From NCBI RefSeq assembly GCF_000024005.1, contig NC_013132.1:3342001-3406000 (forward strand): a stretch of DNA of 64,000 bases, in the 5' to 3' direction. Below, in pieces: positions 1 to 64,000 of the stretch. The position numbers and the translations under genes were made by a program. Positions within the stretch are counted from its first letter, which is position 1, and the number at the start of each line of letters is the position of its first letter. Below the pieces are notes generated by a model. The model worked only from the letters and a program-made list of their open reading frames with translations, was not told where the DNA came from and ran no database searches. The DNA is from Chitinophaga pinensis DSM 2588. Lineage in GTDB: Bacteria; Bacteroidota; Bacteroidia; Chitinophagales; Chitinophagaceae.

Positions 1-569
1 ATTATCCGCTCAAGTTATATATGGTGTTATTAGGGTCCAGAGGGCGGGGACGTCATGTGGAACAGCACGACTATTTCTTTGGAATTGCCGCCAGTCTTCG
101 GGACCTGGTTCCACAAATGAAGGCTTTCTGGCCTGAAGCAGGGAATAGTCTGCATATTGATGGCTGGCGGGAAGTGACCAATGTCGATGGGTACAGCGTA
201 ACCGTTATTCCCAAAACGGAAACACTGATCCCATCCGCCAGGAAATTATTTTTTATTAACCTGGGTGGATATCAGTCCGGTAAACTGGAAGAACAACATG
301 ATACCCTGCTGACGGTACAGGACGACCGCACAGGCGCAATGAAAGCGGCGAAACGGACTGATTTCTTTAAGACGAATGCAATTCCCGCCGTAAAAGGCGC
401 CAATACGCACATTGATGAGAAATACGGGATAGATGTGGATGAGATATATCGTATTGACGATCTGCTGGCTCCGGAAGATAAAGTCCGGTATCAGATCCGG
501 CTTACGCCTGCTCATAGTAGCGCTGCCGATGAAATACATCTGGGGTATTTTCAATTGCATAAGATATAA
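1..569 (+). CDS. DUF1543 domain protein, 5' end outside window
   Basis: The reading frame is open to the left edge. The residues before the first ATG at 21 (K-L-Y, then MVLLGSRGRGRHVEQHD) match the usual DUF1543 opening (KLYMVLLG, then GRHxEQHD), so the true start is probably just upstream of the window and the ATG at 21 is internal. Further family-like stretches are FFGIAASLRDLVPQMKAFWP and HIDGWREV near the N-terminus. There is no signal peptide, so it is probably cytosolic. DUF1543 proteins have no established biochemical function. The next gene starts 11 bases downstream on the same strand, which suggests co-transcription. Confidence 0.8.
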   Translation, partial: YPLKLYMVLLGSRGRGRHVEQHDYFFGIAASLRDLVPQMKAFWPEAGNSLHIDGWREVTNVDGYSVTVIPKTETLIPSARKLFFINLGGYQSGKLEEQHDTLLTVQDDRTGAMKAAKRTDFFKTNAIPAVKGANTHIDEKYGIDVDEIYRIDDLLAPEDKVRYQIRLTPAHSSAADEIHLGYFQLHKI

Positions 570-580
570 TTAATCAGCAG

Positions 581-1300
581 ATGATAGTTAATTATACAAG
601 TGAAGGCTGGGAGATCATTACACAACGTGCCCACGGGATGCTGTCCGCAGCAATCGCATATAACTGGAACGATAATGTGAAGACGCATCGTTGGCTGGAG
701 ACATTAATGGCGATAGCAGAACATGATGACGGACAAACAGAGCTTAATGGAGCAGATCTGCTTACCGCCTCAGGTGGTCCCGTAGATTTTAAGATGCGTG
801 AGATTACGATTGAACATTGTATCAATACCATTAATCTTGCCCTTAGCAAGAGCACTTATATTGCCTTACTCTGTTCTATGCACCTGGAATTTGTATGCGG
901 GAAAAACTGTGGGAAACGGGTAACGGCTTTTCTGAAAGAACAACAAAAAGCGCGTGTGAAGTGGAGACATCAATTGAAAATGACATCCGCTGAGGCTGAC
1001 AGGGACTATGCCCTGCTGGAATGGTGCGATGCCCTTTCCCTGTTGCTGTGCCAACGTGAGAATCAGCCAGAACATCGGGCTGTAGACATCAGCCGGGGAC
1101 CTGATAAAAAGAAGTATCAGCTTATCCAGAAAGACACAGATACACTTACGGTGAGCCCCTGGCCTTTCCAACCGGATCAATTGCAGGTGCAATATGAAAA
1201 GCGGTTGTTACCCGCATTGGCCTATAACAATGCCGCAGCATTTAAAGCCGCATTATTGAACGCACCGCTTGAGTTTAAGACCTGGATCTTTGAAAAGTAA
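581..1300 (+). CDS. DUF3891 family protein
   Basis: A 239-residue protein opening MIVNYTSEGWEIITQRAHGMLSA, which resembles the DUF3891 start (MIV, then WxxITQxxHAxLS). The body is helical with conserved-looking histidines (H18, and H-D-D near residue 48) and a DREN/ALLEWCDALSLLLCQ segment typical of the family. No signal peptide or membrane segment is present. The family's function is not known to me; HD-phosphohydrolase-like folds have been suggested, and this is only a possibility. It lies 11 bases after the DUF1543 gene and converges on the minus-strand membrane protein that ends at 1307. Confidence 0.75.
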   Translation: MIVNYTSEGWEIITQRAHGMLSAAIAYNWNDNVKTHRWLETLMAIAEHDDGQTELNGADLLTASGGPVDFKMREITIEHCINTINLALSKSTYIALLCSMHLEFVCGKNCGKRVTAFLKEQQKARVKWRHQLKMTSAEADRDYALLEWCDALSLLLCQRENQPEHRAVDISRGPDKKKYQLIQKDTDTLTVSPWPFQPDQLQVQYEKRLLPALAYNNAAAFKAALLNAPLEFKTWIFEK

Positions 1301-1318
1301 AGTCTTTTATACTTTACT
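1296..1318. terminator. Small hairpin across convergent stop codons
   Basis: AGTAAAG (1296-1302) and CTTTACT (1312-1318) form a perfect 7-bp stem around a T-rich loop. It overlaps the stop of the DUF3891 gene and the stop of the minus-strand gene, so it could act on both. The stem is short and A/T-rich, so it may be weak. Confidence 0.4.
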
Positions 1319-1804
1319 GGATGATATACGCTTTGCCAGCAATACAAATGCGGCAAATTCTCCCAGGTAACCAATCCACAATATGACCGGACGACAGATG
1401 AAAATCCGGGTGTTACTGCTGAGGTATTCAAACCGCTCATGTATATTTTGAAACAACACTCTCGGATTAAAGGGTAGCTGTAAAGCGACCGATTCCTTTA
1501 ATCCGCCGTATGATTGTATATCCCAACTGACAGCCCAGCAGATATAACAGCTAAGTCCTGCAATGACCAGATGGAGGGTCCGGTTATTACTTTTCGTAAA
1601 GCCTCTTAGCCATTTGAAGAGGAACATGAAGGCAAGGATGATGATAATGAATACGATTTGCGGTCTGTAAGTACCTGAGTGAGAAGAGGACATTGCATAG
1701 CAATTCCCCAATACAAATGCAGATAATATACTGACAGACGCCCCAATGGCAATTCTTAATAAACTGGGTGCTTCGGTTCTTTGATAAGTACTGCTCTGCG
1801 GCAT
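1307..1804 (-). CDS. Small polytopic membrane protein, unknown function
   Basis: About 165 residues when started at MPQSSTYQRTEAPSLLR (ATG at 1804). The frame stays open further upstream, but that extension would overlap the methyltransferase gene and is not hydrophobic, so the internal ATG is preferred. Four hydrophobic segments are visible: LLRIAIGASVSILSAFVL, IVFIIIILAFMFLFKWL, LHLVIAGLSCYICWAV and VILWIGYLGEFAAFVLLA. I do not recognise a family. The start lies about 20 bases after the methyltransferase stop, so the two are probably co-transcribed. Confidence 0.65.
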   Translation of the reverse strand: MPQSSTYQRTEAPSLLRIAIGASVSILSAFVLGNCYAMSSSHSGTYRPQIVFIIIILAFMFLFKWLRGFTKSNNRTLHLVIAGLSCYICWAVSWDIQSYGGLKESVALQLPFNPRVLFQNIHERFEYLSSNTRIFICRPVILWIGYLGEFAAFVLLAKRISSSKV

Positions 1805-1823
1805 AGGTATAATTTTATAATAA

Positions 1824-2549
1824 TCAGTTATAATAAGAAGTAACAGCTTCCTGACCAGTATAATTAGGTCCGGCCTGGTCATCAGCTCCCACGTATTCCC
1901 TTCCGAAGGTGACTGCCCTTGGCCCTTTACAGTACAAGACTTTCGTTCTGGCATTGTATTGTATATCATTTTGCCGGAAGATCTTTTTCAGATGATCTTT
2001 GCCGGCACCGGTGATGATCACGCTATTCACATCAAAGTTACCATAGAACACACCGTTTTCGCTGATAGCTGCAAATATCTTTGATAACACGTGCAGTTTA
2101 TCACCCATATAGTGCAGGCCATGCACACAGGTGATGAGATCGTATGGTGTTGCGGGTTCCCAGCTGACAGCCGATTGTATAGCAAAAGACAAACAGTTAA
2201 CACCGTCAGGTACGGACCAGAACCCATCAATAAGATCCATACCACTTAACGCCGCCTTGTCCTGTAACTGGTTCTTCGCCAGCTGACCAGCCGCCTGTAT
2301 CAACGCTTTCCCCTGACCACAGCAGATGTCCAGCCATTTTACATGGCCATATTGCTGAATGTATGCCGCCAGCCATGCTTCCGGTTTGAACTTAAACTCC
2401 TGTTCATAACTATTGACGCCACTGGCATTGCGCTCCCGGTTCATACGGTTATTCGCCACTATGGCAGATGTTATTAACGCTGATTCAGATAACAGTTTCA
2501 TGGGTCTATCGTACTGATGCGAAGCAAATTTCCGACTATTTCTACGCAT
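1824..2549 (-). CDS. Class I SAM-dependent methyltransferase
   Basis: A 241-residue protein with a Rossmann methyltransferase motif I (WLDICCGQGKAL, about residues 72-83), an acidic motif II position (SGMDLIDGF, D105) and a motif IV-like YDLITCVHGLHYMGD. The substrate cannot be read from sequence. The first ATG gives a basic leader (MRRNSRKFASHQYDRP); the ATG at 2501 (MKLLSESALITSAIV) is an equally reasonable start. The gene diverges from the GH2 gene at 2704 and precedes the small membrane protein on the same strand. Confidence 0.75.
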   Translation of the reverse strand: MRRNSRKFASHQYDRPMKLLSESALITSAIVANNRMNRERNASGVNSYEQEFKFKPEAWLAAYIQQYGHVKWLDICCGQGKALIQAAGQLAKNQLQDKAALSGMDLIDGFWSVPDGVNCLSFAIQSAVSWEPATPYDLITCVHGLHYMGDKLHVLSKIFAAISENGVFYGNFDVNSVIITGAGKDHLKKIFRQNDIQYNARTKVLYCKGPRAVTFGREYVGADDQAGPNYTGQEAVTSYYN

Positions 2550-2570
2550 TTCAGGCTTTTTCCCGTGCCA

Positions 2571-2595
2571 AATTCTTAATTCTTAATTCTTAATT
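2571..2595. repeat. AATTCTT heptamer array (single arm)
   Basis: Three tandem AATTCTT heptamers followed by a degenerate copy, in the gap between the divergent methyltransferase and GH2 genes. It is the same low-complexity repeat family as at 16830-16916, 21353-21474 and 44442-44612, but no inverted partner is seen within this intergenic region. Confidence 0.7.
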
Positions 2596-2703
2596 TCTTT
2601 TTAATATTGGTGTCTTTTTTACATTTAAAGTGCCTGCTTTCTATTTCTACAAAGGATTTTTTACTATCTTGTCATCCGCCTGCTATCCTAAAATAAAGCA
2701 CGG

Positions 2704-5466
2704 ATGATGAAACGAATTCCACTGATATGTCTGACTTTACTCGTCATGGCACTACATGCCATGGCGCAATCCACTGAAATACAATGCCTCTCCGGTACGG
2801 GGAGTGATCATACGGTCAACTGGCAGTTTTTCTGTACTGGCGGCAGCAACGCCGGTAAATGGACGACTATTCCTGTACCCTCCTGCTGGGAATTACAGGG
2901 CTTTGGTAAATATGACTATGGTTTTGCAAAAGACAGTATCCGTGGAAAGGAGCAAGGTTTATATAAGTATAACTTCCAGGTTCCTGCTGCATGGAAAGGC
3001 AAAAAGGTGAACATCGTTTTTGAAGGTGTAATGACCGATGCCACTGTAAAAGTCAATGGCGTCTCTGCTGGTCCGGTACACCAGGGCGCTTTCTATGCTT
3101 TTAAATATGATATTTCCTCATTACTGCAATATGGTCAATCTAAAAACCTGCTGGAAGTCACCGTAGCAAAGCATTCTGCGAATGAGTCCGTCAACGCGGC
3201 GGAGCGCAGGGCTGATTTCTGGATCTTCGGCGGCATCTTCCGGCCCGTATTCCTGGAAGCCCTGCCCGCGCAACATATTGAAATGGTGAAGGTGAATGCT
3301 ACTGCGGAGGGTGTTTTACACGCGGATGTGCAGTTGCAGACTTCCACTGCTACTCAGGTAACGATGCAGTTGTATGATAAAGCACTGCGGAAAGTCGGTC
3401 CTTTGCAGACGAAAACCGTCAACGGTACCTCCCTGCAACTCGACGCAACATATGAACATATTGAATTATGGTCCGCAGAATCACCGGCATTGTATACCGC
3501 TGAGTTTACGCTGCTCTATAATAATAAGGTCATTCACACTATCCGGCAGCGTATCGGCTTTCGCACTGTCGTGCTCAGGCAACGCAATGGTATTTATGTC
3601 AATGGTGTCAAGATGAAGTTTAAAGGGGTGAATCGTCATTCCTTCCGCCCGGAGAGTGGTAGAACAACCAGTAAGGCAATCAGTATCGCAGATGTATTGC
3701 TGATCAAAGAGATGAACATGAACGCCGTGCGTATGTCTCATTATCCGCCTGATGCACATTTCCTGGAGGCATGCGATTCCCTGGGATTATATGTAATGGA
3801 CGAACAGGCCGGCTGGCATGGAAATTATGATACCGAAACAGGTACTGGTCTGGTAAAAGAGATGATTACCCACGATGTAAACCATCCATCGATCGTTATC
3901 TGGGCCAATGGTAATGAAGGCGGACACAATAAAGCACTGGATCACCTCTTTCCGGAACTGGATCCGCAACAACGTCCTGTCGTACATCCCTGGCAATTGT
4001 TCAATGGTATCGAAACACAACACTACCGTGAATACGACTATGGCATCGCTAACTACGAGCATGGCAAAGAGATCGTCATGCCGACTGAATTCCTCCACGG
4101 ACAGTTTGATGGTGGCCATGGTGCCGGTCTGGAAGACTATTGGGAAAAGATGTGGCACAATCCACTAAGTGCAGGCGGCTTCCTCTGGGATTTTGCAGAT
4201 CAGGGTGTAGTAAGGAAAGACCTGCATGACTCCCTGGATACAGATCATCACAGAGGCGCAGACGGTATCGTCGGGCCGCATCATGAAAAGGAAGGTAGTT
4301 TCTTTACGATCAAAGAAGTGTGGTGCCCGGTTTATATGGAAAGAAGAGAAATTACACCTGCATTTGACGGTATACTGCATATCGAAAACCGCTATGCATT
4401 CACGAACCTGCATCAATGCAGCTTCTCCGCTACATTGGCCGGATCCGACATGAAACTTAGGGATTCATTCGCTATTGCAGCGCCTGATGTCGCTCCATTT
4501 GAAAAAGGCCGTTTGCAATTACAATTGCCTGCCAACTGGTCCTCCTATGATGTACTCTACGTTACGGCCAGGGATAAGGAACAACGTGAACTGTTTACCT
4601 GGAGTTTTCCCATTGTCAATCCTGCTCAGGTCACACATCGCAGCATCGATACGCTTGGGAATGGTGAAGTTTTCTTCAAAGAAGCAGATTCCCTCTGGAC
4701 CGTAAGCACGAAAAATATTGAACTGACATTCAGCAAAAACAAAGGGCTGCTAAAAAATGTCCGCAGCAATGGCCAGACCATTCCTTTTAATAATGGTCCC
4801 ATCATCCAGGAAGGAGAAAACAACTTTGCTGGTTTCACCCATCACTATGAAGAGAAGAACCTGGTAATCAGTTCTACCTTTGACCGCAAACAAAGTTATA
4901 ACACCCTCCAATGGACCATCTATCCATCGGGCATAGTGAAAATGACAGTACGTTATTTCCCTGATGCTTATTTTACGTCATTAGCAGGCCTTAATTTCTC
5001 TTTTCCGGCGTCCGACATGGTGAGTGTTGATTATATGGGAGATGGGCCTTACAGGGTCTGGAAAAACCGCTTAAAGGGTACCCGTTTCGGTATATGGCAT
5101 AAAGACTATAATGACACCGAGACAGGGGAGAGCTGGAATTACCCGGAATTCAAAGGCTACTACGCCAATATGTACTGGTGCGGTTTTAAAACCAGGCAGC
5201 AATATTTCCGGGTGTATACAGAGAATGAAAGCCTGTTCCTGCGCTTATTCACACCTGCCTGGAAAACAGACCAGTGGCATAACTATGAACCCATTTTCCC
5301 CAGCGGCGATATCTCTTTTCTGCAGGGGATCAGTAGTATAGGTACCAAAACACAGCGAAATGAAACAACCGGTCCTATGGGACAGAAAAACATATTCTAT
5401 GATTATGAGAAAGAACCGGAAAGGGCATTACAGATTTTACTATACTTCGACTTCTCCGGTAAGTAG
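2704..5466 (+). CDS. Secreted glycoside hydrolase family 2 enzyme (beta-galactosidase type)
   Basis: A 920-residue protein with a signal peptide (LICLTLLVMALHAMAQ). The GH2 order is clear: a sugar-binding jelly-roll domain with PVPSCWELQGFGKYDY and the FEGVMTDATVKVNG motif (about residues 40-200), an immunoglobulin-like domain, then a TIM barrel beginning FKGVNRHSFRPESGR. The predicted acid/base is E405 in WANGNEGGHN and the predicted nucleophile is E462 in MPTEFLHG. The C-terminal 350 residues contain a beta-sandwich like that of large beta-galactosidases. It probably acts in the periplasm as an exo-beta-glycosidase on a plant glycan. It is the first gene of a five-enzyme same-strand run to 13042. 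Exact substrate (galactose, glucuronate, other) cannot be decided. Confidence 0.9.
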   Translation: MMKRIPLICLTLLVMALHAMAQSTEIQCLSGTGSDHTVNWQFFCTGGSNAGKWTTIPVPSCWELQGFGKYDYGFAKDSIRGKEQGLYKYNFQVPAAWKGKKVNIVFEGVMTDATVKVNGVSAGPVHQGAFYAFKYDISSLLQYGQSKNLLEVTVAKHSANESVNAAERRADFWIFGGIFRPVFLEALPAQHIEMVKVNATAEGVLHADVQLQTSTATQVTMQLYDKALRKVGPLQTKTVNGTSLQLDATYEHIELWSAESPALYTAEFTLLYNNKVIHTIRQRIGFRTVVLRQRNGIYVNGVKMKFKGVNRHSFRPESGRTTSKAISIADVLLIKEMNMNAVRMSHYPPDAHFLEACDSLGLYVMDEQAGWHGNYDTETGTGLVKEMITHDVNHPSIVIWANGNEGGHNKALDHLFPELDPQQRPVVHPWQLFNGIETQHYREYDYGIANYEHGKEIVMPTEFLHGQFDGGHGAGLEDYWEKMWHNPLSAGGFLWDFADQGVVRKDLHDSLDTDHHRGADGIVGPHHEKEGSFFTIKEVWCPVYMERREITPAFDGILHIENRYAFTNLHQCSFSATLAGSDMKLRDSFAIAAPDVAPFEKGRLQLQLPANWSSYDVLYVTARDKEQRELFTWSFPIVNPAQVTHRSIDTLGNGEVFFKEADSLWTVSTKNIELTFSKNKGLLKNVRSNGQTIPFNNGPIIQEGENNFAGFTHHYEEKNLVISSTFDRKQSYNTLQWTIYPSGIVKMTVRYFPDAYFTSLAGLNFSFPASDMVSVDYMGDGPYRVWKNRLKGTRFGIWHKDYNDTETGESWNYPEFKGYYANMYWCGFKTRQQYFRVYTENESLFLRLFTPAWKTDQWHNYEPIFPSGDISFLQGISSIGTKTQRNETTGPMGQKNIFYDYEKEPERALQILLYFDFSGK

Positions 5467-5527
5467 ACAGCATAGGATGATCTCTCTGTGATTTTATTTT
5501 AGATTCCGTTTCGCATAATGCCATGTT

Positions 5528-6919
5528 ATGAAAAAAACGATGCAATTCCTGCTGCTCTCCATGGGCTGCTTACTCTTTGTTTATACCCGTCTGTATGCAC
5601 AGCAGACTTCCGACAGCGCTTACAAACGACCATTGAAAGCAGTAATCGCGGATGTTGAGAAGAAGTTTGGCGTACAGATCCGCTACAATGAAAAACTGGT
5701 GGCCAATAAATACGTCGCTTATGCCGACTGGCGATACCGTCCTACATTAGAAGCCACACTGGAAAATATATTGTCGCCGCTTGACCTGAAAGTGAAAAAG
5801 GACAAGGGCCTGTATAAGCTGAGTGAATATGAATATTACCGCTGGGCAGTATCTGATGGCTGGGCCGAACTGGATAGAATAGCGGCGCAGTATAATAATC
5901 AACAGGAATGGGAACAGCGTAAAGCACAACTGAAACCCTGTCTGCTGGAAGCCCTGCAATTAGCACATCTGCCTGCCGCTCCTGCATCATCTCCCATCAT
6001 CACAGCAGAAAGAAAGTATGACGGTTATACCGTACGTAACATCGCTATTGAGATTTTACCTGGTGTGTATATCAACGGCTCACTATACAAACCTGCAAAA
6101 TACAAAGGCAAGATACCGGTGATCCTTAATCCCGATGGTCACTGGCAACAACAACGGTATCGTCCCGATTGTCAATACCGTTGTGCGGTACTCGCCCGTA
6201 TGGGCGCGATGGCTTTTAGCTATGATCTCTTTGCCTGGGGAGAATCCCAGTTGCAATTCGAGGAAGCCGATCACCGGAAAAGTCTTTCCATGACCATACA
6301 GGCATTGGGTTCCGTGCGTATACTGGATTACCTGCTTTCACTAAAAGACGCGGATACCTCCCGTGTCGGTATCACTGGTGGATCCGGCGCTGGTAGTCAT
6401 ACCGTTCTGATGTCTGCCGTAGATGACCGTATAAAAGTAAGCGCCCCCGTAGTGGCCATCAGTTCCTATTTCTATGGTGGTTGTCCCTGTGAAAGTGGTA
6501 TGCCGGTTCATGCCTGCGGCAATCGTACCGATAATGTAGAAATCGCTGCGATGGCAGCCCCGCATCCGCAGTTACTGGTAAGTGATGGTGGCGACTGGAC
6601 CGATAAAACACCTGAACACGATTTTCCTTATCTGCAGAAAATCTACACTTACTATGGCAAGACAGATTATGTCAGCAACGTACACCTGCCCACTGAAGGA
6701 CACGATTTCGGTATCAATAAAAGAACCGCAGTCTACGACTTTATGGCAAAGTATCTTGGTCTGAACCGCGCTGCTGCCGATGAATCAAAGATCACCATTG
6801 AGCAGCCTGTTGCCATGTATGTATTCGGAGAAAAAGGAGAACGCCTGCCGGCGACTGCTATCCATGGTTTTACACAACTGGAAAAGGTATGGAGTCAGGC
6901 AATAACTACTGCACAATGA
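5528..6919 (+). CDS. STN domain fused to alpha/beta-hydrolase esterase
   Basis: A 463-residue secreted protein (signal MKKTMQFLLLSMGCLLFVYTRLYAQ). Residues about 33-98 (RPLKAVIADVEKKFGV to LYKLSEYEY) look like an STN domain (secretin/TonB short N-terminus), normally found on SusC-type receptors and FecR partners. From about residue 160 it is an alpha/beta hydrolase of the acetyl-esterase/dienelactone-hydrolase type: oxyanion region NPDGHW, nucleophile elbow GITGGSGAGSH (S286), acid candidate D353 in VSDGGDW, and catalytic H392 in EGHDFG. Likely role: removal of acetyl or other esters from a pectin-like glycan. Its TGA stop overlaps the next ATG (ATGA at 6916), indicating translational coupling. 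The fusion is unusual and the role of the STN part is unknown. Confidence 0.8.
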   Translation: MKKTMQFLLLSMGCLLFVYTRLYAQQTSDSAYKRPLKAVIADVEKKFGVQIRYNEKLVANKYVAYADWRYRPTLEATLENILSPLDLKVKKDKGLYKLSEYEYYRWAVSDGWAELDRIAAQYNNQQEWEQRKAQLKPCLLEALQLAHLPAAPASSPIITAERKYDGYTVRNIAIEILPGVYINGSLYKPAKYKGKIPVILNPDGHWQQQRYRPDCQYRCAVLARMGAMAFSYDLFAWGESQLQFEEADHRKSLSMTIQALGSVRILDYLLSLKDADTSRVGITGGSGAGSHTVLMSAVDDRIKVSAPVVAISSYFYGGCPCESGMPVHACGNRTDNVEIAAMAAPHPQLLVSDGGDWTDKTPEHDFPYLQKIYTYYGKTDYVSNVHLPTEGHDFGINKRTAVYDFMAKYLGLNRAAADESKITIEQPVAMYVFGEKGERLPATAIHGFTQLEKVWSQAITTAQ

Positions 6920-8799
6920 GGAAATGGTGGATCATCAGTTGCTTTTGTCTGTATGTCCTATCGGTAGATGCTGCGAATATTTATATTGCGCCTACCGGAA
7001 ATGATCAATACCCGGGTACTATCACGCAACCCAAAGCAACTTTAAGCGCGGCTTTGCAACAAGCAAGAGAATTAAGAAGACTACAGGATGCCGCTAGACA
7101 TGATGGTATACATATCATCATAAAAGGTGGCACCTACACACTATATGAACCTGTATTTATTCGTCCCGAAGATGCAGGCACATCGGAAAGTCCCACTATC
7201 ATTGAAGCTGCAGCTGGAGAATATCCGGTGTTTAGTGGTGGTATCCGTATTACTGCCTGGCGTCCACTCAGGAATAATCCTAAAATATGGGTGGCGGATG
7301 TACCTGCAGTTGGTAATGCATTACTCAATTTCCGCCAGCTCTGGGTCAATAACACAAAAGCCATTCGCGCAAAAGATACCAATGGTGATAGTATGCGCCG
7401 TATTCTCTCCTGGGATCATCAGACAGGTAGCTGTTGGATACCCTCTTCGCATATCCGCGGATTAAACAATACTTCCGGATTGGAAATGTTCATCCACCAA
7501 TGGTGGGCTATCGCCAACCTGCGTATCAAAAGTATGACAGTACGTGGTGATAGTACGCTGCTGACTTTTCACGAACCGGAAAGTAAAATACAGTCCGCAC
7601 ATCCATGGCCCGCACCCTGGATATCCAAAGCGTCAGGGAACTCTGCCTTCTGGCTGACAAACGCCTTGTCTCTTCTCGATGAACCTGGTGAATGGTATCT
7701 CGATGTAAAGGCACAGCAGCTCTATTATATGCCTCTTCCGCAGGAGGAGATGTCCCGCGCTGTCGTCATTGCTCCCGTACTGGAATCGTTGATCGTGCTG
7801 CAAGGTACCCTCGATCATCCTGTATCGCATATCGCTTTTAAAGGCATCTCTTTTCAACACACCTCCTGGCTGCGTCCTTCACAAAAGGGGCATGTACCGC
7901 TACAGGCAGGACTCTATCTCCTGGATGCCTATAAACTGGAAACACCTGGTACGCCTGATAAGAAGGGACTGGAAAACCAGGCATGGATTGGTCGGCCTCC
8001 GGCAGCCGTAGATGTCTCTTATGCTGATCATATCGCCTTTGATGCCTGCCGCTTCGAACACCTGGCGTCCACCGGACTGGATTACCGCATTGCTTGTCAC
8101 TATGATACCATCAACGCAAATCTGTTCAGGGATATCGGTGGAACCGGTATTCAGCTGGGGATCTACTCAGATGAAGCCATGGAAACACACCTCCCTTACA
8201 ATCCGCAGGATAGAAGAGCGGTATGCAGCAATATAGGAGTAATGAATAACCTCCTGACAAACGTTACCAATGAAGATTGGGGCACTTTGGGTATCAGCGC
8301 CGGTTATGTCAGCGATGTGACGATCGCACATAATGAAATCAATGAAGTCTCCTATACGGGTATCAGTGTAGGCTGGGGATGGACAAAGACCGTTAACGTG
8401 ATGCACAATAACAGGGTCATTGCCAATAAGATCCATCACTATGCCCGGCATATGTATGACGTTGCCGGTATTTATACTTTATCTGCACAACCGGGGTCAA
8501 CAATCAGTTATAACTATATCGACAGTATCTACAAAGCGCCATACGCACATATTCCCGATCACTGGTTTTACCTGTATACAGATGAAGGCACTGCCTATTA
8601 TACGGTGGCACATAACTGGTGTCCGGCACAGAAGTTCTTACAGAACGCCAACGGACCGAATAACGTTTGGGAAGATAATGGTCCGCAGGTAAGCGACAGT
8701 ATCAAACAAACTGCCGGACTGGAACCTGCTTACCACTATCTGTTGTCTGAAAAGACAACGTCTCTTCCAATACAAGCGATCAATCAACATCATCAATAA
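6916..8799 (+). CDS. Right-handed beta-helix glycosidase, GH141-like
   Basis: About 627 residues from the ATG at 6916 (MRKWWIISCFCLYVLSVDA signal peptide). An upstream in-frame ATG at 6889 lies inside the esterase gene and would add a non-signal leader. The N-terminal part NIYIAPTGNDQYPGTITQPKATLSAALQQAR, then IIIKGGTYTLYEPVFI and PVFSGGIRI, is typical of secreted parallel beta-helix enzymes, and the overall pattern recalls GH141. The helix continues with coils such as VDVSYADHIAFDACRFEHLASTGLD. Some GH141 members are fucosidases of rhamnogalacturonan-II breakdown; that activity here is inference. It overlaps the esterase stop by one base and is followed 12 bases later by the GH78-like gene. 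Confidence 0.75.
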   Translation: MRKWWIISCFCLYVLSVDAANIYIAPTGNDQYPGTITQPKATLSAALQQARELRRLQDAARHDGIHIIIKGGTYTLYEPVFIRPEDAGTSESPTIIEAAAGEYPVFSGGIRITAWRPLRNNPKIWVADVPAVGNALLNFRQLWVNNTKAIRAKDTNGDSMRRILSWDHQTGSCWIPSSHIRGLNNTSGLEMFIHQWWAIANLRIKSMTVRGDSTLLTFHEPESKIQSAHPWPAPWISKASGNSAFWLTNALSLLDEPGEWYLDVKAQQLYYMPLPQEEMSRAVVIAPVLESLIVLQGTLDHPVSHIAFKGISFQHTSWLRPSQKGHVPLQAGLYLLDAYKLETPGTPDKKGLENQAWIGRPPAAVDVSYADHIAFDACRFEHLASTGLDYRIACHYDTINANLFRDIGGTGIQLGIYSDEAMETHLPYNPQDRRAVCSNIGVMNNLLTNVTNEDWGTLGISAGYVSDVTIAHNEINEVSYTGISVGWGWTKTVNVMHNNRVIANKIHHYARHMYDVAGIYTLSAQPGSTISYNYIDSIYKAPYAHIPDHWFYLYTDEGTAYYTVAHNWCPAQKFLQNANGPNNVWEDNGPQVSDSIKQTAGLEPAYHYLLSEKTTSLPIQAINQHHQ

Positions 8800-8811
8800 C
8801 GGACACGGATT

Positions 8812-11016
8812 ATGAAAAACAACATGCTGAAAGCCTGCCCGCTGCTCATTACCTTATTTGTATTTTGTCAGGATCTCCTGGCGCAATCCCGGCCTACCTG
8901 GATATGGTACCCCGGTGATTTCGAAATCTGGTTAAGTAATAACATGCAGAACCGTCGTACAGAGAGGAATACTTTTTATCCTGTATTCTGGAAATATGAC
9001 AGCCATTATCCACTGATAGATTTTCACAAAGACTTTGATCTGACGACTGCCGAAGCAGTAAAGATCTACACAGAAGGCGCTTATAACGTTAAAATAGATG
9101 GTCGTGCAATAGAAGGCGTACCACAACAGATAACAGTACCAGCCGGTCATCACCGCATCAATATCAAAGTGTTTAATCAGGCAAACGTACCTGCTGTCTA
9201 TGTGGAAGGAAAAACGATCGTGTCCGACAGCAGCTGGCTGGTAACCTTTGAAGATAAGGAATGGATTGACGAAACAGGTAAAGCCTCTGACGTGTCTGCG
9301 ACAAAATGGTTGAATGCAGGTAGCTGGAATTTTCATCATTCGCAGACGTTACCATCCGCCTGTAAACTACCTGTACGGCCACAATATGCCGTCAGTACCA
9401 ATAAAAGTAACAGTGGTACACTCGTTGATTTCGGGAAAGAGACCTTCGGCTTTATCCGCCTGCATGGCGTGCAGGGTACCGGTAACGTAACCTTATATTA
9501 TGGCGAAAGCAAAGAGGAAGCATTGCATGCAAAGTCAGCCGAGACATACGACGTCTTTTCTTCCAGGCAATCCTCTAAAACAGATTCCCTGCTACCATCT
9601 TCCAAAGCCTTCCGTTATGTTAATATCGTTACCAGCGGAGATGTCAAAGTAGATAGTATCTCTATGTTATATGAATATGCAGGTCTGAAGGAGAGGGGAC
9701 AGTTCCGTTGCTCAGACGAAGAGGTCAACCGTATCTATGATATCTCAAAATATACCTTCGAACTCAATACCCGTGAATTCTTCATTGACGGGATCAAACG
9801 TGACAGATGGGTATGGAGTGGTGATGCGTATCAGAGTTACCTGATGAACTATTACCTGTATTTTGATAATGCCACTGTATCCAGAACCATCCTCGCCTTG
9901 AGAGGGAAAGACCCGGTGACCAGCCATATCAATACCATCATGGACTATACCTTTTATTGGTTCCTCAGCATTTATGACTACTACCTCTACACCGGTGACC
10001 AGTCGTTTATTAAACAGTTCTACCCACGTATGCAGACCATGATGGAATACTGTCTTGGCAGAAGAAATAAAGAAGGACTGATGCAGGGCTTATCCGGTGA
10101 TTGGGTATTCATAGACTGGGCCGACGGATTAAGTAAGAAAGGCGCTGTCAGCTTTGAGCAATTGTTGCTATGTCGTAGTCTGGAAACCATGGGCCTTTGT
10201 GCCGATCTTGTCGGTGATAAATCTGATGCAGCAAAGTACAATCAATATGCCGCCACACTGAAGAAACAACTCTTTGAGCTCTATTGGAATCAACAGCAGC
10301 AAGCTTTGGTACACAGCAGGGTCGATGGTCAGCAGACAGCCAATGTTACCCGTTACGCTAATATGTTTGCCATTTTTTACGACTACTTCAACGCAGCACA
10401 AAAGAATGCCGTAAAACAATCTGTTTTACTGAACGACAGTATACAAAAGATCACTACCCCTTATATGCGTTTCTATGAACTGGAAGCATTATGTGCCATG
10501 GGAGAACAGGACTACGTACTAAAAGAAATGAAGGACTATTGGGGCGGTATGCTCAAACTGGGGGCCACCAGTTTCTGGGAAGTCTACAATCCTGCGGAAA
10601 CAGGCGTACAGCACTATGCGATGTACGGTCGTGCATTTGGCAGAAGCCTCTGTCATGCATGGGGAGCGAGTCCGCTTTACCTGTTAGGAAAATACTATCT
10701 GGGCGTAAAACCTACTTCCGCCGGATACAATACCTACACCGTACAACCTGCATTAGGTGGTTTACAATGGATGGAAGGAAAGGTGCCGACACCCAATGGT
10801 GATATCGTGCTCTATTGCAGTACGAAGGAAATGAAGATCACGACTGCTGCCGGTACCGGCTTGTTGCGTTTTCGCAGTAAAATAAAGCCAGTATGCAAAA
10901 CAGGTACGTTGGTAAACAAAGGAGAAGACTGGTATGAGATGGCCATGCGGGCAGCCACCAGTTACGTAGTGAATTATCAGGCGCCAAAACCGGAAACACA
11001 TGCAAAAACCAGATAA
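8812..11016 (+). CDS. Secreted GH78-like (alpha-L-rhamnosidase type) enzyme
   Basis: A 734-residue protein with signal peptide MKNNMLKACPLLITLFVFCQDLLAQ. The N-terminal 290 residues form beta-sandwich modules (for example TLVDFGKETFGFIRLHGVQG). The C-terminal part is an (alpha/alpha)6 toroid typical of GH78: FRCSDEEVNRIYDISKYTFELN, the acid-bearing segment DGIKRDRWVWSGDAY (D331), and the base region ATSFWEVYNP (E590). It probably removes rhamnose-like residues from a pectic side chain, which is inference from the family. The final 17 bases overlap the next gene, so the two are translationally coupled. Confidence 0.8.
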   Translation: MKNNMLKACPLLITLFVFCQDLLAQSRPTWIWYPGDFEIWLSNNMQNRRTERNTFYPVFWKYDSHYPLIDFHKDFDLTTAEAVKIYTEGAYNVKIDGRAIEGVPQQITVPAGHHRINIKVFNQANVPAVYVEGKTIVSDSSWLVTFEDKEWIDETGKASDVSATKWLNAGSWNFHHSQTLPSACKLPVRPQYAVSTNKSNSGTLVDFGKETFGFIRLHGVQGTGNVTLYYGESKEEALHAKSAETYDVFSSRQSSKTDSLLPSSKAFRYVNIVTSGDVKVDSISMLYEYAGLKERGQFRCSDEEVNRIYDISKYTFELNTREFFIDGIKRDRWVWSGDAYQSYLMNYYLYFDNATVSRTILALRGKDPVTSHINTIMDYTFYWFLSIYDYYLYTGDQSFIKQFYPRMQTMMEYCLGRRNKEGLMQGLSGDWVFIDWADGLSKKGAVSFEQLLLCRSLETMGLCADLVGDKSDAAKYNQYAATLKKQLFELYWNQQQQALVHSRVDGQQTANVTRYANMFAIFYDYFNAAQKNAVKQSVLLNDSIQKITTPYMRFYELEALCAMGEQDYVLKEMKDYWGGMLKLGATSFWEVYNPAETGVQHYAMYGRAFGRSLCHAWGASPLYLLGKYYLGVKPTSAGYNTYTVQPALGGLQWMEGKVPTPNGDIVLYCSTKEMKITTAAGTGLLRFRSKIKPVCKTGTLVNKGEDWYEMAMRAATSYVVNYQAPKPETHAKTR

Positions 11017-13042
11017 AATCCTGCTGCTGATCGTCCTTACGCTGGCATCCTGTGTATCCTTTGCGCAGAAAGGACTGATCAACACCAGCGCTAGTCCATA
11101 CGCACGTTTACAGGATGTTGACATGGGCAGCGTACAATGGACGAAAGGCTTCTGGGCAGAACGCTACGAAGTATGTAAAAACACCATGGTGCCCGCACTC
11201 TGGAAAACTTACCATGATGCGGAGAAATGCCATTCCTTCAAAAACTTTGAAATAGCCGCCGGACTAGATACCGGCACTTTCGTTGGTCCCTCTTTCCATG
11301 ACGGTGATTTCTACAAAACACTGGAAGCGGTCGCCGGTTTATATGCCGTTACCAAAGATCCTGCATTGGACCGCATGATGGACGAAGCCATTGCCGTCAT
11401 TGCCAAGGCACAGCGAAAGGATGGTTATGTCTACACCAAATCCATCATCGAACAACAACAAACCGGTAAACAACATCTTTTTGACGATAAACTCAGTTTC
11501 GAAGCCTATAATTTCGGTCACCTGATGACAGCGGCCTGTGTCCACTACAGAGCAACCGGCAAAACCAATCTGCTGGAGGTGGCAAAGAAAGCGACCGATT
11601 TCCTGATAGGCTTTTACAATACTGCCAGTCCTGAGCAGGCCCGTAATGCGATCTGTCCGTCTCACTACATGGGTATCATAGAACTTTACAGGACCACCAG
11701 GGACAAAAAGTACCTGGCACTTGCCCGTAAACTTATTGACATCCGCGGACTAACACCAGGTACGGACGACAATTCCGATCGTGTCCCTTTCCGCGACATG
11801 AAAAGAATAGCGGGACATGCAGTAAGAGCTAATTACCTGTTGGCCGGCGTAGCAGACGTATACGCTGAAACCGGCGACACCTCCTTATTACATACCCTCA
11901 ACCTCCTCTGGGATGACGTTATTAACAAAAAGATGTATGTAACTGGTGGTTGTGGTGCTTTATATGACGGGGTATCCGTAGATGGCATTTCCTACAATCC
12001 TGACACGGTACAGAAGGTACATCAGTCTTACGGCAGGAATTACCAGTTACCCAACTTATTTGCCCACAATGAAACCTGCGCCAACATCGGTAACCTGTTA
12101 TGGAACCGTCGTATGCTTGAACTTACCGGAGATGCAAAGTATGGCGATATCGTAGAACTCACCCTTTACAACAGTATCCTGAGTGGTGTGAGTATGGACG
12201 GCGCAGACTTTTTCTACACAAACCCTTTAGCTGCTTCCCGCGATTTTCCCTACCAGCTACGCTGGATGGGTGGCCGGCAGCCTTATATTGCTTTATCTAA
12301 CTGTTGTCCCCCGAATACGGTCCGCACCATCGCTGAGGTCAGCAACTACTTTTACAGTCTGGATGATAAAGGTATCTACATCGACCTATACGGCGGCAAC
12401 CAGCTCAAGACGACACTCAAGGACGGCAGCACCCTCAGTCTGGAACAAGAAACCGACTACCCCTGGGATGGTACCATCAATATCACCATCAAGGACGCAC
12501 CTGCTCACCCTTTTGACATTGCCCTCCGTATACCCGGCTGGTGCCAGCGGGCCGGCATCACCATCAACGGTAAACCTGTTGGTCAAACAGCCACTCCATC
12601 CATCACCCCCGCTTCCTATCACAAACTGAACCGCCAATGGAAGTCCGGAGACAAGATCACCCTCACCCTCGACATGCCGGCCACCCTGATCACTGCCAAT
12701 CCCCTTGTAGAGGAGACACGCAACCAGGTCGCCGTCAAAAGAGGTCCGGTCGTATACTGCCTTGAATCCCCCGATTTAAAGGACCAGTCCCTGACCAACA
12801 TCCTGATCCCCTCCAACATCCACTTTGAGCCCCGCTCTATGAAAATCGCAAACGGCCGCATTACAGCCCTTGACGGAGTCGCCCGTCTCCTGATCACCAA
12901 TAACCAGAATAAGGCGCTCTATCAGCCCCTAAATGACGAATCCCGCCCCCAGGCCATCACTTTGATTCCCTATTACGCCTGGTCAAACAGAGGGCAGAGT
13001 GACATGAGCATCTGGTTACCAGTAGCGATGATGTTAAAATAG
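11000..13042 (+). CDS. DUF1680 glycoside hydrolase (GH127/GH146 type)
   Basis: A 680-residue protein starting MQKPDKILLLIVLTLASCVSFAQ, a signal peptide; LASC could also serve as a lipobox, so lipoprotein processing is possible. The family is clear from FWAERYEVCKNTMVPALW, the toroid repeats, HNETCANIGN (E358, C360) and LSNCCPPNTVRTIAE (C435, C436). In characterised GH127 enzymes the corresponding Glu and three Cys residues bind zinc and one Cys is the nucleophile. A region of the type GGCGALYDG sits where the acid/base glutamate segment is expected, and that residue is less certain. Family activities include beta-L-arabinofuranosidase. It is the last gene of the enzyme run. Confidence 0.85.
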   Translation: MQKPDKILLLIVLTLASCVSFAQKGLINTSASPYARLQDVDMGSVQWTKGFWAERYEVCKNTMVPALWKTYHDAEKCHSFKNFEIAAGLDTGTFVGPSFHDGDFYKTLEAVAGLYAVTKDPALDRMMDEAIAVIAKAQRKDGYVYTKSIIEQQQTGKQHLFDDKLSFEAYNFGHLMTAACVHYRATGKTNLLEVAKKATDFLIGFYNTASPEQARNAICPSHYMGIIELYRTTRDKKYLALARKLIDIRGLTPGTDDNSDRVPFRDMKRIAGHAVRANYLLAGVADVYAETGDTSLLHTLNLLWDDVINKKMYVTGGCGALYDGVSVDGISYNPDTVQKVHQSYGRNYQLPNLFAHNETCANIGNLLWNRRMLELTGDAKYGDIVELTLYNSILSGVSMDGADFFYTNPLAASRDFPYQLRWMGGRQPYIALSNCCPPNTVRTIAEVSNYFYSLDDKGIYIDLYGGNQLKTTLKDGSTLSLEQETDYPWDGTINITIKDAPAHPFDIALRIPGWCQRAGITINGKPVGQTATPSITPASYHKLNRQWKSGDKITLTLDMPATLITANPLVEETRNQVAVKRGPVVYCLESPDLKDQSLTNILIPSNIHFEPRSMKIANGRITALDGVARLLITNNQNKALYQPLNDESRPQAITLIPYYAWSNRGQSDMSIWLPVAMMLK

Positions 13043-13123
13043 TATAGGTGAATAAGCTCGTCGGTTTCAAGGTCGTCAAAGGGGTTCATCGATATAGTTA
13101 CTTATAACCTGTTTAGATATTTA

Positions 13124-13195
13124 TTTGATAATACTCATCTTACGTTGATCCTACGTTCACCAACGTAGGATCAACGTAAGATGAGTATTATCAAA
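13124..13195. repeat. 72-base palindrome, perfect 34-base arms
   Basis: The left arm (13124-13157) and right arm (13162-13195) are exact reverse complements separated by the four bases CACC. Each arm contains two tandem 11-mers, ATCTTACGTTG (13137-13147) and ATCCTACGTTC (13148-13158, ending in the loop). No T-run follows, so it is not a standard intrinsic terminator, although it lies 81 bases after the end of the glycosidase run. Confidence 0.85.
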
Positions 13196-13357
13196 CCGGC
13201 ATCTGTAAAACAATCAGCTTAAGAAGACTGATATAATTTTAACATAAATGACGCTGAAAGCAGCTAATTGGGGAAAGATCAGTCTGTAAACCGGATAGGA
13301 GAGAATGCAGCATACATTTTCTAAATCCTTCATCCCTTCCCCAAAACCGTCCCCCTT

Positions 13358-13454
13358 CACTCAAAAACTGAAACAAAACCGCACTACTCAACCCAGTAAC
13401 ACACACCTGATGATTTTCACTATATATCCAAATCCCCCCACTCAAAAACTGAAA
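13358..13454. repeat. Direct repeat CACTCAAAAACTGAAA, two copies
   Basis: Identical 16-mers at 13358-13373 and 13439-13454, 81 bases apart, each preceded by a C-run. They lie 125-220 bases before the TonB receptor start and could be regulator binding sites; this is inference. Confidence 0.5.
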
Positions 13455-13579
13455 TTTCAGTAGATCTACTGACCCCAATACGCAAAATTTGAAGTAACTT
13501 GTATAGGTTGTTTGGGCTTGTAGGGAGGGCGTTTACGGTTTTATTTGTAACAGCTTTTTATCCACCCAATTTATAAAAG

Positions 13580-16500
13580 ATGCATCAACCAAATCTAACT
13601 AAGCTATTAGGAAGCTTATTCATTGCCTGTTTTCTGCTACTGCGGGCGCAAGCCCAGGTGACCACCGCAACTCTCAGCGGTATCGTCAAAAATGAAGCAG
13701 GCCAGCCATTACCTGGTGCGACTATCAGGGTGACCTTCGCCGACGCAGGCATTAACAAAGGCCTCGTTACGAAATCAGACGGTAGCTTCGTAGTCCCCAA
13801 TCTTCGTGTAGGCGGGCCATATACCGTTACTGCCTCATATACCGGATTCGCCACAGAAACTGCTACGGGTGTATTCCTCACACTCGGACAAAACACCGCA
13901 CTCGACCTCCGTCTCTCCGAATCGACGGGCAAACTGAACGAAGTGGTGATCAGCGGACGCTCCACTATTTTCAATGACCAGCGTACCGGTGCTTCTACCA
14001 ATATCAGTGCGCAACAGATCCGGCAACTGCCAACGATATCACGTTCGGCAGACGACTACCTGCGCATCACACCTTCTGCTTCACCGACGTATAACGGTAT
14101 TTCCTTTGCGGGAAGGAATGGACAGTATAATAACTTTTCATTGGATGGGGCGGTGTTTAATAACCCGTTCGGACTGGATGCACCAGCTCCCGGCGGACAA
14201 ACAAACGCACAACCTATCTCGCTGGATGCGATAGATCAGATACAAATCAACATTGCGCCGTATGACGTCACGCAGTCCGGATTTACCGGCGCCGGTGTGA
14301 ATACCGTAACGAAAAGTGGTAGTAATAAGTTTGCCGGAACAGTGTATGCATTTTACAGGAATGATGCTATCTCCGGTGATAAGATCGACGGACAGAAACT
14401 CAAGGTACCCACACTTGATCACTTCCAGGGAGGCTTCTCACTGGGAGGTGCAGTCAAAAAAGATAAACTGTTCTATTTCGTGAATTTCGAAACAGAACAA
14501 CGTACAGATGGTGCAAGTGCTTACGTAGCGAGGAATAACAGCAACGCCGGAGATGTAACTACGTCCCGCGTACTGGAATCAGACCTCGTAGCCGTAAGTA
14601 ATTCACTCAGCAGTCGTTTTGGATATGTGACAGGCCCTTACCAGGATTATGAGTATAAGCGTAAGAACTATAAATGGCTGGCGAAACTGGATTGGGTGAT
14701 CAACAGTAAACATACGCTGTCATTTACGTATAACGGACTGGATGCATCGCAGGAAAAAGGTGCACACCCGAATGCGATCAATCGCCGCGGACCGGACGCA
14801 ATTACCCTGCAATTCCGTAACTCCGGGTACAAGATGATTAATAAACTGCATTCCTTCGGACTGGAATTGAAGTCTAACTTTAATGATACCTACTCCAATA
14901 AGTTCAGGGCGGTATTCACCAGCTTCAGAGATAAACGTGATCCGTTCTCCTCGCCTTTCCCGGTGCTGAACATCACGAAATACAATGTACCATACATCGT
15001 AGCAGGATATGAACCGTTCTCTATCAATAACCGCCTGAACCAGGACGCGTTGCAGCTGACGGACAACTTCAATATCATCCTGCCGAAACATACGCTGACC
15101 ATAGGCGCTTCTTATGAGCAGTTTAAGTTTGGGAACTCTTTTAACCTGACAGGATTTGGTTTTACCGTGTTCTCCGGAGTAGATATTGGTACCTTCCTGA
15201 ACAATGTACAGACCGGACAATATGATGCCAATGTAACTTATGCAAAGAACCGTGTGGCGGCTGACCAGTGGACCTGGTACTACCTGACCGTCGGACAGGT
15301 ATCTGCTTATTTACAGGATGAATTCAGCGTAGCGAGCAACTTCAAACTGACTTACGGCGTGCGTTTCGATAAAGCGCTTTATTTCCCATCCAAAGCAAGT
15401 TATAACAGCCCTAATGTGAACCAGGATGGAACATTCGCAGGTACTTTTGTAACAGGTTCTCCGACTGTGCCGAATGCAGATAACCTGACCCTGTTTGATG
15501 AAAATGGTAATCCGGTTAAGAATGGTCCCGGGCAGACCATCGATAATACCAGTACCCCAAGCGGTAAGATCCTGGTGTCTCCGCGTTTAGGTTTTAACTG
15601 GGATATCAAAGGAGATAAGACCGTGCAACTGCGTGGTGGTACAGGACTCTTTACGGGCCGCTTCCCCTTTGTATGGGTAGGTAATGCCATAGGTAATCCT
15701 TTCACCGGTTATTACAACGTAACGGCGCATAATTTCAAATGGCCACAGATCTGGCGTTCTAATATCGGTCTGGATTATAAACTGCCTACCGGAACAGTAC
15801 TGACCGGCGATTTCGCGTATTCAAAAGATATCAATTCTATGATGGTGCGTGACTATGGTCTGGGTACACCAACCGGCACCCTGAACTCAGGTACCGGCGA
15901 CAACCGCGAAATCTACCAGGCAGCTGACAAAGGAAGTACGGCTACTTATGTATTCACAAACGTAAAAGCCGGTTATTCTTACAACGCGACATTCCAGGCA
16001 CAACAGACCGTTGGTAAAGGCTACTTTTTCATGTTCGGATATAACTTCCTGATTGCAAAAGATGCCAGTTCTATTTCAGCAGAGATTTCCGGTGATGCCT
16101 TCGACCGTAATCCGGTGTTGGGGAATGCTAACAGGGCAGTGGAATCAACCTCCCTGTATGGTAACAAACACCGTTTTACGCTGGCGGGTATCAAGAAGTT
16201 TGAATATGGTAAAGGTAAATATGCCACGACTGTTTCCTTCTTCGCCAACTGGACAAGCGGTAACCGCTTCTCTTATGTGTACGGTGGCGACCTGAATAAT
16301 GATGGTTCTGCTGCGAATGACCTGATGTATGTACCTACTGCCGCAGAGATCAGGAATATGAGCTTTGCTACACTGACAGATGCAGACGGTAACACCCAGA
16401 ATGCTGCCGCTCAAGGCGCTGCATTGGAAGCATTTATTGGTCAGGATAAATACCTGAGCAGTCACCGTGGTCAGTATACCGGTAAATATGCGGGTGAAAC

Positions 16501-16804
16501 ACCATGGTTCAGTCAGATCGATATGCGTGTGTTACAGGACTTCAACTTCAAAGGTAAAGAGAAAACCAGCACTATACAGATCAGCCTTGATGTGGTGAAT
16601 CTGGGTAACCTGATCAGCAGTAAATGGGGGCTCCGTAAGTATGCGAGTAACAGTGGTTACTATCAGCCGCTGGGTTTTGCAGGAAGAGAAACAAATGGTA
16701 AAGCGATTTATCAGTTCGATCCTTCACAAAGAAGTACTTTCATTACTAACCCTGACCTGATTTCAAGATGGCAGTTGCAGGTAGGAGCGAGATATATCTT
16801 CTGA
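13580..16804 (+). CDS. Oar-like TonB-dependent outer-membrane receptor
   Basis: A 1074-residue protein with a signal peptide (LLGSLFIACFLLLRAQAQ). Residues about 28-115 form a carboxypeptidase-regulatory-like beta-sandwich (TLSGIVKNEAGQPLPGATIRV to FVVPNLRVGGPYTVTASYTGF). A plug domain follows (VVISGRSTIFNDQRTGASTNISAQQIRQLP to GAGVNTVTKSGSNKFAGTVYAFYRND), then a long beta-barrel ending in WQLQVGARYIF, a typical aromatic outer-membrane C-terminus. It lacks the SusC-type signature and has no SusD partner, which fits the Oar/TonB-transporter group. Its ligand is unknown; its position after a glycosidase run makes a glycan or a protein-derived ligand possible, but a 537-base gap separates them. 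Confidence 0.85.
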   Translation: MHQPNLTKLLGSLFIACFLLLRAQAQVTTATLSGIVKNEAGQPLPGATIRVTFADAGINKGLVTKSDGSFVVPNLRVGGPYTVTASYTGFATETATGVFLTLGQNTALDLRLSESTGKLNEVVISGRSTIFNDQRTGASTNISAQQIRQLPTISRSADDYLRITPSASPTYNGISFAGRNGQYNNFSLDGAVFNNPFGLDAPAPGGQTNAQPISLDAIDQIQINIAPYDVTQSGFTGAGVNTVTKSGSNKFAGTVYAFYRNDAISGDKIDGQKLKVPTLDHFQGGFSLGGAVKKDKLFYFVNFETEQRTDGASAYVARNNSNAGDVTTSRVLESDLVAVSNSLSSRFGYVTGPYQDYEYKRKNYKWLAKLDWVINSKHTLSFTYNGLDASQEKGAHPNAINRRGPDAITLQFRNSGYKMINKLHSFGLELKSNFNDTYSNKFRAVFTSFRDKRDPFSSPFPVLNITKYNVPYIVAGYEPFSINNRLNQDALQLTDNFNIILPKHTLTIGASYEQFKFGNSFNLTGFGFTVFSGVDIGTFLNNVQTGQYDANVTYAKNRVAADQWTWYYLTVGQVSAYLQDEFSVASNFKLTYGVRFDKALYFPSKASYNSPNVNQDGTFAGTFVTGSPTVPNADNLTLFDENGNPVKNGPGQTIDNTSTPSGKILVSPRLGFNWDIKGDKTVQLRGGTGLFTGRFPFVWVGNAIGNPFTGYYNVTAHNFKWPQIWRSNIGLDYKLPTGTVLTGDFAYSKDINSMMVRDYGLGTPTGTLNSGTGDNREIYQAADKGSTATYVFTNVKAGYSYNATFQAQQTVGKGYFFMFGYNFLIAKDASSISAEISGDAFDRNPVLGNANRAVESTSLYGNKHRFTLAGIKKFEYGKGKYATTVSFFANWTSGNRFSYVYGGDLNNDGSAANDLMYVPTAAEIRNMSFATLTDADGNTQNAAAQGAALEAFIGQDKYLSSHRGQYTGKYAGETPWFSQIDMRVLQDFNFKGKEKTSTIQISLDVVNLGNLISSKWGLRKYASNSGYYQPLGFAGRETNGKAIYQFDPSQRSTFITNPDLISRWQLQVGARYIF

Positions 16805-16829
16805 TCACAGTTATCTGAACCGATAAGCT

Positions 16830-16916
16830 AATTAGGAATTAGGAATTAAGAATTAGGAATTGAGGACAATTGCCATCAATTCCTAATTCTTAATTCCTAA
16901 TTCCTAATTCCTAATT
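16830..16916. repeat. Heptamer-built inverted repeat, probable two-way terminator
   Basis: The left arm (16830-16863) is made of AATTAGG/AATTAAG heptamers and its exact reverse complement is at 16876-16909, with one extra CCTAATT unit to 16916. The 12-base loop contains CAATTG. It fills the gap between the convergent TonB receptor (ends 16804) and beta-barrel gene (ends 16921), and a T-run (GTTTTT) follows on the plus strand, so a bidirectional terminator is plausible. Confidence 0.8.
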
Positions 16917-16920
16917 GTTT

Positions 16921-19098
16921 TTAGTTGGCTCTTCTTCTTTCTTCCTCACTCGCCGTCTGCCTTTTACGCGAAGAGAAGGTGTTTTTCCCGAACTTATACG
17001 AGAAGGATAAGGATACATTCCTTGTATCATTCTTTTGTATCATACCATTGCGTTGTTGCAGATAAGCGATATCCAGCTTGTAAGGATTCTTATAAAATAT
17101 ATCTGCAAAAGCGAGTTTAACGGTACCCTGTTGCTTTAATATAGATTTGCTGAATCCCAGGCTGATATCTGAAGTCCTGTCAACATGATATACACCCTGG
17201 TAAACAGGCGATTCATATCTGCCGGAGAGTTCCGCTTTTATACCGTGTTTTTTGCTGAGAACAAATGACTGGGTAGTGTTCAGGTAAAGAATATAGTCGT
17301 CAGAAGAAAAATAACCGTCTGTGTACATAGAATGTTGTTTGCGGTAAGCGCCTTCGATCGTTACATTCATATCCCACCAGTCTGTAGGCCGGAGGTTTGT
17401 CATGAAGCCCAGGGTATAGTCTTCGATATTATCAAGGTTCTGCTGTGTGTCGTAAAATGTTTTGCTGACGTTATCCTGTACCGTTACATTACTGACCAGG
17501 TCTTGCAGTTTCGAATAGGAAGCAGTCAGCGTATAGTTTTGTTTAAAGGTATAACTCAGTTCACCGCTTCGGAATATAGCAGGTCGCAGCGCCGGATTAC
17601 CCTGCTGGAAACTGTAAGGACTGCTGTACGATCTGGCAGGGTTCAATTGCATATAGGCCGGACGTTCCATGCGGCTGTTATAATTGAAACTGAACACATG
17701 ATCCTCTGATGCCTTATAGGTGATAAAGAGGGTAGGGAATAAGCGGAGGTAGTTTCTACGGGTGATGAGTTGTTGTGTAATGGAATTACCGGTAGTACGG
17801 GTATGTTCTCCTCTTAATCCCGCCTGCAGGTCCCACTTGCCAAGGGTACCGCTGATACTGGTGTAAGCGGCAGCCGTATTCTCCGTGTATTTGAAGTTAT
17901 TACTTTTACCGTCGTCCGGGGAAAAGGCGCCTTCAAGCACATTATTGTATAGGAAGAGGTTGTCTGAGGCAATACTGGTGTATTTTATCCCTGATTCCAT
18001 CGCCCATTTTCCGGCAATTTTATAAGTCAGATCTGCTTTTCCTGACCATATATTAATACGTTGTGTCGATGGTGTGAATATGTTGAAATTGTTATTGAGG
18101 TTTTTATCCTGTATATAAGTAAGGGCGTTGACATACTGCCGGCTATTGTTGGCGTAAGGTACATAGTCAACATCAATATTGAGGCTATTACCGGCACTGT
18201 CCAGTTTTAATTTGTAATTCAGGTTAAAGCTGTAGTTGTTGCTGGCGGAATTTGAACGGACATTGGTGTTCAAGGTAGAATCAGCCACGGATACATGGTC
18301 ATTGAATACATTGGTGATGGTCCTGGAGTCGGTATTACGGTCGGAGTTAAAACCAGTCACCCGGAAACCAAACACCTGCCGGGGATTGATATCATAATCC
18401 AGCCCTAACTGGTAACTATGGCTTTTATTCACCGGATCGATTGTACGTTTGCCACGCCAGTCAGAATAGGAGTCAGGTGTCTGGTAAATGGTATAGGTAT
18501 TCATCTGGCGTCTGATGCTTTTATTGCTAAAGCCATAGTTACCATAGATATTCAGTTTGTTTTGTTTGTAATTGAAGGTACCACCGGCAGTCTGGCTACC
18601 GAATGTAGCCTGTGTATAGGCGCCATTGATAGTCCCATTGAAACCCTGTGCTTTCGATTTTTTAGTGATGATGTTGACAATACCACCACCCTGAATATCA
18701 TATTTGGCAGAAGGTGTACGCATGATCTCTATCCTGGAGACGTTATCAGCTGGTAATCCGCTGAGGTAGGCGGTAAGATCTTCTCCGGTCATCTGTACCT
18801 GTTTGCCGTCTATATACACGGTCATACTCTTGGTACCCTGTGTTACCTGACCATTTTCGTTGGTCTGTATGCCTGGCGCTTTACGCAATGCATCCCATAC
18901 AGTGCTGCCGCTGGCCAGGATACTATTTTGTACGTTGAAGATCACTTTATCGTTCCTGCGTTCCACCTGTGGCAGACGACTGGTTACAACAATATCTTTC
19001 AGCTGCTGTACTTTCATGGTATCGGGGCGGTTTTGCTGTGCCGCTGCCGAAAGCGTAAAGCTGATCAGTATAAATATGGGTAGAATCGTTTTCATCAT
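16921..19098 (-). CDS. Outer-membrane beta-barrel protein with TonB plug domain
   Basis: A 725-residue protein starting MMKTILPIFILISFTLSAAAQ (signal peptide). A plug-like domain follows: QLKDIVVTSRLPQVERRNDKVIFNV, then ALRKAPGIQTNENGQVTQ, IYIDGKQV-type and GGGIVNIITKKSKAQGFNG segments. The remainder is a barrel of the family often called outer membrane beta-barrel protein (OMP_b-brl_3). It lacks the usual carboxypeptidase-like N-terminal domain. Likely role: TonB-dependent uptake or an outer-membrane signalling protein; ligand unknown. It diverges from the histidine kinase gene at 19220, and the intergenic region has a promoter box and three phased repeats, so regulation by that two-component system is likely. 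Confidence 0.85.
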   Translation of the reverse strand: MMKTILPIFILISFTLSAAAQQNRPDTMKVQQLKDIVVTSRLPQVERRNDKVIFNVQNSILASGSTVWDALRKAPGIQTNENGQVTQGTKSMTVYIDGKQVQMTGEDLTAYLSGLPADNVSRIEIMRTPSAKYDIQGGGIVNIITKKSKAQGFNGTINGAYTQATFGSQTAGGTFNYKQNKLNIYGNYGFSNKSIRRQMNTYTIYQTPDSYSDWRGKRTIDPVNKSHSYQLGLDYDINPRQVFGFRVTGFNSDRNTDSRTITNVFNDHVSVADSTLNTNVRSNSASNNYSFNLNYKLKLDSAGNSLNIDVDYVPYANNSRQYVNALTYIQDKNLNNNFNIFTPSTQRINIWSGKADLTYKIAGKWAMESGIKYTSIASDNLFLYNNVLEGAFSPDDGKSNNFKYTENTAAAYTSISGTLGKWDLQAGLRGEHTRTTGNSITQQLITRRNYLRLFPTLFITYKASEDHVFSFNYNSRMERPAYMQLNPARSYSSPYSFQQGNPALRPAIFRSGELSYTFKQNYTLTASYSKLQDLVSNVTVQDNVSKTFYDTQQNLDNIEDYTLGFMTNLRPTDWWDMNVTIEGAYRKQHSMYTDGYFSSDDYILYLNTTQSFVLSKKHGIKAELSGRYESPVYQGVYHVDRTSDISLGFSKSILKQQGTVKLAFADIFYKNPYKLDIAYLQQRNGMIQKNDTRNVSLSFSYKFGKNTFSSRKRQTASEEERRRAN

Positions 19099-19114
19099 TT
19101 GTAATTTTGTGATG

Positions 19115-19122
19115 CAAACGTA
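19115..19122 (-). promoter_or_regulatory. Bacteroidota -7 promoter box (TACGTTTG)
   Basis: Read on the minus strand this is TACGTTTG, an exact TAnnTTTG match, 17 bases before the ATG of the beta-barrel gene. A TTTC at about 18 bases upstream is a weak -33 element, which would fit a promoter that needs an activator. Confidence 0.65.
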
Positions 19123-19144
19123 TTCTGAAGGGCTGTAAACGAAA

Positions 19145-19170
19145 GTTAAACTCGGTTAAATAAAGTTAAA
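19145..19170. promoter_or_regulatory. Three GTTAAA repeats at 10-base spacing, probable response-regulator site
   Basis: GTTAAA occurs at 19145-19150, 19155-19160 and 19165-19170, exactly one helical turn apart. The array sits directly upstream of the -33 region of the minus-strand beta-barrel promoter and in front of the histidine kinase gene. OmpR-family regulators bind direct repeats with 10-11 base spacing, and such a regulator is encoded next door (20653-21345). Binding is inferred. Confidence 0.6.
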
Positions 19171-19219
19171 TCCGCTCCTGATCTGCATAAGCGCATGATA
19201 AAATGGCTATTTTCGGGTT

Positions 19220-20656
19220 ATGAAATGGCTTTCTGCAAAATACGCTTATCCACTTGTGGTCATCTCGGTGCTTGTCAGCATAGTGCTGCAAATTGCCTGG
19301 TTAAGACAGTTATTTACTGAACAGCGGGCGCATGTCCGCGATCAGATAGAGCAGATCGTTAATAATTCGGCAAAGGAGGTTTCCTACGAAAGCGCGAAGT
19401 ATCTCGGTTTAAAGGACACTATATATCGTCGTTTTTTATTGTCACCGGAGTGGATACAGTTACGGCAGGGTTTCGACGGACTCGGAGCCCCTAATATGTA
19501 TAAAGCCTTCGATATGTCAGATGATAGTAAAGACACCACCTATATCATCTTTAAATTCGTTTTCTTCCGCCCGGGCAGCGAAAGCAGCAAAAGACGTAAA
19601 AGCGGAAGGTATTATTCTTCGCCGGAAATACCCGGTCTTGATTCAATGATATTACGGATGATGGATAGTACCGTCAGGGTGCGATTGCAACAGATTGGTC
19701 TGAACAGTAAGTTTCATATCATATTGAGCGACTTAGGGGATAAAATCGGGGTAGCGAGGGACCCTGATGATCCCGGTTATATCAGTGATCTGTATACCTA
19801 TAATCTTGAATACAGGCGACGTTGTCAGATACAGGTAGAATCCATTACCGGATATGTGTGGTATGAAATGCGTTATTATGTACTCTCCTCTCTGCTGATG
19901 ATCGTCCTGACCTGTGCGGCCTTTTACTTTATCATACGACTGATGCGCAATCAGCGGCTGTATGCAGAAGCCAGGGTCGCATTTACCAGTAATATGACCC
20001 ATGAACTGAAAACGCCTATTGCGACCGTCGCCCTGGCATTGGAGTCCATCACCCGTTATGACCTGGTACAACAGCCGCAGAAGCTGGAAGAATACCTGTC
20101 TATCGGCCGGCAGGAACTGCAACGCCTGAACCTGATGATTGAGAAGGTATTAAACCTTAGCAGGGAACAGGATGTTGATTATCCGTTGAACAGGGTGCTG
20201 TATGACGTACAGACCGGCCTGCAGGATGTAGTGCGCTCGATGGAATTACAACTGGCGAATGCAGGTGCGGTATGTAAGCTGGAGCTATCACCCGAACCCT
20301 GTTTTGTATATGGAGATCCGGTACACCTGACGAATGTATGCTATAACCTGATTGAAAATGCGATTAAGTATGCAATAGCGCCGCTTCTGCTGGAAATCAG
20401 CTGTGCGGTTGTCCATGATAGGGTCGTGGTGCATTTTAAGGATAACGGGCCAGGCATTGATAAGATCTATCATGATAAAATATTTGACCGCTTTTTCCGT
20501 GTGCCCGTGAAAGGAGATATACACGATGTAAAGGGATCAGGACTGGGACTGAACTACGTCAGGAGTATCGTCACCCGCCTGAATGGTACCATTACAGTGA
20601 AAAGTGAGCCTGGAAAGGGCAGCGATTTTATGATCAGTTTACCGGCAGCAACATGA
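19220..20656 (+). CDS. Membrane sensor histidine kinase
   Basis: A 478-residue protein with one N-terminal membrane helix (about 9-29, LVVISVLVSIVLQIAWL), a sensor domain of about 190 residues outside the cytoplasm, and a second helix (about 218-240, YVLSSLLMIVLTCAAFYFII). The kinase core has the H-box MTHELKTPIATVALALES (phospho-acceptor H261), the N-box NVCYNLIENAIKYA, and the ATP-lid motifs DNGPGID and GSGLGLNYV. There is no HAMP domain that I can recognise. The signal is unknown. The stop overlaps the response-regulator ATG by four bases (ATGA), so the pair is translated together. Confidence 0.92.
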   Translation: MKWLSAKYAYPLVVISVLVSIVLQIAWLRQLFTEQRAHVRDQIEQIVNNSAKEVSYESAKYLGLKDTIYRRFLLSPEWIQLRQGFDGLGAPNMYKAFDMSDDSKDTTYIIFKFVFFRPGSESSKRRKSGRYYSSPEIPGLDSMILRMMDSTVRVRLQQIGLNSKFHIILSDLGDKIGVARDPDDPGYISDLYTYNLEYRRRCQIQVESITGYVWYEMRYYVLSSLLMIVLTCAAFYFIIRLMRNQRLYAEARVAFTSNMTHELKTPIATVALALESITRYDLVQQPQKLEEYLSIGRQELQRLNLMIEKVLNLSREQDVDYPLNRVLYDVQTGLQDVVRSMELQLANAGAVCKLELSPEPCFVYGDPVHLTNVCYNLIENAIKYAIAPLLLEISCAVVHDRVVVHFKDNGPGIDKIYHDKIFDRFFRVPVKGDIHDVKGSGLGLNYVRSIVTRLNGTITVKSEPGKGSDFMISLPAAT

Positions 20657-21345
20657 GTTATAAGCTATTATATGTAGAAGACGAGCCATTTCTGTCACGC
20701 ATTGTCAGTGATGGCTTAAAAGCAAGCGGCTATGAAGTACACCTGATTACCGACGGAAAGAAAGCTTTGTCCGCATTTGAAACCATTCAGCCCGATATCT
20801 GTGTGCTGGATATCATGCTACCATCCAAGGATGGCTACACGATTGCAGAAGAGATCCGGCTGTTAGACCACCAGGTGCCGATCATCTTCCTGAGTGCAAA
20901 ATCACTGACAGAAGATGTGGTGAAAGGGTTTAAGACAGGCGGGAATGACTACCTTAAGAAACCCTTCAGTATGGAGGAACTGCTGGTGCGTATAGAAGCC
21001 TTACTATATCGTTTCTCGGGCGCCCCGCAACAGCAACCAGCCGGGAAGGAAACACTGTATCATTTTGGAACCTGTACCCTGGATACGGTGCAGCAGACAT
21101 TAGTGACCTCCAGCGGAAAGCATACCTTATCCTTTAAAGAATCAGCTTTGCTGGAAATGCTGATTCGCCGCAAAAACGATATCCTGGAAAGACAGGAAGC
21201 CCTGTTAAAGATCTGGAATGACGACAGCTACTATAATACGCGCAGTATGGACGTATTCATGACACATATACGTAAACTGCTGAAAGATGAACCGGGCATC
21301 CAGATCCTTAGTATCAGAGGTGTGGGCTATAAACTGATATGTTAA
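20653..21345 (+). CDS. OmpR/PhoB-type response regulator
   Basis: A 230-residue protein with a receiver domain (acidic pocket E9-D10, phospho-acceptor D53 in CVLDIMLPSKDGY, switch S81, K103 in LKKPFS) and a C-terminal winged-helix DNA-binding domain (LSFKESALLEMLIRRKNDILERQEALLKIW to MTHIRKLLKDEPGIQILSIRGVGYKL). The start overlaps the kinase stop. The three phased GTTAAA repeats upstream of the divergent outer-membrane gene are the natural candidate target. The gene ends at a heptamer inverted repeat (21353-21474). Confidence 0.93.
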   Translation: MSYKLLYVEDEPFLSRIVSDGLKASGYEVHLITDGKKALSAFETIQPDICVLDIMLPSKDGYTIAEEIRLLDHQVPIIFLSAKSLTEDVVKGFKTGGNDYLKKPFSMEELLVRIEALLYRFSGAPQQQPAGKETLYHFGTCTLDTVQQTLVTSSGKHTLSFKESALLEMLIRRKNDILERQEALLKIWNDDSYYNTRSMDVFMTHIRKLLKDEPGIQILSIRGVGYKLIC

Positions 21346-21352
21346 AGAAATC

Positions 21353-21474
21353 AGGAATTAAGAATTAAAAAATTAAGAATTATTTTTCCGGTAAACTATC
21401 ACGTTAATGAATTTTTATAGGATGCAATTGAAACAGCTCAATTCTTAATCCTTAATTTTTAATTCTTAATTCCT
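21353..21474. repeat. Heptamer inverted repeat pair (AATTAAG / CTTAATT)
   Basis: The left arm (21353-21382) and right arm (21439-21474) are built of AATTAAG-type heptamers in opposite orientation and are largely complementary, around a spacer of 56 bases. It separates the response regulator from the sulfatase, both on the plus strand. The right arm ends just before the sulfatase start and includes TATTTTTC, one mismatch from a -7 promoter box. Confidence 0.7.
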
Positions 21475-21487
21475 ATTTTTCTATCAC

Positions 21488-23233
21488 ATGAAAAACTTCC
21501 TCTCCCTCATCGTCTGCCTGAGTGTATGGTTCCAGGTGTCTGCACAGCAGCTGGCTAAGCGGCCGAACATCATTGTAATATTAAGTGACGATATGGGATA
21601 TTCGGATCTGGGTTGTTATGGCAGCGAGATCCAGACACCCAATCTTGATAAGTTGTATAAAAACGGGCTGCGTTTTACACAGTTTTATAATACCGCCCGT
21701 TGTTGTCCGTCCAGGGCTTCCCTGCTTACCGGGTTGTATCCCCATCAGGCAGGAATGGGCTGGATGCGGGATAAAGATGCTGGTCTGGAAGGTTACCAGG
21801 GAGGACTGAGTAAACATGCCGTAACGATGGCGGAAGTGGTAAAGCCGGCAGGTTATACCACATTGATGGTGGGTAAATGGCATGTCAGTCAGGGTATCCG
21901 CCAGGATGGTCCGCTGGCCAACTGGCCTTTACAACGTGGTTTTGACCGGTTTTACGGTACGATACAGGGTGCAGGCAGCTATTATGATCCTGCTACTTTG
22001 TGCCGGGGAAATCAGCTGATAACACCCGCAACTGATACTGCTTACCAGCCAGCTAACTATTTCTATACAGACGCGGTAACGCATGAAGCGATTCGTTTTA
22101 TCAGCGAAAGCGACCCTGCTAAGCCGTTCTTTATGTACCTGGCTTATACGGCCGCACACTGGCCTTTACAGGCAAAACCGGCTGATATTAAGAAATATAA
22201 AGGCATGTATGATAAAGGCTGGGAGGCTATCCGTAAACAGCGTTTTGAGAAAATGAAGAAACTGGGTCTCCTGCCTGCCAACGCAGAACTGTCCCCTTCC
22301 GATGCGCCTGACTGGAAAGACGAAAAGAACAAAGCGGTACAGGCAGCAAGAATGGAAGTATATGCCGCAATGATCGATGAAATGGACCAGGGAATCGGGG
22401 AGATTATGGCACAACTGAAAAAACAGGGTCTCGATGAAAACACCGTTGTAATGTTTATGCAGGACAATGGTGGTTGCGCAGAGGAAATCGGTACAAAAGG
22501 AAAAACCGGTCCGATAGCAGCAAACCCTGAAAAGATAAAACCAAGGGCAAAAGGCGAAGTAGAGTATGATGTGATCCCTAAAATGACCAGAGACGGTAAA
22601 CTGATCATGAAAGGAGAGGGTATCATTGGTGGTCCGGAAACAACTTATGTTTCATATGGAAAGGTATGGGCCAATGTTTCCAATACGCCCTTCCGTGAGT
22701 ATAAACACTGGGTACATGAGGGCGGTATCTCTACACCGCTGATCATTCATTATCCGGCAGGTATCCGCCAGCATAACAGCAGCAATTTTGTAGGTCATTT
22801 TATTGATATCATGCCAACGGTAGCCGAACTGGCAGGTGCTTCCTATCCATCTGACTGGCATAACAATAAGATCATTCCGATGGAGGGGATCAGCCTGGTG
22901 CCTTTATTCACTGGTAAAGCACTGGACAGGGGTAAAGCGCTTTGCTGGGAACATGAGATGAACAGGGCCGTACGCCTGGGAGACTGGAAACTGGTCGCTA
23001 AAGGCGAATTGCTGAGTGAGAAAGATGGCTATGGTGAATGGAAGAACTATGAGCTGGGTAAATGGGAACTCTATAATATCAAAACTGACAGAAGTGAATT
23101 ACACGATGTATCCGCCCAACATCCTGATATGGTAAAGGAAATGAGTGCGATCTGGGATGATTATGCCAAACGCGCTAAAGTATTACCAGCTCCATGGACG
23201 CCATTGCAGGGAACACCTGAAAGCGGACAGTAA
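21488..23233 (+). CDS. Secreted formylglycine-dependent sulfatase
   Basis: A 581-residue protein with signal peptide MKNFLSLIVCLSVWFQVSAQ. The metal-binding opening PNIIVILSDDMGYSDLGCYGS and the sulfatase signature CCPSRASLLTG (C72-x-P-S-R, with C72 the predicted formylglycine) are intact. Further family motifs are GKWHVS, HWPLQAKP and the VVMFMQDNGG metal site, with a C-terminal region RAVRLGDWKLVAKG. It resembles arylsulfatase-A-like enzymes of class S1, which cleave sulfate esters from glycans or small molecules outside the cytoplasm. It needs a maturation enzyme, not seen here. No obvious operon partner; the permease gene follows after 113 bases. Confidence 0.92.
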   Translation: MKNFLSLIVCLSVWFQVSAQQLAKRPNIIVILSDDMGYSDLGCYGSEIQTPNLDKLYKNGLRFTQFYNTARCCPSRASLLTGLYPHQAGMGWMRDKDAGLEGYQGGLSKHAVTMAEVVKPAGYTTLMVGKWHVSQGIRQDGPLANWPLQRGFDRFYGTIQGAGSYYDPATLCRGNQLITPATDTAYQPANYFYTDAVTHEAIRFISESDPAKPFFMYLAYTAAHWPLQAKPADIKKYKGMYDKGWEAIRKQRFEKMKKLGLLPANAELSPSDAPDWKDEKNKAVQAARMEVYAAMIDEMDQGIGEIMAQLKKQGLDENTVVMFMQDNGGCAEEIGTKGKTGPIAANPEKIKPRAKGEVEYDVIPKMTRDGKLIMKGEGIIGGPETTYVSYGKVWANVSNTPFREYKHWVHEGGISTPLIIHYPAGIRQHNSSNFVGHFIDIMPTVAELAGASYPSDWHNNKIIPMEGISLVPLFTGKALDRGKALCWEHEMNRAVRLGDWKLVAKGELLSEKDGYGEWKNYELGKWELYNIKTDRSELHDVSAQHPDMVKEMSAIWDDYAKRAKVLPAPWTPLQGTPESGQ

Positions 23234-23310
23234 CTGTATCAAAAGCGGACACCTCTACTGCGGTGGCTTAGTGTAATTAATTGATAATCATTTACTGCTT
23301 AAACTGACAT

Positions 23311-23318
23311 TATTTTTG
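23311..23318 (+). promoter_or_regulatory. -7 promoter box (TATTTTTG) for the permease gene
   Basis: An exact TAnnTTTG match 28 bases before the ATG of the ABC permease gene. No TTTG is found at the expected -33 distance, so the promoter may be weak or activated. Confidence 0.45.
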
Positions 23319-23346
23319 CACCGATCGCCGCAGTAAGTTAGCCGTT

Positions 23347-25746
23347 ATGTTCAAAAACTACGTTAAGACTGCATTCAGGAACCTGTTAAGGAATAAGATC
23401 TATTCTGGCATTAACATTCTCGGACTGAGTATGGGCCTTGCCTGTGGTATGTTGATCATTTTGTATGTGAAAGACGAGGTCAGTTATGACCGCTTTCATG
23501 ACAATCTGAATAATATCTACCGGATCAGTACCGTACAGTATAATGTGGAAGGCAAGAGAGAGGGGGCCATGGGTTACTCCGGTTATCTTCAGGGACCACG
23601 TTTTGCAGCGGATGTACCGGGTATTAATGCCTTTACAAGGGTAGAACAGGATATGCGTGATGTGAAGAACGGTGCGCATATTAAAGCCTGGCAAATACAC
23701 CTGGCTGATTCCAGCTTCTTTTCTATCTTCTCTTTTCCGCTGCTCAGCGGTAATCCGAAAACAGCTTTACTGGCGCCTGATGCAGTTGTGATTACAGAAG
23801 ATGTAGCGAAAGAACAGTTCGGCACAAAGGATGCATTAGGAAAGGTCCTGATGATGAAACAGGGTGACGATCAGTTTAAACCCTATACCGTAACGGGCGT
23901 CGCCAAAAGAATACCACAGAACTCCTCACTTAAATTCAAGATATTAGTTCCTATCCGGGCTTCGGCACAGGATGAGGGCAATGATGAAAACTGGTTCAAT
24001 TTCTTCCTCAATACATTTGTTGTACTGGATCCGGGCGCTGACAGAACTCAGGTAGAGACCAACATGCAACAGGTCTATACGGCACAGTCAGCAGCCGTTT
24101 TTGAACGTCAGCAGCAGCAATATGGTCCGCAGGGTAAGACGGTTTACCAGTTACAGCCCATGAATGAGCTGCACCTCAGTAAAACCTACAGAGCGGACAA
24201 CGGACTGACAGACGCCAGTGATCCTATTTTCTCCTACATTCTCTCCGGTATTGCGGCATTCATTCTACTGATCGCCTGTATTAACTTTGTAAACCTGACC
24301 ATTGCCCGTTCTGTGAAACGTGCAAAAGAAATAGGCATCCGTAAGGTAGTCGGGGGCGGAAGAATGCAGCTTATTATGCAGTTCATGGGAGAGTCCTTTA
24401 TTCTCAGCATCGCCGCTTTTATACTGGCCCTGATACTCGTGCAGCTTTCCCTGCCGGTATTTAATGAATTATCCAATAAAGCACTGGCGATAAGTTACCT
24501 CTTCGATTTTAAACTGGTAGGGGGCTATCTGTTACTTTTCTTTATGACCGGTTTCCTGGCAGGCTTCTATCCGTCACTGGTATTGTCTGGTTTTAACCCA
24601 GTGAAAGTATTATACAACAGGTTCACTTTATCCGGTAAGAATTATCTGCAGAAAGGACTGGTGGTATTACAGTTTACGCTGGCTTCTTTCCTGATCATAG
24701 GTACTATTACGATCTATTGCCAGTTTCGTTATCTGACTACCCGTCAGCTGGGCTATGATGATAAGGACCTGGTGATACTCAGGCATAGCCGTATTCCTTA
24801 TCTGCGGGCAGATGCATTCAGAGCAGACCTGATGCGGAATGGCGCTGTTGCAGATGTCGCATTTAAGAACGTAGGGGACTGGATGACGTCGGCGAAAGTG
24901 AATGGGGATCTGACAGTTAATTTCAGCTATGAGACAGTAGATGAAAAGTACCTGCCCCTATTGAAAATACCTGTCGTAAAGGGTAGAAATTTCTCTAAAG
25001 CTTTTCCTTCGGATTCGACACACGCGGTGTTGGTGAATGAAGCGTTTGTAAAAACGGCCGGCTGGAAAGATCCTATCGGACAAGAGGTCAACTTCTGGTA
25101 TAACAAAGACGAAAAGTATACCGTAGTGGGCGTCGTGAAAGACTATCATTATGTAGACCTGAAACAACGCATCACGGAGCAGCTCTTTACGATGAAGAAC
25201 AGCAATCAATACGGTGCGACCTTTGTCAAAATAAAACCAGGTAAGGAAACCGCCGCGTTGGCGCATATTGCAGTTATTTACAAGAAATACTTTCCACTGA
25301 GTCCTTATGAGTATACTTTCATGAATGATGAAAACCTGAAACGGTATGAGTCTGAAGCCAAATGGAAGCAGATCATCCTGTTCAGTGCAATTCTGACGAT
25401 CTTTATTTCCTGTATCGGACTATTCGGCTTGTCCGTCCTGTCCGCAGAAAAAAGAACCAAAGAGATTGGTATACGCAAAGTACTGGGAGCCTCTGTAGCT
25501 GCGGTAGTAGCCATACTATCCACAGACTTTCTGAAACTGGTGATCATATCCTTTGTACTGTCTATGCCAATAGCCTGGATAGTAAGTAATAAATGGCTGG
25601 AGAGTTATCCTTACCGTATTACAGTCAGCTGGTGGATATTCGCCACCGCTGCATTCCTGGTAGTAGGTGTCGCACTGATGACCGTGAGTTTCTACGCAGT
25701 AAAGGCAGCGGTAGCTGATCCTGTAAAAAGTCTGAAAGGCGAATAA
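23347..25746 (+). CDS. MacB/FtsX-type ABC transporter permease
   Basis: A 799-residue protein with the typical start MFKNYVKTAFRNLLRNKIYSGINILGLSMGLACGMLIILYVKDE, a large extracytoplasmic MacB-type domain, then two FtsX-type membrane modules: ILSGIAAFILLIACINFVNLTIARSVKRAKEIGIRKVVG (about 300-340) and LTIFISCIGLFGLSVLSAEKRTKEIGIRKVLG (about 680-720). About eight membrane segments are expected. Such proteins work with a separate ATPase, often for export of antimicrobial compounds or in envelope stress; no ATPase gene is adjacent. The gene ends three bases before the convergent gene at 25750. Confidence 0.9.
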   Translation: MFKNYVKTAFRNLLRNKIYSGINILGLSMGLACGMLIILYVKDEVSYDRFHDNLNNIYRISTVQYNVEGKREGAMGYSGYLQGPRFAADVPGINAFTRVEQDMRDVKNGAHIKAWQIHLADSSFFSIFSFPLLSGNPKTALLAPDAVVITEDVAKEQFGTKDALGKVLMMKQGDDQFKPYTVTGVAKRIPQNSSLKFKILVPIRASAQDEGNDENWFNFFLNTFVVLDPGADRTQVETNMQQVYTAQSAAVFERQQQQYGPQGKTVYQLQPMNELHLSKTYRADNGLTDASDPIFSYILSGIAAFILLIACINFVNLTIARSVKRAKEIGIRKVVGGGRMQLIMQFMGESFILSIAAFILALILVQLSLPVFNELSNKALAISYLFDFKLVGGYLLLFFMTGFLAGFYPSLVLSGFNPVKVLYNRFTLSGKNYLQKGLVVLQFTLASFLIIGTITIYCQFRYLTTRQLGYDDKDLVILRHSRIPYLRADAFRADLMRNGAVADVAFKNVGDWMTSAKVNGDLTVNFSYETVDEKYLPLLKIPVVKGRNFSKAFPSDSTHAVLVNEAFVKTAGWKDPIGQEVNFWYNKDEKYTVVGVVKDYHYVDLKQRITEQLFTMKNSNQYGATFVKIKPGKETAALAHIAVIYKKYFPLSPYEYTFMNDENLKRYESEAKWKQIILFSAILTIFISCIGLFGLSVLSAEKRTKEIGIRKVLGASVAAVVAILSTDFLKLVIISFVLSMPIAWIVSNKWLESYPYRITVSWWIFATAAFLVVGVALMTVSFYAVKAAVADPVKSLKGE

Positions 25747-25749
25747 TTA

Positions 25750-27570
25750 TTATCCTTTATAAAGCGGGTCTATGTCTCTGAAACAGTTCCTGATCTGTGC
25801 TGCAGATAACAGGTAGATCTGTTTAATGGCAGGTATTTCCGGATCATATCCATTGATAGCTGAGGGGTGTTTGTACATCCACTGCAGTACCTCATTAAGG
25901 ATCATCTGATTGGCCTGTCCATGACCACCCGGTCCCGTTCTGCTGATAATTTTACCGAGCAGGAATACCGGGAACTCAGCACAGGCAATCTCTGATAGTT
26001 TGGCCCTGTATTCTCTTTCTTTGGAAGGAGCATCCTCAAACTCCTTTTTAAAATAGATCTGATCGATACTATGTCTGCCTTCATGTGCAAATATGGAGGC
26101 ATCCTGTTGTTTGGTTTCAAAGGCGGTCATAAAAGCCACCTGCAGATCCCTGCCTTGTAATCCCTGTCTTTTCAGTACCGCATAAAGCGTGTCCAGTGCA
26201 TCCATGCGCATACGCACACCTATACCGTTAAGAATAGTGGCGGTATCATGGCTGCCCATTACGTTTTCAAAAGGCGCGAGTCTTTCTTTACGTACGCTGC
26301 TGTCGGTCACCATGGTCCAGACATTCATCGGTTCCTCTATATATGCTTCCCTGACCTGGTAAATGGTATCATTCACAGACCAGCCTCCATTCCTGCTTTT
26401 CCCGTCTGTAAACCAACCCGTAAAGCCGTTGGAAGTCATCAGGTCTACTTCAATGAACGTCAGCGAGCCTTTGTACCCGTATTGCAGGACTTCCTTATGG
26501 GTGATATTGACGATGTGGCCGAGGCATATTTCTTTGGAGGAAAAGCCGGAACTGACGCCGAGAAAGCCGCTGGTACCAAAGCGGGGTGTCATGATTTCCA
26601 GGAAAGTATCATAGGTTAATGGCTGCGTACCGGCAGACAGGTGCAGTTGCTGGAGGAGCTGTGCACAGGATTGCAGTAAGTGTGTTTCAAACAGACTGTC
26701 ATTCGCTTTCTTTAATGCCAGCTGTTGATAATAATATGTGATCAGTTTATCCGTCTGCCGTAGAAAAGCGGCATAGTGTAAGATATCCTGTTGGGCAGGT
26801 GTGGCCAGCAAGGCCGCATATTCATAGAAACGCGAACTGGCCAGGGCACGGGCAATCTTTTCATTCTCTGTGGTATTGCGGCCTGTCCACTGTGGCAAAA
26901 TGGCCGCTAAGGTCTCCGCATTTGTTTTTTGGTAGTTCCATACGCTTTGAGGGGTGGAGAAGTGGAAATAGGCTTTCCATCCTGCCAGTATCAGGGGACC
27001 GTTTTTGTCCAGGATGCCGATACCAATGAGTTGTCTGGCTGCCTGTGGATGCCCTGGCATCTGTTCCAGGACCGTTTGCAGCAGACTGGCCGCTTTATGT
27101 AAAACAGGGGTGTTCAGTGTACCGTGTGTGTGGTTTTGCAGAAAAGCGGTACGGGCATAACAAAGGGCGGCGGACTGCCATTCAGCGGGAGATCTGGCGG
27201 AGGAGAGTGCTTTATCAGCGGCGGTCAGCGAAGCGCTGTAGTGAGCAGCACCGGCTTCAATATCGCTGAGCAGGGTATAGTTGTCGGGTGTAGCGAAAGC
27301 AGAGAGGGCGCTGTCAATATGTTTCTTAGCCAATGTATAATCATTGTAAAACTGCCAGTCCCTTCCTGCCAGGGTACGGAATGCTTTTGCCCGGTCTTCC
27401 TGCGTTGTTTGCGGTGAATGGATGATCTCTCTGATGGCAGCCGCCGACCCGGACAGGTCATAGTTAAAGAATGCCTGTTCGGCTTTGTCCCATAACAGAT
27501 GGACGGGTACTGCGCTGCATATTTGTATACTGATGATAAACGATATAATCGGGAGCCATATTTTTTTCAT
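25750..27570 (-). CDS. Secreted helical-repeat protein with HExxH motif, putative metallopeptidase
   Basis: A 606-residue protein with an N-terminal signal (MKKIWLPIISFIISIQICSAVP). The first 300 residues are alanine-rich helical repeats resembling TPRs. The C-terminal half contains FAHEGRHSIDQIYF, an HExxH zinc motif at residues 496-500 (H-E-G-R-H), followed after about 25 residues by EYRAKLSEIACAEFP, which could supply the third ligand. I do not recognise the family. It may be a periplasmic or surface metallopeptidase, and this is inference from the motif alone. A palindrome lies immediately before the start codon. It converges on the permease gene with only three bases between stops. Confidence 0.6.
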   Translation of the reverse strand: MKKIWLPIISFIISIQICSAVPVHLLWDKAEQAFFNYDLSGSAAAIREIIHSPQTTQEDRAKAFRTLAGRDWQFYNDYTLAKKHIDSALSAFATPDNYTLLSDIEAGAAHYSASLTAADKALSSARSPAEWQSAALCYARTAFLQNHTHGTLNTPVLHKAASLLQTVLEQMPGHPQAARQLIGIGILDKNGPLILAGWKAYFHFSTPQSVWNYQKTNAETLAAILPQWTGRNTTENEKIARALASSRFYEYAALLATPAQQDILHYAAFLRQTDKLITYYYQQLALKKANDSLFETHLLQSCAQLLQQLHLSAGTQPLTYDTFLEIMTPRFGTSGFLGVSSGFSSKEICLGHIVNITHKEVLQYGYKGSLTFIEVDLMTSNGFTGWFTDGKSRNGGWSVNDTIYQVREAYIEEPMNVWTMVTDSSVRKERLAPFENVMGSHDTATILNGIGVRMRMDALDTLYAVLKRQGLQGRDLQVAFMTAFETKQQDASIFAHEGRHSIDQIYFKKEFEDAPSKEREYRAKLSEIACAEFPVFLLGKIISRTGPGGHGQANQMILNEVLQWMYKHPSAINGYDPEIPAIKQIYLLSAAQIRNCFRDIDPLYKG

Positions 27571-27572
27571 GT

Positions 27573-27595
27573 TATACAGGGTGTTTTCCTGTATA
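27573..27595. promoter_or_regulatory. Palindrome just before a start codon
   Basis: TATACAGG (27573-27580) and CCTGTATA (27588-27595) form a perfect 8-bp inverted repeat with a 7-base spacer, two bases upstream of the ATG of the HExxH gene on the minus strand. It could be an operator or an mRNA hairpin over the translation start. Confidence 0.45.
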
Positions 27596-27634
27596 CAAAG
27601 TAAGGGAAGACAGAAGGGGAAAAATTGTATGTAA

Positions 27635-28429
27635 CTAACCTTTTAAGGTCTTTCCGAAGTCTCTGGGGGAGGCGCCGAAATAACGCTTGAACTGGCGTGT
27701 AAAATGCGGCTGATCATAGAAACCGCTGTCATAGGTGATGGCGGTCAGGTTGTCTTTGCCGGCCACAATGCTGTTGGCAGCTTTTTCCAGTCGTACACGG
27801 GTAATGTATTCAGAGAGACGCAGACCGGTTTTCTCTTTGAACTTACGCAGCATATAGACAGGGTGTACGTTCACGACAGCGGCAAGACTATCCACGCTGT
27901 GTTGTTCTGCCGGCATATCATTGATACGTGCGGTGATGGTGTTGATCCAGGGTGTTTGTCCGAAGCGTGACAATTGTTGCTTTTCAAACAGTGCAGTGAT
28001 GATCTCAAAAGACAACATGTCCAGTGTATCTGCCGGATGGCCTTTGATAAAACGGTAATACAGGAGGAAAAGGTCCAGCGACGATTGTTGCAGGATAATG
28101 GGACGCTGCTCTTTCATCTCCCGGGAAAAATGGCTGCTGATATCATTTTTGAGCTCAAGATTGAAGCATTTACCGGTTTTACCGTCGAAGATATTCGCAT
28201 GTTCATGATCGAAGGGGCGGAATATAGAGTGTCCGCCAGCAATGATCGTTTCTTCCTTTTGTGTTTTCTCCAGGTAATTACCTTCCAGCAGCAGGCTGAA
28301 ATAAGGATTTTCATGATGGTGCCGTGGCAGGGCTACATCAGCGCTGTACACGGTTTGCGTCAGACAGAAATGAGTGAGTATCGTCTGACGAACAGTATTG
28401 CCATAAAATTTCCCGTCGCTTAACTGCAT
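27635..28429 (-). CDS. AraC-family transcriptional regulator
   Basis: A 264-residue protein with an N-terminal cupin-like sensing domain (HHHENPYFSLLLEGNYLEKT, HSIFRPFDHEHANIF) and a C-terminal double helix-turn-helix of AraC type (about residues 165-262: SVDSLAAVVNVHPVYMLRKFKEKTGLRLSEYITRVRLEKA to YDSGFYDQPHFTRQFKRYFGASPRDFG). The cupin suggests a small-molecule ligand, not identifiable. The gene starts four bases after the HxlR gene stop, so the two regulators form one transcription unit. Confidence 0.9.
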   Translation of the reverse strand: MQLSDGKFYGNTVRQTILTHFCLTQTVYSADVALPRHHHENPYFSLLLEGNYLEKTQKEETIIAGGHSIFRPFDHEHANIFDGKTGKCFNLELKNDISSHFSREMKEQRPIILQQSSLDLFLLYYRFIKGHPADTLDMLSFEIITALFEKQQLSRFGQTPWINTITARINDMPAEQHSVDSLAAVVNVHPVYMLRKFKEKTGLRLSEYITRVRLEKAANSIVAGKDNLTAITYDSGFYDQPHFTRQFKRYFGASPRDFGKTLKG

Positions 28430-28433
28430 CGTT

Positions 28434-28832
28434 TTAAGAGCTTGTTTCGGCTACCTGTTTCATCCTGTTTTTGATATTTATTCTGTGCATGGTTCCCCAG
28501 TCTATCAGCGACCTGACAACGTCCTGTAAGGTACCGCTGTATTCAGTCAGCTCATATTCTACCAGGTTCGCATTACCAGGGTGGACCGTTCTGCTGATAA
28601 AGCCGTTCAGTTCCATATCTTTCAGTTCGCTGGATAATACCCTGGCTGATATACCATCCACTCTGCGTTGTATTTCGTTGAATCTTTTGAGTCCTTCGGA
28701 AAGGGCGATGATGATCCGGAGTTTCCATTTTCCTCCGATAACATATAAGGCATCACCCAGGGCCTGAAGAGAGGCATTACATGCTGCTTCGCTTTCAGGA
28801 GGTGTGGTAGAAAATTTTGGCATCTTTCTCAC
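28434..28832 (-). CDS. HxlR-family transcriptional regulator
   Basis: A 132-residue winged-helix protein with the HxlR pattern: DALYVIGGKWKLRIIIALSEGLKRFNEIQRRVDGISARVLSSELKDMELNGFISRTVHPGNANLVEYELTEYSGTLQDVVRSLIDWG. A cysteine precedes the core (EAACNASLQALG), a position used for redox sensing in some relatives. The start is either the ATG at 28832 or the second ATG at 28823. Its promoter and a CTAAC-N5-GTTAG palindrome lie directly upstream, overlapping the end of the preceding gene, which suggests autoregulation. Confidence 0.92.
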   Translation of the reverse strand: MRKMPKFSTTPPESEAACNASLQALGDALYVIGGKWKLRIIIALSEGLKRFNEIQRRVDGISARVLSSELKDMELNGFISRTVHPGNANLVEYELTEYSGTLQDVVRSLIDWGTMHRINIKNRMKQVAETSS

Positions 28833-28845
28833 ATTTGGCAGGATA

Positions 28846-28868
28846 CAAAGGTACTAACTTTTTGTTAG
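28846..28868 (-). promoter_or_regulatory. HxlR gene promoter with palindromic operator
   Basis: On the minus strand TACCTTTG (28846-28853) is an exact -7 box 14 bases before the HxlR ATG. Next to it CTAAC (28854-28858) and GTTAG (28864-28868) form an inverted repeat around five T residues. HxlR regulators bind such palindromes, often at their own promoters. The site overlaps the stop codon of the upstream membrane-protein gene. Confidence 0.6.
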
Positions 28869-29860
28869 CGCTGGCATTTGATATCATAGAGCATCCTGCC
28901 GCGTCTGCCATTGGCTTTTCGCACAAAATGGAGTTCAACCTCGTTTCCTGGCAACACTTTGGCACCGATATTCTCGATGGGTCTGACCAGGTATAGTTTG
29001 TCGCAGATGCGATAATAGACATCTCCTGTGCCCCGGTTAGGTTGCATAGTAGAGATGATTTCGGTGACCTTTCCCCGGATGATTACCTTACTTTCAGCCT
29101 GCGTATAGCTATTGTAAACATAGTAGGCTGGTGTGGCCAGGAAGAAGAAGACCAGGTATACGCCGGCAATGACGAGGTAGAGGTTGGAATAATTACCTTT
29201 GGCTATGCCTCCCAGCAGTAGTATGAGTGCCAGACCAGTACAACCGGTCAGGAAGAGTTTGACAAGGGTGGCCTGTTTTTCTTTCATCAGTTGCAGGTCG
29301 TCCGGGGTGATACGGGCAGTGGTCTCACGGTAGTAGGTATGCGGGTATTCTGCTTTCAGCAGGATGTTGCCTTTCATACTGATGTGGAGGATGACTTCAT
29401 AGTTAGTCAGACCGGAAATATTGCTGATAATGGCTTGTTGATAAGTAGATTTTTGTTCAAAGAAAAAGCTTCTGTCCGGCAGGGCGGATTTTACTTCAAT
29501 GACTTCGTGGTTGTAGGTGATATATTGCAGATCTCCTTTGGGACTGGCAATGAGATTCTTGATGCGCATACGCACTATTTTTTTCCTTCCTTTATGCAGG
29601 CCGCTTCTGCTGCGTTTTCTCATTTTAAGGGCGCTGCGCCACATAAAAAAGCAGATAGCGATAGAGATAAAAAGGGTAACGGATACGGGAATATAGATGC
29701 GTGCTTGTCTGCCACACACGGCCATCAGCAGTAATGATGCGAGAATAAGCGTGATAGCGGTGAACAATAACAGCAGCAGCCAGCGTATACCCGTAATTCG
29801 TCCTGCAGTTTTCAGGAGCCGGATGTCTTCATTGGTAAGAGGGCCTTCTTCTTGTATCAT
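28865..29860 (-). CDS. Membrane protein of unknown function
   Basis: A 331-residue protein with two membrane helices near the N-terminus (IRWLLLLLFTAITLILASLLLMAV and YIPVSVTLFISIAICFFMW), a soluble middle of about 110 residues (IKNLIASPKGDLQYITYNHEVIEV to YPHTYYRETTARI), and two further helices (LVKLFLTGCTGLALILLLGGIA and NLYLVIAGVYLVFFFLATPAYYV), then a C-terminal beta-rich domain. I do not recognise a family. It is upstream of the HxlR gene, whose promoter lies across this gene's last codons. Confidence 0.65.
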   Translation of the reverse strand: MIQEEGPLTNEDIRLLKTAGRITGIRWLLLLLFTAITLILASLLLMAVCGRQARIYIPVSVTLFISIAICFFMWRSALKMRKRSRSGLHKGRKKIVRMRIKNLIASPKGDLQYITYNHEVIEVKSALPDRSFFFEQKSTYQQAIISNISGLTNYEVILHISMKGNILLKAEYPHTYYRETTARITPDDLQLMKEKQATLVKLFLTGCTGLALILLLGGIAKGNYSNLYLVIAGVYLVFFFLATPAYYVYNSYTQAESKVIIRGKVTEIISTMQPNRGTGDVYYRICDKLYLVRPIENIGAKVLPGNEVELHFVRKANGRRGRMLYDIKCQR

Positions 29861-30499
29861 GTACTTAAAGTTAACGAAAAAGAAGGATCGGCAATATTGT
29901 AGGCAGCATCATAAGTCAGGTTAAAGGGATATTGAAGTAATAAATGTATAATGTTTTTTCAAATTCGTATCTTCGTTACCGAATCTCACCTGATTAATCT
30001 TTCCCTCTGCTAAAAGCCGATATACCGCTATTAATATCCCCCGATATACCTACGGTATAAATCTGCATATTCTACGGTGATCTGTTTAATCAGATAATTG
30101 TCATGCATACACTTGCCGGTAGTAACTAAAAATCTGCTCAATATTTTTTACTGATTTTGAAAATGACTGCTGTCATCACAGTAGCAGTGACGCTGTTGAA
30201 AGACAGAAGGAGTATTTCGCTGTAAATCAATACGGGAGAAGGTTTATAGGGATTGAATCTACCTGTGTTGTGAGTGGAAACCGCTTAAAAAAAGATAAGC
30301 CGCCCTATAAAGAGCAGCTGTCTGATATCCCTATACCTATGAAATATAAGACTGTAAGATATAAAAGAGGTCGCTTGATATAGTTAATGACTCGTTAACA
30401 AAACCAAAATAGTTTCGTCTTTTAAATGTCATGTTAAAGCCTATTAATTTTGTAGGGTAATCTGAAGCGATTACCTTTGCAGCCAAACCAACTTTACCT
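29861..30499. other. 639-base gene-free region between divergent genes
   Basis: No convincing gene is visible; the longest plus-strand frames are about 20 codons. It holds a direct repeat CCGATATACC (30018-30027 and 30042-30051) and, at its right end, a strong promoter for the amino-acid permease. The remainder is A/T-rich with nothing I recognise. It is long enough to hide a small RNA. Confidence 0.5.
30449..30479 (+). promoter_or_regulatory. Complete Bacteroidota promoter (TTTG-N19-TACCTTTG)
   Basis: TTTG at 30449-30452 and TACCTTTG at 30472-30479 are separated by exactly 19 bases, matching both elements of the primary-sigma consensus for this phylum. The box ends 20 bases before the GTG start of the permease gene. 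This is the best promoter match in the window. Confidence 0.8.
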
Positions 30500-31945
30500 G
30501 TGATAAAAAAGTCAATTGAGAGTCTTCAACAGGAAGCAGCCCAAAGCGGGGCCAATACATTAAAACGCAATCTCGGAGGCGTTAATCTTATTGCTATAGG
30601 AATTGGAGTAATCATAGGCGCCGGACTGTTTTCCCTGACAGGTATCGCTGCTGCTAATAACACCGGACCAGCCGTTATACTGTCTTTCCTGCTGGCAGCC
30701 GTAGGCTGTGCTTTCAGTGCGCTTTGTTATGCAGAACTGGCCTCTATGGTGCCTGTAGCAGGTAGTGCCTATACGTATGCCTATGCCACGATGGGGGAAC
30801 TGTTTGCCTGGATCATCGGATGGGACCTGGTACTTGAATATTCCGTAGGCGCTGCTACCGTGGGTATCAGCTGGTCTAAATACCTGGTGACCTTCCTCGC
30901 TAAATTCAATATTCATCTGCCAGCACAACTGGTCACGTCTCCTTTTGAACTGGTCAAACTGGCGGATGGTACGCAGATACATGGGTTTATCAATCTGCCC
31001 GCTGTATTAATCATCGTATTCATTACCTCTATTATCATCTTTGGTACGAGAGGTTCCGCCTTATTCAATGCGATTGTAGTAGCACTGAAGATCAGTGTTG
31101 TATTGGTCTTCATCGCTTTAGGATGGCATTATATCAATCCGGAAAACTATAAACCTTTTATTCCGCAGAATACCGGCGAATTCGGGCACTTCGGACTGAG
31201 TGGTATATTACGTGGTGCAGGTGTGGTCTTCTTTGTCTTCATTGGTTTTGATATCGTTGCCACCATGGCACAGGAAACAAAAAACCCTAAAAAGAACATG
31301 CCGATAGGTATTCTCGGTTCCCTGATCGTGTGTACAATTCTTTTTATCCTGTTTGGTTACGTGATGACCGGTCTGGCGCATTATACCGAGTTTAAAGACA
31401 ACGCTGCCCCGGTTGCAGTCGCCATTGCACATACCCCGTATGAGTGGTTGTTCCTCGCTGTGATCGCAGCTATCCTGATCGGATATACGTCCGTGATACT
31501 GGTAGATCTCCTCGGACAGTCCCGCGTGTTCTACTCCATGAGTAAAGACGGTTTGCTGCCACCGGTATTCTCCAGATTACACCCGCGCTTCGCAACGCCT
31601 TACAAATCCAATATCGTACTCTGCGTGTTCATCAGCCTTTTCGCCGGACTGGTACCTATTCATGTAGTAGGAGAAATGACCAGTATCGGTACCTTGCTTG
31701 CCTTCGTAATGGTATGTCTGGCAGTGATCATCCTGCGGAAAGAACAGCCCGATCTGCCAAGAACATTCAGAACGCCATGGGTGCCGGTAGTGCCTATCCT
31801 GGGTATTCTGACCTGCTTACTCATGATGTTCTCCCTGCCCCTGGATACCTGGATCAGGCTGATTGTATGGTTACTGATCGGTTTTGCCATTTACTTTGGT
31901 TATGGCCGTAAACATAGTGTGGTAGCCAAAGGACAGCAACCTTAA
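30500..31945 (+). CDS. APC-superfamily amino-acid permease (CAT type)
   Basis: A 481-residue protein with about twelve membrane segments. The opening LKRNLGGVNLIAIGIGVIIGAGLFSLTG is the APC-family TM1 signature, and VFFVFIGFDIVATMAQETKNPKKNMPIGI is the conserved TM6-loop segment of cationic amino-acid transporters. The start is a GTG at 30500, supported by the promoter 20 bases upstream. The likely function is amino-acid uptake; the specificity cannot be read. A weak stem (AGGCG/CGCCT) with a short T-run lies about 80 bases after the stop, just before the tricorn gene. Confidence 0.9.
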   Translation: MIKKSIESLQQEAAQSGANTLKRNLGGVNLIAIGIGVIIGAGLFSLTGIAAANNTGPAVILSFLLAAVGCAFSALCYAELASMVPVAGSAYTYAYATMGELFAWIIGWDLVLEYSVGAATVGISWSKYLVTFLAKFNIHLPAQLVTSPFELVKLADGTQIHGFINLPAVLIIVFITSIIIFGTRGSALFNAIVVALKISVVLVFIALGWHYINPENYKPFIPQNTGEFGHFGLSGILRGAGVVFFVFIGFDIVATMAQETKNPKKNMPIGILGSLIVCTILFILFGYVMTGLAHYTEFKDNAAPVAVAIAHTPYEWLFLAVIAAILIGYTSVILVDLLGQSRVFYSMSKDGLLPPVFSRLHPRFATPYKSNIVLCVFISLFAGLVPIHVVGEMTSIGTLLAFVMVCLAVIILRKEQPDLPRTFRTPWVPVVPILGILTCLLMMFSLPLDTWIRLIVWLLIGFAIYFGYGRKHSVVAKGQQP

Positions 31946-32044
31946 AAAAGCAAACCATCAGGAGAGCGCACCTTTTATCATTTCCTCACTGGAATACGTC
32001 ATTGCATTTGTTATATTGAGAGGCGAATTAACAGCCGCCTTTTT

Positions 32045-35000
32045 ATGAGAAAACTACTACTTGCCTTGACGATGTGCTGTACTGCCGGCTTTAGCCAGGC
32101 GCAGGATAATGCACAATGGCTACGATATCCCGCTATCTCTCCTGATGGTAAAACCATCGCCTTCGGTTACAAAGGAGACATCTACCGCGTAGATGTAAAT
32201 GGTGGGGTTGCAGTACCTGTCACCATTCATGAAGCACAGGACATGATGCCCGTATGGAGCCATGATGGTAAATACCTGGCTTTTGCCAGTGACCGCTACG
32301 GTAACTTTGATGTATTCGTAATGCCTGCTACCGGCGGTACCCCGGTTCGTCTGACCTACAACAGCGCCAGCGATTATCCTTACGACTTCTCACCTGATAA
32401 TAAACAGGTACTTTTCGGCAGCTCCCGTAATGCACCTGCTGCGAGCGTGCGCTTCAGCTCCGGACTGTTTGCCAATCTGTATACCGTACCTGTTACGGGT
32501 GGCCGTTCCCTGCTGGTAAGTGCCGCCGGCGCAGAAAATGCCCACTATAACAGCAAAGGCACACAGATCATTTTTCAGGACAGGAAAGGCTATGAAGATC
32601 CATGGCGTAAACACCACACTTCTGCCGTAACAAGAGATATCTGGGTGTTTGATGTAGCTGCGAAAACCTATAAACAGGTGTCCGGCTATGAAGGAGAAGA
32701 CCGCGAACCACTGTTCGCCGGCGACAATGATATCTACTACCTGAGTGAAAAAGGTGGGATCGCCCAGAACCTCTTCAAAGCATCTGCTATAGATAAAAAC
32801 AAGATGCAACAGCTGACGAAATTCGAAAAACATCCGGTACGTCACCTGTCTAAATCTGATGATAACCTGCTCTGCTTCACCTGGAACGGTGAAATCTATA
32901 CCCTCAAAGAAGGACAGCAGCCAAAGAAACTTGCTGTACAGATCTTCAATGACGGCCGTTCTTCCGTTACCAAACCGATTCCCATCAGTGGTAACGTGAC
33001 CCAGTTTGCTATGCGTCCTGACGGAAAGGAAATGGCATTCGTGGCCCGTGGGGAGGTTTTTGTGACCAGCGTAGAAGGTAATATGACCAAACGTATCACA
33101 AACACGCCGCAACAGGAACGTTCTGTTGCCTGGTCGCCTGATGGAAAGAAACTGGTGTATGCCGCCGAAAGGAACGGTAACTGGGACGTGTATCAGACAA
33201 CCATCGTACGTGCAGAAGAGCCTTATTTCTTTGCAGCTACCCTGCTGAAAGAAGAACCGCTGATCGCTACGGATGCAGAAGAATTCCAGCCGGTATTCTC
33301 TCCTGACGGAAAAGAGATCGCTTTTGTAGAAGACCGTAACGTACTCCGCGTATATAATATCGCTTCAAAGAAAAGCCGTACCCTCTTACCTGCCGGCCGC
33401 AACTTCTCCTATTCTGACGGTGACTGGGAATTTGCCTGGAGTCCCGACAGCAAATGGATCGTAACAGATGACCACCAGGGTTATTTCAATGTCACCAATG
33501 CAGGGATTATTCCTGCGGATGGTAAAGGACAGACAATCTATCCGGTAATGAGTGGTTTTGGCGAAGGCAACACCAAATGGGCGTCAGATGGTAAAATCAT
33601 GACCTGGCTGAGCGACCGTGATGGTCGTCGCGGACTGGCACGCCAGGGAAGCACAGAAGTAGACATCTTCGGCGTGTTCTTCGACCAGGAAGCTTATGAC
33701 AGATTTAAGCTGTCCAAAGACGATTTTAACCTCCTGAAAGAGAAAGAAGATAACGCTAAGAAAAAGGATACGGTAGCGGCTAAAAAAGACAGCGCAGCGC
33801 CTAAAAAGCCTTTTAATCCTGATTTCAATAACCTGGATAGCAGGATTGTAAGATTTACGGTTAACAGCGCCTCTATCGGTGATTATGTGCTGAACAGCGA
33901 TGCCAGCAAGATCTTCTATATGGCCGCCTTTGAAAAAGGCTATGATCTCTGGACAACCGAACCGAGAACCGGAGAAACCAAAATACTGGCTAAACTCGGT
34001 GGTAGTCCGGGTAGTATCGCCCTGAGCAAAGACGGTAATACCGTGTTTGTCAGCAACCGTGGCAGCGTGGTAAAAGTAGACGCCTCTTCCGGCAAAATAA
34101 CACCTGTATCCATCAATACGGAGTTTGTACTCGATCAGGAAGCGGAGCGCCGTTATATCTACGAACACGCCTGGAAACAGGTAGTAGACAAGTTCTATGA
34201 TCCGGCGACACTGAAGAAGATAGACTGGGAAATGTATGCCAAGAACTATGAGCGTTTTCTGCCTTACATCAGCAACAACTACGATTACCAGGAACTGCTG
34301 AGTGAATTACTGGGAGAACTGAATGCTTCTCATACAGGTGGCCGTTATTATGGCGGACGCGCTGATGGTGATAACACTGCTGCACTGGGATTATTGTATG
34401 ATGAAACCTATACAGGCAACGGACTGAAAGTAGATGAAGTGATCAGCGGCGGACCGTTTGACAAGGCTTTCAGCAAACTGAAGAAAGGCAATATCATCGA
34501 GCGTATTGACGGAGAAGAAGTTTCCGCTAAACAGGATTGGGCCTTATTCCTGAACCGTAAGACGGGTAATAACGTATTGGTAAGCATCTACGATCCTGCT
34601 GCTAACAAACACTGGGACGAGTCTGTAAGACCCATCTCCAACGGTGAAGAAGGTAACCTGATGTACAAACGTTGGGTAAACACCATGCGGACGATGGTAG
34701 ATAAACTCAGTGGCGGTAAAGTAGGTTATGTACACGTACAGGGTATGAACGACGCGAGCTTCCGTTCTGTATACGACGAAGTAATGGGTAAGAACAGGGA
34801 GAAAAAAGCACTGATCGTGGACACCCGTTTCAATGGTGGCGGATGGTTGCATGATGATCTGTATAACTTCCTGGATGGTAAGACCTATCTGAACTTTGCA
34901 CCACAGGGTAACCGTACAAAATCCTTCGAACCACAGACCCGCTGGACAAGACCAAGCTGTGTACTGATGGGAGAGGGTAACTATAGCGACGCGCATATCT

Positions 35001-35275
35001 TCCCTTTCATTTACAAACAGGACAACCTGGGTAAACTGGTCGGTATGCCGGTAGCAGGAACAGGTACTGCCGTATGGTGGGAAAGACAGATTGATCAGTC
35101 ATTGGTATTTGGTATCCCGATGGTAGCAACCTTCGGTAAAACAGGCGATCATCCGCTGGAGAATACACAGCTGGAACCGGATATCCGTGTACCGCTGCGT
35201 TATGAAGATGCTTTCAGTGGAAAGGATAACCAGCTGGAAGCAGCGGTGACCGAAATGCTGAAAGAAATTAAGTAA
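32045..35275 (+). CDS. Tricorn-type S41 protease
   Basis: A 1076-residue secreted protein (signal MRKLLLALTMCCTAGFSQAQ). The order matches tricorn proteases: a six-bladed propeller with SPDGKTIAF repeats (about 25-330), a second propeller (about 330-680, with a lysine-rich insert of KKDTVAAKKDSAAPKK type), a helical C1 domain (YEHAWKQVVDKFYDP), a PDZ domain (about 770-850) and the S41 core. The predicted nucleophile is S981 in GEGNYSDAHIFP, after ALIVDTRFNGGGW. It should degrade peptides in the periplasm. It appears to be a single-gene unit ended by the terminator at 35302. Confidence 0.92.
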   Translation: MRKLLLALTMCCTAGFSQAQDNAQWLRYPAISPDGKTIAFGYKGDIYRVDVNGGVAVPVTIHEAQDMMPVWSHDGKYLAFASDRYGNFDVFVMPATGGTPVRLTYNSASDYPYDFSPDNKQVLFGSSRNAPAASVRFSSGLFANLYTVPVTGGRSLLVSAAGAENAHYNSKGTQIIFQDRKGYEDPWRKHHTSAVTRDIWVFDVAAKTYKQVSGYEGEDREPLFAGDNDIYYLSEKGGIAQNLFKASAIDKNKMQQLTKFEKHPVRHLSKSDDNLLCFTWNGEIYTLKEGQQPKKLAVQIFNDGRSSVTKPIPISGNVTQFAMRPDGKEMAFVARGEVFVTSVEGNMTKRITNTPQQERSVAWSPDGKKLVYAAERNGNWDVYQTTIVRAEEPYFFAATLLKEEPLIATDAEEFQPVFSPDGKEIAFVEDRNVLRVYNIASKKSRTLLPAGRNFSYSDGDWEFAWSPDSKWIVTDDHQGYFNVTNAGIIPADGKGQTIYPVMSGFGEGNTKWASDGKIMTWLSDRDGRRGLARQGSTEVDIFGVFFDQEAYDRFKLSKDDFNLLKEKEDNAKKKDTVAAKKDSAAPKKPFNPDFNNLDSRIVRFTVNSASIGDYVLNSDASKIFYMAAFEKGYDLWTTEPRTGETKILAKLGGSPGSIALSKDGNTVFVSNRGSVVKVDASSGKITPVSINTEFVLDQEAERRYIYEHAWKQVVDKFYDPATLKKIDWEMYAKNYERFLPYISNNYDYQELLSELLGELNASHTGGRYYGGRADGDNTAALGLLYDETYTGNGLKVDEVISGGPFDKAFSKLKKGNIIERIDGEEVSAKQDWALFLNRKTGNNVLVSIYDPAANKHWDESVRPISNGEEGNLMYKRWVNTMRTMVDKLSGGKVGYVHVQGMNDASFRSVYDEVMGKNREKKALIVDTRFNGGGWLHDDLYNFLDGKTYLNFAPQGNRTKSFEPQTRWTRPSCVLMGEGNYSDAHIFPFIYKQDNLGKLVGMPVAGTGTAVWWERQIDQSLVFGIPMVATFGKTGDHPLENTQLEPDIRVPLRYEDAFSGKDNQLEAAVTEMLKEIK

Positions 35276-35301
35276 CTTGATCCCGGAATAATGAATAAAG
35301 G

Positions 35302-35336
35302 AGAGACTGCTTTATTACAGGCAGTCTCTTTTTTTT
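35302..35336 (+). terminator. Intrinsic terminator after the tricorn gene
   Basis: AGAGACTGC (35302-35310) pairs perfectly with GCAGTCTCT (35321-35329), followed by a run of eight T residues. It lies 27 bases after the tricorn stop codon. Confidence 0.85.
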
Positions 35337-35362
35337 AAGGAGCTGTCAATTTACCCTGATCT

Positions 35363-35839
35363 ATGTTAAAAAATCGAAAATGGATGCCGGTTGTCACAGG
35401 AGTAGCAATATTTCTTACTTTCTTTGGTCCGGCCTTATGGGACAAATATGGTCCTGCTGCCGGACGATATGGTGTGAAATACAACGAGGAAAGAAAGCGA
35501 TTAGGTATCCTGCCGCTGCCTGAAGACTGGACGACGCCAAACAGGTCAGAACGCAAGGCATGGTTTCCGCCGGAAGGGCAAAAGAAAGATTCGGTGTATA
35601 GAAGTATGAAGATTGTAAATGTGGAAGAGGATGAGATCATCGGCGAATTGGATAATATCGTCCGGAAGGTGGAAGGTGGACATGAAGGGGTGACTATCTA
35701 TTACTTTTATGATAGTACGCACCACTGGAAATATGAGTTTTTCGCACCGGACCAGCCGCATCATACCATTATTACCGCCGTGCAGGCAGATAGTATTTTG
35801 CATGCATGGAATTTCACTGGTTATCGCATAAAAAAATAA
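35363..35839 (+). CDS. Small membrane-anchored protein, unknown function
   Basis: A 158-residue protein with one N-terminal hydrophobic segment (MPVVTGVAIFLTFFGPALW), probably an anchor or uncleaved signal. The rest is polar with a YFYDSTHHWKYEFFAP segment. No family is recognised. It sits between two terminators, so it is probably transcribed alone. Confidence 0.6.
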   Translation: MLKNRKWMPVVTGVAIFLTFFGPALWDKYGPAAGRYGVKYNEERKRLGILPLPEDWTTPNRSERKAWFPPEGQKKDSVYRSMKIVNVEEDEIIGELDNIVRKVEGGHEGVTIYYFYDSTHHWKYEFFAPDQPHHTIITAVQADSILHAWNFTGYRIKK

Positions 35840-35866
35840 AGGCCTCGCCGTAATGGCGGGCCTTTT
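35839..35866. terminator. Bidirectional terminator between convergent genes
   Basis: AAGGCC and CGCC pair with GGCG and GGCCTT around a short loop, followed by T-rich sequence on the plus strand and preceded by an A-run that serves the minus strand. It separates the 158-residue protein from the minus-strand repeat protein ending at 35886. Confidence 0.75.
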
Positions 35867-35885
35867 CTTTCTTCACCAGCAGATT

Positions 35886-36731
35886 TTATTTTTTCCTCCA
35901 GTTCCGCCGGATTGAAATATTCCCACCCTCAGCTTTGTATGAAATACCGGTCTTAATAAGGTCCTGGTATTTACTGATATATTTCTGATAAATAGCGTCT
36001 GGTTGTTGCTGCTCATTAAGTGTCATTCCCTGATCGCTGATCACCAGTTCATGTAGATCGCTTTTAGCAGTGATCAGTTTATCGGCTACGAGATCGCTGA
36101 CAAGGTCATTGATCAGCTTTCTCTCCTCTTCAGCAGCAGCACGGTCTTTATCTGCCTGTGCTCTGTCTTTATCTGCCTGTTCTCTATCCTTATCTGCCTG
36201 CGCACGATCGAGGACGGCCTGTTGCCTGTCTTTTTCTGCCTGCTTTCTATCCTGATCCGCCTGGGCTCTGTCGCGATCTGCCTGGGCTTTATCTTTTAAT
36301 GATTGCTGGCGATCGAGTTCTGCCTGTTTTCTGTCCTGTAAGGCTTGTAGTCTGTCTTTATCGGCCTGTATGCGGTCCAGTTTCGCATGTTCCCTGTCTT
36401 TTGCTGCCTGTGCACGATCTTTCTCAGCCTGCTCGCGGTCTTTCTTTACCTGCTCCTTAATTTCATCGATCTGCTTTTGGTAGCTGCCCCATTGCTCCGC
36501 AGGAATTGTTTTGCCATCAACAGAGAAAGAGGTCATTTTACCGTCTATGAAGGTCATTTCATAGGTTTGACCATCCTTGTCAGTGCTGATGGTTTCTTCA
36601 TTGGTATTTGTATTCCTGTTGGTGTGCGTGCCATATATAGTTGGCTTTGGTTTCTTTTGTGCGTAAGCACTGACGCTGCAAATGAGTAAACCAGCCAGTA
36701 AAGTGTTACGCATGGTGTTGATCGCGTTCAT
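35886..36731 (-). CDS. Secreted heptad-repeat (DRxQAxx) protein, M56 partner candidate
   Basis: A 281-residue protein with a signal peptide (NTLLAGLLICSVSAYAQ), a small N-terminal beta domain (TYEMTFIDGKMTSFSVDGKTI) and residues 98-202 made of fifteen consecutive seven-residue units of the form D-R-x-Q-A-x-x (DREQAEK, DRIQADK, DRAQADQ and others). The repeat should form a long charged helix, possibly a coiled coil. A C-terminal domain follows (LINDLVSDLVADKLITAKSDLHELVISDQGMTLN). The same heptad array is in the tail of the adjacent M56 protein, so they may interact or arose by duplication. Function unknown. The DNA is correspondingly repetitive (21-base units). Confidence 0.75.
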   Translation of the reverse strand: MNAINTMRNTLLAGLLICSVSAYAQKKPKPTIYGTHTNRNTNTNEETISTDKDGQTYEMTFIDGKMTSFSVDGKTIPAEQWGSYQKQIDEIKEQVKKDREQAEKDRAQAAKDREHAKLDRIQADKDRLQALQDRKQAELDRQQSLKDKAQADRDRAQADQDRKQAEKDRQQAVLDRAQADKDREQADKDRAQADKDRAAAEEERKLINDLVSDLVADKLITAKSDLHELVISDQGMTLNEQQQPDAIYQKYISKYQDLIKTGISYKAEGGNISIRRNWRKK

Positions 36732-36774
36732 GTCTGATGGATTTAGTAATTGTTAATAATGTGCCGGTAGGTAT

Positions 36775-36866
36775 AGGCAATAAATTGCCTGTCTCAGCCG
36801 GTGACGGTGAAAAAATATTGTTAGTGTATAATGAATAGAAGATAGTGAGGGCAATAAACTGCCTGC
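36775..36866. repeat. Two copies of a small hairpin, GGCAATAAAYTGCCTG
   Basis: Near-identical 16-mers at 36776-36791 and 36850-36865, 74 bases apart, each an inverted repeat (AGGCAA-TAAA-TTGCCT in the first). They lie between the M56 gene and its downstream repeat-protein gene and could be regulator sites or RNA hairpins. Confidence 0.45.
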
Positions 36867-36941
36867 CGCGCAGTATGCGCAGTTGTTAAAAACTGAACTT
36901 TTAAATGTGAATGATCGGCCTGTGTGTTTAGGTGGCCTGTA

Positions 36942-38687
36942 TTACTGTGCTTTACCCTGATAACGGTTTACGTTATAGTTGCCGTTATAATGCGGCATAA
37001 GCAAAGCCTTTTTTTCTGCTTCATGTTTTGCCAGGGCCATTTCATGCACTGCACGTTCCTGATCAGCCTTTGAGCGGTCTATCAGCCCTAGTTGCCGGTC
37101 TTTCTCTGCCTGTGCTCTGTCACGGTCGGCTTGTTGTCTGTCTTTGTCTGCCTGTATGCGATCCAGTCTGGCCTGTTCCCTGTCTTTATCCGCCTGTAAG
37201 CGGTCGAGTACTGCCTGTTTCCTATCCCGGTCAGCCTGCAATTTGTCCATCATCGCCTGATGTCTGTCTCTCTCTGCCTGCAGCCTGTCTAATCTTACCT
37301 GTTCTTTCTGTTGTCTGTCAGCTTCTATCATATAACGCTGTGCCTGTACTTCGGGCGACGGGGCGGACATTTGTGCATCGCTTACAGGCGGTGCAGCAGA
37401 AGGTGACGGTGCGGTAGATGGCGTTGGTGCAGGAGATGCTGCTGAAACATGTCGCACTTCTACCTGGGGGGCGACTTTTACCGCCGGTTTATGATGGGTA
37501 ACGGTGACAATTGGTTCGTGTCGTGTCACTACGATTGCTGGTGGTGTTGGCACAACGGTATCCCGCGGCGGCTTTACAGGAAGTGCAAGAATTTCTTCGC
37601 CTTTGGCAAGTACATAAGGCGTATTTATTTTCATGCTGGTATGACGCCCCAGTTGCGTGATGGCAGCGGTGGATAATACCACACTTAACATCGCTATGCC
37701 TGTAAAAAAACAGATCTTTTCAGCTGTTCCCAGTGATTGATGCCGGTTGTTGATAATACGGCTGACTCTTTGCAATAACTGGTTTTTTCTGCCAGGAAAT
37801 GCGACCGCCGGGTATTGTGAAGAAAGCGTGTATTCCTTGAAACTGATCAGCGCTTCGATAAAGGTCTTTTTACTACCTGTTTGCTGCAGGGCGATATCGT
37901 CACAGCAATGTTCTCTTTCATCCCGTAAGAGCACAGAGATCCAGAGAAACCCGGGATTAAAAAAGAAGACCGTTTCACAACATACCTGTAACAGATTGAT
38001 GATGTAGTCATGCCGGCGGATATGTGCGAGTTCGTGTAATAATACGGCTTCAATCTGCTGGGCAGGAAGACCTGCCAATAAACCAGCCGGCATCAGTATA
38101 ACGGGCTTCAGATGCCCCGCCACTACCGGTACTTTTACAAAGGCAGATTCCAGCAGACGGACAGATTTCGTCACACCCAGCGCTTTGCAGAGCTGTTGTA
38201 AACGCTCCAGCCATTCTTCCGCTGCGGTATATACCTGCTGTTTTCTGGCATGACGCAGGTAACGCATTCCCTGTATCATTCTGAGGGAGCGGAAAGCGAA
38301 GAACAGCGCCCACAATATTACGAGCAGGTGTGCATTAGCAGAGATATGAGCGGCACTGCTGACCGCCAATGTTTTTACATGCACTGCGTCTAGCCGGAAG
38401 AGGGTAGAAGCGCCATGTCCGATACTGTCAGCCAGTGGTACCGACCTTTGTGATATACTGCCTGTCAGTTCCCGGAAGAAGGTGACCATACAGGCCAGCG
38501 CAAATGCGGCAAAATGTACTAACAGAATATTGTACCTCACGGCGGATGCCGCTTTGCTGCTTAGCTGTAAGAATATCACTGCCAGCAGCGCAATCAGCAT
38601 ACCCTGCCAGAGGGAATGCACCAGCATCCAGCTGAATGCCTGTAAAAGGCGTTCTCCAAGGGAGTGTATGTCGAGGTACAGATACAT
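36942..38687 (-). CDS. M56 (BlaR1/MecR1-like) membrane metallopeptidase with heptad-repeat tail
   Basis: A 581-residue protein. Residues about 1-340 carry four membrane helices and the zinc site HELAHIRRHD (H218, E219, H222), with RDEREHCCDD about 35 residues later, as in BlaR1-type sensors. After the last helix (EKICFFTGIAMLSVVLSTAAITQLG) comes a proline-rich linker (about 380-450) and then about eleven DRxQAxx heptads (about 452-545) like those of the neighbour. No penicillin-binding sensor domain is present, so a beta-lactam ligand is unlikely. By analogy it senses an envelope signal and cleaves the BlaI repressor. The start follows the BlaI stop by 14 bases. Confidence 0.85.
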   Translation of the reverse strand: MYLYLDIHSLGERLLQAFSWMLVHSLWQGMLIALLAVIFLQLSSKAASAVRYNILLVHFAAFALACMVTFFRELTGSISQRSVPLADSIGHGASTLFRLDAVHVKTLAVSSAAHISANAHLLVILWALFFAFRSLRMIQGMRYLRHARKQQVYTAAEEWLERLQQLCKALGVTKSVRLLESAFVKVPVVAGHLKPVILMPAGLLAGLPAQQIEAVLLHELAHIRRHDYIINLLQVCCETVFFFNPGFLWISVLLRDEREHCCDDIALQQTGSKKTFIEALISFKEYTLSSQYPAVAFPGRKNQLLQRVSRIINNRHQSLGTAEKICFFTGIAMLSVVLSTAAITQLGRHTSMKINTPYVLAKGEEILALPVKPPRDTVVPTPPAIVVTRHEPIVTVTHHKPAVKVAPQVEVRHVSAASPAPTPSTAPSPSAAPPVSDAQMSAPSPEVQAQRYMIEADRQQKEQVRLDRLQAERDRHQAMMDKLQADRDRKQAVLDRLQADKDREQARLDRIQADKDRQQADRDRAQAEKDRQLGLIDRSKADQERAVHEMALAKHEAEKKALLMPHYNGNYNVNRYQGKAQ

Positions 38688-38701
38688 GGGCTTGTATTTG
38701 A

Positions 38702-39103
38702 CTATTTATCGTCCATTTTTTTCAGCAGCTCTTTTATCTTTTGCAGTTCTTCAGTGGAAGTCCTGTCGTTACCTAACAGGGCGACCATCAGATCGCTGGG
38801 AGAGCCGTTATACATAGTATCCATAAAGCGGCCGAGCATAGTACCCTTTACCTTATTTTCCTCCACAACAGCGCTGTAAACATGTTTCATGCTGCTTTCA
38901 TCACGGTCCAGCATTCCCTTCTCCTTCATTACCTGCATCAGTTTCAGCGTACTGGTATAGATAACGGCTTCTTTCTGCTCGTTCAGCTTATCATGCACAA
39001 AACGCACAGTAGAAGGGCCATACTGCCAGAGTACCTGTAGTACGTCCATTTCTGTTTTGGTAGGCACCATATCAGGAGTTGGATCTTTCTTAAATAAGCT
39101 CAT
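38702..39103 (-). CDS. BlaI/MecI-family transcriptional repressor
   Basis: A 133-residue winged-helix protein: PTKTEMDVLQVLWQYGPSTVRFVHDKLNEQKEAVIYTSTLKLMQVMKEKGMLDRDESSMKHVYSAVV is the typical BlaI DNA-binding domain, and the C-terminal helix (TSTEELQKIKELLKKM) fits the dimerisation part. A -7 promoter box ends five bases before the first ATG, which would make the mRNA almost leaderless; the internal ATG at 39070 (MVPTKTEMDVLQ) is closer to the usual family start. It should repress its own operon until cleaved through the M56 partner. No beta-lactamase gene is in the window. Confidence 0.92.
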   Translation of the reverse strand: MSLFKKDPTPDMVPTKTEMDVLQVLWQYGPSTVRFVHDKLNEQKEAVIYTSTLKLMQVMKEKGMLDRDESSMKHVYSAVVEENKVKGTMLGRFMDTMYNGSPSDLMVALLGNDRTSTEELQKIKELLKKMDDK

Positions 39104-39107
39104 GTTT

Positions 39108-39134
39108 CAAAGGTATGTATTAAAAACGTACGTT
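39108..39134 (-). promoter_or_regulatory. BlaI operon promoter with AACGTACGTT palindrome
   Basis: On the minus strand TACCTTTG (39108-39115) is an exact -7 box. A perfect 10-base palindrome AACGTACGTT (39125-39134) lies between the -7 and -33 positions, a good location for a repressor. BlaI proteins bind dyad operators at their own promoters; that this is the operator is inferred. Confidence 0.55.
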
Positions 39135-39244
39135 GCGTTGCATAGGTTCTTTTTTTTTTGAAAAAATTAGGGGAAATGGGGCAAAAGGGTTCTTATACAA
39201 GGAAAAAATCCTGTGGAGAATTGCTGTAAGTGTCTGTATTTTAA

Positions 39245-40716
39245 TTATTTCGGTTTGTGGATAGATGTTTTAAGGATATTTACGGCTTTGCTTAACCCGG
39301 CTTCATTGAGTGAGGCAAAGCCAAACCGAAGGGCATTATATGTTGCGTTATTCCCCTTGGCGTAAATACTCCCCATTATCCTGAGACCCCTGCCAGCAGC
39401 TTTTTCAAGTATTTTGGTCAGTTGAAGATCAGGGTTGAAGCGCAGCCAGAGTGCCATACCTCCGTTAGGTCGTGTTAATTTTAGCACGTCGCCCAGTTCT
39501 GTATCTAACAGATCTGCTAAGAAATGGCAGCGCTGACGATATACCTTATTGGCTTTCTGTATTAAACGTGTCAATTCACCGCCCCTAATCAGATTCGAAA
39601 CGACCTGCTCTGTGAAGATATCTCCTCTCAAATTGATTAGCATTCGCCTGGTAGCGGCAGCGTGGATGAATTTTTCCGGAGCGACCATATAGCCCAGACG
39701 GAAAGGGGCGCCTAAGACTTTGGTCAATGATCCTATATATATAATGTTGCCCTCATGATCGCCACTGGCCAGTGGCAGATAAGGTTCATACTGAAACTGG
39801 AAGTCATAATCATAGTCGTCTTCAATGACGGCGAGCTGGTAGTGTCTGATCAACCGGAGTAAATGATGTCGCCGTGCTACGCTCATGGTGACGGTAGTCG
39901 GATGATGATGATGTGGAATAATATAAATTAGTCTGACCCGCTGCGTTTTCAGTATCTCTTCCACGCTTTCTGTATTCATGCCTTCACCGTCAACCGGCAC
40001 CCGGATTAATTCCGCCCCCAGTTGCTCAAAGACCATATTAGCGAAGATATAGCTGGGTTCACAAACGATCACTTTATCCCCTGGTTTAATGATCAGGGCC
40101 GCCGCTATGTAGATCGCCATCTGGGCGCCTCTTGTAATCAGCAGATTGTCGGTTTTGATATCTATTCCCCGCGTCTGGTTCAAAAAGTCGCACAGCGCAT
40201 GTCTGCAATCTGAAGATCCTTCGATGTCCCAGCCTGCGCTTATTTTCTTCAACACGGAATGATCCAATGCATGTCTATATTCTTTTAGCATCACCTGACT
40301 GGGAAGCAATGTTATATCAGGAAATCCATCATCAATGATGATCCCGTCTTTAGCCGGTAACGATAAGGGATAAGGAAAGCTGTCAGATTGTTCATATTCA
40401 AATCCGGGATCTGCATCATATGCGCCGATCCGGCCATTATGGTAAGACTGTGGCCTTAGGACCGGTAAATTAGGTGATACGATGAAGCCTTTGCGTGGCA
40501 GATTATCCACCCAGTTGCCCGAAACCAGGGTTTCATAAGCTGCCACAATCGTTTTCCGGTGTAGCCCCAGATCAAGTGCCAGTGTACGCGTACTTGGTAA
40601 TGCCGTACCTGGCAAAAGTTTTCCTTTATAAGGTGAATGAATTGCATAGCAATCTGGTTAAAAACAGCCGCGTCGCTGTTTTTATCTATGACAAGCAAAT
40701 TTTTATAAGGAAGCAT
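39245..40716 (-). pseudogene. MocR-type regulator (GntR-aminotransferase fusion) with frameshift
   Basis: The main frame (39245-40615) encodes most of a MocR regulator: the rest of a GntR helix-turn-helix (ALPSTRTLALDLGLHRKTIVAAYETLVSGNW) and a fold-type-I aminotransferase domain with IEDDYDYDF and the PLP-lysine region YIGSLTKVLGAPFRLGYM. The expected N-terminus (MLPYKNLLVIDKNSDAAVFNQIAMQFIHLIK) is in another frame starting at 40716. The frames meet in ATAAAGGAAAAC (minus strand, near 40620-40630); one extra A would join them as HLIKGKLLPGTALPSTR. This is a one-base deletion in the gene or an assembly error. If real, the product probably lacks part of its DNA-binding domain. It diverges from the azoreductase gene, a likely former target. 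Confidence 0.7.
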
Positions 40717-41037
40717 ATAAGCGCAGCTATGGAATGACAGCTGTCAAAAGTAGCCAAAATGTGATAGGAATCAAACTGCTGAAATTGATAAATCAGCTGG
40801 ACTACCTGAATATTATTGTCTGGCCCGTCAGACAGGTTTTCACCTGGGATAATTTTGCCTCGTTAATGAATTACGAAATGCACAACAGTTATCCGTCTAT
40901 CCGATCATTGTTTCGATATTCAAAAGAGATTGTTTTTTGGCCTGTACCAGATCCCCTGGGCTGTTTGGGGAATCCTGGAGAGGCTAACGTCTACATCGGT
41001 ATTACAGGAACAATGTATCTGTTTTAAATCTATTGTA
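40717..41037. other. 321-base region between divergent MocR and azoreductase genes
   Basis: Contains TAATTTTG at 40850-40857, an exact -7 box on the plus strand but without a TTTG at -33 and 180 bases from the azoreductase start. A 97-codon plus-strand frame (40734-41027) has no recognisable features and is probably not a gene. Operators for the MocR regulator would be expected here. Confidence 0.4.
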
Positions 41038-41658
41038 ATGATGAATAAAGTATTAATAATAAACGCGAGCGCCCGTAAGGAACGGTCATTAAGCAGGTAT
41101 ATGACCAATGTATTTGTCGAAACCTGGCAAACAAAATATCCGGATGATGCTATTGTTTACAGGGAAGTCGGACAGGAGTCTATTCCACATGTAACAGAAA
41201 CATGGATAGCCGGGGCTTTTAAACCAGCTGCATTACGAACCGCAGCACATTTAGAAGCGCTTAAAATAAGCGATCAGCTGATTGCCGAACTAAAAGAAGC
41301 AAATGTCATTGTTGTGGGTTCACCCATGTACAACTGGTCCGTACCCAGCGCACTGAAAGCATATATTGACCAGGTGCTGCGAGTAAACGAGACGGTCTTA
41401 GTCAGTAAGGATAATCCTGAAAACCCCTATACAGGATTATTGAAAGAGAAAAAGGTGTACTTGCTGATGGTGCGCGGTAACGACGGCTATGGTTCAGGGG
41501 AATATTATGAGCACATGGATTTCCAAAGTAACTATCTGAGGACAGTGTTCACTATTATGGGACTTGAAGACATATCAGCCGTCACAATGGATGGTGTAGA
41601 TATGGGTGCAAAACTACTGGATGTCGCCGCAGAAAAGGTGAAGAGACTAATAGTGTAA
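41038..41658 (+). CDS. azoR: FMN-dependent NADH-azoreductase / quinone reductase
   Basis: About 206 residues starting MMNKVLIINASARKERSLSRYMTNVFVETW (ATG at 41038 or 41041). Upstream in-frame ATG at 40930 would add an unrelated leader. The flavodoxin-like fold shows the FMN phosphate loop (NASARKERS), the PMYNWSVPSALKAYIDQVLR segment characteristic of AzoR, and a C-terminal MGLEDISAVTMDGVDMG. The family reduces quinones and azo compounds with NADH in the cytoplasm. It diverges from the MocR regulator, and a GNAT gene follows 45 bases later, so the two may be co-transcribed. Confidence 0.88.
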   Translation: MMNKVLIINASARKERSLSRYMTNVFVETWQTKYPDDAIVYREVGQESIPHVTETWIAGAFKPAALRTAAHLEALKISDQLIAELKEANVIVVGSPMYNWSVPSALKAYIDQVLRVNETVLVSKDNPENPYTGLLKEKKVYLLMVRGNDGYGSGEYYEHMDFQSNYLRTVFTIMGLEDISAVTMDGVDMGAKLLDVAAEKVKRLIV

Positions 41659-41703
41659 TTATACACAAAAACATAAAGGACTAATCAATAACAAGTTTAT
41701 AAA

Positions 41704-42162
41704 ATGGAGATAATCATCGCTGAAACAAGAGAACAGATAGCATTTTGTAAGGAAGCGCTTTTTGCATTCAGGACAAACCTGGATAGTGCCACTTATATCG
41801 ACCTGATCATAGATATGATGGCTCAAGAAGCATTTAAGCTGGCATATATACCTAATGAAGACAACACGAAAGCAGCAGCATTCGTCGGTTATAGGATAAT
41901 GCATACATTAAGAACAAGCTGGTCTATTTATATAGACGATCTGTATACCGATCCGGAATCCCGTGGTAAGGGCTATGCAGGTGCGCTCCTCGACTTTGTA
42001 GATGGTGTCGCATTGGCAGCGGATATTAAGTTTGTACATCTTGACAGCGGGTACATGTTACATGATGCACACAGGCTTTATCTGAACAAAGGATACGTGC
42101 TTGCCTGTAATCATTTTGCAAAGAGCCCATTGCTTTCACCGGCAGCATCTGGCAGCAGGTAA
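41704..42162 (+). CDS. GNAT-family N-acetyltransferase
   Basis: A 152-residue protein with the GNAT core: IYIDDLYTDPESRGKGYAGALLDFV contains the acetyl-CoA-binding R/Q-x-x-G-x-G/A motif (RGKGYAG), and YMLHDAHRLYLNKGYVLACNHFAK is the usual C-terminal helix and strand. The acceptor substrate cannot be predicted. It is 45 bases downstream of the azoreductase gene. Confidence 0.88.
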   Translation: MEIIIAETREQIAFCKEALFAFRTNLDSATYIDLIIDMMAQEAFKLAYIPNEDNTKAAAFVGYRIMHTLRTSWSIYIDDLYTDPESRGKGYAGALLDFVDGVALAADIKFVHLDSGYMLHDAHRLYLNKGYVLACNHFAKSPLLSPAASGSR

Positions 42163-42338
42163 ATAAAGTCATCCAATGATGAACGCTGAACTACTTCCCA
42201 TTTTATGAATATCATTGTAGGAACTACTTTCCTTTTGGATCTTGTCTATATACGCAGTATTTTCATACAGTTGAAACGGGAGGCTAAGTATCCATGGCGG
42301 CGGCTGTAAATGCATCATTTAATGCAAAAAGACATTGG

Positions 42339-42443
42339 ATGAAAACGGAATCACCCGAATCAAGAAGATACTTTATTAAGTCGATGGTGGCGGCAACAGC
42401 TTTGCTGTCGCTGGGGCCATTGAGGGAATTGCCCGAACAATAG
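42339..42443 (+). CDS. 34-codon ORF encoding a twin-arginine signal peptide
   Basis: The frame reads MKTESPESRRYFIKSMVAATALLSLGPLRELPEQ (given as segments: SRRYFIK is an exact Tat motif, MVAATALLSLGP the hydrophobic core) and stops at TAG 42441-42443, 14 bases before the DJ-1/PfpI start in a different frame. It could be the detached leader of a formerly Tat-exported DJ-1 protein, broken by an indel and a stop, or a chance frame. Coding is uncertain. Confidence 0.4.
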   Translation: MKTESPESRRYFIKSMVAATALLSLGPLRELPEQ

Positions 42444-42457
42444 GGGCGCATACAGCT

Positions 42458-43093
42458 ATGATGGAAAACAATGATAATAAATTGCAACTGGGCATGGTGG
42501 TATTTGATGGTTTTCAACTGCTCGATACTTTCGGTCCGTTGGAGATGTTTGGCGCCCTGAAAGACAAGGTAGATATACTGATGATCGGGGAGCGGTCCGG
42601 AATCGTAAAAAGCAGCGCAGGTCCTGCTGTGGTCGTTGACCGTACCTTTGACGAAATCACCACGTTGGATATGCTGCTGATTCCAGGAGGTATGGGAACC
42701 CGGCGGGAAGTGAATAATCAGCCCTTTGTGGACGCCTTCAGGAAATTGGCCGAACGTACACCTCATGTGGCCTCTATCTGTACCGGGGCGGCTATATTGG
42801 CCAGAACCGGGTTAATTGACGGCTTAAAAGCGACCACCAATAAACGGGCATTTAAATGGGCGACCAGCCAGCGTGATAAGGTCGTCTGGATAAAGCAGGC
42901 CCGTTGGGTGGAAGACGGAAAGTTTTTTACCTCTGCAGGTGTTTCAGCAGGCACTGATATGGCCCTGGCGCTTATACAAAAACTATTCGGACATGATGTT
43001 GCTATCAGTGTCGCCAATGGAGCCGAATACGAATGGAACGAGGATCCACATCACGATCCATTTGCGAAACTAAATGGTCTGATAGATGACTGA
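42458..43093 (+). CDS. DJ-1/PfpI-family protein
   Basis: A 211-residue protein: LGMVVFDGFQLLDTFGPLEMFGALKD at the N-terminus, LLIPGGMGTRR, and the nucleophile elbow HVASICTGAAILARTGLIDGLKATTNKRAF with C108. It is closest in pattern to the isonitrile-hydratase-like/transcription-regulator-associated branch, so a hydratase or glyoxalase-like activity is possible. As annotated it has no signal peptide, but a Tat signal ORF lies immediately upstream. It is followed by a strong bidirectional terminator. Confidence 0.88.
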   Translation: MMENNDNKLQLGMVVFDGFQLLDTFGPLEMFGALKDKVDILMIGERSGIVKSSAGPAVVVDRTFDEITTLDMLLIPGGMGTRREVNNQPFVDAFRKLAERTPHVASICTGAAILARTGLIDGLKATTNKRAFKWATSQRDKVVWIKQARWVEDGKFFTSAGVSAGTDMALALIQKLFGHDVAISVANGAEYEWNEDPHHDPFAKLNGLIDD

Positions 43094-43099
43094 ATAAAA

Positions 43100-43138
43100 A
43101 AAGACCGTTCCTGGTATATACCGGAACGGTCTTTTTTT
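43100..43138. terminator. Bidirectional terminator
   Basis: AAGACCGTTCC (43101-43111) pairs with GGAACGGTCTT (43123-43133), and the inner GGTATATACC extends the stem after a one-base bulge; an A-run precedes and a T-run follows. It serves both the DJ-1 gene and the convergent alginate-lyase-like gene. Confidence 0.85.
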
Positions 43139-43177
43139 ATCCGCTAATAGCCTGTTGATGCAATTGATAGTGTGTTA

Positions 43178-44335
43178 TCAGATACCTGGTACGTTAAAAT
43201 GCGTGTAGGAGGTAAAGCCAAGGAACGTTTTGTCGTTAGGTACTCCTAACGGATCCTGCAATTCCCGGAGGTATTGCAGGTTAGCTGTTTTATAATAACC
43301 ATATGCGACTTCCGTACCAGGGAATACCGGGCTGGAAGTTGAGCATTTGTTACAAGAAGTAGTTTGATTATATGCCGCTCTCATGTAGTCATATCCTTTG
43401 CTGAGCAGGTTGGAATTGAACGTCCAGAGGGAATTATCCCCTTGTAGCTTTGCCAGTTGCGCTGCGTAGGAGAATGCAGTCAGTGAATACTGGAAATGCA
43501 CGCAGTCATTTCTGTCACAGTACTCCGGAATGGTACCATCTGCTTTGATAATAATCGGCAGGTGCTGTGCGATGATGTTATAGCCATTCTGGTAAACTGT
43601 CGCGCTGTTCAGGAAAATGCCGATCGCCATCTTTGCATAACCTGCGGAGGCATTCCAGTTGTTGTTGTACGCTGGCGTGTTGTTGATGTAATTGTTCTTT
43701 ACCAGGTTCAGGTAGTTATTGAACTGGTTAATATCGGCATCTGACCAGCCGGCTGATTGTCCGAATGCTTTGTAATAGCGTATGATCTCTGCTGCTGCTA
43801 CAAAACTGGGCGTCGTCCAGGATGCTTCCAGGGAGGGCTGGTACTGGTTAGCCCCGTCCATTAACGCATATTGTTTAAACGTGTAGGACCAGCCGTTCAG
43901 AATGGCAATGCACTGTTGTGCATAGGTTGCTGTACCGGTTTTCGCCCAGCGGAGTGCCAGTGCATACGCCAGTACGGCGTCTTTTCTGATCTGGCTTTTG
44001 GATTCTGTAGTGGCTCCGTTGGAACCCACGGTAACGGTTTCCCAGAATTTTGTCGGTAAAGCATTACCATTGACAAAATCCAGTACTTTCTGGTAGGCGG
44101 CGGAACGTATGGCCTCGCCACCGTTGACCTGCGAGCCGATCAGGTCCAGACTGGCCTGTGTATTCAACACGCCCGGATGAACAAAAACAGCGGGCGCCAC
44201 TCCGGCTGCTGCTGTCAGACTTTTGTTGAGCAATGGCGCATTGCTGTTCTGATCCTGTTTTTTGCACATAAATAATAAAGTGGCCATAGCTGCCATAGTC
44301 ATGCAAAGGAGGAGGGAATTGATGGTTTTCTTCAT
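43178..44335 (-). CDS. Alginate-lyase-superfamily lipoprotein
   Basis: About 385 residues from the ATG at 44335 (MKKTINSLLLCMTMAAMATLLFMCKKQ), a lipoprotein-type signal with the cysteine in FMCKK; a longer frame to 44413 adds a non-signal leader. The mature part resembles the alginate_lyase (alpha/alpha toroid) domain: FVHPGVLNTQASLDLI, RKDAVLAYALALRWAKTG, NNWNASAGYAKMAIGIFLN and DGTIPEYCDRNDCVHFQYSLTAFSYAAQLA. It may cleave uronate-containing polysaccharide at the cell surface; substrate uncertain. It is flanked by a terminator downstream and a heptamer-repeat region upstream. Confidence 0.65.
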   Translation of the reverse strand: MKKTINSLLLCMTMAAMATLLFMCKKQDQNSNAPLLNKSLTAAAGVAPAVFVHPGVLNTQASLDLIGSQVNGGEAIRSAAYQKVLDFVNGNALPTKFWETVTVGSNGATTESKSQIRKDAVLAYALALRWAKTGTATYAQQCIAILNGWSYTFKQYALMDGANQYQPSLEASWTTPSFVAAAEIIRYYKAFGQSAGWSDADINQFNNYLNLVKNNYINNTPAYNNNWNASAGYAKMAIGIFLNSATVYQNGYNIIAQHLPIIIKADGTIPEYCDRNDCVHFQYSLTAFSYAAQLAKLQGDNSLWTFNSNLLSKGYDYMRAAYNQTTSCNKCSTSSPVFPGTEVAYGYYKTANLQYLRELQDPLGVPNDKTFLGFTSYTHFNVPGI

Positions 44336-44441
44336 GTTTCGAGGGATTTGAATTCGGCTATTGCGGAATACGTTGCGGTCTTGTAGAAGTATATGATATG
44401 AAAGCGTGCTCATAGTTAGGTGTGGAATGTATAGGGAAAGG

Positions 44442-44612
44442 AATTAGCAATTAGGATTAGGAATTAGCAATTAGGAATTAGCAATTAGCAATTAGCAATT
44501 AGGAATTTCTTCTATTATTGACTCCATTGTAAACAATATTCAAAGACTTCCACCGCCGCAATAATCTCCGCTGCATTACAATTCTTAATTCTTAATTCCT
44601 AATTCCTAATTG
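44442..44612. repeat. Heptamer array pair (AATTAGC/AATTAGG and inverted AATTCTT/AATTCCT)
   Basis: The left arm (44442-44508) has about nine AATTAGG/AATTAGC heptamers, the longest array in the window; the right arm (44580-44612) has inverted AATTCTT/AATTCCT units reaching the stop of the VOC gene. About 70 bases of unrelated sequence lie between. It lies between two minus-strand genes and may act as a terminator or spacer. Confidence 0.7.
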
Positions 44613-44615
44613 AAT

Positions 44616-45011
44616 TTACAGCTGCTGGTACAGCATCATATGTGCGCCGGCAGGGTCTTGTATCAGACAGTATACTGCTTCCTGTCCCATACTGCGTTTT
44701 TCACCGATGATCTTCCCGCCGTGCAGGGTACACTGTTCCATGCTCTTTTCAAGGTCATCAACAGCGACATAGATCATCCATTGCGGAGGAATAGAACTAT
44801 TCTGTCCTTTCGCATGACAAACACCGGTTGTGGTCATCGTATGATCGCCTTCTCCGGCGTCCGGCACCTGCATGACGTAGTCATCATATTCTCCCATACT
44901 GAGGGGAGATTTTTCCCAACCGATCACCTGACGATAAAAGTCACTGACAATACCTGCGTCTGGAACGGTAAGGTCATGCCATAAAATAGTACCTGCTTTT
45001 TTCTTTTCCAT
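44616..45011 (-). CDS. VOC-family (glyoxalase/dioxygenase-fold) protein
   Basis: A 131-residue single-domain protein: ILWHDLTVPDAGIVSDFYRQVIGWEKSP opens the beta-alpha-beta-beta-beta module, VDDLEKSMEQCTLHGGKIIGEKRSMGQEAVYCLIQDPAGAHMMLYQQL closes the second. Such proteins bind metal or small molecules, and the reaction here is unknown. It is transcribed divergently from the GlxA-type regulator gene; the gap contains the inverted repeat CCGTA-AGA-TACGG at 45031-45043. Confidence 0.85.
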   Translation of the reverse strand: MEKKKAGTILWHDLTVPDAGIVSDFYRQVIGWEKSPLSMGEYDDYVMQVPDAGEGDHTMTTTGVCHAKGQNSSIPPQWMIYVAVDDLEKSMEQCTLHGGKIIGEKRSMGQEAVYCLIQDPAGAHMMLYQQL

Positions 45012-45030
45012 TGATTTCGTGAATTACGTA

Positions 45031-45138
45031 CCGTAAGATACGGAACTAGAATCTTTTCTTGAACATCTTAAAAACACAGTCATAGGGGGTATTTGGGACA
45101 AATGTTGTAACTTAACAGGTACTTGTTTTAAAACCTGT
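45031..45138. promoter_or_regulatory. Two inverted repeats between VOC and GlxA-type genes
   Basis: CCGTA-AGA-TACGG (45031-45043) is a perfect 5-3-5 dyad near the VOC start, and ACAGGT (45115-45120) with ACCTGT (45133-45138) is a 6-12-6 dyad just before the GlxA-type start. Either may be a regulator site; no exact promoter box was found. Confidence 0.35.
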
Positions 45139-45147
45139 AATTACGTT

Positions 45148-46146
45148 ATGACGAATCTGGCATTGTTGCTCACTTACAATCATCGGCTGATCAGTACGGC
45201 CGCGATTCTTGATGTGTTTGAATCAGTCAATTCGATGTATGCCGCCGGCCAGCAGCCAACTTGTTTCAATATACAGCTTGTCCTGCCTGACCAGGAAGGT
45301 GTAGACATCTTACCGCATTACGGCCGCTATAGTACGGTGCCGTTGAAAGATGCGGTGAAAGCAGATGTTGTGTTGATTCCCGCTTTCATTGCAGGTGATG
45401 TAGATATGGCTATTACCGCCAATAATACGTTCATCCCCTGGATCCGTCAGCAACATCATGCAGGTGCGGAAATAGCCAGTTTTTGTACCGGCGCATTCCT
45501 GCTGGCGGCTACCGGTCTGCTGGATGGTAAACCTGCCACTACTCATATGAATGCCTGTCCCGCTTTCGCCGGTCATTTTCCCGATGTGTTACTGCAACCT
45601 GATAAAGTCCTGACGGCGGCCTCCGGTATTTATACCAGTGGTGGCGCTACCAGCACCTTTCACCTGTTGTTGTACCTGGTAGAAAAATACTGCGGACAGG
45701 ACATGGCTGTAAAAGCTGCCAAACTGTTTGCCATTGATATGGACCGTGACACACAATCCTATTTCGGTATGTTCCTGCCTGATAAAAAACACGCAGATCC
45801 ACTGATCACGGAAGTGCAACAGCGGATGGAAGCCCAGTTTCGTGAAGCGCGTAATGTGGAATCTTTTATGGAAAATATTCCTGCCAGCCGCCGCAACTTC
45901 GTAAGGCGCTTTAAACAGGCCACCGGTATCACACCGATCGAATACCTGCAGAAAACGCGTATAGAAGCCGCCAAGAAAATGCTGGAACAGACAGGTAACA
46001 GTATCCTCGCTGTAATGCTCGATTGCGGATACAACGATATCAAAGCTTTCCGTAAAGTATTCAGAAAAGAAGTCGGTCTGACGCCCACAGAATACAGGTT
46101 CAAATTTGCCGGTAGCCGTAATGCCTCCCTGCAGATGGAAATGTGA
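45148..46146 (+). CDS. GlxA-type regulator (DJ-1 domain plus AraC HTH)
   Basis: A 332-residue protein: residues about 1-200 are a DJ-1/PfpI-like domain with the elbow EIASFCTGAFLLAATGLLDGKPATTHMN (C113), and residues about 225-320 an AraC double helix-turn-helix (NIPASRRNFVRRFKQATGITPIEYLQKTRIEAAKKML to YNDIKAFRKVFRKEVGLTPTEYRFKF). It lies 98 bases upstream of the ethanolamine genes on the same strand, so control of those genes is a reasonable guess; it also diverges from the VOC gene. Confidence 0.88.
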   Translation: MTNLALLLTYNHRLISTAAILDVFESVNSMYAAGQQPTCFNIQLVLPDQEGVDILPHYGRYSTVPLKDAVKADVVLIPAFIAGDVDMAITANNTFIPWIRQQHHAGAEIASFCTGAFLLAATGLLDGKPATTHMNACPAFAGHFPDVLLQPDKVLTAASGIYTSGGATSTFHLLLYLVEKYCGQDMAVKAAKLFAIDMDRDTQSYFGMFLPDKKHADPLITEVQQRMEAQFREARNVESFMENIPASRRNFVRRFKQATGITPIEYLQKTRIEAAKKMLEQTGNSILAVMLDCGYNDIKAFRKVFRKEVGLTPTEYRFKFAGSRNASLQMEM

Positions 46147-46244
46147 TCTTTTTGCGTAACTTGACAGGACTTCACGAAGGGAAACGGGAATAGATTATAT
46201 CAACCAGTGGTGATGCCATGCATTGCCAGTAATCCCGTATTTAT

Positions 46245-47570
46245 ATGTCTGCTCAGGAAACTGTTTTAAAGAAAGTAATCAAACCCATACACTTATGGGC
46301 CATTGGCGTCGGACTGGTCATCTCCGGTGAATATTTCGGCTGGAATTATGGCTGGGATGTAGCAGGTACTGTCGGTTTTCTGGTAGCTACTGTTATCATT
46401 ACCGTACTGTATATCACATTTATTTTCAGCTTTACTGAACTGACAACGTCTATTCCGCAGGCCGGCGGACCGTTTACTTATACACACCGGGCGATGGGCC
46501 CTTTCGGTGGACTCATAGCCGGATATGCTACCGCTGTGGAGTTCCTGCTGGCCACACCCGCTATCGCTTTTGCCCTGGGCAATTATCTGCACTTTCTGCA
46601 TCCGGCGCTGCCGGTGTTTGGCTGCGGTATCGCTTTTTATGTGATACTGACAGGCGTGAACCTGCTGGGGATAAAGGAGTCGGCCTTTTTCTCCCTTATC
46701 ATCACTTTACTGGCAGTCGTGGAACTGCTCATATACATGGGCATCGTAGCGCCTTCTTTCAGTACAGCCAATTTCCTGCATGATGCCATGCCTGCCGGAT
46801 GGATGGGGGTATTCGCTGCATTGCCTTTCGCCATGTGGCTGTACGTCTGTATAGAAGGCATCGCCATGGTGGCGGAAGAAGTAAAGAATCCCGGGGCTAA
46901 TATTCCCAAAGGATATATCTCGGCGATGCTCACACTCGCGATACTGGCCGTAGGGGTGATGGTGCTCACTGGTGGTATTACAGACTGGCGACAGTTATCC
47001 ACCATCGATTATCCATTGCCGGAGGCTATCGGCGTCGTACTGGGTAAACAAAGCGGTATTACCAAGATATTTGCCGGTATTGGTCTCTTTGGATTGATCG
47101 CCTCTTTCAATGGGATCATTATCAGCTATTCCCGCCAGCTGTTTGCACTGGCCAGGGGAGGTTACCTGCCGCCGGTACTGGCAGTGCTCAGTCCTAAAAG
47201 ACAGGTGCCTTATGTGGCACTGATCGTCGGCGGACTGTTAGGAGTAGGCGCGCTCTATTTCGGTAAGACAGACCAGCTGGTGATCCTCTCAGTTATGGGG
47301 GCTGTGGTGATGTATATCCTGAGCATGATCAGCCTGTTTATTTTAAGGAAGAAAGAACCAGGGCTCGAACGTCCTTTTAAAGCGCCTTTTTATCCCTGGT
47401 TTCCAGGGATTGCTTTAGTGTTGTCCATCGTATCATTAATTGCGATTGTATACTATAACTGGCAGCTGGGTATTCTCTTCTTTGCAGGAATGGTGATTGC
47501 CCTGGGTGTTTTTGTGTCAACAGGAAAACATAAGGAAACAACGCCCGAGCCAGGGGAAGTAATAGCCTGA
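46245..47570 (+). CDS. eat: Ethanolamine permease
   Basis: A 441-residue APC-superfamily transporter with about twelve membrane segments. The N-terminal HLWAIGVGLVISGEYFGWNYGWDVAGTVGFLVAT is characteristic of ethanolamine permeases, as is FAMWLYVCIEGIAMVAEEVKNPGANIPKGYI. The two genes that follow encode ethanolamine ammonia-lyase, which supports the specificity. The next gene starts 14 bases downstream. The lack of microcompartment genes suggests ethanolamine is used here mainly as a nitrogen source. Confidence 0.9.
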   Translation: MSAQETVLKKVIKPIHLWAIGVGLVISGEYFGWNYGWDVAGTVGFLVATVIITVLYITFIFSFTELTTSIPQAGGPFTYTHRAMGPFGGLIAGYATAVEFLLATPAIAFALGNYLHFLHPALPVFGCGIAFYVILTGVNLLGIKESAFFSLIITLLAVVELLIYMGIVAPSFSTANFLHDAMPAGWMGVFAALPFAMWLYVCIEGIAMVAEEVKNPGANIPKGYISAMLTLAILAVGVMVLTGGITDWRQLSTIDYPLPEAIGVVLGKQSGITKIFAGIGLFGLIASFNGIIISYSRQLFALARGGYLPPVLAVLSPKRQVPYVALIVGGLLGVGALYFGKTDQLVILSVMGAVVMYILSMISLFILRKKEPGLERPFKAPFYPWFPGIALVLSIVSLIAIVYYNWQLGILFFAGMVIALGVFVSTGKHKETTPEPGEVIA

Positions 47571-47584
47571 TAAAAAAGATAATT

Positions 47585-48961
47585 GTGTCATATCAACATA
47601 CCATACAACATAAACGATATCAGTTTGCCGACCTGCGCACACTGCTGGCAAAAGCAACGCCTTTCCGCTCAGGAGATGCATTGGCTGGTCTTGCCGCTGA
47701 TACCTATGAAGAAAGAGTTGCAGCGCAGATGACGCTGGCAGACATACCTTTAAAGGCTTTTTTGCAGGAAGCCATCATCCCTTATGAAGAGGATGAGATC
47801 ACACGTTTGATCATAGACACGCATGACCATGCGGCTTTTGCGCCTGTGAGTCATTTTACAGTAGGAGAGCTGCGGGACTGGCTTTTAAGCGACGCAGCAG
47901 ACACCCGCACGTTGCAACAATTATCAAAAGGACTGACACCGGAAATGGTAGCTGCTGTCTCTAAACTGATGCGCAACCAGGACCTGATCAGTGTAGCGCA
48001 GAAATGTGAAGTGGTTACACGCTTCAGGAATACCATCGGTTTAAAAGGACATCTCTCTGTACGCCTGCAGCCTAACCATAATACGGATGATCCCAAAGGT
48101 ATAGCGGCGAGTATCATCGACGGACTACTATACGGCAGCGGCGATGCGGTAATCGGCATCAATCCTGCTACGGATAGTCCGCAGACAGTCATACAATTGC
48201 TACGGATGCTGGACCAGCTGAGAATGCAGTTCGACATTCCCACACAATCCTGCATTCTCTGTCATGTCACCACTGCCATGCAGATCATGCACCAGGCGCC
48301 GGTAGATCTGGTATTTCAGTCTATTGGTGGGACAGAAAAAACAAACAGCAGTTTTGGTATTCACCTGAATATGCTAAAAGAAGCGCATGAAGCGGCGCTG
48401 TCCCTGAAAAGAGGTACGGCAGGCAATAACGTCATGTATTTTGAAACAGGACAGGGGAGCGCTTTATCTGCCAATGCACACGCCGGTGTAGATCAACAGA
48501 CCTGTGAAGTAAGGTCGTATGCCGTAGCCCGGCAGTTCTCTCCTTTGCTGGTAAATACCGTCGTTGGTTTCATCGGACCGGAATATCTTTTCGATGGTAA
48601 ACAGATCATCCGGGCGGCGCTGGAAGATCATTGCTGTGGTAAGTTAATGGGACTGCCGATGGGTGTGGATATCTGCTATACCAATCACGCGGAGGCAGAT
48701 CAGGATGATATGGATAATCTGCTGACATTACTCGGTGTAGCAGGTTGTAACTTTATTATGGGCGTACCGGGTGCAGATGATATCATGCTGAATTATCAGT
48801 CTACTTCTTTTCACGATGCACTATATGCACGGAAAGTATTAGGATTAAAAGCAGCGCCGGAATTTGATGCCTGGTTACAGCAACAAGGCATTACCGATGC
48901 ACAGGGACAATTGCAACAGGTAGGGAAAGCACATCACTTATTAAGTTATCAGGCAGGATGA
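47585..48961 (+). CDS. eutB: Ethanolamine ammonia-lyase, large subunit
   Basis: A 458-residue protein that aligns in outline with EutB: FADLRTLLAKATPFRSGDALAGLAA near the start, the central CEVVTRFRNTIGLKGHLSVRLQPNHNTDDPKGIAASIIDGLLYGSGDAVIGINPATDSP, and GNNVMYFETGQGSALSANAHAGVDQQTCEVRSYAVAR. EutB carries the substrate and, with EutC, the adenosylcobalamin radical site that converts ethanolamine to acetaldehyde and ammonia. The start is a GTG at 47585. It overlaps eutC by four bases (ATGA). Confidence 0.95.
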   Translation: MSYQHTIQHKRYQFADLRTLLAKATPFRSGDALAGLAADTYEERVAAQMTLADIPLKAFLQEAIIPYEEDEITRLIIDTHDHAAFAPVSHFTVGELRDWLLSDAADTRTLQQLSKGLTPEMVAAVSKLMRNQDLISVAQKCEVVTRFRNTIGLKGHLSVRLQPNHNTDDPKGIAASIIDGLLYGSGDAVIGINPATDSPQTVIQLLRMLDQLRMQFDIPTQSCILCHVTTAMQIMHQAPVDLVFQSIGGTEKTNSSFGIHLNMLKEAHEAALSLKRGTAGNNVMYFETGQGSALSANAHAGVDQQTCEVRSYAVARQFSPLLVNTVVGFIGPEYLFDGKQIIRAALEDHCCGKLMGLPMGVDICYTNHAEADQDDMDNLLTLLGVAGCNFIMGVPGADDIMLNYQSTSFHDALYARKVLGLKAAPEFDAWLQQQGITDAQGQLQQVGKAHHLLSYQAG

Positions 48962-49740
48962 GTAATATACGACACAGCAACGCAGTAAAGGAAGATCCCT
49001 GGTCTTCACTCAAGGCATTCACCACTGCACGGATTGCATTGGGAAGAACAGGAACGGCTATTCCGCTGAAAGAAGTCTTGTCTTTCAGACTGGCACATGC
49101 ACATGCCAGGGATGCGGTTTATTCAAAACTGGATACCAATCTGCTGCTGGAAGAATTACACGCATTTTTGCTGCCGGTATTACCCTTACATAGCAGTGCC
49201 GCTGATCGTTATGAATACCTGCAACGTCCGGACAAAGGACGCCGTCTGGATACACAGAGTATTGATATGCTCAGGGCGCAGCCGGATGCCTTCCGGCAGA
49301 AAGATGTCGCTATTATTATTGCCGACGGACTTTCCGCTACTGCTATGAATATACATACTGCTCCTTTGTTGAATCATTTACTGCCCATGCTGAAAACAGC
49401 CGGATTGTCCATCGCGCCGGTTTGTCTGGCAGAGCAGGCCAGGGTGGCAATAGGAGATGAAATAGGGGATCTGCTGGAGGCAAAGATGACACTTGTACTC
49501 ATAGGAGAACGTCCCGGACTGAGTGCTGCCGATAGTATGGGAGCCTATATCACCTTTAATCCCCGTCCCGGGAATACGGACGAAGGCCGGAACTGTATTT
49601 CCAACATCCGTCAGGATGGGTTGCAGTATATCCCTGCGGCAGGGAAGATCTGTTACCTGTTACAGGAGGCGATGAAACTGCGTCTTTCCGGTGTGGAATT
49701 GAAGGATAATTATGTGGATCTTTCACTGCTTAGCGAATAA
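48958..49740 (+). CDS. eutC: Ethanolamine ammonia-lyase, small subunit
   Basis: A 260-residue protein with EutC features: DPWSSLKAFTTARIALGRTGTAIPLKEVLSFRLAHAHARDAVYSKLD, IIADGLSATAMNIHTAPLL and LIGERPGLSAADSMGAYITFNPRPGNTDEGRNCISNIRQDGL. It contributes to the cobalamin-binding interface with EutB in the cytoplasm. ATG overlaps the eutB stop. EutA, the usual reactivating factor, is not encoded nearby. The gene is followed by a 67-base gap and the sigma-factor gene. Confidence 0.95.
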   Translation: MSNIRHSNAVKEDPWSSLKAFTTARIALGRTGTAIPLKEVLSFRLAHAHARDAVYSKLDTNLLLEELHAFLLPVLPLHSSAADRYEYLQRPDKGRRLDTQSIDMLRAQPDAFRQKDVAIIIADGLSATAMNIHTAPLLNHLLPMLKTAGLSIAPVCLAEQARVAIGDEIGDLLEAKMTLVLIGERPGLSAADSMGAYITFNPRPGNTDEGRNCISNIRQDGLQYIPAAGKICYLLQEAMKLRLSGVELKDNYVDLSLLSE

Positions 49741-49807
49741 AGCAGCTGAAACCTATTAGCCAGACCGTTTATTTTCCCCATCAATTATTTAAAAAAAATA
49801 ATACTTT

Positions 49808-50386
49808 GTGCGCCATTCAAAACGACTGATGACGCACGACGGATACCATATCTCTGCTGATGAAGCTACTGAGGCACTCCGTAGCCGTGATGCCGACGTA
49901 TTCCGGAATATTTACAATGCGTACAGTGAAGAACTGTATCTGCTGGCTTACCGCTGGGTCAAGGATTATGACCTGGCGAAGGAAGTCGTACAGGGTCTTT
50001 TTGCCCATTTGTGGGAAAAAGGGCCGGAGATTAACATTACCGGAAATGTGCGGCATTACCTGTATCGTGCGGTTACTAACAGAAGTATCAATGAACTGAA
50101 GCGCAGGGCCCGTCATGTGAGTGAAGAAGCGTTGCAATGGCAGGCGGATAGTGTTTCCCTGCATGATATAACCGACCATCTTTTACTGCAGAAAGAGATC
50201 ATGCGGCTGGTACAGACCTTAGCGCCACGTTGCCGGGAGATCTTCCTGCTCAGTCGTTTCGACGGACTGGAACCTGCCGAGATTGCAGATAAACTGGGCA
50301 TTGCGGTCAATACCGTCTATTTCCAGCTGGCAGTGGCCCTGAAGCACCTGCGTACACAGTTGCTGAATGGAAAAAAATTAGAGTAG
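49808..50386 (+). CDS. ECF-type RNA polymerase sigma factor (FecI-like)
   Basis: A 192-residue sigma-70 of the extracytoplasmic type: region 2 (about 30-95: DADVFRNIYNAYSEELYLLAYRWVKDYDLAKEVVQGLFAHLWEK) and region 4 (about 130-185: LAPRCREIFLLSRFDGLEPAEIADKLGIAVNTVYFQLAVALKHLR). The GTG at 49808 gives the longest product; the ATG at 49829 (MTHDGYHIS) is a likely alternative. It is followed by FecR, SusC and SusD genes, a standard cell-surface-signalling locus, so it should direct transcription of the SusC/D pair when the anti-sigma is inactivated. Confidence 0.93.
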   Translation: MRHSKRLMTHDGYHISADEATEALRSRDADVFRNIYNAYSEELYLLAYRWVKDYDLAKEVVQGLFAHLWEKGPEINITGNVRHYLYRAVTNRSINELKRRARHVSEEALQWQADSVSLHDITDHLLLQKEIMRLVQTLAPRCREIFLLSRFDGLEPAEIADKLGIAVNTVYFQLAVALKHLRTQLLNGKKLE

Positions 50387-50430
50387 CATCAAAGTAACAC
50401 GGCGTTGAATTGTCGTAATATGTATAACTG

Positions 50431-51345
50431 ATGAACAACAAGGACGTAACTGAATTTGTCATTGATTGTCTGACAGATACCAGTAACAAGGACAAACAGG
50501 CTGCATTAAACCAGTGGTTGCGGGAGTCGGAAGACAACCGCCTGCTGTATGCAGAACTGAAGCAGCTTTGGGAAGCTGCCGCAGCAGTCCCCCCCGTGCC
50601 ATTTGACAGCGAACAAGGATGGAATGAACTCCTGCTGGTGATAGCAGCAGATACGCCCGTAAAGCGCATGTTCCCCTGGAAAACAGTGGCCGCCGCTGTG
50701 TTGCTCCTGCTCCTGGGTACAGGTATCTGGTGGTGGCAGACAACTGCTGTCCGCTGGACCACTTATATCGCTCACACCGCAGACCGGGATAGTCTCTCGT
50801 TACCGGATGGTTCACTTGTATATCTCAAACCAGGTACCTCTCTGAAATATAAACAACCCTTTTCTGACCGCACCGTTGTCCTCCTATCAGGCGAAGCATA
50901 TTTCGATGTAATGAAAGCAGCCGAACATATATTTCTTGTACAGGCAGGAGATGCAACTGTGCGTGTATTAGGTACGGCATTTAATGTGCGAATAGAACAG
51001 AATAGAACAGAGGTAATCGTGTTTGAAGGGAAAATAAGTTTACAACAGAACGGGCAAAATCTGGTACTCAGTAGTGGTGATGGAAACAAGGGAACAGCAG
51101 ATGCTGCAAGTGGCGAAATCCTGCATCCACAGGGTGATTACAGCAACCAGTGTGTATGGGCTACAGATGATTTGTTATTCGAAAATGAAGAAGCGGTACA
51201 CGTCGCAAAAGTGATCGCAGATTACTATAAAATCCCTGCCTTAAAAATACCTGAAAATCTAAAACATAAACGTATTACCTTACACCTGCATAACACGCCG
51301 GCCGAACAAGCTATGGAAATCCTGGCGACCGTTTTAGATGAATAA
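50431..51345 (+). CDS. FecR-type anti-sigma factor
   Basis: A 304-residue inner-membrane protein: a cytoplasmic N-terminal part (about 1-85), a single helix (about 87-105, TVAAAVLLLLLGTGIWWW), then the periplasmic FecR domain (SLSLPDGSLVYLKPGTSLKYKQ to GEAYFDVMKAAEHIFLVQAGDATVRVLGTAFNVR) and a C-terminal DUF4974-like part (VHVAKVIADYYKIPALKIPENLKHKRITLHLHNTPAEQAMEIL). It should bind the sigma factor encoded upstream and the STN domain of the SusC protein downstream. Confidence 0.93.
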   Translation: MNNKDVTEFVIDCLTDTSNKDKQAALNQWLRESEDNRLLYAELKQLWEAAAAVPPVPFDSEQGWNELLLVIAADTPVKRMFPWKTVAAAVLLLLLGTGIWWWQTTAVRWTTYIAHTADRDSLSLPDGSLVYLKPGTSLKYKQPFSDRTVVLLSGEAYFDVMKAAEHIFLVQAGDATVRVLGTAFNVRIEQNRTEVIVFEGKISLQQNGQNLVLSSGDGNKGTADAASGEILHPQGDYSNQCVWATDDLLFENEEAVHVAKVIADYYKIPALKIPENLKHKRITLHLHNTPAEQAMEILATVLDE

Positions 51346-51364
51346 TTGAGCTCCTTTAACCCAC

Positions 51365-54300
51365 ATGAGGATCCTGGCCATCTTAGGTTTGATCACCTGT
51401 TCAATATGTGTATTCCTCACAGGAACGGCACAACAGTCAGCACTGCTCCAGCAACGCCTGGATGTACGGGTGAAGAACATGCCGGTCATTACCTTCATGA
51501 AGTGGATCAGCCAGCAAACAGGTAACTCCTTTGCTTATCCCAACGAAATATTAGAAGGTCGTACATCCGTTACTATCAATGAACGCGATATCACCGTACA
51601 GACAATCCTCGAACGTATCTTTCCTCCCGCAAAATATGATATCAGGACCATCGGTCACCAGATTATCATCCGCTTTAAAAAACAAACTTCCCTGACAGCC
51701 GATACCTTGCAACCTGCCCGTATCATGCAGATGAATACCGTGGTAGTAACAGCCTTGGGTATCAACCGGCCCAAGTACACACTGGGTTATGCCTATGCTG
51801 AAATAAAAGGAGAAGAAATGACGGCTGCCCGGGATATACACCCCATGAATACCCTGAGTGGAAAGGTAGCCGGACTGGAAGTGAGTGCGGTAAACAGCGG
51901 TATGGGAGGATCGACCAAACTGACCCTCAGAGGTATGCGTTTATTAGGCGGTAATAACCAACCCTTGCTGGTCATGGATGGTATCCCCGTCAATAATTCC
52001 TCTCCCGGACAGGCAGAAAGGTATGGCGGTTATGACCTGGGTGACGGAACGGCCATTATTAACCCTGATGATGTCGAGACGATCTCCGTGCTTAAAGGAG
52101 GGGCTTCCGCTGCTTTATACGGAACAAGGGCTTTAAACGGAGTAATTCTTGTTACAACCCGGAAAGGTGTTCGTAAAGGGCTGGAAATGGCCTTTACGTC
52201 GAATATACAGCTGGAGCAGACCAACAATCAATACGATTTCCAGGATAGCTATGGCAGCGGACGCGATGGCGTACTCCCTGTCAGCGCTGCAGAAGCCAGA
52301 TGGGTATCCCAGTACAGCTGGGGACCAAAACTGCACCCGGATAGCCTGGTGTGGTTATGGAACGGACAACAGGCGCCTTACGTAAAGGCGCGTCATTCCA
52401 TTGCTGACTTCTTCCGTGAAGGCTTTACACGCATCAATACCCTGGCCGCTGCAACAGGGAATGAACATACACAGCTGCGTTTCTCCTACACTAATACAGG
52501 TACGCACGATATCCTGCCACAAAGCGGTTTGCAAAGGCATAATCTTTCTGCCAGGGTGACAACCGTTCTGGGACGTCGCTTCGAACTGGATACGCGGCTG
52601 GCCTGGCTGAACGAACAGGTGCAGAACCGCCCGGCACTCTCCGATAATCCTAACAATGTCGGTTATGTATTAACGGGTGTAGCGCCCAATATTGATCTGA
52701 ACTGGCTGAAGCATTATAAAGATCGCGTCACCGGTAATTATATCAACTGGAATAACAACACCTACCAGGTCAATCCTTACTGGGCTGTCTATGAACAGCC
52801 CAATGCCAGTGTACAGAACCGGCTCAATGGTTTCCTGCAATTGAAGTATAAGATATCCCCGGATCTGGCGGTACACGTTCGTTCTGGTATGGACTACTCC
52901 GATTTTTCTTTCTATGAGCTGATGAATTACTCCACACCGGTCAATCCCTTAGGCGCTATCTCGCTTAAAGACAGAAGACTATGGGAGAGTAATACAGATC
53001 TCCTGCTTACTTACAGCCGCCAGTTAAACCGCTGGGGAATTACACTGAACACCGGCGCCACGCGTATGGACTACCAGGAACGGGTGCGTAATACCACCGG
53101 CAGGGAAATGAACATCAGGGGAAACAGGGGTATTGAAAATTTCAGTACACGTATGCGCAATGAAATGATCCTCAGAAAACGGATTAATTCCATATATGCT
53201 TCCCTGGATAAAGATTACGGACGACTGCTGCATCTCTCGCTGACAGGCCGTAATGACTGGTCGTCTACATTACCTGCTGATCACAATGCTTATTTTTACC
53301 CTTCTGCTTCCGCCGCATTTCAGTTCAGTGAACTGCTGAAAGACAAACGTATCCTGTCTTCCGGTAAACTGCGTGTCTCTGTTGCGCAAACAGGTACAGA
53401 TGCCGCACAGCCTTACCTGCTGCGTTTAAGCTATGCCTATAATCCGGATATCCCCAGTATAAAAGGCTATTCGATTGGTGGAGTAGCCGTGGATAATGTG
53501 CCTTTTGCCGACCTGCGTCCCGGTATCAGCAAAGGATATGAAGCGGGCCTGGATCTCGCCTTTTTTAATGATCGTGTCAGTCTGGATGCCACCTGGTACC
53601 ATACCAATACCCTCGATCAGGTATTGAATGCTCCTGTGTCTTCATCCAGTGGCTATACGAGTGCGGTGATCAATTCCGGCAATATCCGTAACCAGGGAAT
53701 AGAACTGGGACTCACCCTCGTGCCCTTAACCCGTCAGCAGTTACATTGGGATACCCGTTTTATTTTTTCCCGCAATTGTAATCGTATACGCTCCCTGAAT
53801 ACGCTGGTTTCACCCTATTATACCATGGCTGTCGGACGCTGGGGTAATGCCTCTATCGTCGCAAAAAAAGGGGAGGCTTACGGGATGATCAGCGGGAAAC
53901 AATTTCTGCGGGATGTACAGGGCAGGATGGTACTCGACGCGAATAACCTGCCGAAGTATACTACCACAGATGGCTACCTGGGAAATAACCAGTATGACTG
54001 GACGGGCAGTATTACCAATAAAGTGACTTACAAGCGGCTTAGTCTGACGATACTATTGGACATCCGGTATGGTGGCAATATCTACTCTATAACCAATCTC
54101 CTTGCCTACGGCAACGGTAAACAAAAAGGCACGCTGGCAGGCAGAGATGCATGGACCCGCTCCGAAGAGGAACGTGTCAGCGCAGGTAAAAGACCGGAAG
54201 AATGGACGCCTACGGGGGGATTGCTGGTCAGCGGTGTACAGGCAGGCACAGGGAATGAAGTACAGGCGTACGTTAATCCGCAGACCTACTGGACACGGGT

Positions 54301-54568
54301 GTCTGACAATATTCCTGAAGCTTTTGTCTATGACGCCTCTTTTATAAAATTACGGGAGCTGCATCTCGATTATCAGCTGCCTCGTTTTTCCACCCGGTTC
54401 AAAGAAGCAACTGTATCACTGACAGGTCGTAACCTGGCGACCCTGTATAAGGCGGTACCTAATATTGATCCTGAATCAAGTTATAACAATACCACGGCGC
54501 AGGGCCTGGAATATGGTTCCCTGCCGATGAGAAGATCTTACGGTATCAAACTGTATGTCAAATTTTAA
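51365..54568 (+). CDS. SusC/RagA-type TonB-dependent receptor with STN domain
   Basis: A 1067-residue outer-membrane protein with signal peptide (ILAILGLITCSICVFLTGTAQ). An STN domain occupies about 25-105 (VRVKNMPVITFMKWISQQTGN to DIRTIGHQIIIRF), used to signal to FecR. The plug follows almost directly (TVVVTALGINRPKYTLGYAYAEIKGEEM to LNGVILVTTRKG), so the usual carboxypeptidase-like beta-sandwich is absent. The barrel runs to the C-terminal SYGIKLYVKF. SusC proteins import oligosaccharides or other ligands together with SusD. No degrading enzyme is linked, so the ligand is unknown. The SusD gene starts three bases after the stop. Confidence 0.93.
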   Translation: MRILAILGLITCSICVFLTGTAQQSALLQQRLDVRVKNMPVITFMKWISQQTGNSFAYPNEILEGRTSVTINERDITVQTILERIFPPAKYDIRTIGHQIIIRFKKQTSLTADTLQPARIMQMNTVVVTALGINRPKYTLGYAYAEIKGEEMTAARDIHPMNTLSGKVAGLEVSAVNSGMGGSTKLTLRGMRLLGGNNQPLLVMDGIPVNNSSPGQAERYGGYDLGDGTAIINPDDVETISVLKGGASAALYGTRALNGVILVTTRKGVRKGLEMAFTSNIQLEQTNNQYDFQDSYGSGRDGVLPVSAAEARWVSQYSWGPKLHPDSLVWLWNGQQAPYVKARHSIADFFREGFTRINTLAAATGNEHTQLRFSYTNTGTHDILPQSGLQRHNLSARVTTVLGRRFELDTRLAWLNEQVQNRPALSDNPNNVGYVLTGVAPNIDLNWLKHYKDRVTGNYINWNNNTYQVNPYWAVYEQPNASVQNRLNGFLQLKYKISPDLAVHVRSGMDYSDFSFYELMNYSTPVNPLGAISLKDRRLWESNTDLLLTYSRQLNRWGITLNTGATRMDYQERVRNTTGREMNIRGNRGIENFSTRMRNEMILRKRINSIYASLDKDYGRLLHLSLTGRNDWSSTLPADHNAYFYPSASAAFQFSELLKDKRILSSGKLRVSVAQTGTDAAQPYLLRLSYAYNPDIPSIKGYSIGGVAVDNVPFADLRPGISKGYEAGLDLAFFNDRVSLDATWYHTNTLDQVLNAPVSSSSGYTSAVINSGNIRNQGIELGLTLVPLTRQQLHWDTRFIFSRNCNRIRSLNTLVSPYYTMAVGRWGNASIVAKKGEAYGMISGKQFLRDVQGRMVLDANNLPKYTTTDGYLGNNQYDWTGSITNKVTYKRLSLTILLDIRYGGNIYSITNLLAYGNGKQKGTLAGRDAWTRSEEERVSAGKRPEEWTPTGGLLVSGVQAGTGNEVQAYVNPQTYWTRVSDNIPEAFVYDASFIKLRELHLDYQLPRFSTRFKEATVSLTGRNLATLYKAVPNIDPESSYNNTTAQGLEYGSLPMRRSYGIKLYVKF

Positions 54569-54571
54569 GCA

Positions 54572-56107
54572 ATGCGGATGAAACAGTACGGATGGAATAT
54601 ATATCTGCTCATAATATTACTGTCATCCTGCACAGCAGGTTTTGACAGGATCAATACCGATCCGCGTAAATCAGACAGTATTCCGCCGGGAGATCAGCTG
54701 ACTGCTGCTGCTTACTTTATGGATGGTGGCAGAGAGATGGGGTATCCGAATCTTTACCTGTTTCAACCCATGGTACAGTACCTCAGTGGCGCCCCCGGTA
54801 TGAGTGCAGGCGGGAAGTATATCCTGAATGAGTTTTATAACAACTGTATGTGGGAAAACCTCTATGGGAAAAGTATCAAACAACTGGCGGATCTGCTGGC
54901 GCGTCATAAAGACAATCCTGAAGTAGTCAACTATTGCGCTGCTGCGCGTATACTGAAAGTCTATGTGTTTTCATTGCTCACAGATACCTATGGCGATATT
55001 CCTTACTCAGAAGCCGGTATGGCCTGGTATGGAAAAAACTATACACCGGCGTATGACCGGCAGGCAGATATCTATGCTGACTTCTTCAAAGAATTAACCG
55101 AGGCAGCTGCGCAGTTTGATCTGTCTCAGGAACCGATCTACAATGATATTCTCTACGGTGGTGATATCATCAAATGGAAACGCCTGGCAGCATCTTTACG
55201 TTTGCGCTTAGCCATGCGGCTGACCAAAGCCAATGCTGCAATGGCGAAGATACAAGTGCAGACCGCCTATGCAGCAGGACTGATGACAGACGAAATGGAC
55301 AACTTTCGTATGCTGCACGATGACTACGCCTATCCCGATCTGAGAGGCAACAGTTATGCACAGGCATTACAGGAAGACAAGGTCTATCAATGGGCAAAAG
55401 GCTGCAGCACTTTTGTGAATTACCTGAAGACAGAAAATGATCCGCGACTCCCCACATTCTTTACAAACCAGGACGCAGATGGAAATGACATCACCAGCAT
55501 CACCCATTACCTGTCTATCGCACCGGGTATGTACTACTGGGATGATGAATTGCGGTATGTGAGTCCGGAGGGTGTCATTATTCCTGCTGCGAATAAGTAT
55601 TGTTTCATCAACCAGCCTTTTTATCAGTTACACACACCTTTTCTGCACATGGGCTATGCAGAGGTCTGCTTCCTGTTGGCTGAAGCAGCAGTGAGAGGAT
55701 GGATACCGGAAACGGCGAATCGCTGGTATCAGCAGGGAATAAGGGCTGCTATCGATCAGTTGAAATTATATCCGGAGATCAGTTATATCCCGGAGGAAAA
55801 TATTAATGCCTTTGTCAACGCACACGTCCTGACGCCGGGAAAGGAAATAGAGCAGATCAATATGCAGAAATGGGTCGCTTTGTTTCCCAATGGCTTTGAA
55901 GCATATGCCAATCAGCGCCGCAGCGGTTATCCCGTGCTGGCGCCGATCACTGATAAAGGCAGTGAGTCTCAGACAAACGGTGTGTTGCCGCGCAGATTAT
56001 TCTATCCGGCCACAGAAGCATTCAGCAATACCATCCATTACCAGGAAGCCCTGGACAGAATGGGAGGGACGGATGACTGGTTATACCGTATGTGGTGGGA
56101 CCGCTGA
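54572..56107 (+). CDS. SusD/RagB-family surface lipoprotein
   Basis: A 511-residue lipoprotein (signal with lipobox LLSSC; cysteine near residue 20) of the SusD group: FDRINTDPRKSD, QLTAAAYFMDGGREMGYPNLYLFQPMVQYLSG, NNCMWENLYGKSIKQLADLLARHKDNPEVVNYCAAARILKVYVFSLLTDTYGDIPYSEAG and the TPR-like YADFFKELTEAAAQFDLSQEP. It forms the ligand-binding lid of the SusC channel on the cell surface. Starts at 54572 or the second ATG at 54578. Its stop is two bases from the convergent gene's stop. Confidence 0.93.
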   Translation: MRMKQYGWNIYLLIILLSSCTAGFDRINTDPRKSDSIPPGDQLTAAAYFMDGGREMGYPNLYLFQPMVQYLSGAPGMSAGGKYILNEFYNNCMWENLYGKSIKQLADLLARHKDNPEVVNYCAAARILKVYVFSLLTDTYGDIPYSEAGMAWYGKNYTPAYDRQADIYADFFKELTEAAAQFDLSQEPIYNDILYGGDIIKWKRLAASLRLRLAMRLTKANAAMAKIQVQTAYAAGLMTDEMDNFRMLHDDYAYPDLRGNSYAQALQEDKVYQWAKGCSTFVNYLKTENDPRLPTFFTNQDADGNDITSITHYLSIAPGMYYWDDELRYVSPEGVIIPAANKYCFINQPFYQLHTPFLHMGYAEVCFLLAEAAVRGWIPETANRWYQQGIRAAIDQLKLYPEISYIPEENINAFVNAHVLTPGKEIEQINMQKWVALFPNGFEAYANQRRSGYPVLAPITDKGSESQTNGVLPRRLFYPATEAFSNTIHYQEALDRMGGTDDWLYRMWWDR

Positions 56108-56109
56108 GA

Positions 56110-56517
56110 TTACATGGTTTCCAGTTCCTCCGGATGCTTTGGTTTATACCAGCAATAATAATATGTCAGTATCAGCACACCGGTCAGGAAAGGAATCAAC
56201 GCCAGATGTTTGTAGGTAATGGTCCCCGTAACAATCTCCGCATCGAAGTGCAGGAACTCACTGACCATCCAATAGGAGTTTGCCGTAATCCATACCGCAA
56301 TCGCAAGGTTATGGCACAGTTCGGACATAAATTGCCGTGTACGGTAGGCAATGACAAGCGCAATGATCAGCGTAGGAAATATCATAGCAATGCCCAGTGG
56401 CTTCCAGATCAGGCACCAGCCTATATCTTTCAGCAACCAGAAAACGATATGCAGATTTTCCATTTTCCGGTATTTTAACGGAATGCTGTAGACAGGTGTG
56501 GTTGTGGTTTCGGGCAT
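56110..56517 (-). CDS. Small membrane protein, unknown function
   Basis: About 135 residues from the ATG at 56517 (MPETTTTPVYSIPLKYRKMENLHIVFWLLKD). The frame stays open to 56622 but that extension would overlap the divergent YtxH-like gene. Four hydrophobic segments are visible (IVFWLLKDIGWCLIW, LGIAMIFPTLIIALVIAY, LCHNLAIAVWITANSYWMV, YKHLALIPFLTGVLILTYYYCW). I do not recognise the family. An exact -7 box (TATTTTTG on the minus strand, 56539-56546) lies 22 bases before this start, which supports the start choice. Confidence 0.7.
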   Translation of the reverse strand: MPETTTTPVYSIPLKYRKMENLHIVFWLLKDIGWCLIWKPLGIAMIFPTLIIALVIAYRTRQFMSELCHNLAIAVWITANSYWMVSEFLHFDAEIVTGTITYKHLALIPFLTGVLILTYYYCWYKPKHPEELETM

Positions 56518-56538
56518 ATTTGATTTCGATTGTGCCGG

Positions 56539-56546
56539 CAAAAATA
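56539..56546 (-). promoter_or_regulatory. -7 promoter box (TATTTTTG) for the small membrane protein
   Basis: Exact TAnnTTTG match on the minus strand, 22 bases before the ATG at 56517; no TTTG at the -33 position. Confidence 0.45.
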
Positions 56547-56609
56547 TAAAATCTGGCATCAATTGGTATAACTCTTGTATTAACCACTGCGGACCAAAAA
56601 ATTTTAGCC

Positions 56610-56816
56610 ATGAAAAAAGCATTGATAGCCGCTTCCATTGTCGGCGTAGCAGCAGCAGGAGTTATCCTTTATCTTACACGTAGCAGAAATGGTATGCAAC
56701 GTCTGCTGGACGGGGCAGAATCCACTGCAGATGATGCCCGTCGTGTAGCCAACCGCCATCTCCGCAAAACACAGAAAAAGATCAATCATATGATCCATGA
56801 ATCAACCATGGAATAA
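56610..56816 (+). CDS. YtxH-like small membrane protein
   Basis: A 68-residue protein with one N-terminal helix (ALIAASIVGVAAAGVILYL) followed by a basic/amphipathic tail (DDARRVANRHLRKTQKKINHMIHE), the usual YtxH-type layout. Such proteins are linked to envelope stress in other bacteria, and the role here is unknown. It diverges from the 135-residue membrane protein and is followed by a strong hairpin. Confidence 0.75.
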   Translation: MKKALIAASIVGVAAAGVILYLTRSRNGMQRLLDGAESTADDARRVANRHLRKTQKKINHMIHESTME

Positions 56817-56824
56817 CTACCAGC

Positions 56825-56875
56825 AGACCTTTTACCGGGCCTGACAATTGGATTGTTCACTCCGGTAAAAGGTCT
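56825..56875. terminator. 14-bp hairpin after the YtxH-like gene
   Basis: AGACCTTTTACCGG (56825-56838) pairs perfectly with CCGGTAAAAGGTCT (56862-56875). The loop holds a smaller stem (ACAAT/ATTGT). Only a weak T-rich tail follows, so a terminator is likely but not certain. Confidence 0.65.
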
Positions 56876-57126
56876 CTGTTATATCATCTATACCCCGTAT
56901 CAACTCCACCTCGGGCCGGCATCATACTCGCTTTTATCTTCACTTCCCAGATGCGTCAGCCCGTACTATAGCTACCTCAACCGCCTGTCTGTGCCACTTA
57001 CTTTCTGCTTCAAGACTGAATTACAGCGTGTTAAGAAAAATATATTTCAAAAATGAATAATAAGTGATATTTTGTTAAATTTGTATAATATTTAACATCA
57101 AGGACCCTATCCTGTTGACCGAACCT
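56876..57126. other. Gene-free leader region of the large secreted-protein cluster
   Basis: An A/T-rich stretch between the YtxH-like hairpin and the first large gene. It contains TTTG-like elements around 57075-57090 (ATTTTGTTAAATTTGTATAAT) but no clean promoter with both boxes. No gene is seen. Confidence 0.4.
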
Positions 57127-60100
57127 ATGAACCACAACCCTGTAACCTCACTGCGAATGGCAGTGTTTTGTTTATTACTGTTCTTATTAAAGCCTGTCGT
57201 TAGTACTGCAGCAGATGCGAAAACTTCTTTCCCCGCGGCGGACACCGCAAAACCCGGAATAGAAGATTATGCGATTGGCGTGTTTAATAAGATCAAGGAA
57301 AAAAACAAGTTTATCAGCTTCCTGACCAATGAATCCCTCGGTACCCTGCCAGTTGGCCTTGTCCGGGAGATCAACGGTAAAGTCTATGTCATTGCCATCG
57401 ACAGCGTACGTATGACGCCGCAAGGAGCTTTTTTAAGCGCTTATTTCCGTTTTACCTTCCCCGGTACGAACCGCGAACTGATCTTCGGAGGAAAGAATAT
57501 TGCTTTTACTCCCGGAGGTATCGGCGCCGGCACATCCACAAAACTCATGTTGCTCAATGACCAGGAAGTGCATATCAACGAACACGTTGAACTCACCTTC
57601 CCCGGCAATGGCAGTAATTTCGTGGAATGGGACTGTAACGGTTTTAAGTCAGCTAATCTCGCCGGTATGTTCGAATTCGATAAAGGCTGGTTACAGCCCG
57701 ATAATCCGAATGAAGACAAGGTAAAAGCAGCCCTGAATGTCAATGCCAAAGATCTCAGCAATATCATGGCTGATATTGATATTCCTGCCTTCCGGATCAG
57801 CGGTCTGAATGACTTCAGCTTTAAGGTGAAACACGCCGTAATAGATATGAGCGATGTGGCGAATCCGGGTGGCTTGAACGTTACGGCAGATATGCTGGAA
57901 GATCCTTCCAGTCCGCTGTTGTGGAGAGGTTTCTACTTACAGGAACTGGAAGTGGGATTACCGCAACAGATGGCATCAAAACAGGGTAGGCCAAAAGTAA
58001 ATGTAACCAACTTTATTATTGACGATCAGGGGGTGAGCGGTTCCATCAAAGCAGAGAATATTGTGAAACTGGGAGATGCCAGCGCTGGTGGATGGCCACT
58101 GTCGATTGAAAAAGTAGGATTGAGTTTCAGTAAGAATAAACTGAATGGGGGTTCTCTCGGCGGACAACTAAAAATCGGTTTCCTGGGAGACGATCCGCTT
58201 GACTATGATGCTACCGTCAGTATGCGTGGCGGTGACACTTATTATTCCTTCGCCTTACAGACCACCGCTGATAAAACATATTCCTTCTTTGCCGGTAATA
58301 TCACTTTAAATAAAGACTGCCGCATCGAGGTAACCAAAACAGATAAAGACTTTATTCCTAAAGCAACGCTGACGGGTAAAGTAGACCTCAATAAAAGCGT
58401 CCTCAATGTAAAAGGGATCTCCTTCGAAGACCTGACACTATCCACACAAAAACCTTATGTACACAGCGGTACATTTGATATCGCTACGGATGGCGGTTCC
58501 AAAATGAGCGGTTTCCCGATCGGGTTTGATGACCTCAGTCTGGGGATTTCAGAAGGAAAGGTTGCCGTAGGCGCTACGGTGAAACTGAACTTCATGAACT
58601 CCGGTGACAAAGGCTTCAGCGGCAGCGCCGGATTTGTTGTCACAGCTGCTCAGGAAGAGGAGAAGTCAACCGTTATGGTGAATAACGTGGCGATTGAAAA
58701 AATAGCCACCCACTGGAAACTGGACAAGGTCACCGTCAGCGATATCGATCTGACTGTGAAAGTAATGGCCTTCCAGATGCACGGTATCATCACGCTGTTT
58801 GATCAGCACCCGGTATACGGTAACGGTTTCAGAGGTATGCTTGATTTCTCCATACCGGGTCCGATTCCAAAGGCAAAAGCAACTGCTTACTTCGGCTCGA
58901 AAGACGACTACCGTTACTGGCATGTGGATGCCTATATAGGTGTCAGCATTCCTGTACCACCGGTCTTGCAGATCACAGGGATGATGGGTGGTATGTCTTA
59001 TCATATGGAACGCCCTTCTAACTTCGATCCATACGACTCAAGGAATGCGATCGACAAGAAAGGGGGCATGAAAGACGTCAGCGAGATCTTCCAGTATGTC
59101 CCATCAAAAGACGCTGGTCTGGGTTTTATGGGCGGTGTATCACTGGCACTGGCTACAGAAATGGTGGTCAATGTGAACGTGGCCCTGGAAGTACAGTTTG
59201 GCTCCAACGGCGGCTTCCGGTACGCACAGTTTGATGGTGCAGGTTATGTGATGCACGAAGCGCTGAAAGCAAAAAGCAAGAACGAAGCAAAAGAAGATGA
59301 TTCCGCACCGGCGTGGGTACAGTTCAAAATGCGCTACGACAACGTGAACAGCACTTTCGATGCCAACATGAAAACCTATATCAACATTATGGGGGTGCTC
59401 AAAGGTGTGAATGAAAGAGGACTGGTAGGGGAAGCCGCATTGCATGTCGGTCCCGATGACTGGTACTTCTATATAGGACGTCCTTCACAGATGTTTGGTC
59501 TTTCTATCGCCGGACTCGCAGAAGTAAGAAGTTACTTCATGATGGGTTCCAGGGTAGAAGATATGCCACCGCTGCCTTCCGAAGTGAATGAGGTGTTTGA
59601 TGATATCAATACCAATTTCATGGCCATGGAGAATACCATGAGTACCGGTAAAGGTTTTGGTTTCGGTGCACACTTCAAAACAGGGTTTGCCTTTGATTAT
59701 GGCGTCTACGGCGAGTTCGCAGTTGGTGCTGGTGCTGATATCCTGTTGCGCAACTATGGTGAGGCAAAATGTAAAGGAAGTAACAGTGTGATCGGTTTTA
59801 ACGGATGGTATGCTGCCGGACAGGCATACGCTTATCTGAAAGGGGATGTAGGTATCCGTGTGAAAGTATTCGGTAAGAAGAAAGGATTCTCTATCGCAAA
59901 ATTAACTGCCGCCGTACTCTTACAGGCTAAAGGACCAAACCCTTCCTGGTTCAGAGGTATGGTGGGCGTGAAATACTCCGTACTGGGCGGCATGGTGAAA
60001 GGAAAAGCCAATATCAAAGTAGAACTCGGCTCCGAGTGTGATATCGTAGGCGCAAAAGAAATCAATGTAGAAGTGATCAGCGAAATCAAACCGGATGACC

Positions 60101-61539
60101 AGGGTACAGAAGTAAGTGTATTCTCTTCTCCGCAGGTAGCATTTAATATCGCTATCCAGCGTCCATTCTCTATGATGAATGAATATGATCAGGTGGCTAC
60201 CTATCGTGCGCAACTGGATGAAGTAAAACTGATGAAAGATAAAACGCCTATCACCGGACAACTGATCGTTAACCCGGATGGTATGTCCGCTTATCTGCAA
60301 CAGCGCGATATCCTCCCCGGACTCAGTACGCTGACGGCTTCCGCAAAAGTGCATTTTGAAAAACAGAATGGAGCAGCATGGGACGCATTGAAAAGCGATG
60401 GTAAGAATATTGACTACGAAGTGAAATCATCCACCTTCACCACCGGTGAAGAACCAACAACTATCGGTTGGGATAACGTAGTTTACACTTATCCGGTAAG
60501 GAATCAGTATAACTTCCTGCCTGGGGAGTATAAAAAAGGGTACATTAAATTGAAATATGGTCAGCCGAAACTGTTCAGAAAGACAGATGACCAGGGTAAG
60601 AACTATAGCATAGCAGCGAAGTTTACTTCCGGCCAGAAACAGGCGATCAGTGCCAATGTCTCCTATGATGAATCAACAGCGCAGGTGAATTTCGACATTC
60701 CGGACGGTATGTCCAGAGAAATGGTCTATACCTATAATATTGTGAGATCCTCACTGGACGGTGAAACCGCTGCCAACAACGTAACAAAGAAAGAAAATCT
60801 CACGGTAAGCGATCTGGGGGACAGTACCACAATCACCCAGACGGCCCTGAAAGGCAACGCCAATTCTGAGGCAGATAAAGAAGTGATCGCCTACAGTTTC
60901 CGTACGAGCAAATACAACACCTTCAGTGAGAAGATGAGCGCGGTGACCAGTCAACAGGACGTCTGGGATGTAGCTACCGGATGGGTAACTGTGATCGGTA
61001 CGCGATTCAATACAGACGAACAGTTTGACAGATTTGATATACAAGGGGATGGGGCTATGAATACCAAACCATTGCTGTATCTCAGGGCAAGTACCAACAA
61101 CTCCTGGTTGCAGAACAAGATCCTGCCACTCCTGTATAACGGCTATCCTTTTGATCCATCTATGACAGTGTCCCGTGATCCTGCTACGACAGGCGGTGTC
61201 CCTCCACTGGAAGCGGTGCAGATGTATAATAACAATGATGTCTATCACCAGTTGGAAAGTAACCACATCACAGACGGCGTGGCGCCATTGAAGCCAGGGG
61301 CCTGCCGGTTCATGTACTTCGTGCCTTTTACCGCACATGAAGATTTCATTGACCTGATTGGTAAAGCGAGTCGTCTCTTTGTGAAAGGAAAGGGATCAGC
61401 GAAGGTGACTACCCTACTGAACACCATGTTCCCGGAACTCGATGGCAACATTTATTATCCGGTAGAGATACAATATCGCTTACCGGGTCTCAACCAGATA
61501 TCATCAACAATAACCAAGAGTATCTATTATAAATTATAA
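57127..61539 (+). CDS. Very large secreted protein, unknown function
   Basis: About 1470 residues from the ATG at 57127 (MNHNPVTSLRMAVFCLLLFLLKPVVSTAADA signal); a TTG 12 bases upstream is a less likely start. The sequence is almost entirely beta-rich with glycine-rich strands (for example FGFGAHFKTGFAFDYGVYGEFAVGAGADILLRNYG, about 845-880) and a C-terminal region of beta-sandwich type (about 1000-1250). No catalytic motif, transmembrane barrel signature or sorting domain is recognised. It probably acts at the cell surface or in the periplasm. It starts a three-gene run with a fibronectin-III protein 5 bases downstream, so a joint role is likely. I cannot name a family. Confidence 0.6.
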   Translation: MNHNPVTSLRMAVFCLLLFLLKPVVSTAADAKTSFPAADTAKPGIEDYAIGVFNKIKEKNKFISFLTNESLGTLPVGLVREINGKVYVIAIDSVRMTPQGAFLSAYFRFTFPGTNRELIFGGKNIAFTPGGIGAGTSTKLMLLNDQEVHINEHVELTFPGNGSNFVEWDCNGFKSANLAGMFEFDKGWLQPDNPNEDKVKAALNVNAKDLSNIMADIDIPAFRISGLNDFSFKVKHAVIDMSDVANPGGLNVTADMLEDPSSPLLWRGFYLQELEVGLPQQMASKQGRPKVNVTNFIIDDQGVSGSIKAENIVKLGDASAGGWPLSIEKVGLSFSKNKLNGGSLGGQLKIGFLGDDPLDYDATVSMRGGDTYYSFALQTTADKTYSFFAGNITLNKDCRIEVTKTDKDFIPKATLTGKVDLNKSVLNVKGISFEDLTLSTQKPYVHSGTFDIATDGGSKMSGFPIGFDDLSLGISEGKVAVGATVKLNFMNSGDKGFSGSAGFVVTAAQEEEKSTVMVNNVAIEKIATHWKLDKVTVSDIDLTVKVMAFQMHGIITLFDQHPVYGNGFRGMLDFSIPGPIPKAKATAYFGSKDDYRYWHVDAYIGVSIPVPPVLQITGMMGGMSYHMERPSNFDPYDSRNAIDKKGGMKDVSEIFQYVPSKDAGLGFMGGVSLALATEMVVNVNVALEVQFGSNGGFRYAQFDGAGYVMHEALKAKSKNEAKEDDSAPAWVQFKMRYDNVNSTFDANMKTYINIMGVLKGVNERGLVGEAALHVGPDDWYFYIGRPSQMFGLSIAGLAEVRSYFMMGSRVEDMPPLPSEVNEVFDDINTNFMAMENTMSTGKGFGFGAHFKTGFAFDYGVYGEFAVGAGADILLRNYGEAKCKGSNSVIGFNGWYAAGQAYAYLKGDVGIRVKVFGKKKGFSIAKLTAAVLLQAKGPNPSWFRGMVGVKYSVLGGMVKGKANIKVELGSECDIVGAKEINVEVISEIKPDDQGTEVSVFSSPQVAFNIAIQRPFSMMNEYDQVATYRAQLDEVKLMKDKTPITGQLIVNPDGMSAYLQQRDILPGLSTLTASAKVHFEKQNGAAWDALKSDGKNIDYEVKSSTFTTGEEPTTIGWDNVVYTYPVRNQYNFLPGEYKKGYIKLKYGQPKLFRKTDDQGKNYSIAAKFTSGQKQAISANVSYDESTAQVNFDIPDGMSREMVYTYNIVRSSLDGETAANNVTKKENLTVSDLGDSTTITQTALKGNANSEADKEVIAYSFRTSKYNTFSEKMSAVTSQQDVWDVATGWVTVIGTRFNTDEQFDRFDIQGDGAMNTKPLLYLRASTNNSWLQNKILPLLYNGYPFDPSMTVSRDPATTGGVPPLEAVQMYNNNDVYHQLESNHITDGVAPLKPGACRFMYFVPFTAHEDFIDLIGKASRLFVKGKGSAKVTTLLNTMFPELDGNIYYPVEIQYRLPGLNQISSTITKSIYYKL

Positions 61540-61544
61540 GTCGA

Positions 61545-63617
61545 ATGCACCGTATCCTATTGACCCTTTTGTGTTCCGTGATGTTGTTCTGCTGCGGTAT
61601 AGACCGGTCCTATGCACAGGAAAATGTGCATAAGATCGCTGGTCTGGCTGCCCCCAAAGAAGGAATGATCCGTTTACGCTGGTCTCCTTCCAGCTATATT
61701 GCCTGGGAGATCGGTAATAAATATGGTTATACCGTTGAACGTTTTACTATTTCCGAGAACGGCGTTCTTGTCAGTCACCCTAAACCCGTGATGCTGACAC
61801 GCCAGCCTTTAAAGCCCTATCTGCTGGAACGCATGGAAGCACTGGCCGAAAAAGATGATCGGATCGCCATCATGGCAGAACTGATCTACGGCGAAGGAGC
61901 AAAGAAAGTAACGCCGGAAGAAGGTATCGGCTCTTTCCTGGAAAACCAGAATATTAATGACTGGCGCATGGGCATGGCCCTGTTGAATGCAGACCTGTCT
62001 GTGACTGCAGCACAGAGTGCCGCCTTGTACCTGGAAGATACGGACGTGAAAAAAGGAGAGCGTTACGCCTATCGTATTGCACCTGCACGTCAGCCCCAGA
62101 ATCTGACCATCGACACCGCCTATATCGTGACTTCCCTGGAAGAAACATTCCTGCTGGCAAAACCACAGGAACTGGCCATTGTATGTGCAGACAGCACCGC
62201 TACACTGGGATGGGTGACCACTTACTCCTGCAGCATGTATTCTGCCTATGTGATAGAAAGAGCAGTAGATGGCAAGAACTTCAAACCTGTATCTGCACTG
62301 CCGGTGATACCGACAGCACCGGATAAGAATGGTTTCTCCTATTACCAGGATTCACTCCCTGACAACGATAACAGGTATACCTACCGCATAAAAGGGATCT
62401 CGCCTTTTGGCGAATATGGTCCTTACTCTCAGACCGTCGAAGGAATGGGGGTACCGGCTGTAGCTGACCGTCCTGTAATGGACACGATCATTGTTGCAGA
62501 TAATAAAAAGATCACGCTGCAATGGACCCTGCCAGGCAAGTTATCCCAGCAGTTGTCGCAACTGATCATCACCCGTGCCGATAATAGCCGTGGTCCTTTT
62601 ACACCGGTAGGTACACTGAAAGGAAACGCCCTCACCTTTACGGATGACAAGCCTTTAACATCCAATTACTATCGTATCAAGGGTATTACAAAGAGTGGTA
62701 AGGCCATTTATTCCTTCCCTTACTTTGCGCAACTGATAGACAGTACGCCTCCGGCAGTGCCTGTGGGATTAGCCGGTAAGATTGACTCCGTGGGTATTGT
62801 TTCCCTGCAATGGACGGCCAATACAGAAATAGACTTACGCGGTTATCGTGTATTCCGGGCGAACAGCAATAAAGAAGAATTTGTGGAAGTAACTCGTGAG
62901 ATATTAGCACGTCCACTGTTTGCCGATACCGTGACTTTACACACGCTGACGGCACATGTGTTTTATAAAGTGATTGCAGTCGATAAGAACTACAATCCCT
63001 CTGAATATTCTCCTTACATCATGCTGAGAAGACCAGACACGATTGCACCTTCCCGTCCGCTGATCACCAAAGCATACCGCTCTGACAGTCTGCATGCAAT
63101 TGTACTGGAATGGATCAACAGTTCCAGTAAGGACGTAGTGAAATATGCACTGTACAGTATCAATACCAAAGACAGCACCCGCAGGGAAGCCGCTGTATGG
63201 GATACCGCTGCTAAGCGTGAACGTTATGTAGACACCGCATTAACAGCAGGAAATACCTATTACTACGAACTGATGGTGTATGATGACGCCGGTAATCACG
63301 CAAAAGAAATCAGTGGCGATATCTGGTTTGAAACCGGAAAACGGAACGCTGTAAAGAACTTCAAAGGCATTGTCAATACAGAAAAGAAACACATTGAACT
63401 GAGTTGGCAGTATAACCAGCCGGAAGTGAAACAATACCGTATCTATCGTGCCAAGAACGACAACCCCTTTATCCTGTATACCACTACCGATGCCGGCATC
63501 CAGCAATGGACAGATAATGAAGTGTTTTTAGGCAATGTTTATAAATATAAAATTACCGCTGTGATGAAAGGAGATGTGAAAGCAGAGATGAGCAGAGTGG
63601 TAGAAATTAAATTCTAA
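61545..63617 (+). CDS. Secreted fibronectin type III repeat protein
   Basis: A 690-residue protein with a signal peptide (ILLTLLCSVMLFCCGIDRSYAQ) and four to five fibronectin-III-like modules from about residue 205: repeating patterns such as ITLQWTLPGKLSQ, VSLQWTANTEIDLRGYRVFRANS, IVLEWINSSSKDVVKYALYSIN and IELSWQYNQPEVKQYRIYRAKN, each followed by YYELMVYD-type strands. Residues 25-200 also contain an Ig-like start (IRLRWSPSSYIAWEIGNKYGYTVERF). Likely an adhesive or scaffold protein. It begins five bases after the 1470-residue gene and 11 bases before the next, so the three are one unit. Confidence 0.8.
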   Translation: MHRILLTLLCSVMLFCCGIDRSYAQENVHKIAGLAAPKEGMIRLRWSPSSYIAWEIGNKYGYTVERFTISENGVLVSHPKPVMLTRQPLKPYLLERMEALAEKDDRIAIMAELIYGEGAKKVTPEEGIGSFLENQNINDWRMGMALLNADLSVTAAQSAALYLEDTDVKKGERYAYRIAPARQPQNLTIDTAYIVTSLEETFLLAKPQELAIVCADSTATLGWVTTYSCSMYSAYVIERAVDGKNFKPVSALPVIPTAPDKNGFSYYQDSLPDNDNRYTYRIKGISPFGEYGPYSQTVEGMGVPAVADRPVMDTIIVADNKKITLQWTLPGKLSQQLSQLIITRADNSRGPFTPVGTLKGNALTFTDDKPLTSNYYRIKGITKSGKAIYSFPYFAQLIDSTPPAVPVGLAGKIDSVGIVSLQWTANTEIDLRGYRVFRANSNKEEFVEVTREILARPLFADTVTLHTLTAHVFYKVIAVDKNYNPSEYSPYIMLRRPDTIAPSRPLITKAYRSDSLHAIVLEWINSSSKDVVKYALYSINTKDSTRREAAVWDTAAKRERYVDTALTAGNTYYYELMVYDDAGNHAKEISGDIWFETGKRNAVKNFKGIVNTEKKHIELSWQYNQPEVKQYRIYRAKNDNPFILYTTTDAGIQQWTDNEVFLGNVYKYKITAVMKGDVKAEMSRVVEIKF

Positions 63618-63628
63618 ATCTACAGCTG

Positions 63629-64000
63629 ATGAAAATTAGCAAAATACTTACCTGGTTGTTCTGTACAACCATCTTAATAGCAGGAAAGGTGCAGCCGTTG
63701 GCTGCGCAGCAACAGACAATGTCCACCTCCAGCTGGTTGTTTGCCCAGATTCAGGGTTCTCCTCCGCCGAATAATACCACTGTGAAGTACACAGGGTATA
63801 CAACGGACCAGGGTCTGGGAGGAACGCCACTTGGTCCCGGACTGGTAGCCGCTGCAGCCATCAAAGTAGCAGGCCCCTATCAGCTTAATTTTCCCAATGG
63901 ATCTGGCCCCGGTATATATACCAATGTCATTTATCCATTTGCCTTTGAAGGAAATCAAAGAGAAGATCTGCCTTTTGTAGGACCGTATACTAACTATAAT
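63629..64000 (+). CDS. Secreted protein, third member of the cluster, truncated by window end
   Basis: The frame from the ATG at 63629 is open to the window end (124 codons). It starts MKISKILTWLFCTTILIAG with a signal peptide ending near QPLAAQ, followed by a region rich in Gly, Pro and Thr (PPPNNTTVKYTGYTTDQGLGGTPLGPG). The product is probably long. No family can be named from this part. Confidence 0.7.
   Translation, partial: MKISKILTWLFCTTILIAGKVQPLAAQQQTMSTSSWLFAQIQGSPPPNNTTVKYTGYTTDQGLGGTPLGPGLVAAAAIKVAGPYQLNFPNGSGPGIYTNVIYPFAFEGNQREDLPFVGPYTNYN

Follow-up and report, generated by a model that had tools for sequence, protein, structure and literature searches.

In the staphylococcal BlaR1/MecR1-BlaI/MecI systems (structure 8exp; PMC9834060), an M56 metalloprotease core with an HExxH...E motif adjoins a gene for a BlaI-type repressor, and according to PMC9834060 the sensors of BlaR1 and MecR1 lie within the same chain. 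The operon described here resembles these systems in core and repressor, and differs from them in that its receptor has no penicillin-binding sensor domain, its sensor module appears as a separate secreted protein and no resistance gene lies beside it among the proteins scanned. A second group for comparison is formed by fused M56 receptors of Bacteroidota (among them two in Chitinophaga and one each in Dyadobacter and a Saprospiraceae metagenome-assembled genome) that share the M56 core, two further domains, called N and C here, and usually a BlaI partner, with the difference that the domains are covalently attached and the repeat array, where seen, lies between N and C. Among the open-licence PubMed Central papers searched we found none on this arrangement or on the function of Bacteroidota M56/BlaI receptors; in PMC12915585 an M56 name occurs in a table.

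The operon and its secreted repeat protein

The window is a stretch of 64,000 nucleotides from Chitinophaga pinensis DSM 2588 (NC_013132.1, positions 3,342,001 to 3,406,000). The secreted repeat protein is abbreviated RP, and the operon and its features, all on the minus strand, are:

39108..39134, minus strand: operator-promoter of the operon, palindrome AACGTACGTT then TACCTTTG, situated upstream of the BlaI gene both in the window and in relatives; putative BlaI site
38702..39103, minus strand: BlaI/MecI-type repressor, 133 aa (Penicillinase_R, PF03965, E 7.8e-22)
36942..38687, minus strand: M56 BlaR1-like membrane metalloprotease receptor, 581 aa (Peptidase_M56, PF05569, E 4.7e-29)
38022..38036, minus strand: HELAH zinc-protease motif of M56, residues 218-222, with EREHCCDD downstream (from the sequence)
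37059..37289, minus strand: heptad array of the M56 tail, residues 467-543, about 11 units of D/R flavour; proposed docking zipper (unit search and shuffles)
35886..36731, minus strand: RP, 281 aa, no Pfam family (sequence and Pfam)
36660..36731, minus strand: RP signal peptide, about residues 1-24, ending in AYA before Q (read from the sequence)
36501..36629, minus strand: RP N-domain, beta-meander, residues 35-77 (AlphaFold2 model), also found fused in other M56 tails
36126..36440, minus strand: RP heptad array, residues 98-202, 15 units, within a 139-residue helix, residues 78-216 (unit search, AlphaFold2)
35904..36083, minus strand: RP C-domain, alpha+beta, residues 217-276 (AlphaFold2 model), also found fused in other M56 tails

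The PF03965 repressor gene precedes the M56 gene, whose product finds the S. aureus BlaR1 structure 8exp by phmmer (E 5.9e-8) and scores 30-95 bits against the NCBIfam BlaR1/MecR1 models, far under their cut-offs of 400 and 1200. The HExAH...ExxxCCDD pattern is present in all 54 M56 rows longer than 400 aa whose neighbour matches an RP domain. In the M56 protein Pfam detects no penicillin-binding, transpeptidase or beta-lactamase family, nor does it find a beta-lactamase family among the 16 window proteins scanned at about 25.7-46.1 kb, a region that also holds ORFs outside the scan; both absences had been claimed in a preliminary description of this DNA and stand within that scope. Its proposal that the trigger is not an antibiotic is open to doubt because in three Mucilaginibacter loci that were read (L064, L073, L145) a serine hydrolase gene sits between M56 and RP, and the one tested belongs to the PF00144 Beta-lactamase family.

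The about eleven DRxQAxx heptads reported for the M56 protein and fifteen for the product of the next gene are both present. Units of the form D[RK]x[QH][AS] start at residues 467-523 of M56 without a break (9 units), flanked by degenerate units to about residue 543, and at residues 98-189 of RP (14 units), followed by one degenerate unit to residue 202. Spacing is strictly seven residues in both proteins. The longest in-register runs are 9 in M56 and 14 in RP, compared with maxima of 1 and 2 in 5000 composition-preserving shuffles, and across all six frames the whole window holds no other run of at least three units of this kind. At the DNA level TRF finds periods of 21, 42 and 63, in agreement with the 21-base repeats described before, while the similarity claimed between the two genes holds loosely, the longest exact match between their array DNA being 17 bp.

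AlphaFold2 models RP with a single 139-residue helix (pTM 0.49 with an alignment, 0.38 without), which for RP is consistent with the rigid helix of the preliminary description. No lipobox is seen in the signal peptide on reading the sequence. Pfam searches of 58 RPs yield no family common to two members, Foldseek of RP against the PDB yields nothing at E<=0.001, a search to which small domains on a long helix are poorly suited, and a C-domain profile against PDB sequences gives a best E of 0.53, which is not significant. PADLOC returns only a weak match of the coil (E 0.0043).

Long polar helices occur widely in the periplasm, and RP might be a separate envelope protein with no tie to the receptor beyond the shared operon, its heptads being generic TolA-like periplasm-spanning helices with no docking role. 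Both proteins do resemble TolA-type helical proteins in having a long polar helix, and both match the TolA model TIGR02794 weakly, at 28 bits for RP and 20.2 bits for M56, below the cut-off of 59.45. We consider this explanation improbable, since the domains of RP are elsewhere the receptor's own fused domains and the type of its repeats covaries with the receptor, receptor by receptor, as described below.

Fused and putatively split receptors

RP has 396 homologues at E<=0.001 among 7999 candidates scored. HMMs of the N- and C-domains were built from RPs and matched against fused M56 tails, and both find their counterparts within the tails of other M56 receptors; the C-domain also matches a fused M56 paralogue in the same genome (L047, E 8.8e-17). 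By this profile homology, the two domains of RP are the periplasmic domains that are fused in other M56 receptors.

The two forms follow a neighbour rule. M56 loci were counted after removal of 11 duplicate loci and of 8 rows whose ORF has at most 400 aa or that have at most 1.5 kb downstream (L068, L069, two pieces of L078, L086, L110, L139, L176), leaving 123. A heptad-tailed M56 protein without fused domains is found in 49 of these, with an RP gene downstream in every one and a BlaI gene immediately upstream on the same strand in every one. The RP is whole in 48, with both domains in one frame, and cut by inserted DNA in one (L143), where just its start remains. Another 47 of the 123 loci encode a fused-domain M56 protein without a D/N array, and none of them has an RP. 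The preliminary description had made its idea of a shared function depend in part on this adjacency, which is found in all 49 sampled loci of array-tailed, unfused M56. One locus, L177, counts against docking: it has an RP next to an M56 tail that is poorly repeated.

Sixteen fused receptors combine a lag-7 array with both domains, and in 15 of them the array peaks between N and C. The fused Saprospiraceae protein (L100) reads M56-N-20 heptads-C. Split receptors consequently bear an additional array on their M56 half.

Flavour matching between receptor and partner

Repeats come in flavours, and the flavours of the two partners agree. Pairs were compared in the 49 array+RP loci, minus L143 with its cut RP and plus L068, a row outside the locus count whose RP matches. 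None of these 49 intact pairs shows an N/D mismatch. The fraction of R at position 2 correlates between M56 and RP (rho 0.82, n = 48), with R/Q majority mismatches in 2 of 48 (L074, L150), and a third flavour, QR, is common to both partners in L092. Where a tail carries a D block and an N block, one D-type and one N-type RP are present in 9 of 10 cases, each nearly pure for its flavour. The exception is L078, whose M56 frame is interrupted (two open frames, and hence outside the counts of 49 and 123): in its tail about 7 N units are followed by about 7 D units, and the sole RP on its 4.3-kb contig is D-type. Across the sampled sequences, repeat type thus agrees nearly always, also where one receptor has two partners.

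Flavour follows lineage largely, with DR in Chitinophagaceae and DQ in most Mucilaginibacter. The 8 N-type RPs in the RP tree form one clade, while the M56 tree shows 6 changes of the N trait. Independent N-trait contrasts number 6 on all branches and 2 on strongly supported branches, both concordant and too few for significance; phylogenetic independence of the match is only suggested.

The flavour match, including two-flavour receptors with two partners, favours direct co-assembly of the two proteins, as does the neighbour rule; the co-assembly proposed earlier is supported to this extent, and L078, which breaks the flavour rule, lowers our confidence both in the docking reading and in the address code discussed at the end. 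The heptad arrays also lack a Leu/Ile core, and because of this each might be a lone, non-pairing helix. Alternatively, the helices may bind not each other but a third partner common to both, be it peptidoglycan, a lipid or a protein of the outer membrane, with flavour following that partner. Polar, Ala/Gln-rich heptads could bind a polymer, the tracking of lineage by flavour would fit, and the N units of L078 without an N-type RP need no partner per flavour. Such a third partner is nevertheless unlikely in our view: two-block tails with two near-pure RPs (9 of 10) would require two separate ones, and L164, which has no D block, has no D-type RP either.

The match could in principle be a by-product of DNA, copied between adjacent genes by recombination or gene conversion and of no joint function. 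The genes are adjacent, both have 21-bp periods, and same-locus DNA matches are somewhat longer than average: a mean of 21% of other loci do equally well or better, where 50% is expected without an excess. Against this, the longest exact match within a locus has a median of 17 bp and a maximum of 29 (49 pairs), and in only 18% of cases does the own-locus match equal or exceed those of all other loci in the row. Codon identity is close within and between loci (Ala 0.304 and 0.261, Gln 0.631 and 0.599, Asp 0.564 and 0.518, Arg 0.250 and 0.208), less so for Asn (0.619 and 0.516), and residue classes stay matched regardless. Copying without joint function is therefore very improbable. Recent gene conversion is disfavoured as the cause and appears unlikely, as long identical tracts are not seen; a mild same-locus excess in DNA and codons remains, which could come from shared codon use, flavour or old copying, and old copying followed by selection could also have produced the array match.

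Promoter element and proposed mechanism

The operon is preceded by an operator palindrome, the likely binding site of BlaI, and by TACCTTTG, which we take to resemble the Bacteroidota -7 box TAnnTTTG. The 27-mer of palindrome and promoter is the sole copy in the 9.1-Mb genome at <=3 mismatches, and the exact 13-mer AACGTACGTTTTT is also unique; neither search reveals further BlaI targets in this genome, although other promoter layouts could be missed by them. The element occurs in 35 of 149 genomes of the genus Mucilaginibacter, as a single copy in each; in all 34 genomes compared it is on the same strand as the M56 match, at a distance of 397-619 bases. AACGTACGTT stands upstream of 51 of 52 split loci and of none of 49 fused loci, 39 of which carry the palindrome TTCGTACGAA. 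Two loci (L114, L126) have the same operator palindrome and neither array nor RP. BlaI thus appears to control this operon only, and the single-copy promoter element suggests a closed loop with RP as its product.

It can be read directly from the sequences that free and fused modules are homologous, that the neighbour rule holds, that flavours match with some exceptions and that the promoter element is single-copy. Building on these observations, we consider it probable that the locus encodes a BlaR1-like receptor split in two, with a sensor that docks by means of helices with matching repeats, the shared seven-residue repeat probably being the zipper that joins the halves. The M56 protease would sit in the inner membrane, its C-terminal end forming a long polar heptad helix in the periplasm, while the sensor module of N-domain, heptad helix and C-domain would be supplied as the separate secreted RP and would dock on the tail through helices of the same flavour. 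The docked state would govern how the cytoplasmic HExxH protease acts on the BlaI repressor, presumably by cleavage. Because BlaI appears to control only this operon, activation of the receptor would yield more RP and close the loop. In the simplest version, the receptor would be silenced when free RP docks on it and become active again once RP is occupied or removed by an envelope signal.

This mode of working resembles that of E. coli CpxA-CpxP, in which, according to PMC4160245, the membrane sensor of unstressed cells is kept off by an accessory protein that binds it from the periplasm. The likeness is one of function under the favoured model, and CpxA is a histidine kinase, unlike the M56 receptor. 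We know of no matched repeat helices in the CpxA-CpxP system.

More tentatively, and with somewhat more doubt than belief, the heptads may act as an address code: the tail would be a rod of single-flavour slots (D, N, QR), each recruiting only a sensor of the same flavour, so that one protease could host several exchangeable sensors and the closed loop would measure its own free sensor.

A detachable sensor with matched repeats, if true, would show a fused receptor domain splitting off and re-attaching non-covalently, and a receptor gaining a second input by adding a repeat block. It would also provide natural helix pairs of differing specificity, and a testable handle on the M56/BlaI receptors of Bacteroidota; six M56 matches occur in this genome alone.

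Shared heptad arrays in an M56 receptor and a putative secreted protein

The operon lies on the minus strand of the window, in a genome of one contig (9,127,347 bases), and consists of a promoter element and three genes.

39108-39134, minus: AACGTACGTTTTTAATACATACCTTTG, putative 27-bp operator-promoter upstream of BlaI
39103-38702, minus: BlaI/MecI-type repressor
38687-36942, minus: M56, BlaR1-like metalloprotease, 581 aa (PF05569, E 4.7e-29)
36731-35886, minus: RP, putative secreted repeat protein, 281 aa, no Pfam family

M56 matches the sequence of the S. aureus BlaR1 structure 8exp with an E-value of 5.9e-8. Pfam searches assigned no family to RP and none common to two members among 58 RP homologues. 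Both proteins carry DRxQAxx units in strict 7-residue register, at residues 467-543 of M56 and 98-202 of RP. This bears out the preliminary description, with longest in-register runs of 9 and 14 units against at most 1 and 2 in 5000 shuffles of each sequence. Across 49 receptor-RP pairs, searched with a unit pattern demanding D or N at position 1 and Q at position 4, position 2 is mainly Q or R when the unit is of D type and Q, E, A or R when it is of N type. Alanine fills position 5 in 96-97% of D-type and 60-72% of N-type units, and most units have R, K or L at position 7. The AlphaFold2 model of RP (alignment of 58 homologues, mean pLDDT 88.7, pTM 0.49) goes from a beta-meander (residues 35-71) through a single helix spanning 78-216 to an alpha+beta C-domain at 228-276, in keeping with the earlier suggestion that the repeats form a rigid helix. 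At 0.15 nm per residue, the 139 residues of the predicted helix would extend over about 21 nm. Tandem heptanucleotide DNA repeats of the AATTCCT/AATTAGG type at window positions 2571-2595, 16830-16916, 21440-21480 and 44439-44611 have no relation to the protein heptads.

Split and fused receptors

N- and C-domains were excised from 120 RP homologues, and HMMs built from 120 (N) and 119 (C) rows were scanned over M56 neighbourhoods comprising 20 regions, 80 loci (the best 80 of 389 relatives) and 40 further regions. Dropping 11 duplicates left 131 M56 rows, of which 123 had an ORF >400 aa and >1.5 kb downstream; since selection was by resemblance to this branch's M56 proteins, these rows are not representative of all M56 proteins. 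With an array defined as at least 5 D- or N-type units, an array-tailed unfused M56 always stood beside an RP-domain gene, as the neighbour rule drawn from the preliminary description would have it: 49 of the 123 rows combine array and downstream RP, and none has an array without fused domain or RP. A further 47 rows carry fused N- and/or C-domains with neither array nor RP, and 21 have none of the three. Two rows each have an RP and no D/N array (L092, L177), fused domains with a C-domain-bearing neighbour and no array (L099, L130), or fused domains plus an array (L100, L108). A few of these 21 may be fused receptors that the scan missed, as L088 and L095 end in a sub-threshold C-domain-like stretch. 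Both RP domains share one frame in 48 of the 49 array-RP loci; in the exception, L143 (3740-10311), RP breaks off after its first ~35 residues and is followed by long unrelated genes on the opposite strand, which resemble an inserted island.

A test of 7-residue periodicity that ignores flavour (49-residue windows, cut 0.35, shuffled maximum 0.22) divided the same 123 rows into 50 unfused with RP and array, 22 fused with array and without RP, 27 fused with neither, 19 with none of the three, two unfused with array and without RP (L088, L095), two fused with RP and no array, and one unfused with RP and no array. The array peak is centered between N and C in 15 of the 16 fused receptors in which an array and both domains were detected, the exception being the Pro/Ala-rich L175. 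The fused form therefore reads membrane-N-array-C and the split form membrane-array plus a secreted N-array-C. Split receptors carry an extra array on the M56 half where the covalent link is absent, the pattern expected of a docking zipper. No description of a split M56/BlaI receptor with a repeat partner was found in the open-licence literature searched.

Scanning with the C-domain profile yielded 34 matches across 15 genomes, of which 19 fall in RP-locus frames, 12 in frames of at least 522 aa and three in other frames of one genome, G937 (193, 378 and 209 aa). Four matches fall within one 787-aa open frame of another genome (G879:C113:1528-2436), so some proteins seem to have the C-domain in tandem copies. 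The own-genome M56 paralogue L001 has a 14-residue-like tail repeat, NVDWxKxNxEVxxAMK, ahead of a C-domain-like end.

Heptad flavour in the two partners

Flavor and DNA comparisons used 49 pairs, namely the 49 array-RP loci with L068 in place of the truncated L143. Nine intact receptors whose contig continues downstream (L063, L070, L072, L140, L146, L150, L151, L154, L157) have a D block, closer to the membrane, followed by an N block, and all nine are accompanied by one D-type and one N-type RP. The N-type RPs of L070 and L072 are each split over two open frames, and isolated off-type units are found in L150 (tail or RP) and in L151 (N-type RP). L164 pairs an N block alone with an N-type RP alone, and in the other 39 pairs tail and RP each have <3 N units. 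N/D mismatches number 0/49, and mismatches in the R-versus-Q majority 2/48 (L074, L150). Outside this count, L092 has QR-x-EA heptads in both partners, and the contig of L069, with a two-block tail, ends downstream. The one exception to the rule, and the tenth two-block case, is L078 (463-2963), where the tail has ~7 N then 7 D units but the sole RP on the 4.3-kb contig is D-type; its M56 is divided between open frames of 221 and 321 aa, and the gene after the RP is unrelated.

Correlation between partners (rho) is 0.87 for the share of N units (n=49), 0.82 for the share of R at position 2 (n=48) and 0.57 for block length (58 blocks; means 8.1 units in M56 and 13.5 in RP). Among D-only loci, the cosine of partner composition over positions 2, 3, 6 and 7 is 0.907 within vs 0.707 between Mucilaginibacter-type loci (n=22) and 0.891 vs 0.840 for Chitinophagaceae (n=15), with a permutation p of 0.0002 each, kinship ignored. 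A quick tree built from 55 M56 cores requires at least 6 N-trait changes among tails, and likewise 6 among RPs because the labels agree in 49/49 rows. Independent N-trait contrasts number 6 on all branches and 2 on strongly supported ones, so a sign test is unable to reach significance; for R versus Q, 4 contrasts on supported branches comprise 2-3 concordant, 0 opposite and 1-2 unchanged. A quick tree of RP domains places its 8 N-type RPs (all but those of L070 and L072) in one clade (support 99) with one N/D change. A single origin of N-type RP, with RP and receptor block later lost together, would fit this. Transfer would fit as an alternative account, since Chitinophaga rows are interspersed with those of Mucilaginibacter, at forks of weak support.

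Exact DNA matches between partner arrays are short: the longest per pair has a median of 17 bp and never exceeds 29, and in 18% of the 49 pairs the same-locus match is at least as long as that with any other locus of the row. Codon identity within vs between loci is 0.304/0.261 for Ala, 0.631/0.599 for Gln, 0.564/0.518 for Asp, 0.619/0.516 for Asn and 0.250/0.208 for Arg. Given these match lengths and codon identities, recent gene conversion between partner arrays is unlikely. On average 21% of other loci match equally long or longer, a mild same-locus excess that shared codon use could cause, as could old copying. The arrays may have an old common origin.

Operon control and a possible mechanism

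The element AACGTACGTTTTTAATACATACCTTTG occurs once in its own genome at up to 3 mismatches, and its 13-mer AACGTACGTTTTT is likewise unique. Of 149 genomes of Mucilaginibacter (the genus of G814), 35 carry a single copy and the other 114 lack it; 34 of these 35 belong to the 35 genomes with a close M56 match, and in 34/34 the element lies 397-619 bases upstream of that match on the same strand. G894 has M56 and a variant site, and in G913 the site is followed by a BlaI gene and the beginning of an M56 gene. From this copy number and placement, BlaI looks like a putative private regulator of its own operon, with RP, at the window locus, the sole product that does not belong to the signalling chain. 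The palindrome AACGTACGTT stands upstream of 51/52 split loci (exception L063) and 0/49 fused loci, 39/49 of which (such as L048 and L079) have TTCGTACGAA instead, so the two classes may be insulated from each other at the DNA level. AACGTACGTT is also present at L069, L114 and L126, which have neither RP nor fused domains, and at the cut-off L086.

In five Mucilaginibacter loci (L064, L073, L077, L145, L147) RP lies about 1.7 kb past M56. A ~511-aa serine hydrolase intervenes in L064 (PF00144, E 4.9e-57), L073 and L145, and such a gene is inferred from spacing alone in L077 and L147. The Pedobacter locus L126 (4456-7487) has an M56 with the split-type palindrome and without heptad array or RP; a similar-looking, serine-hydrolase-like gene directly follows it. 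Serine hydrolases beside some M56 genes make a signal tied to cell wall or antibiotic possible. In B. licheniformis, BlaI is acted on by a peptidoglycan fragment (PMC3305447).

S. aureus BlaR1 is described in PMC9834060 as a cytoplasm-facing gluzincin protease governed by an extracellular sensor domain. We propose that RP would dock on the M56 tail via helices of like flavour and that docked RP would act as a removable sensor, holding the protease quiet until a signal engages RP. This favored role would be comparable to the shut-off of CpxA by CpxP (PMC4160245). Freshly made RP would then reset the loop.
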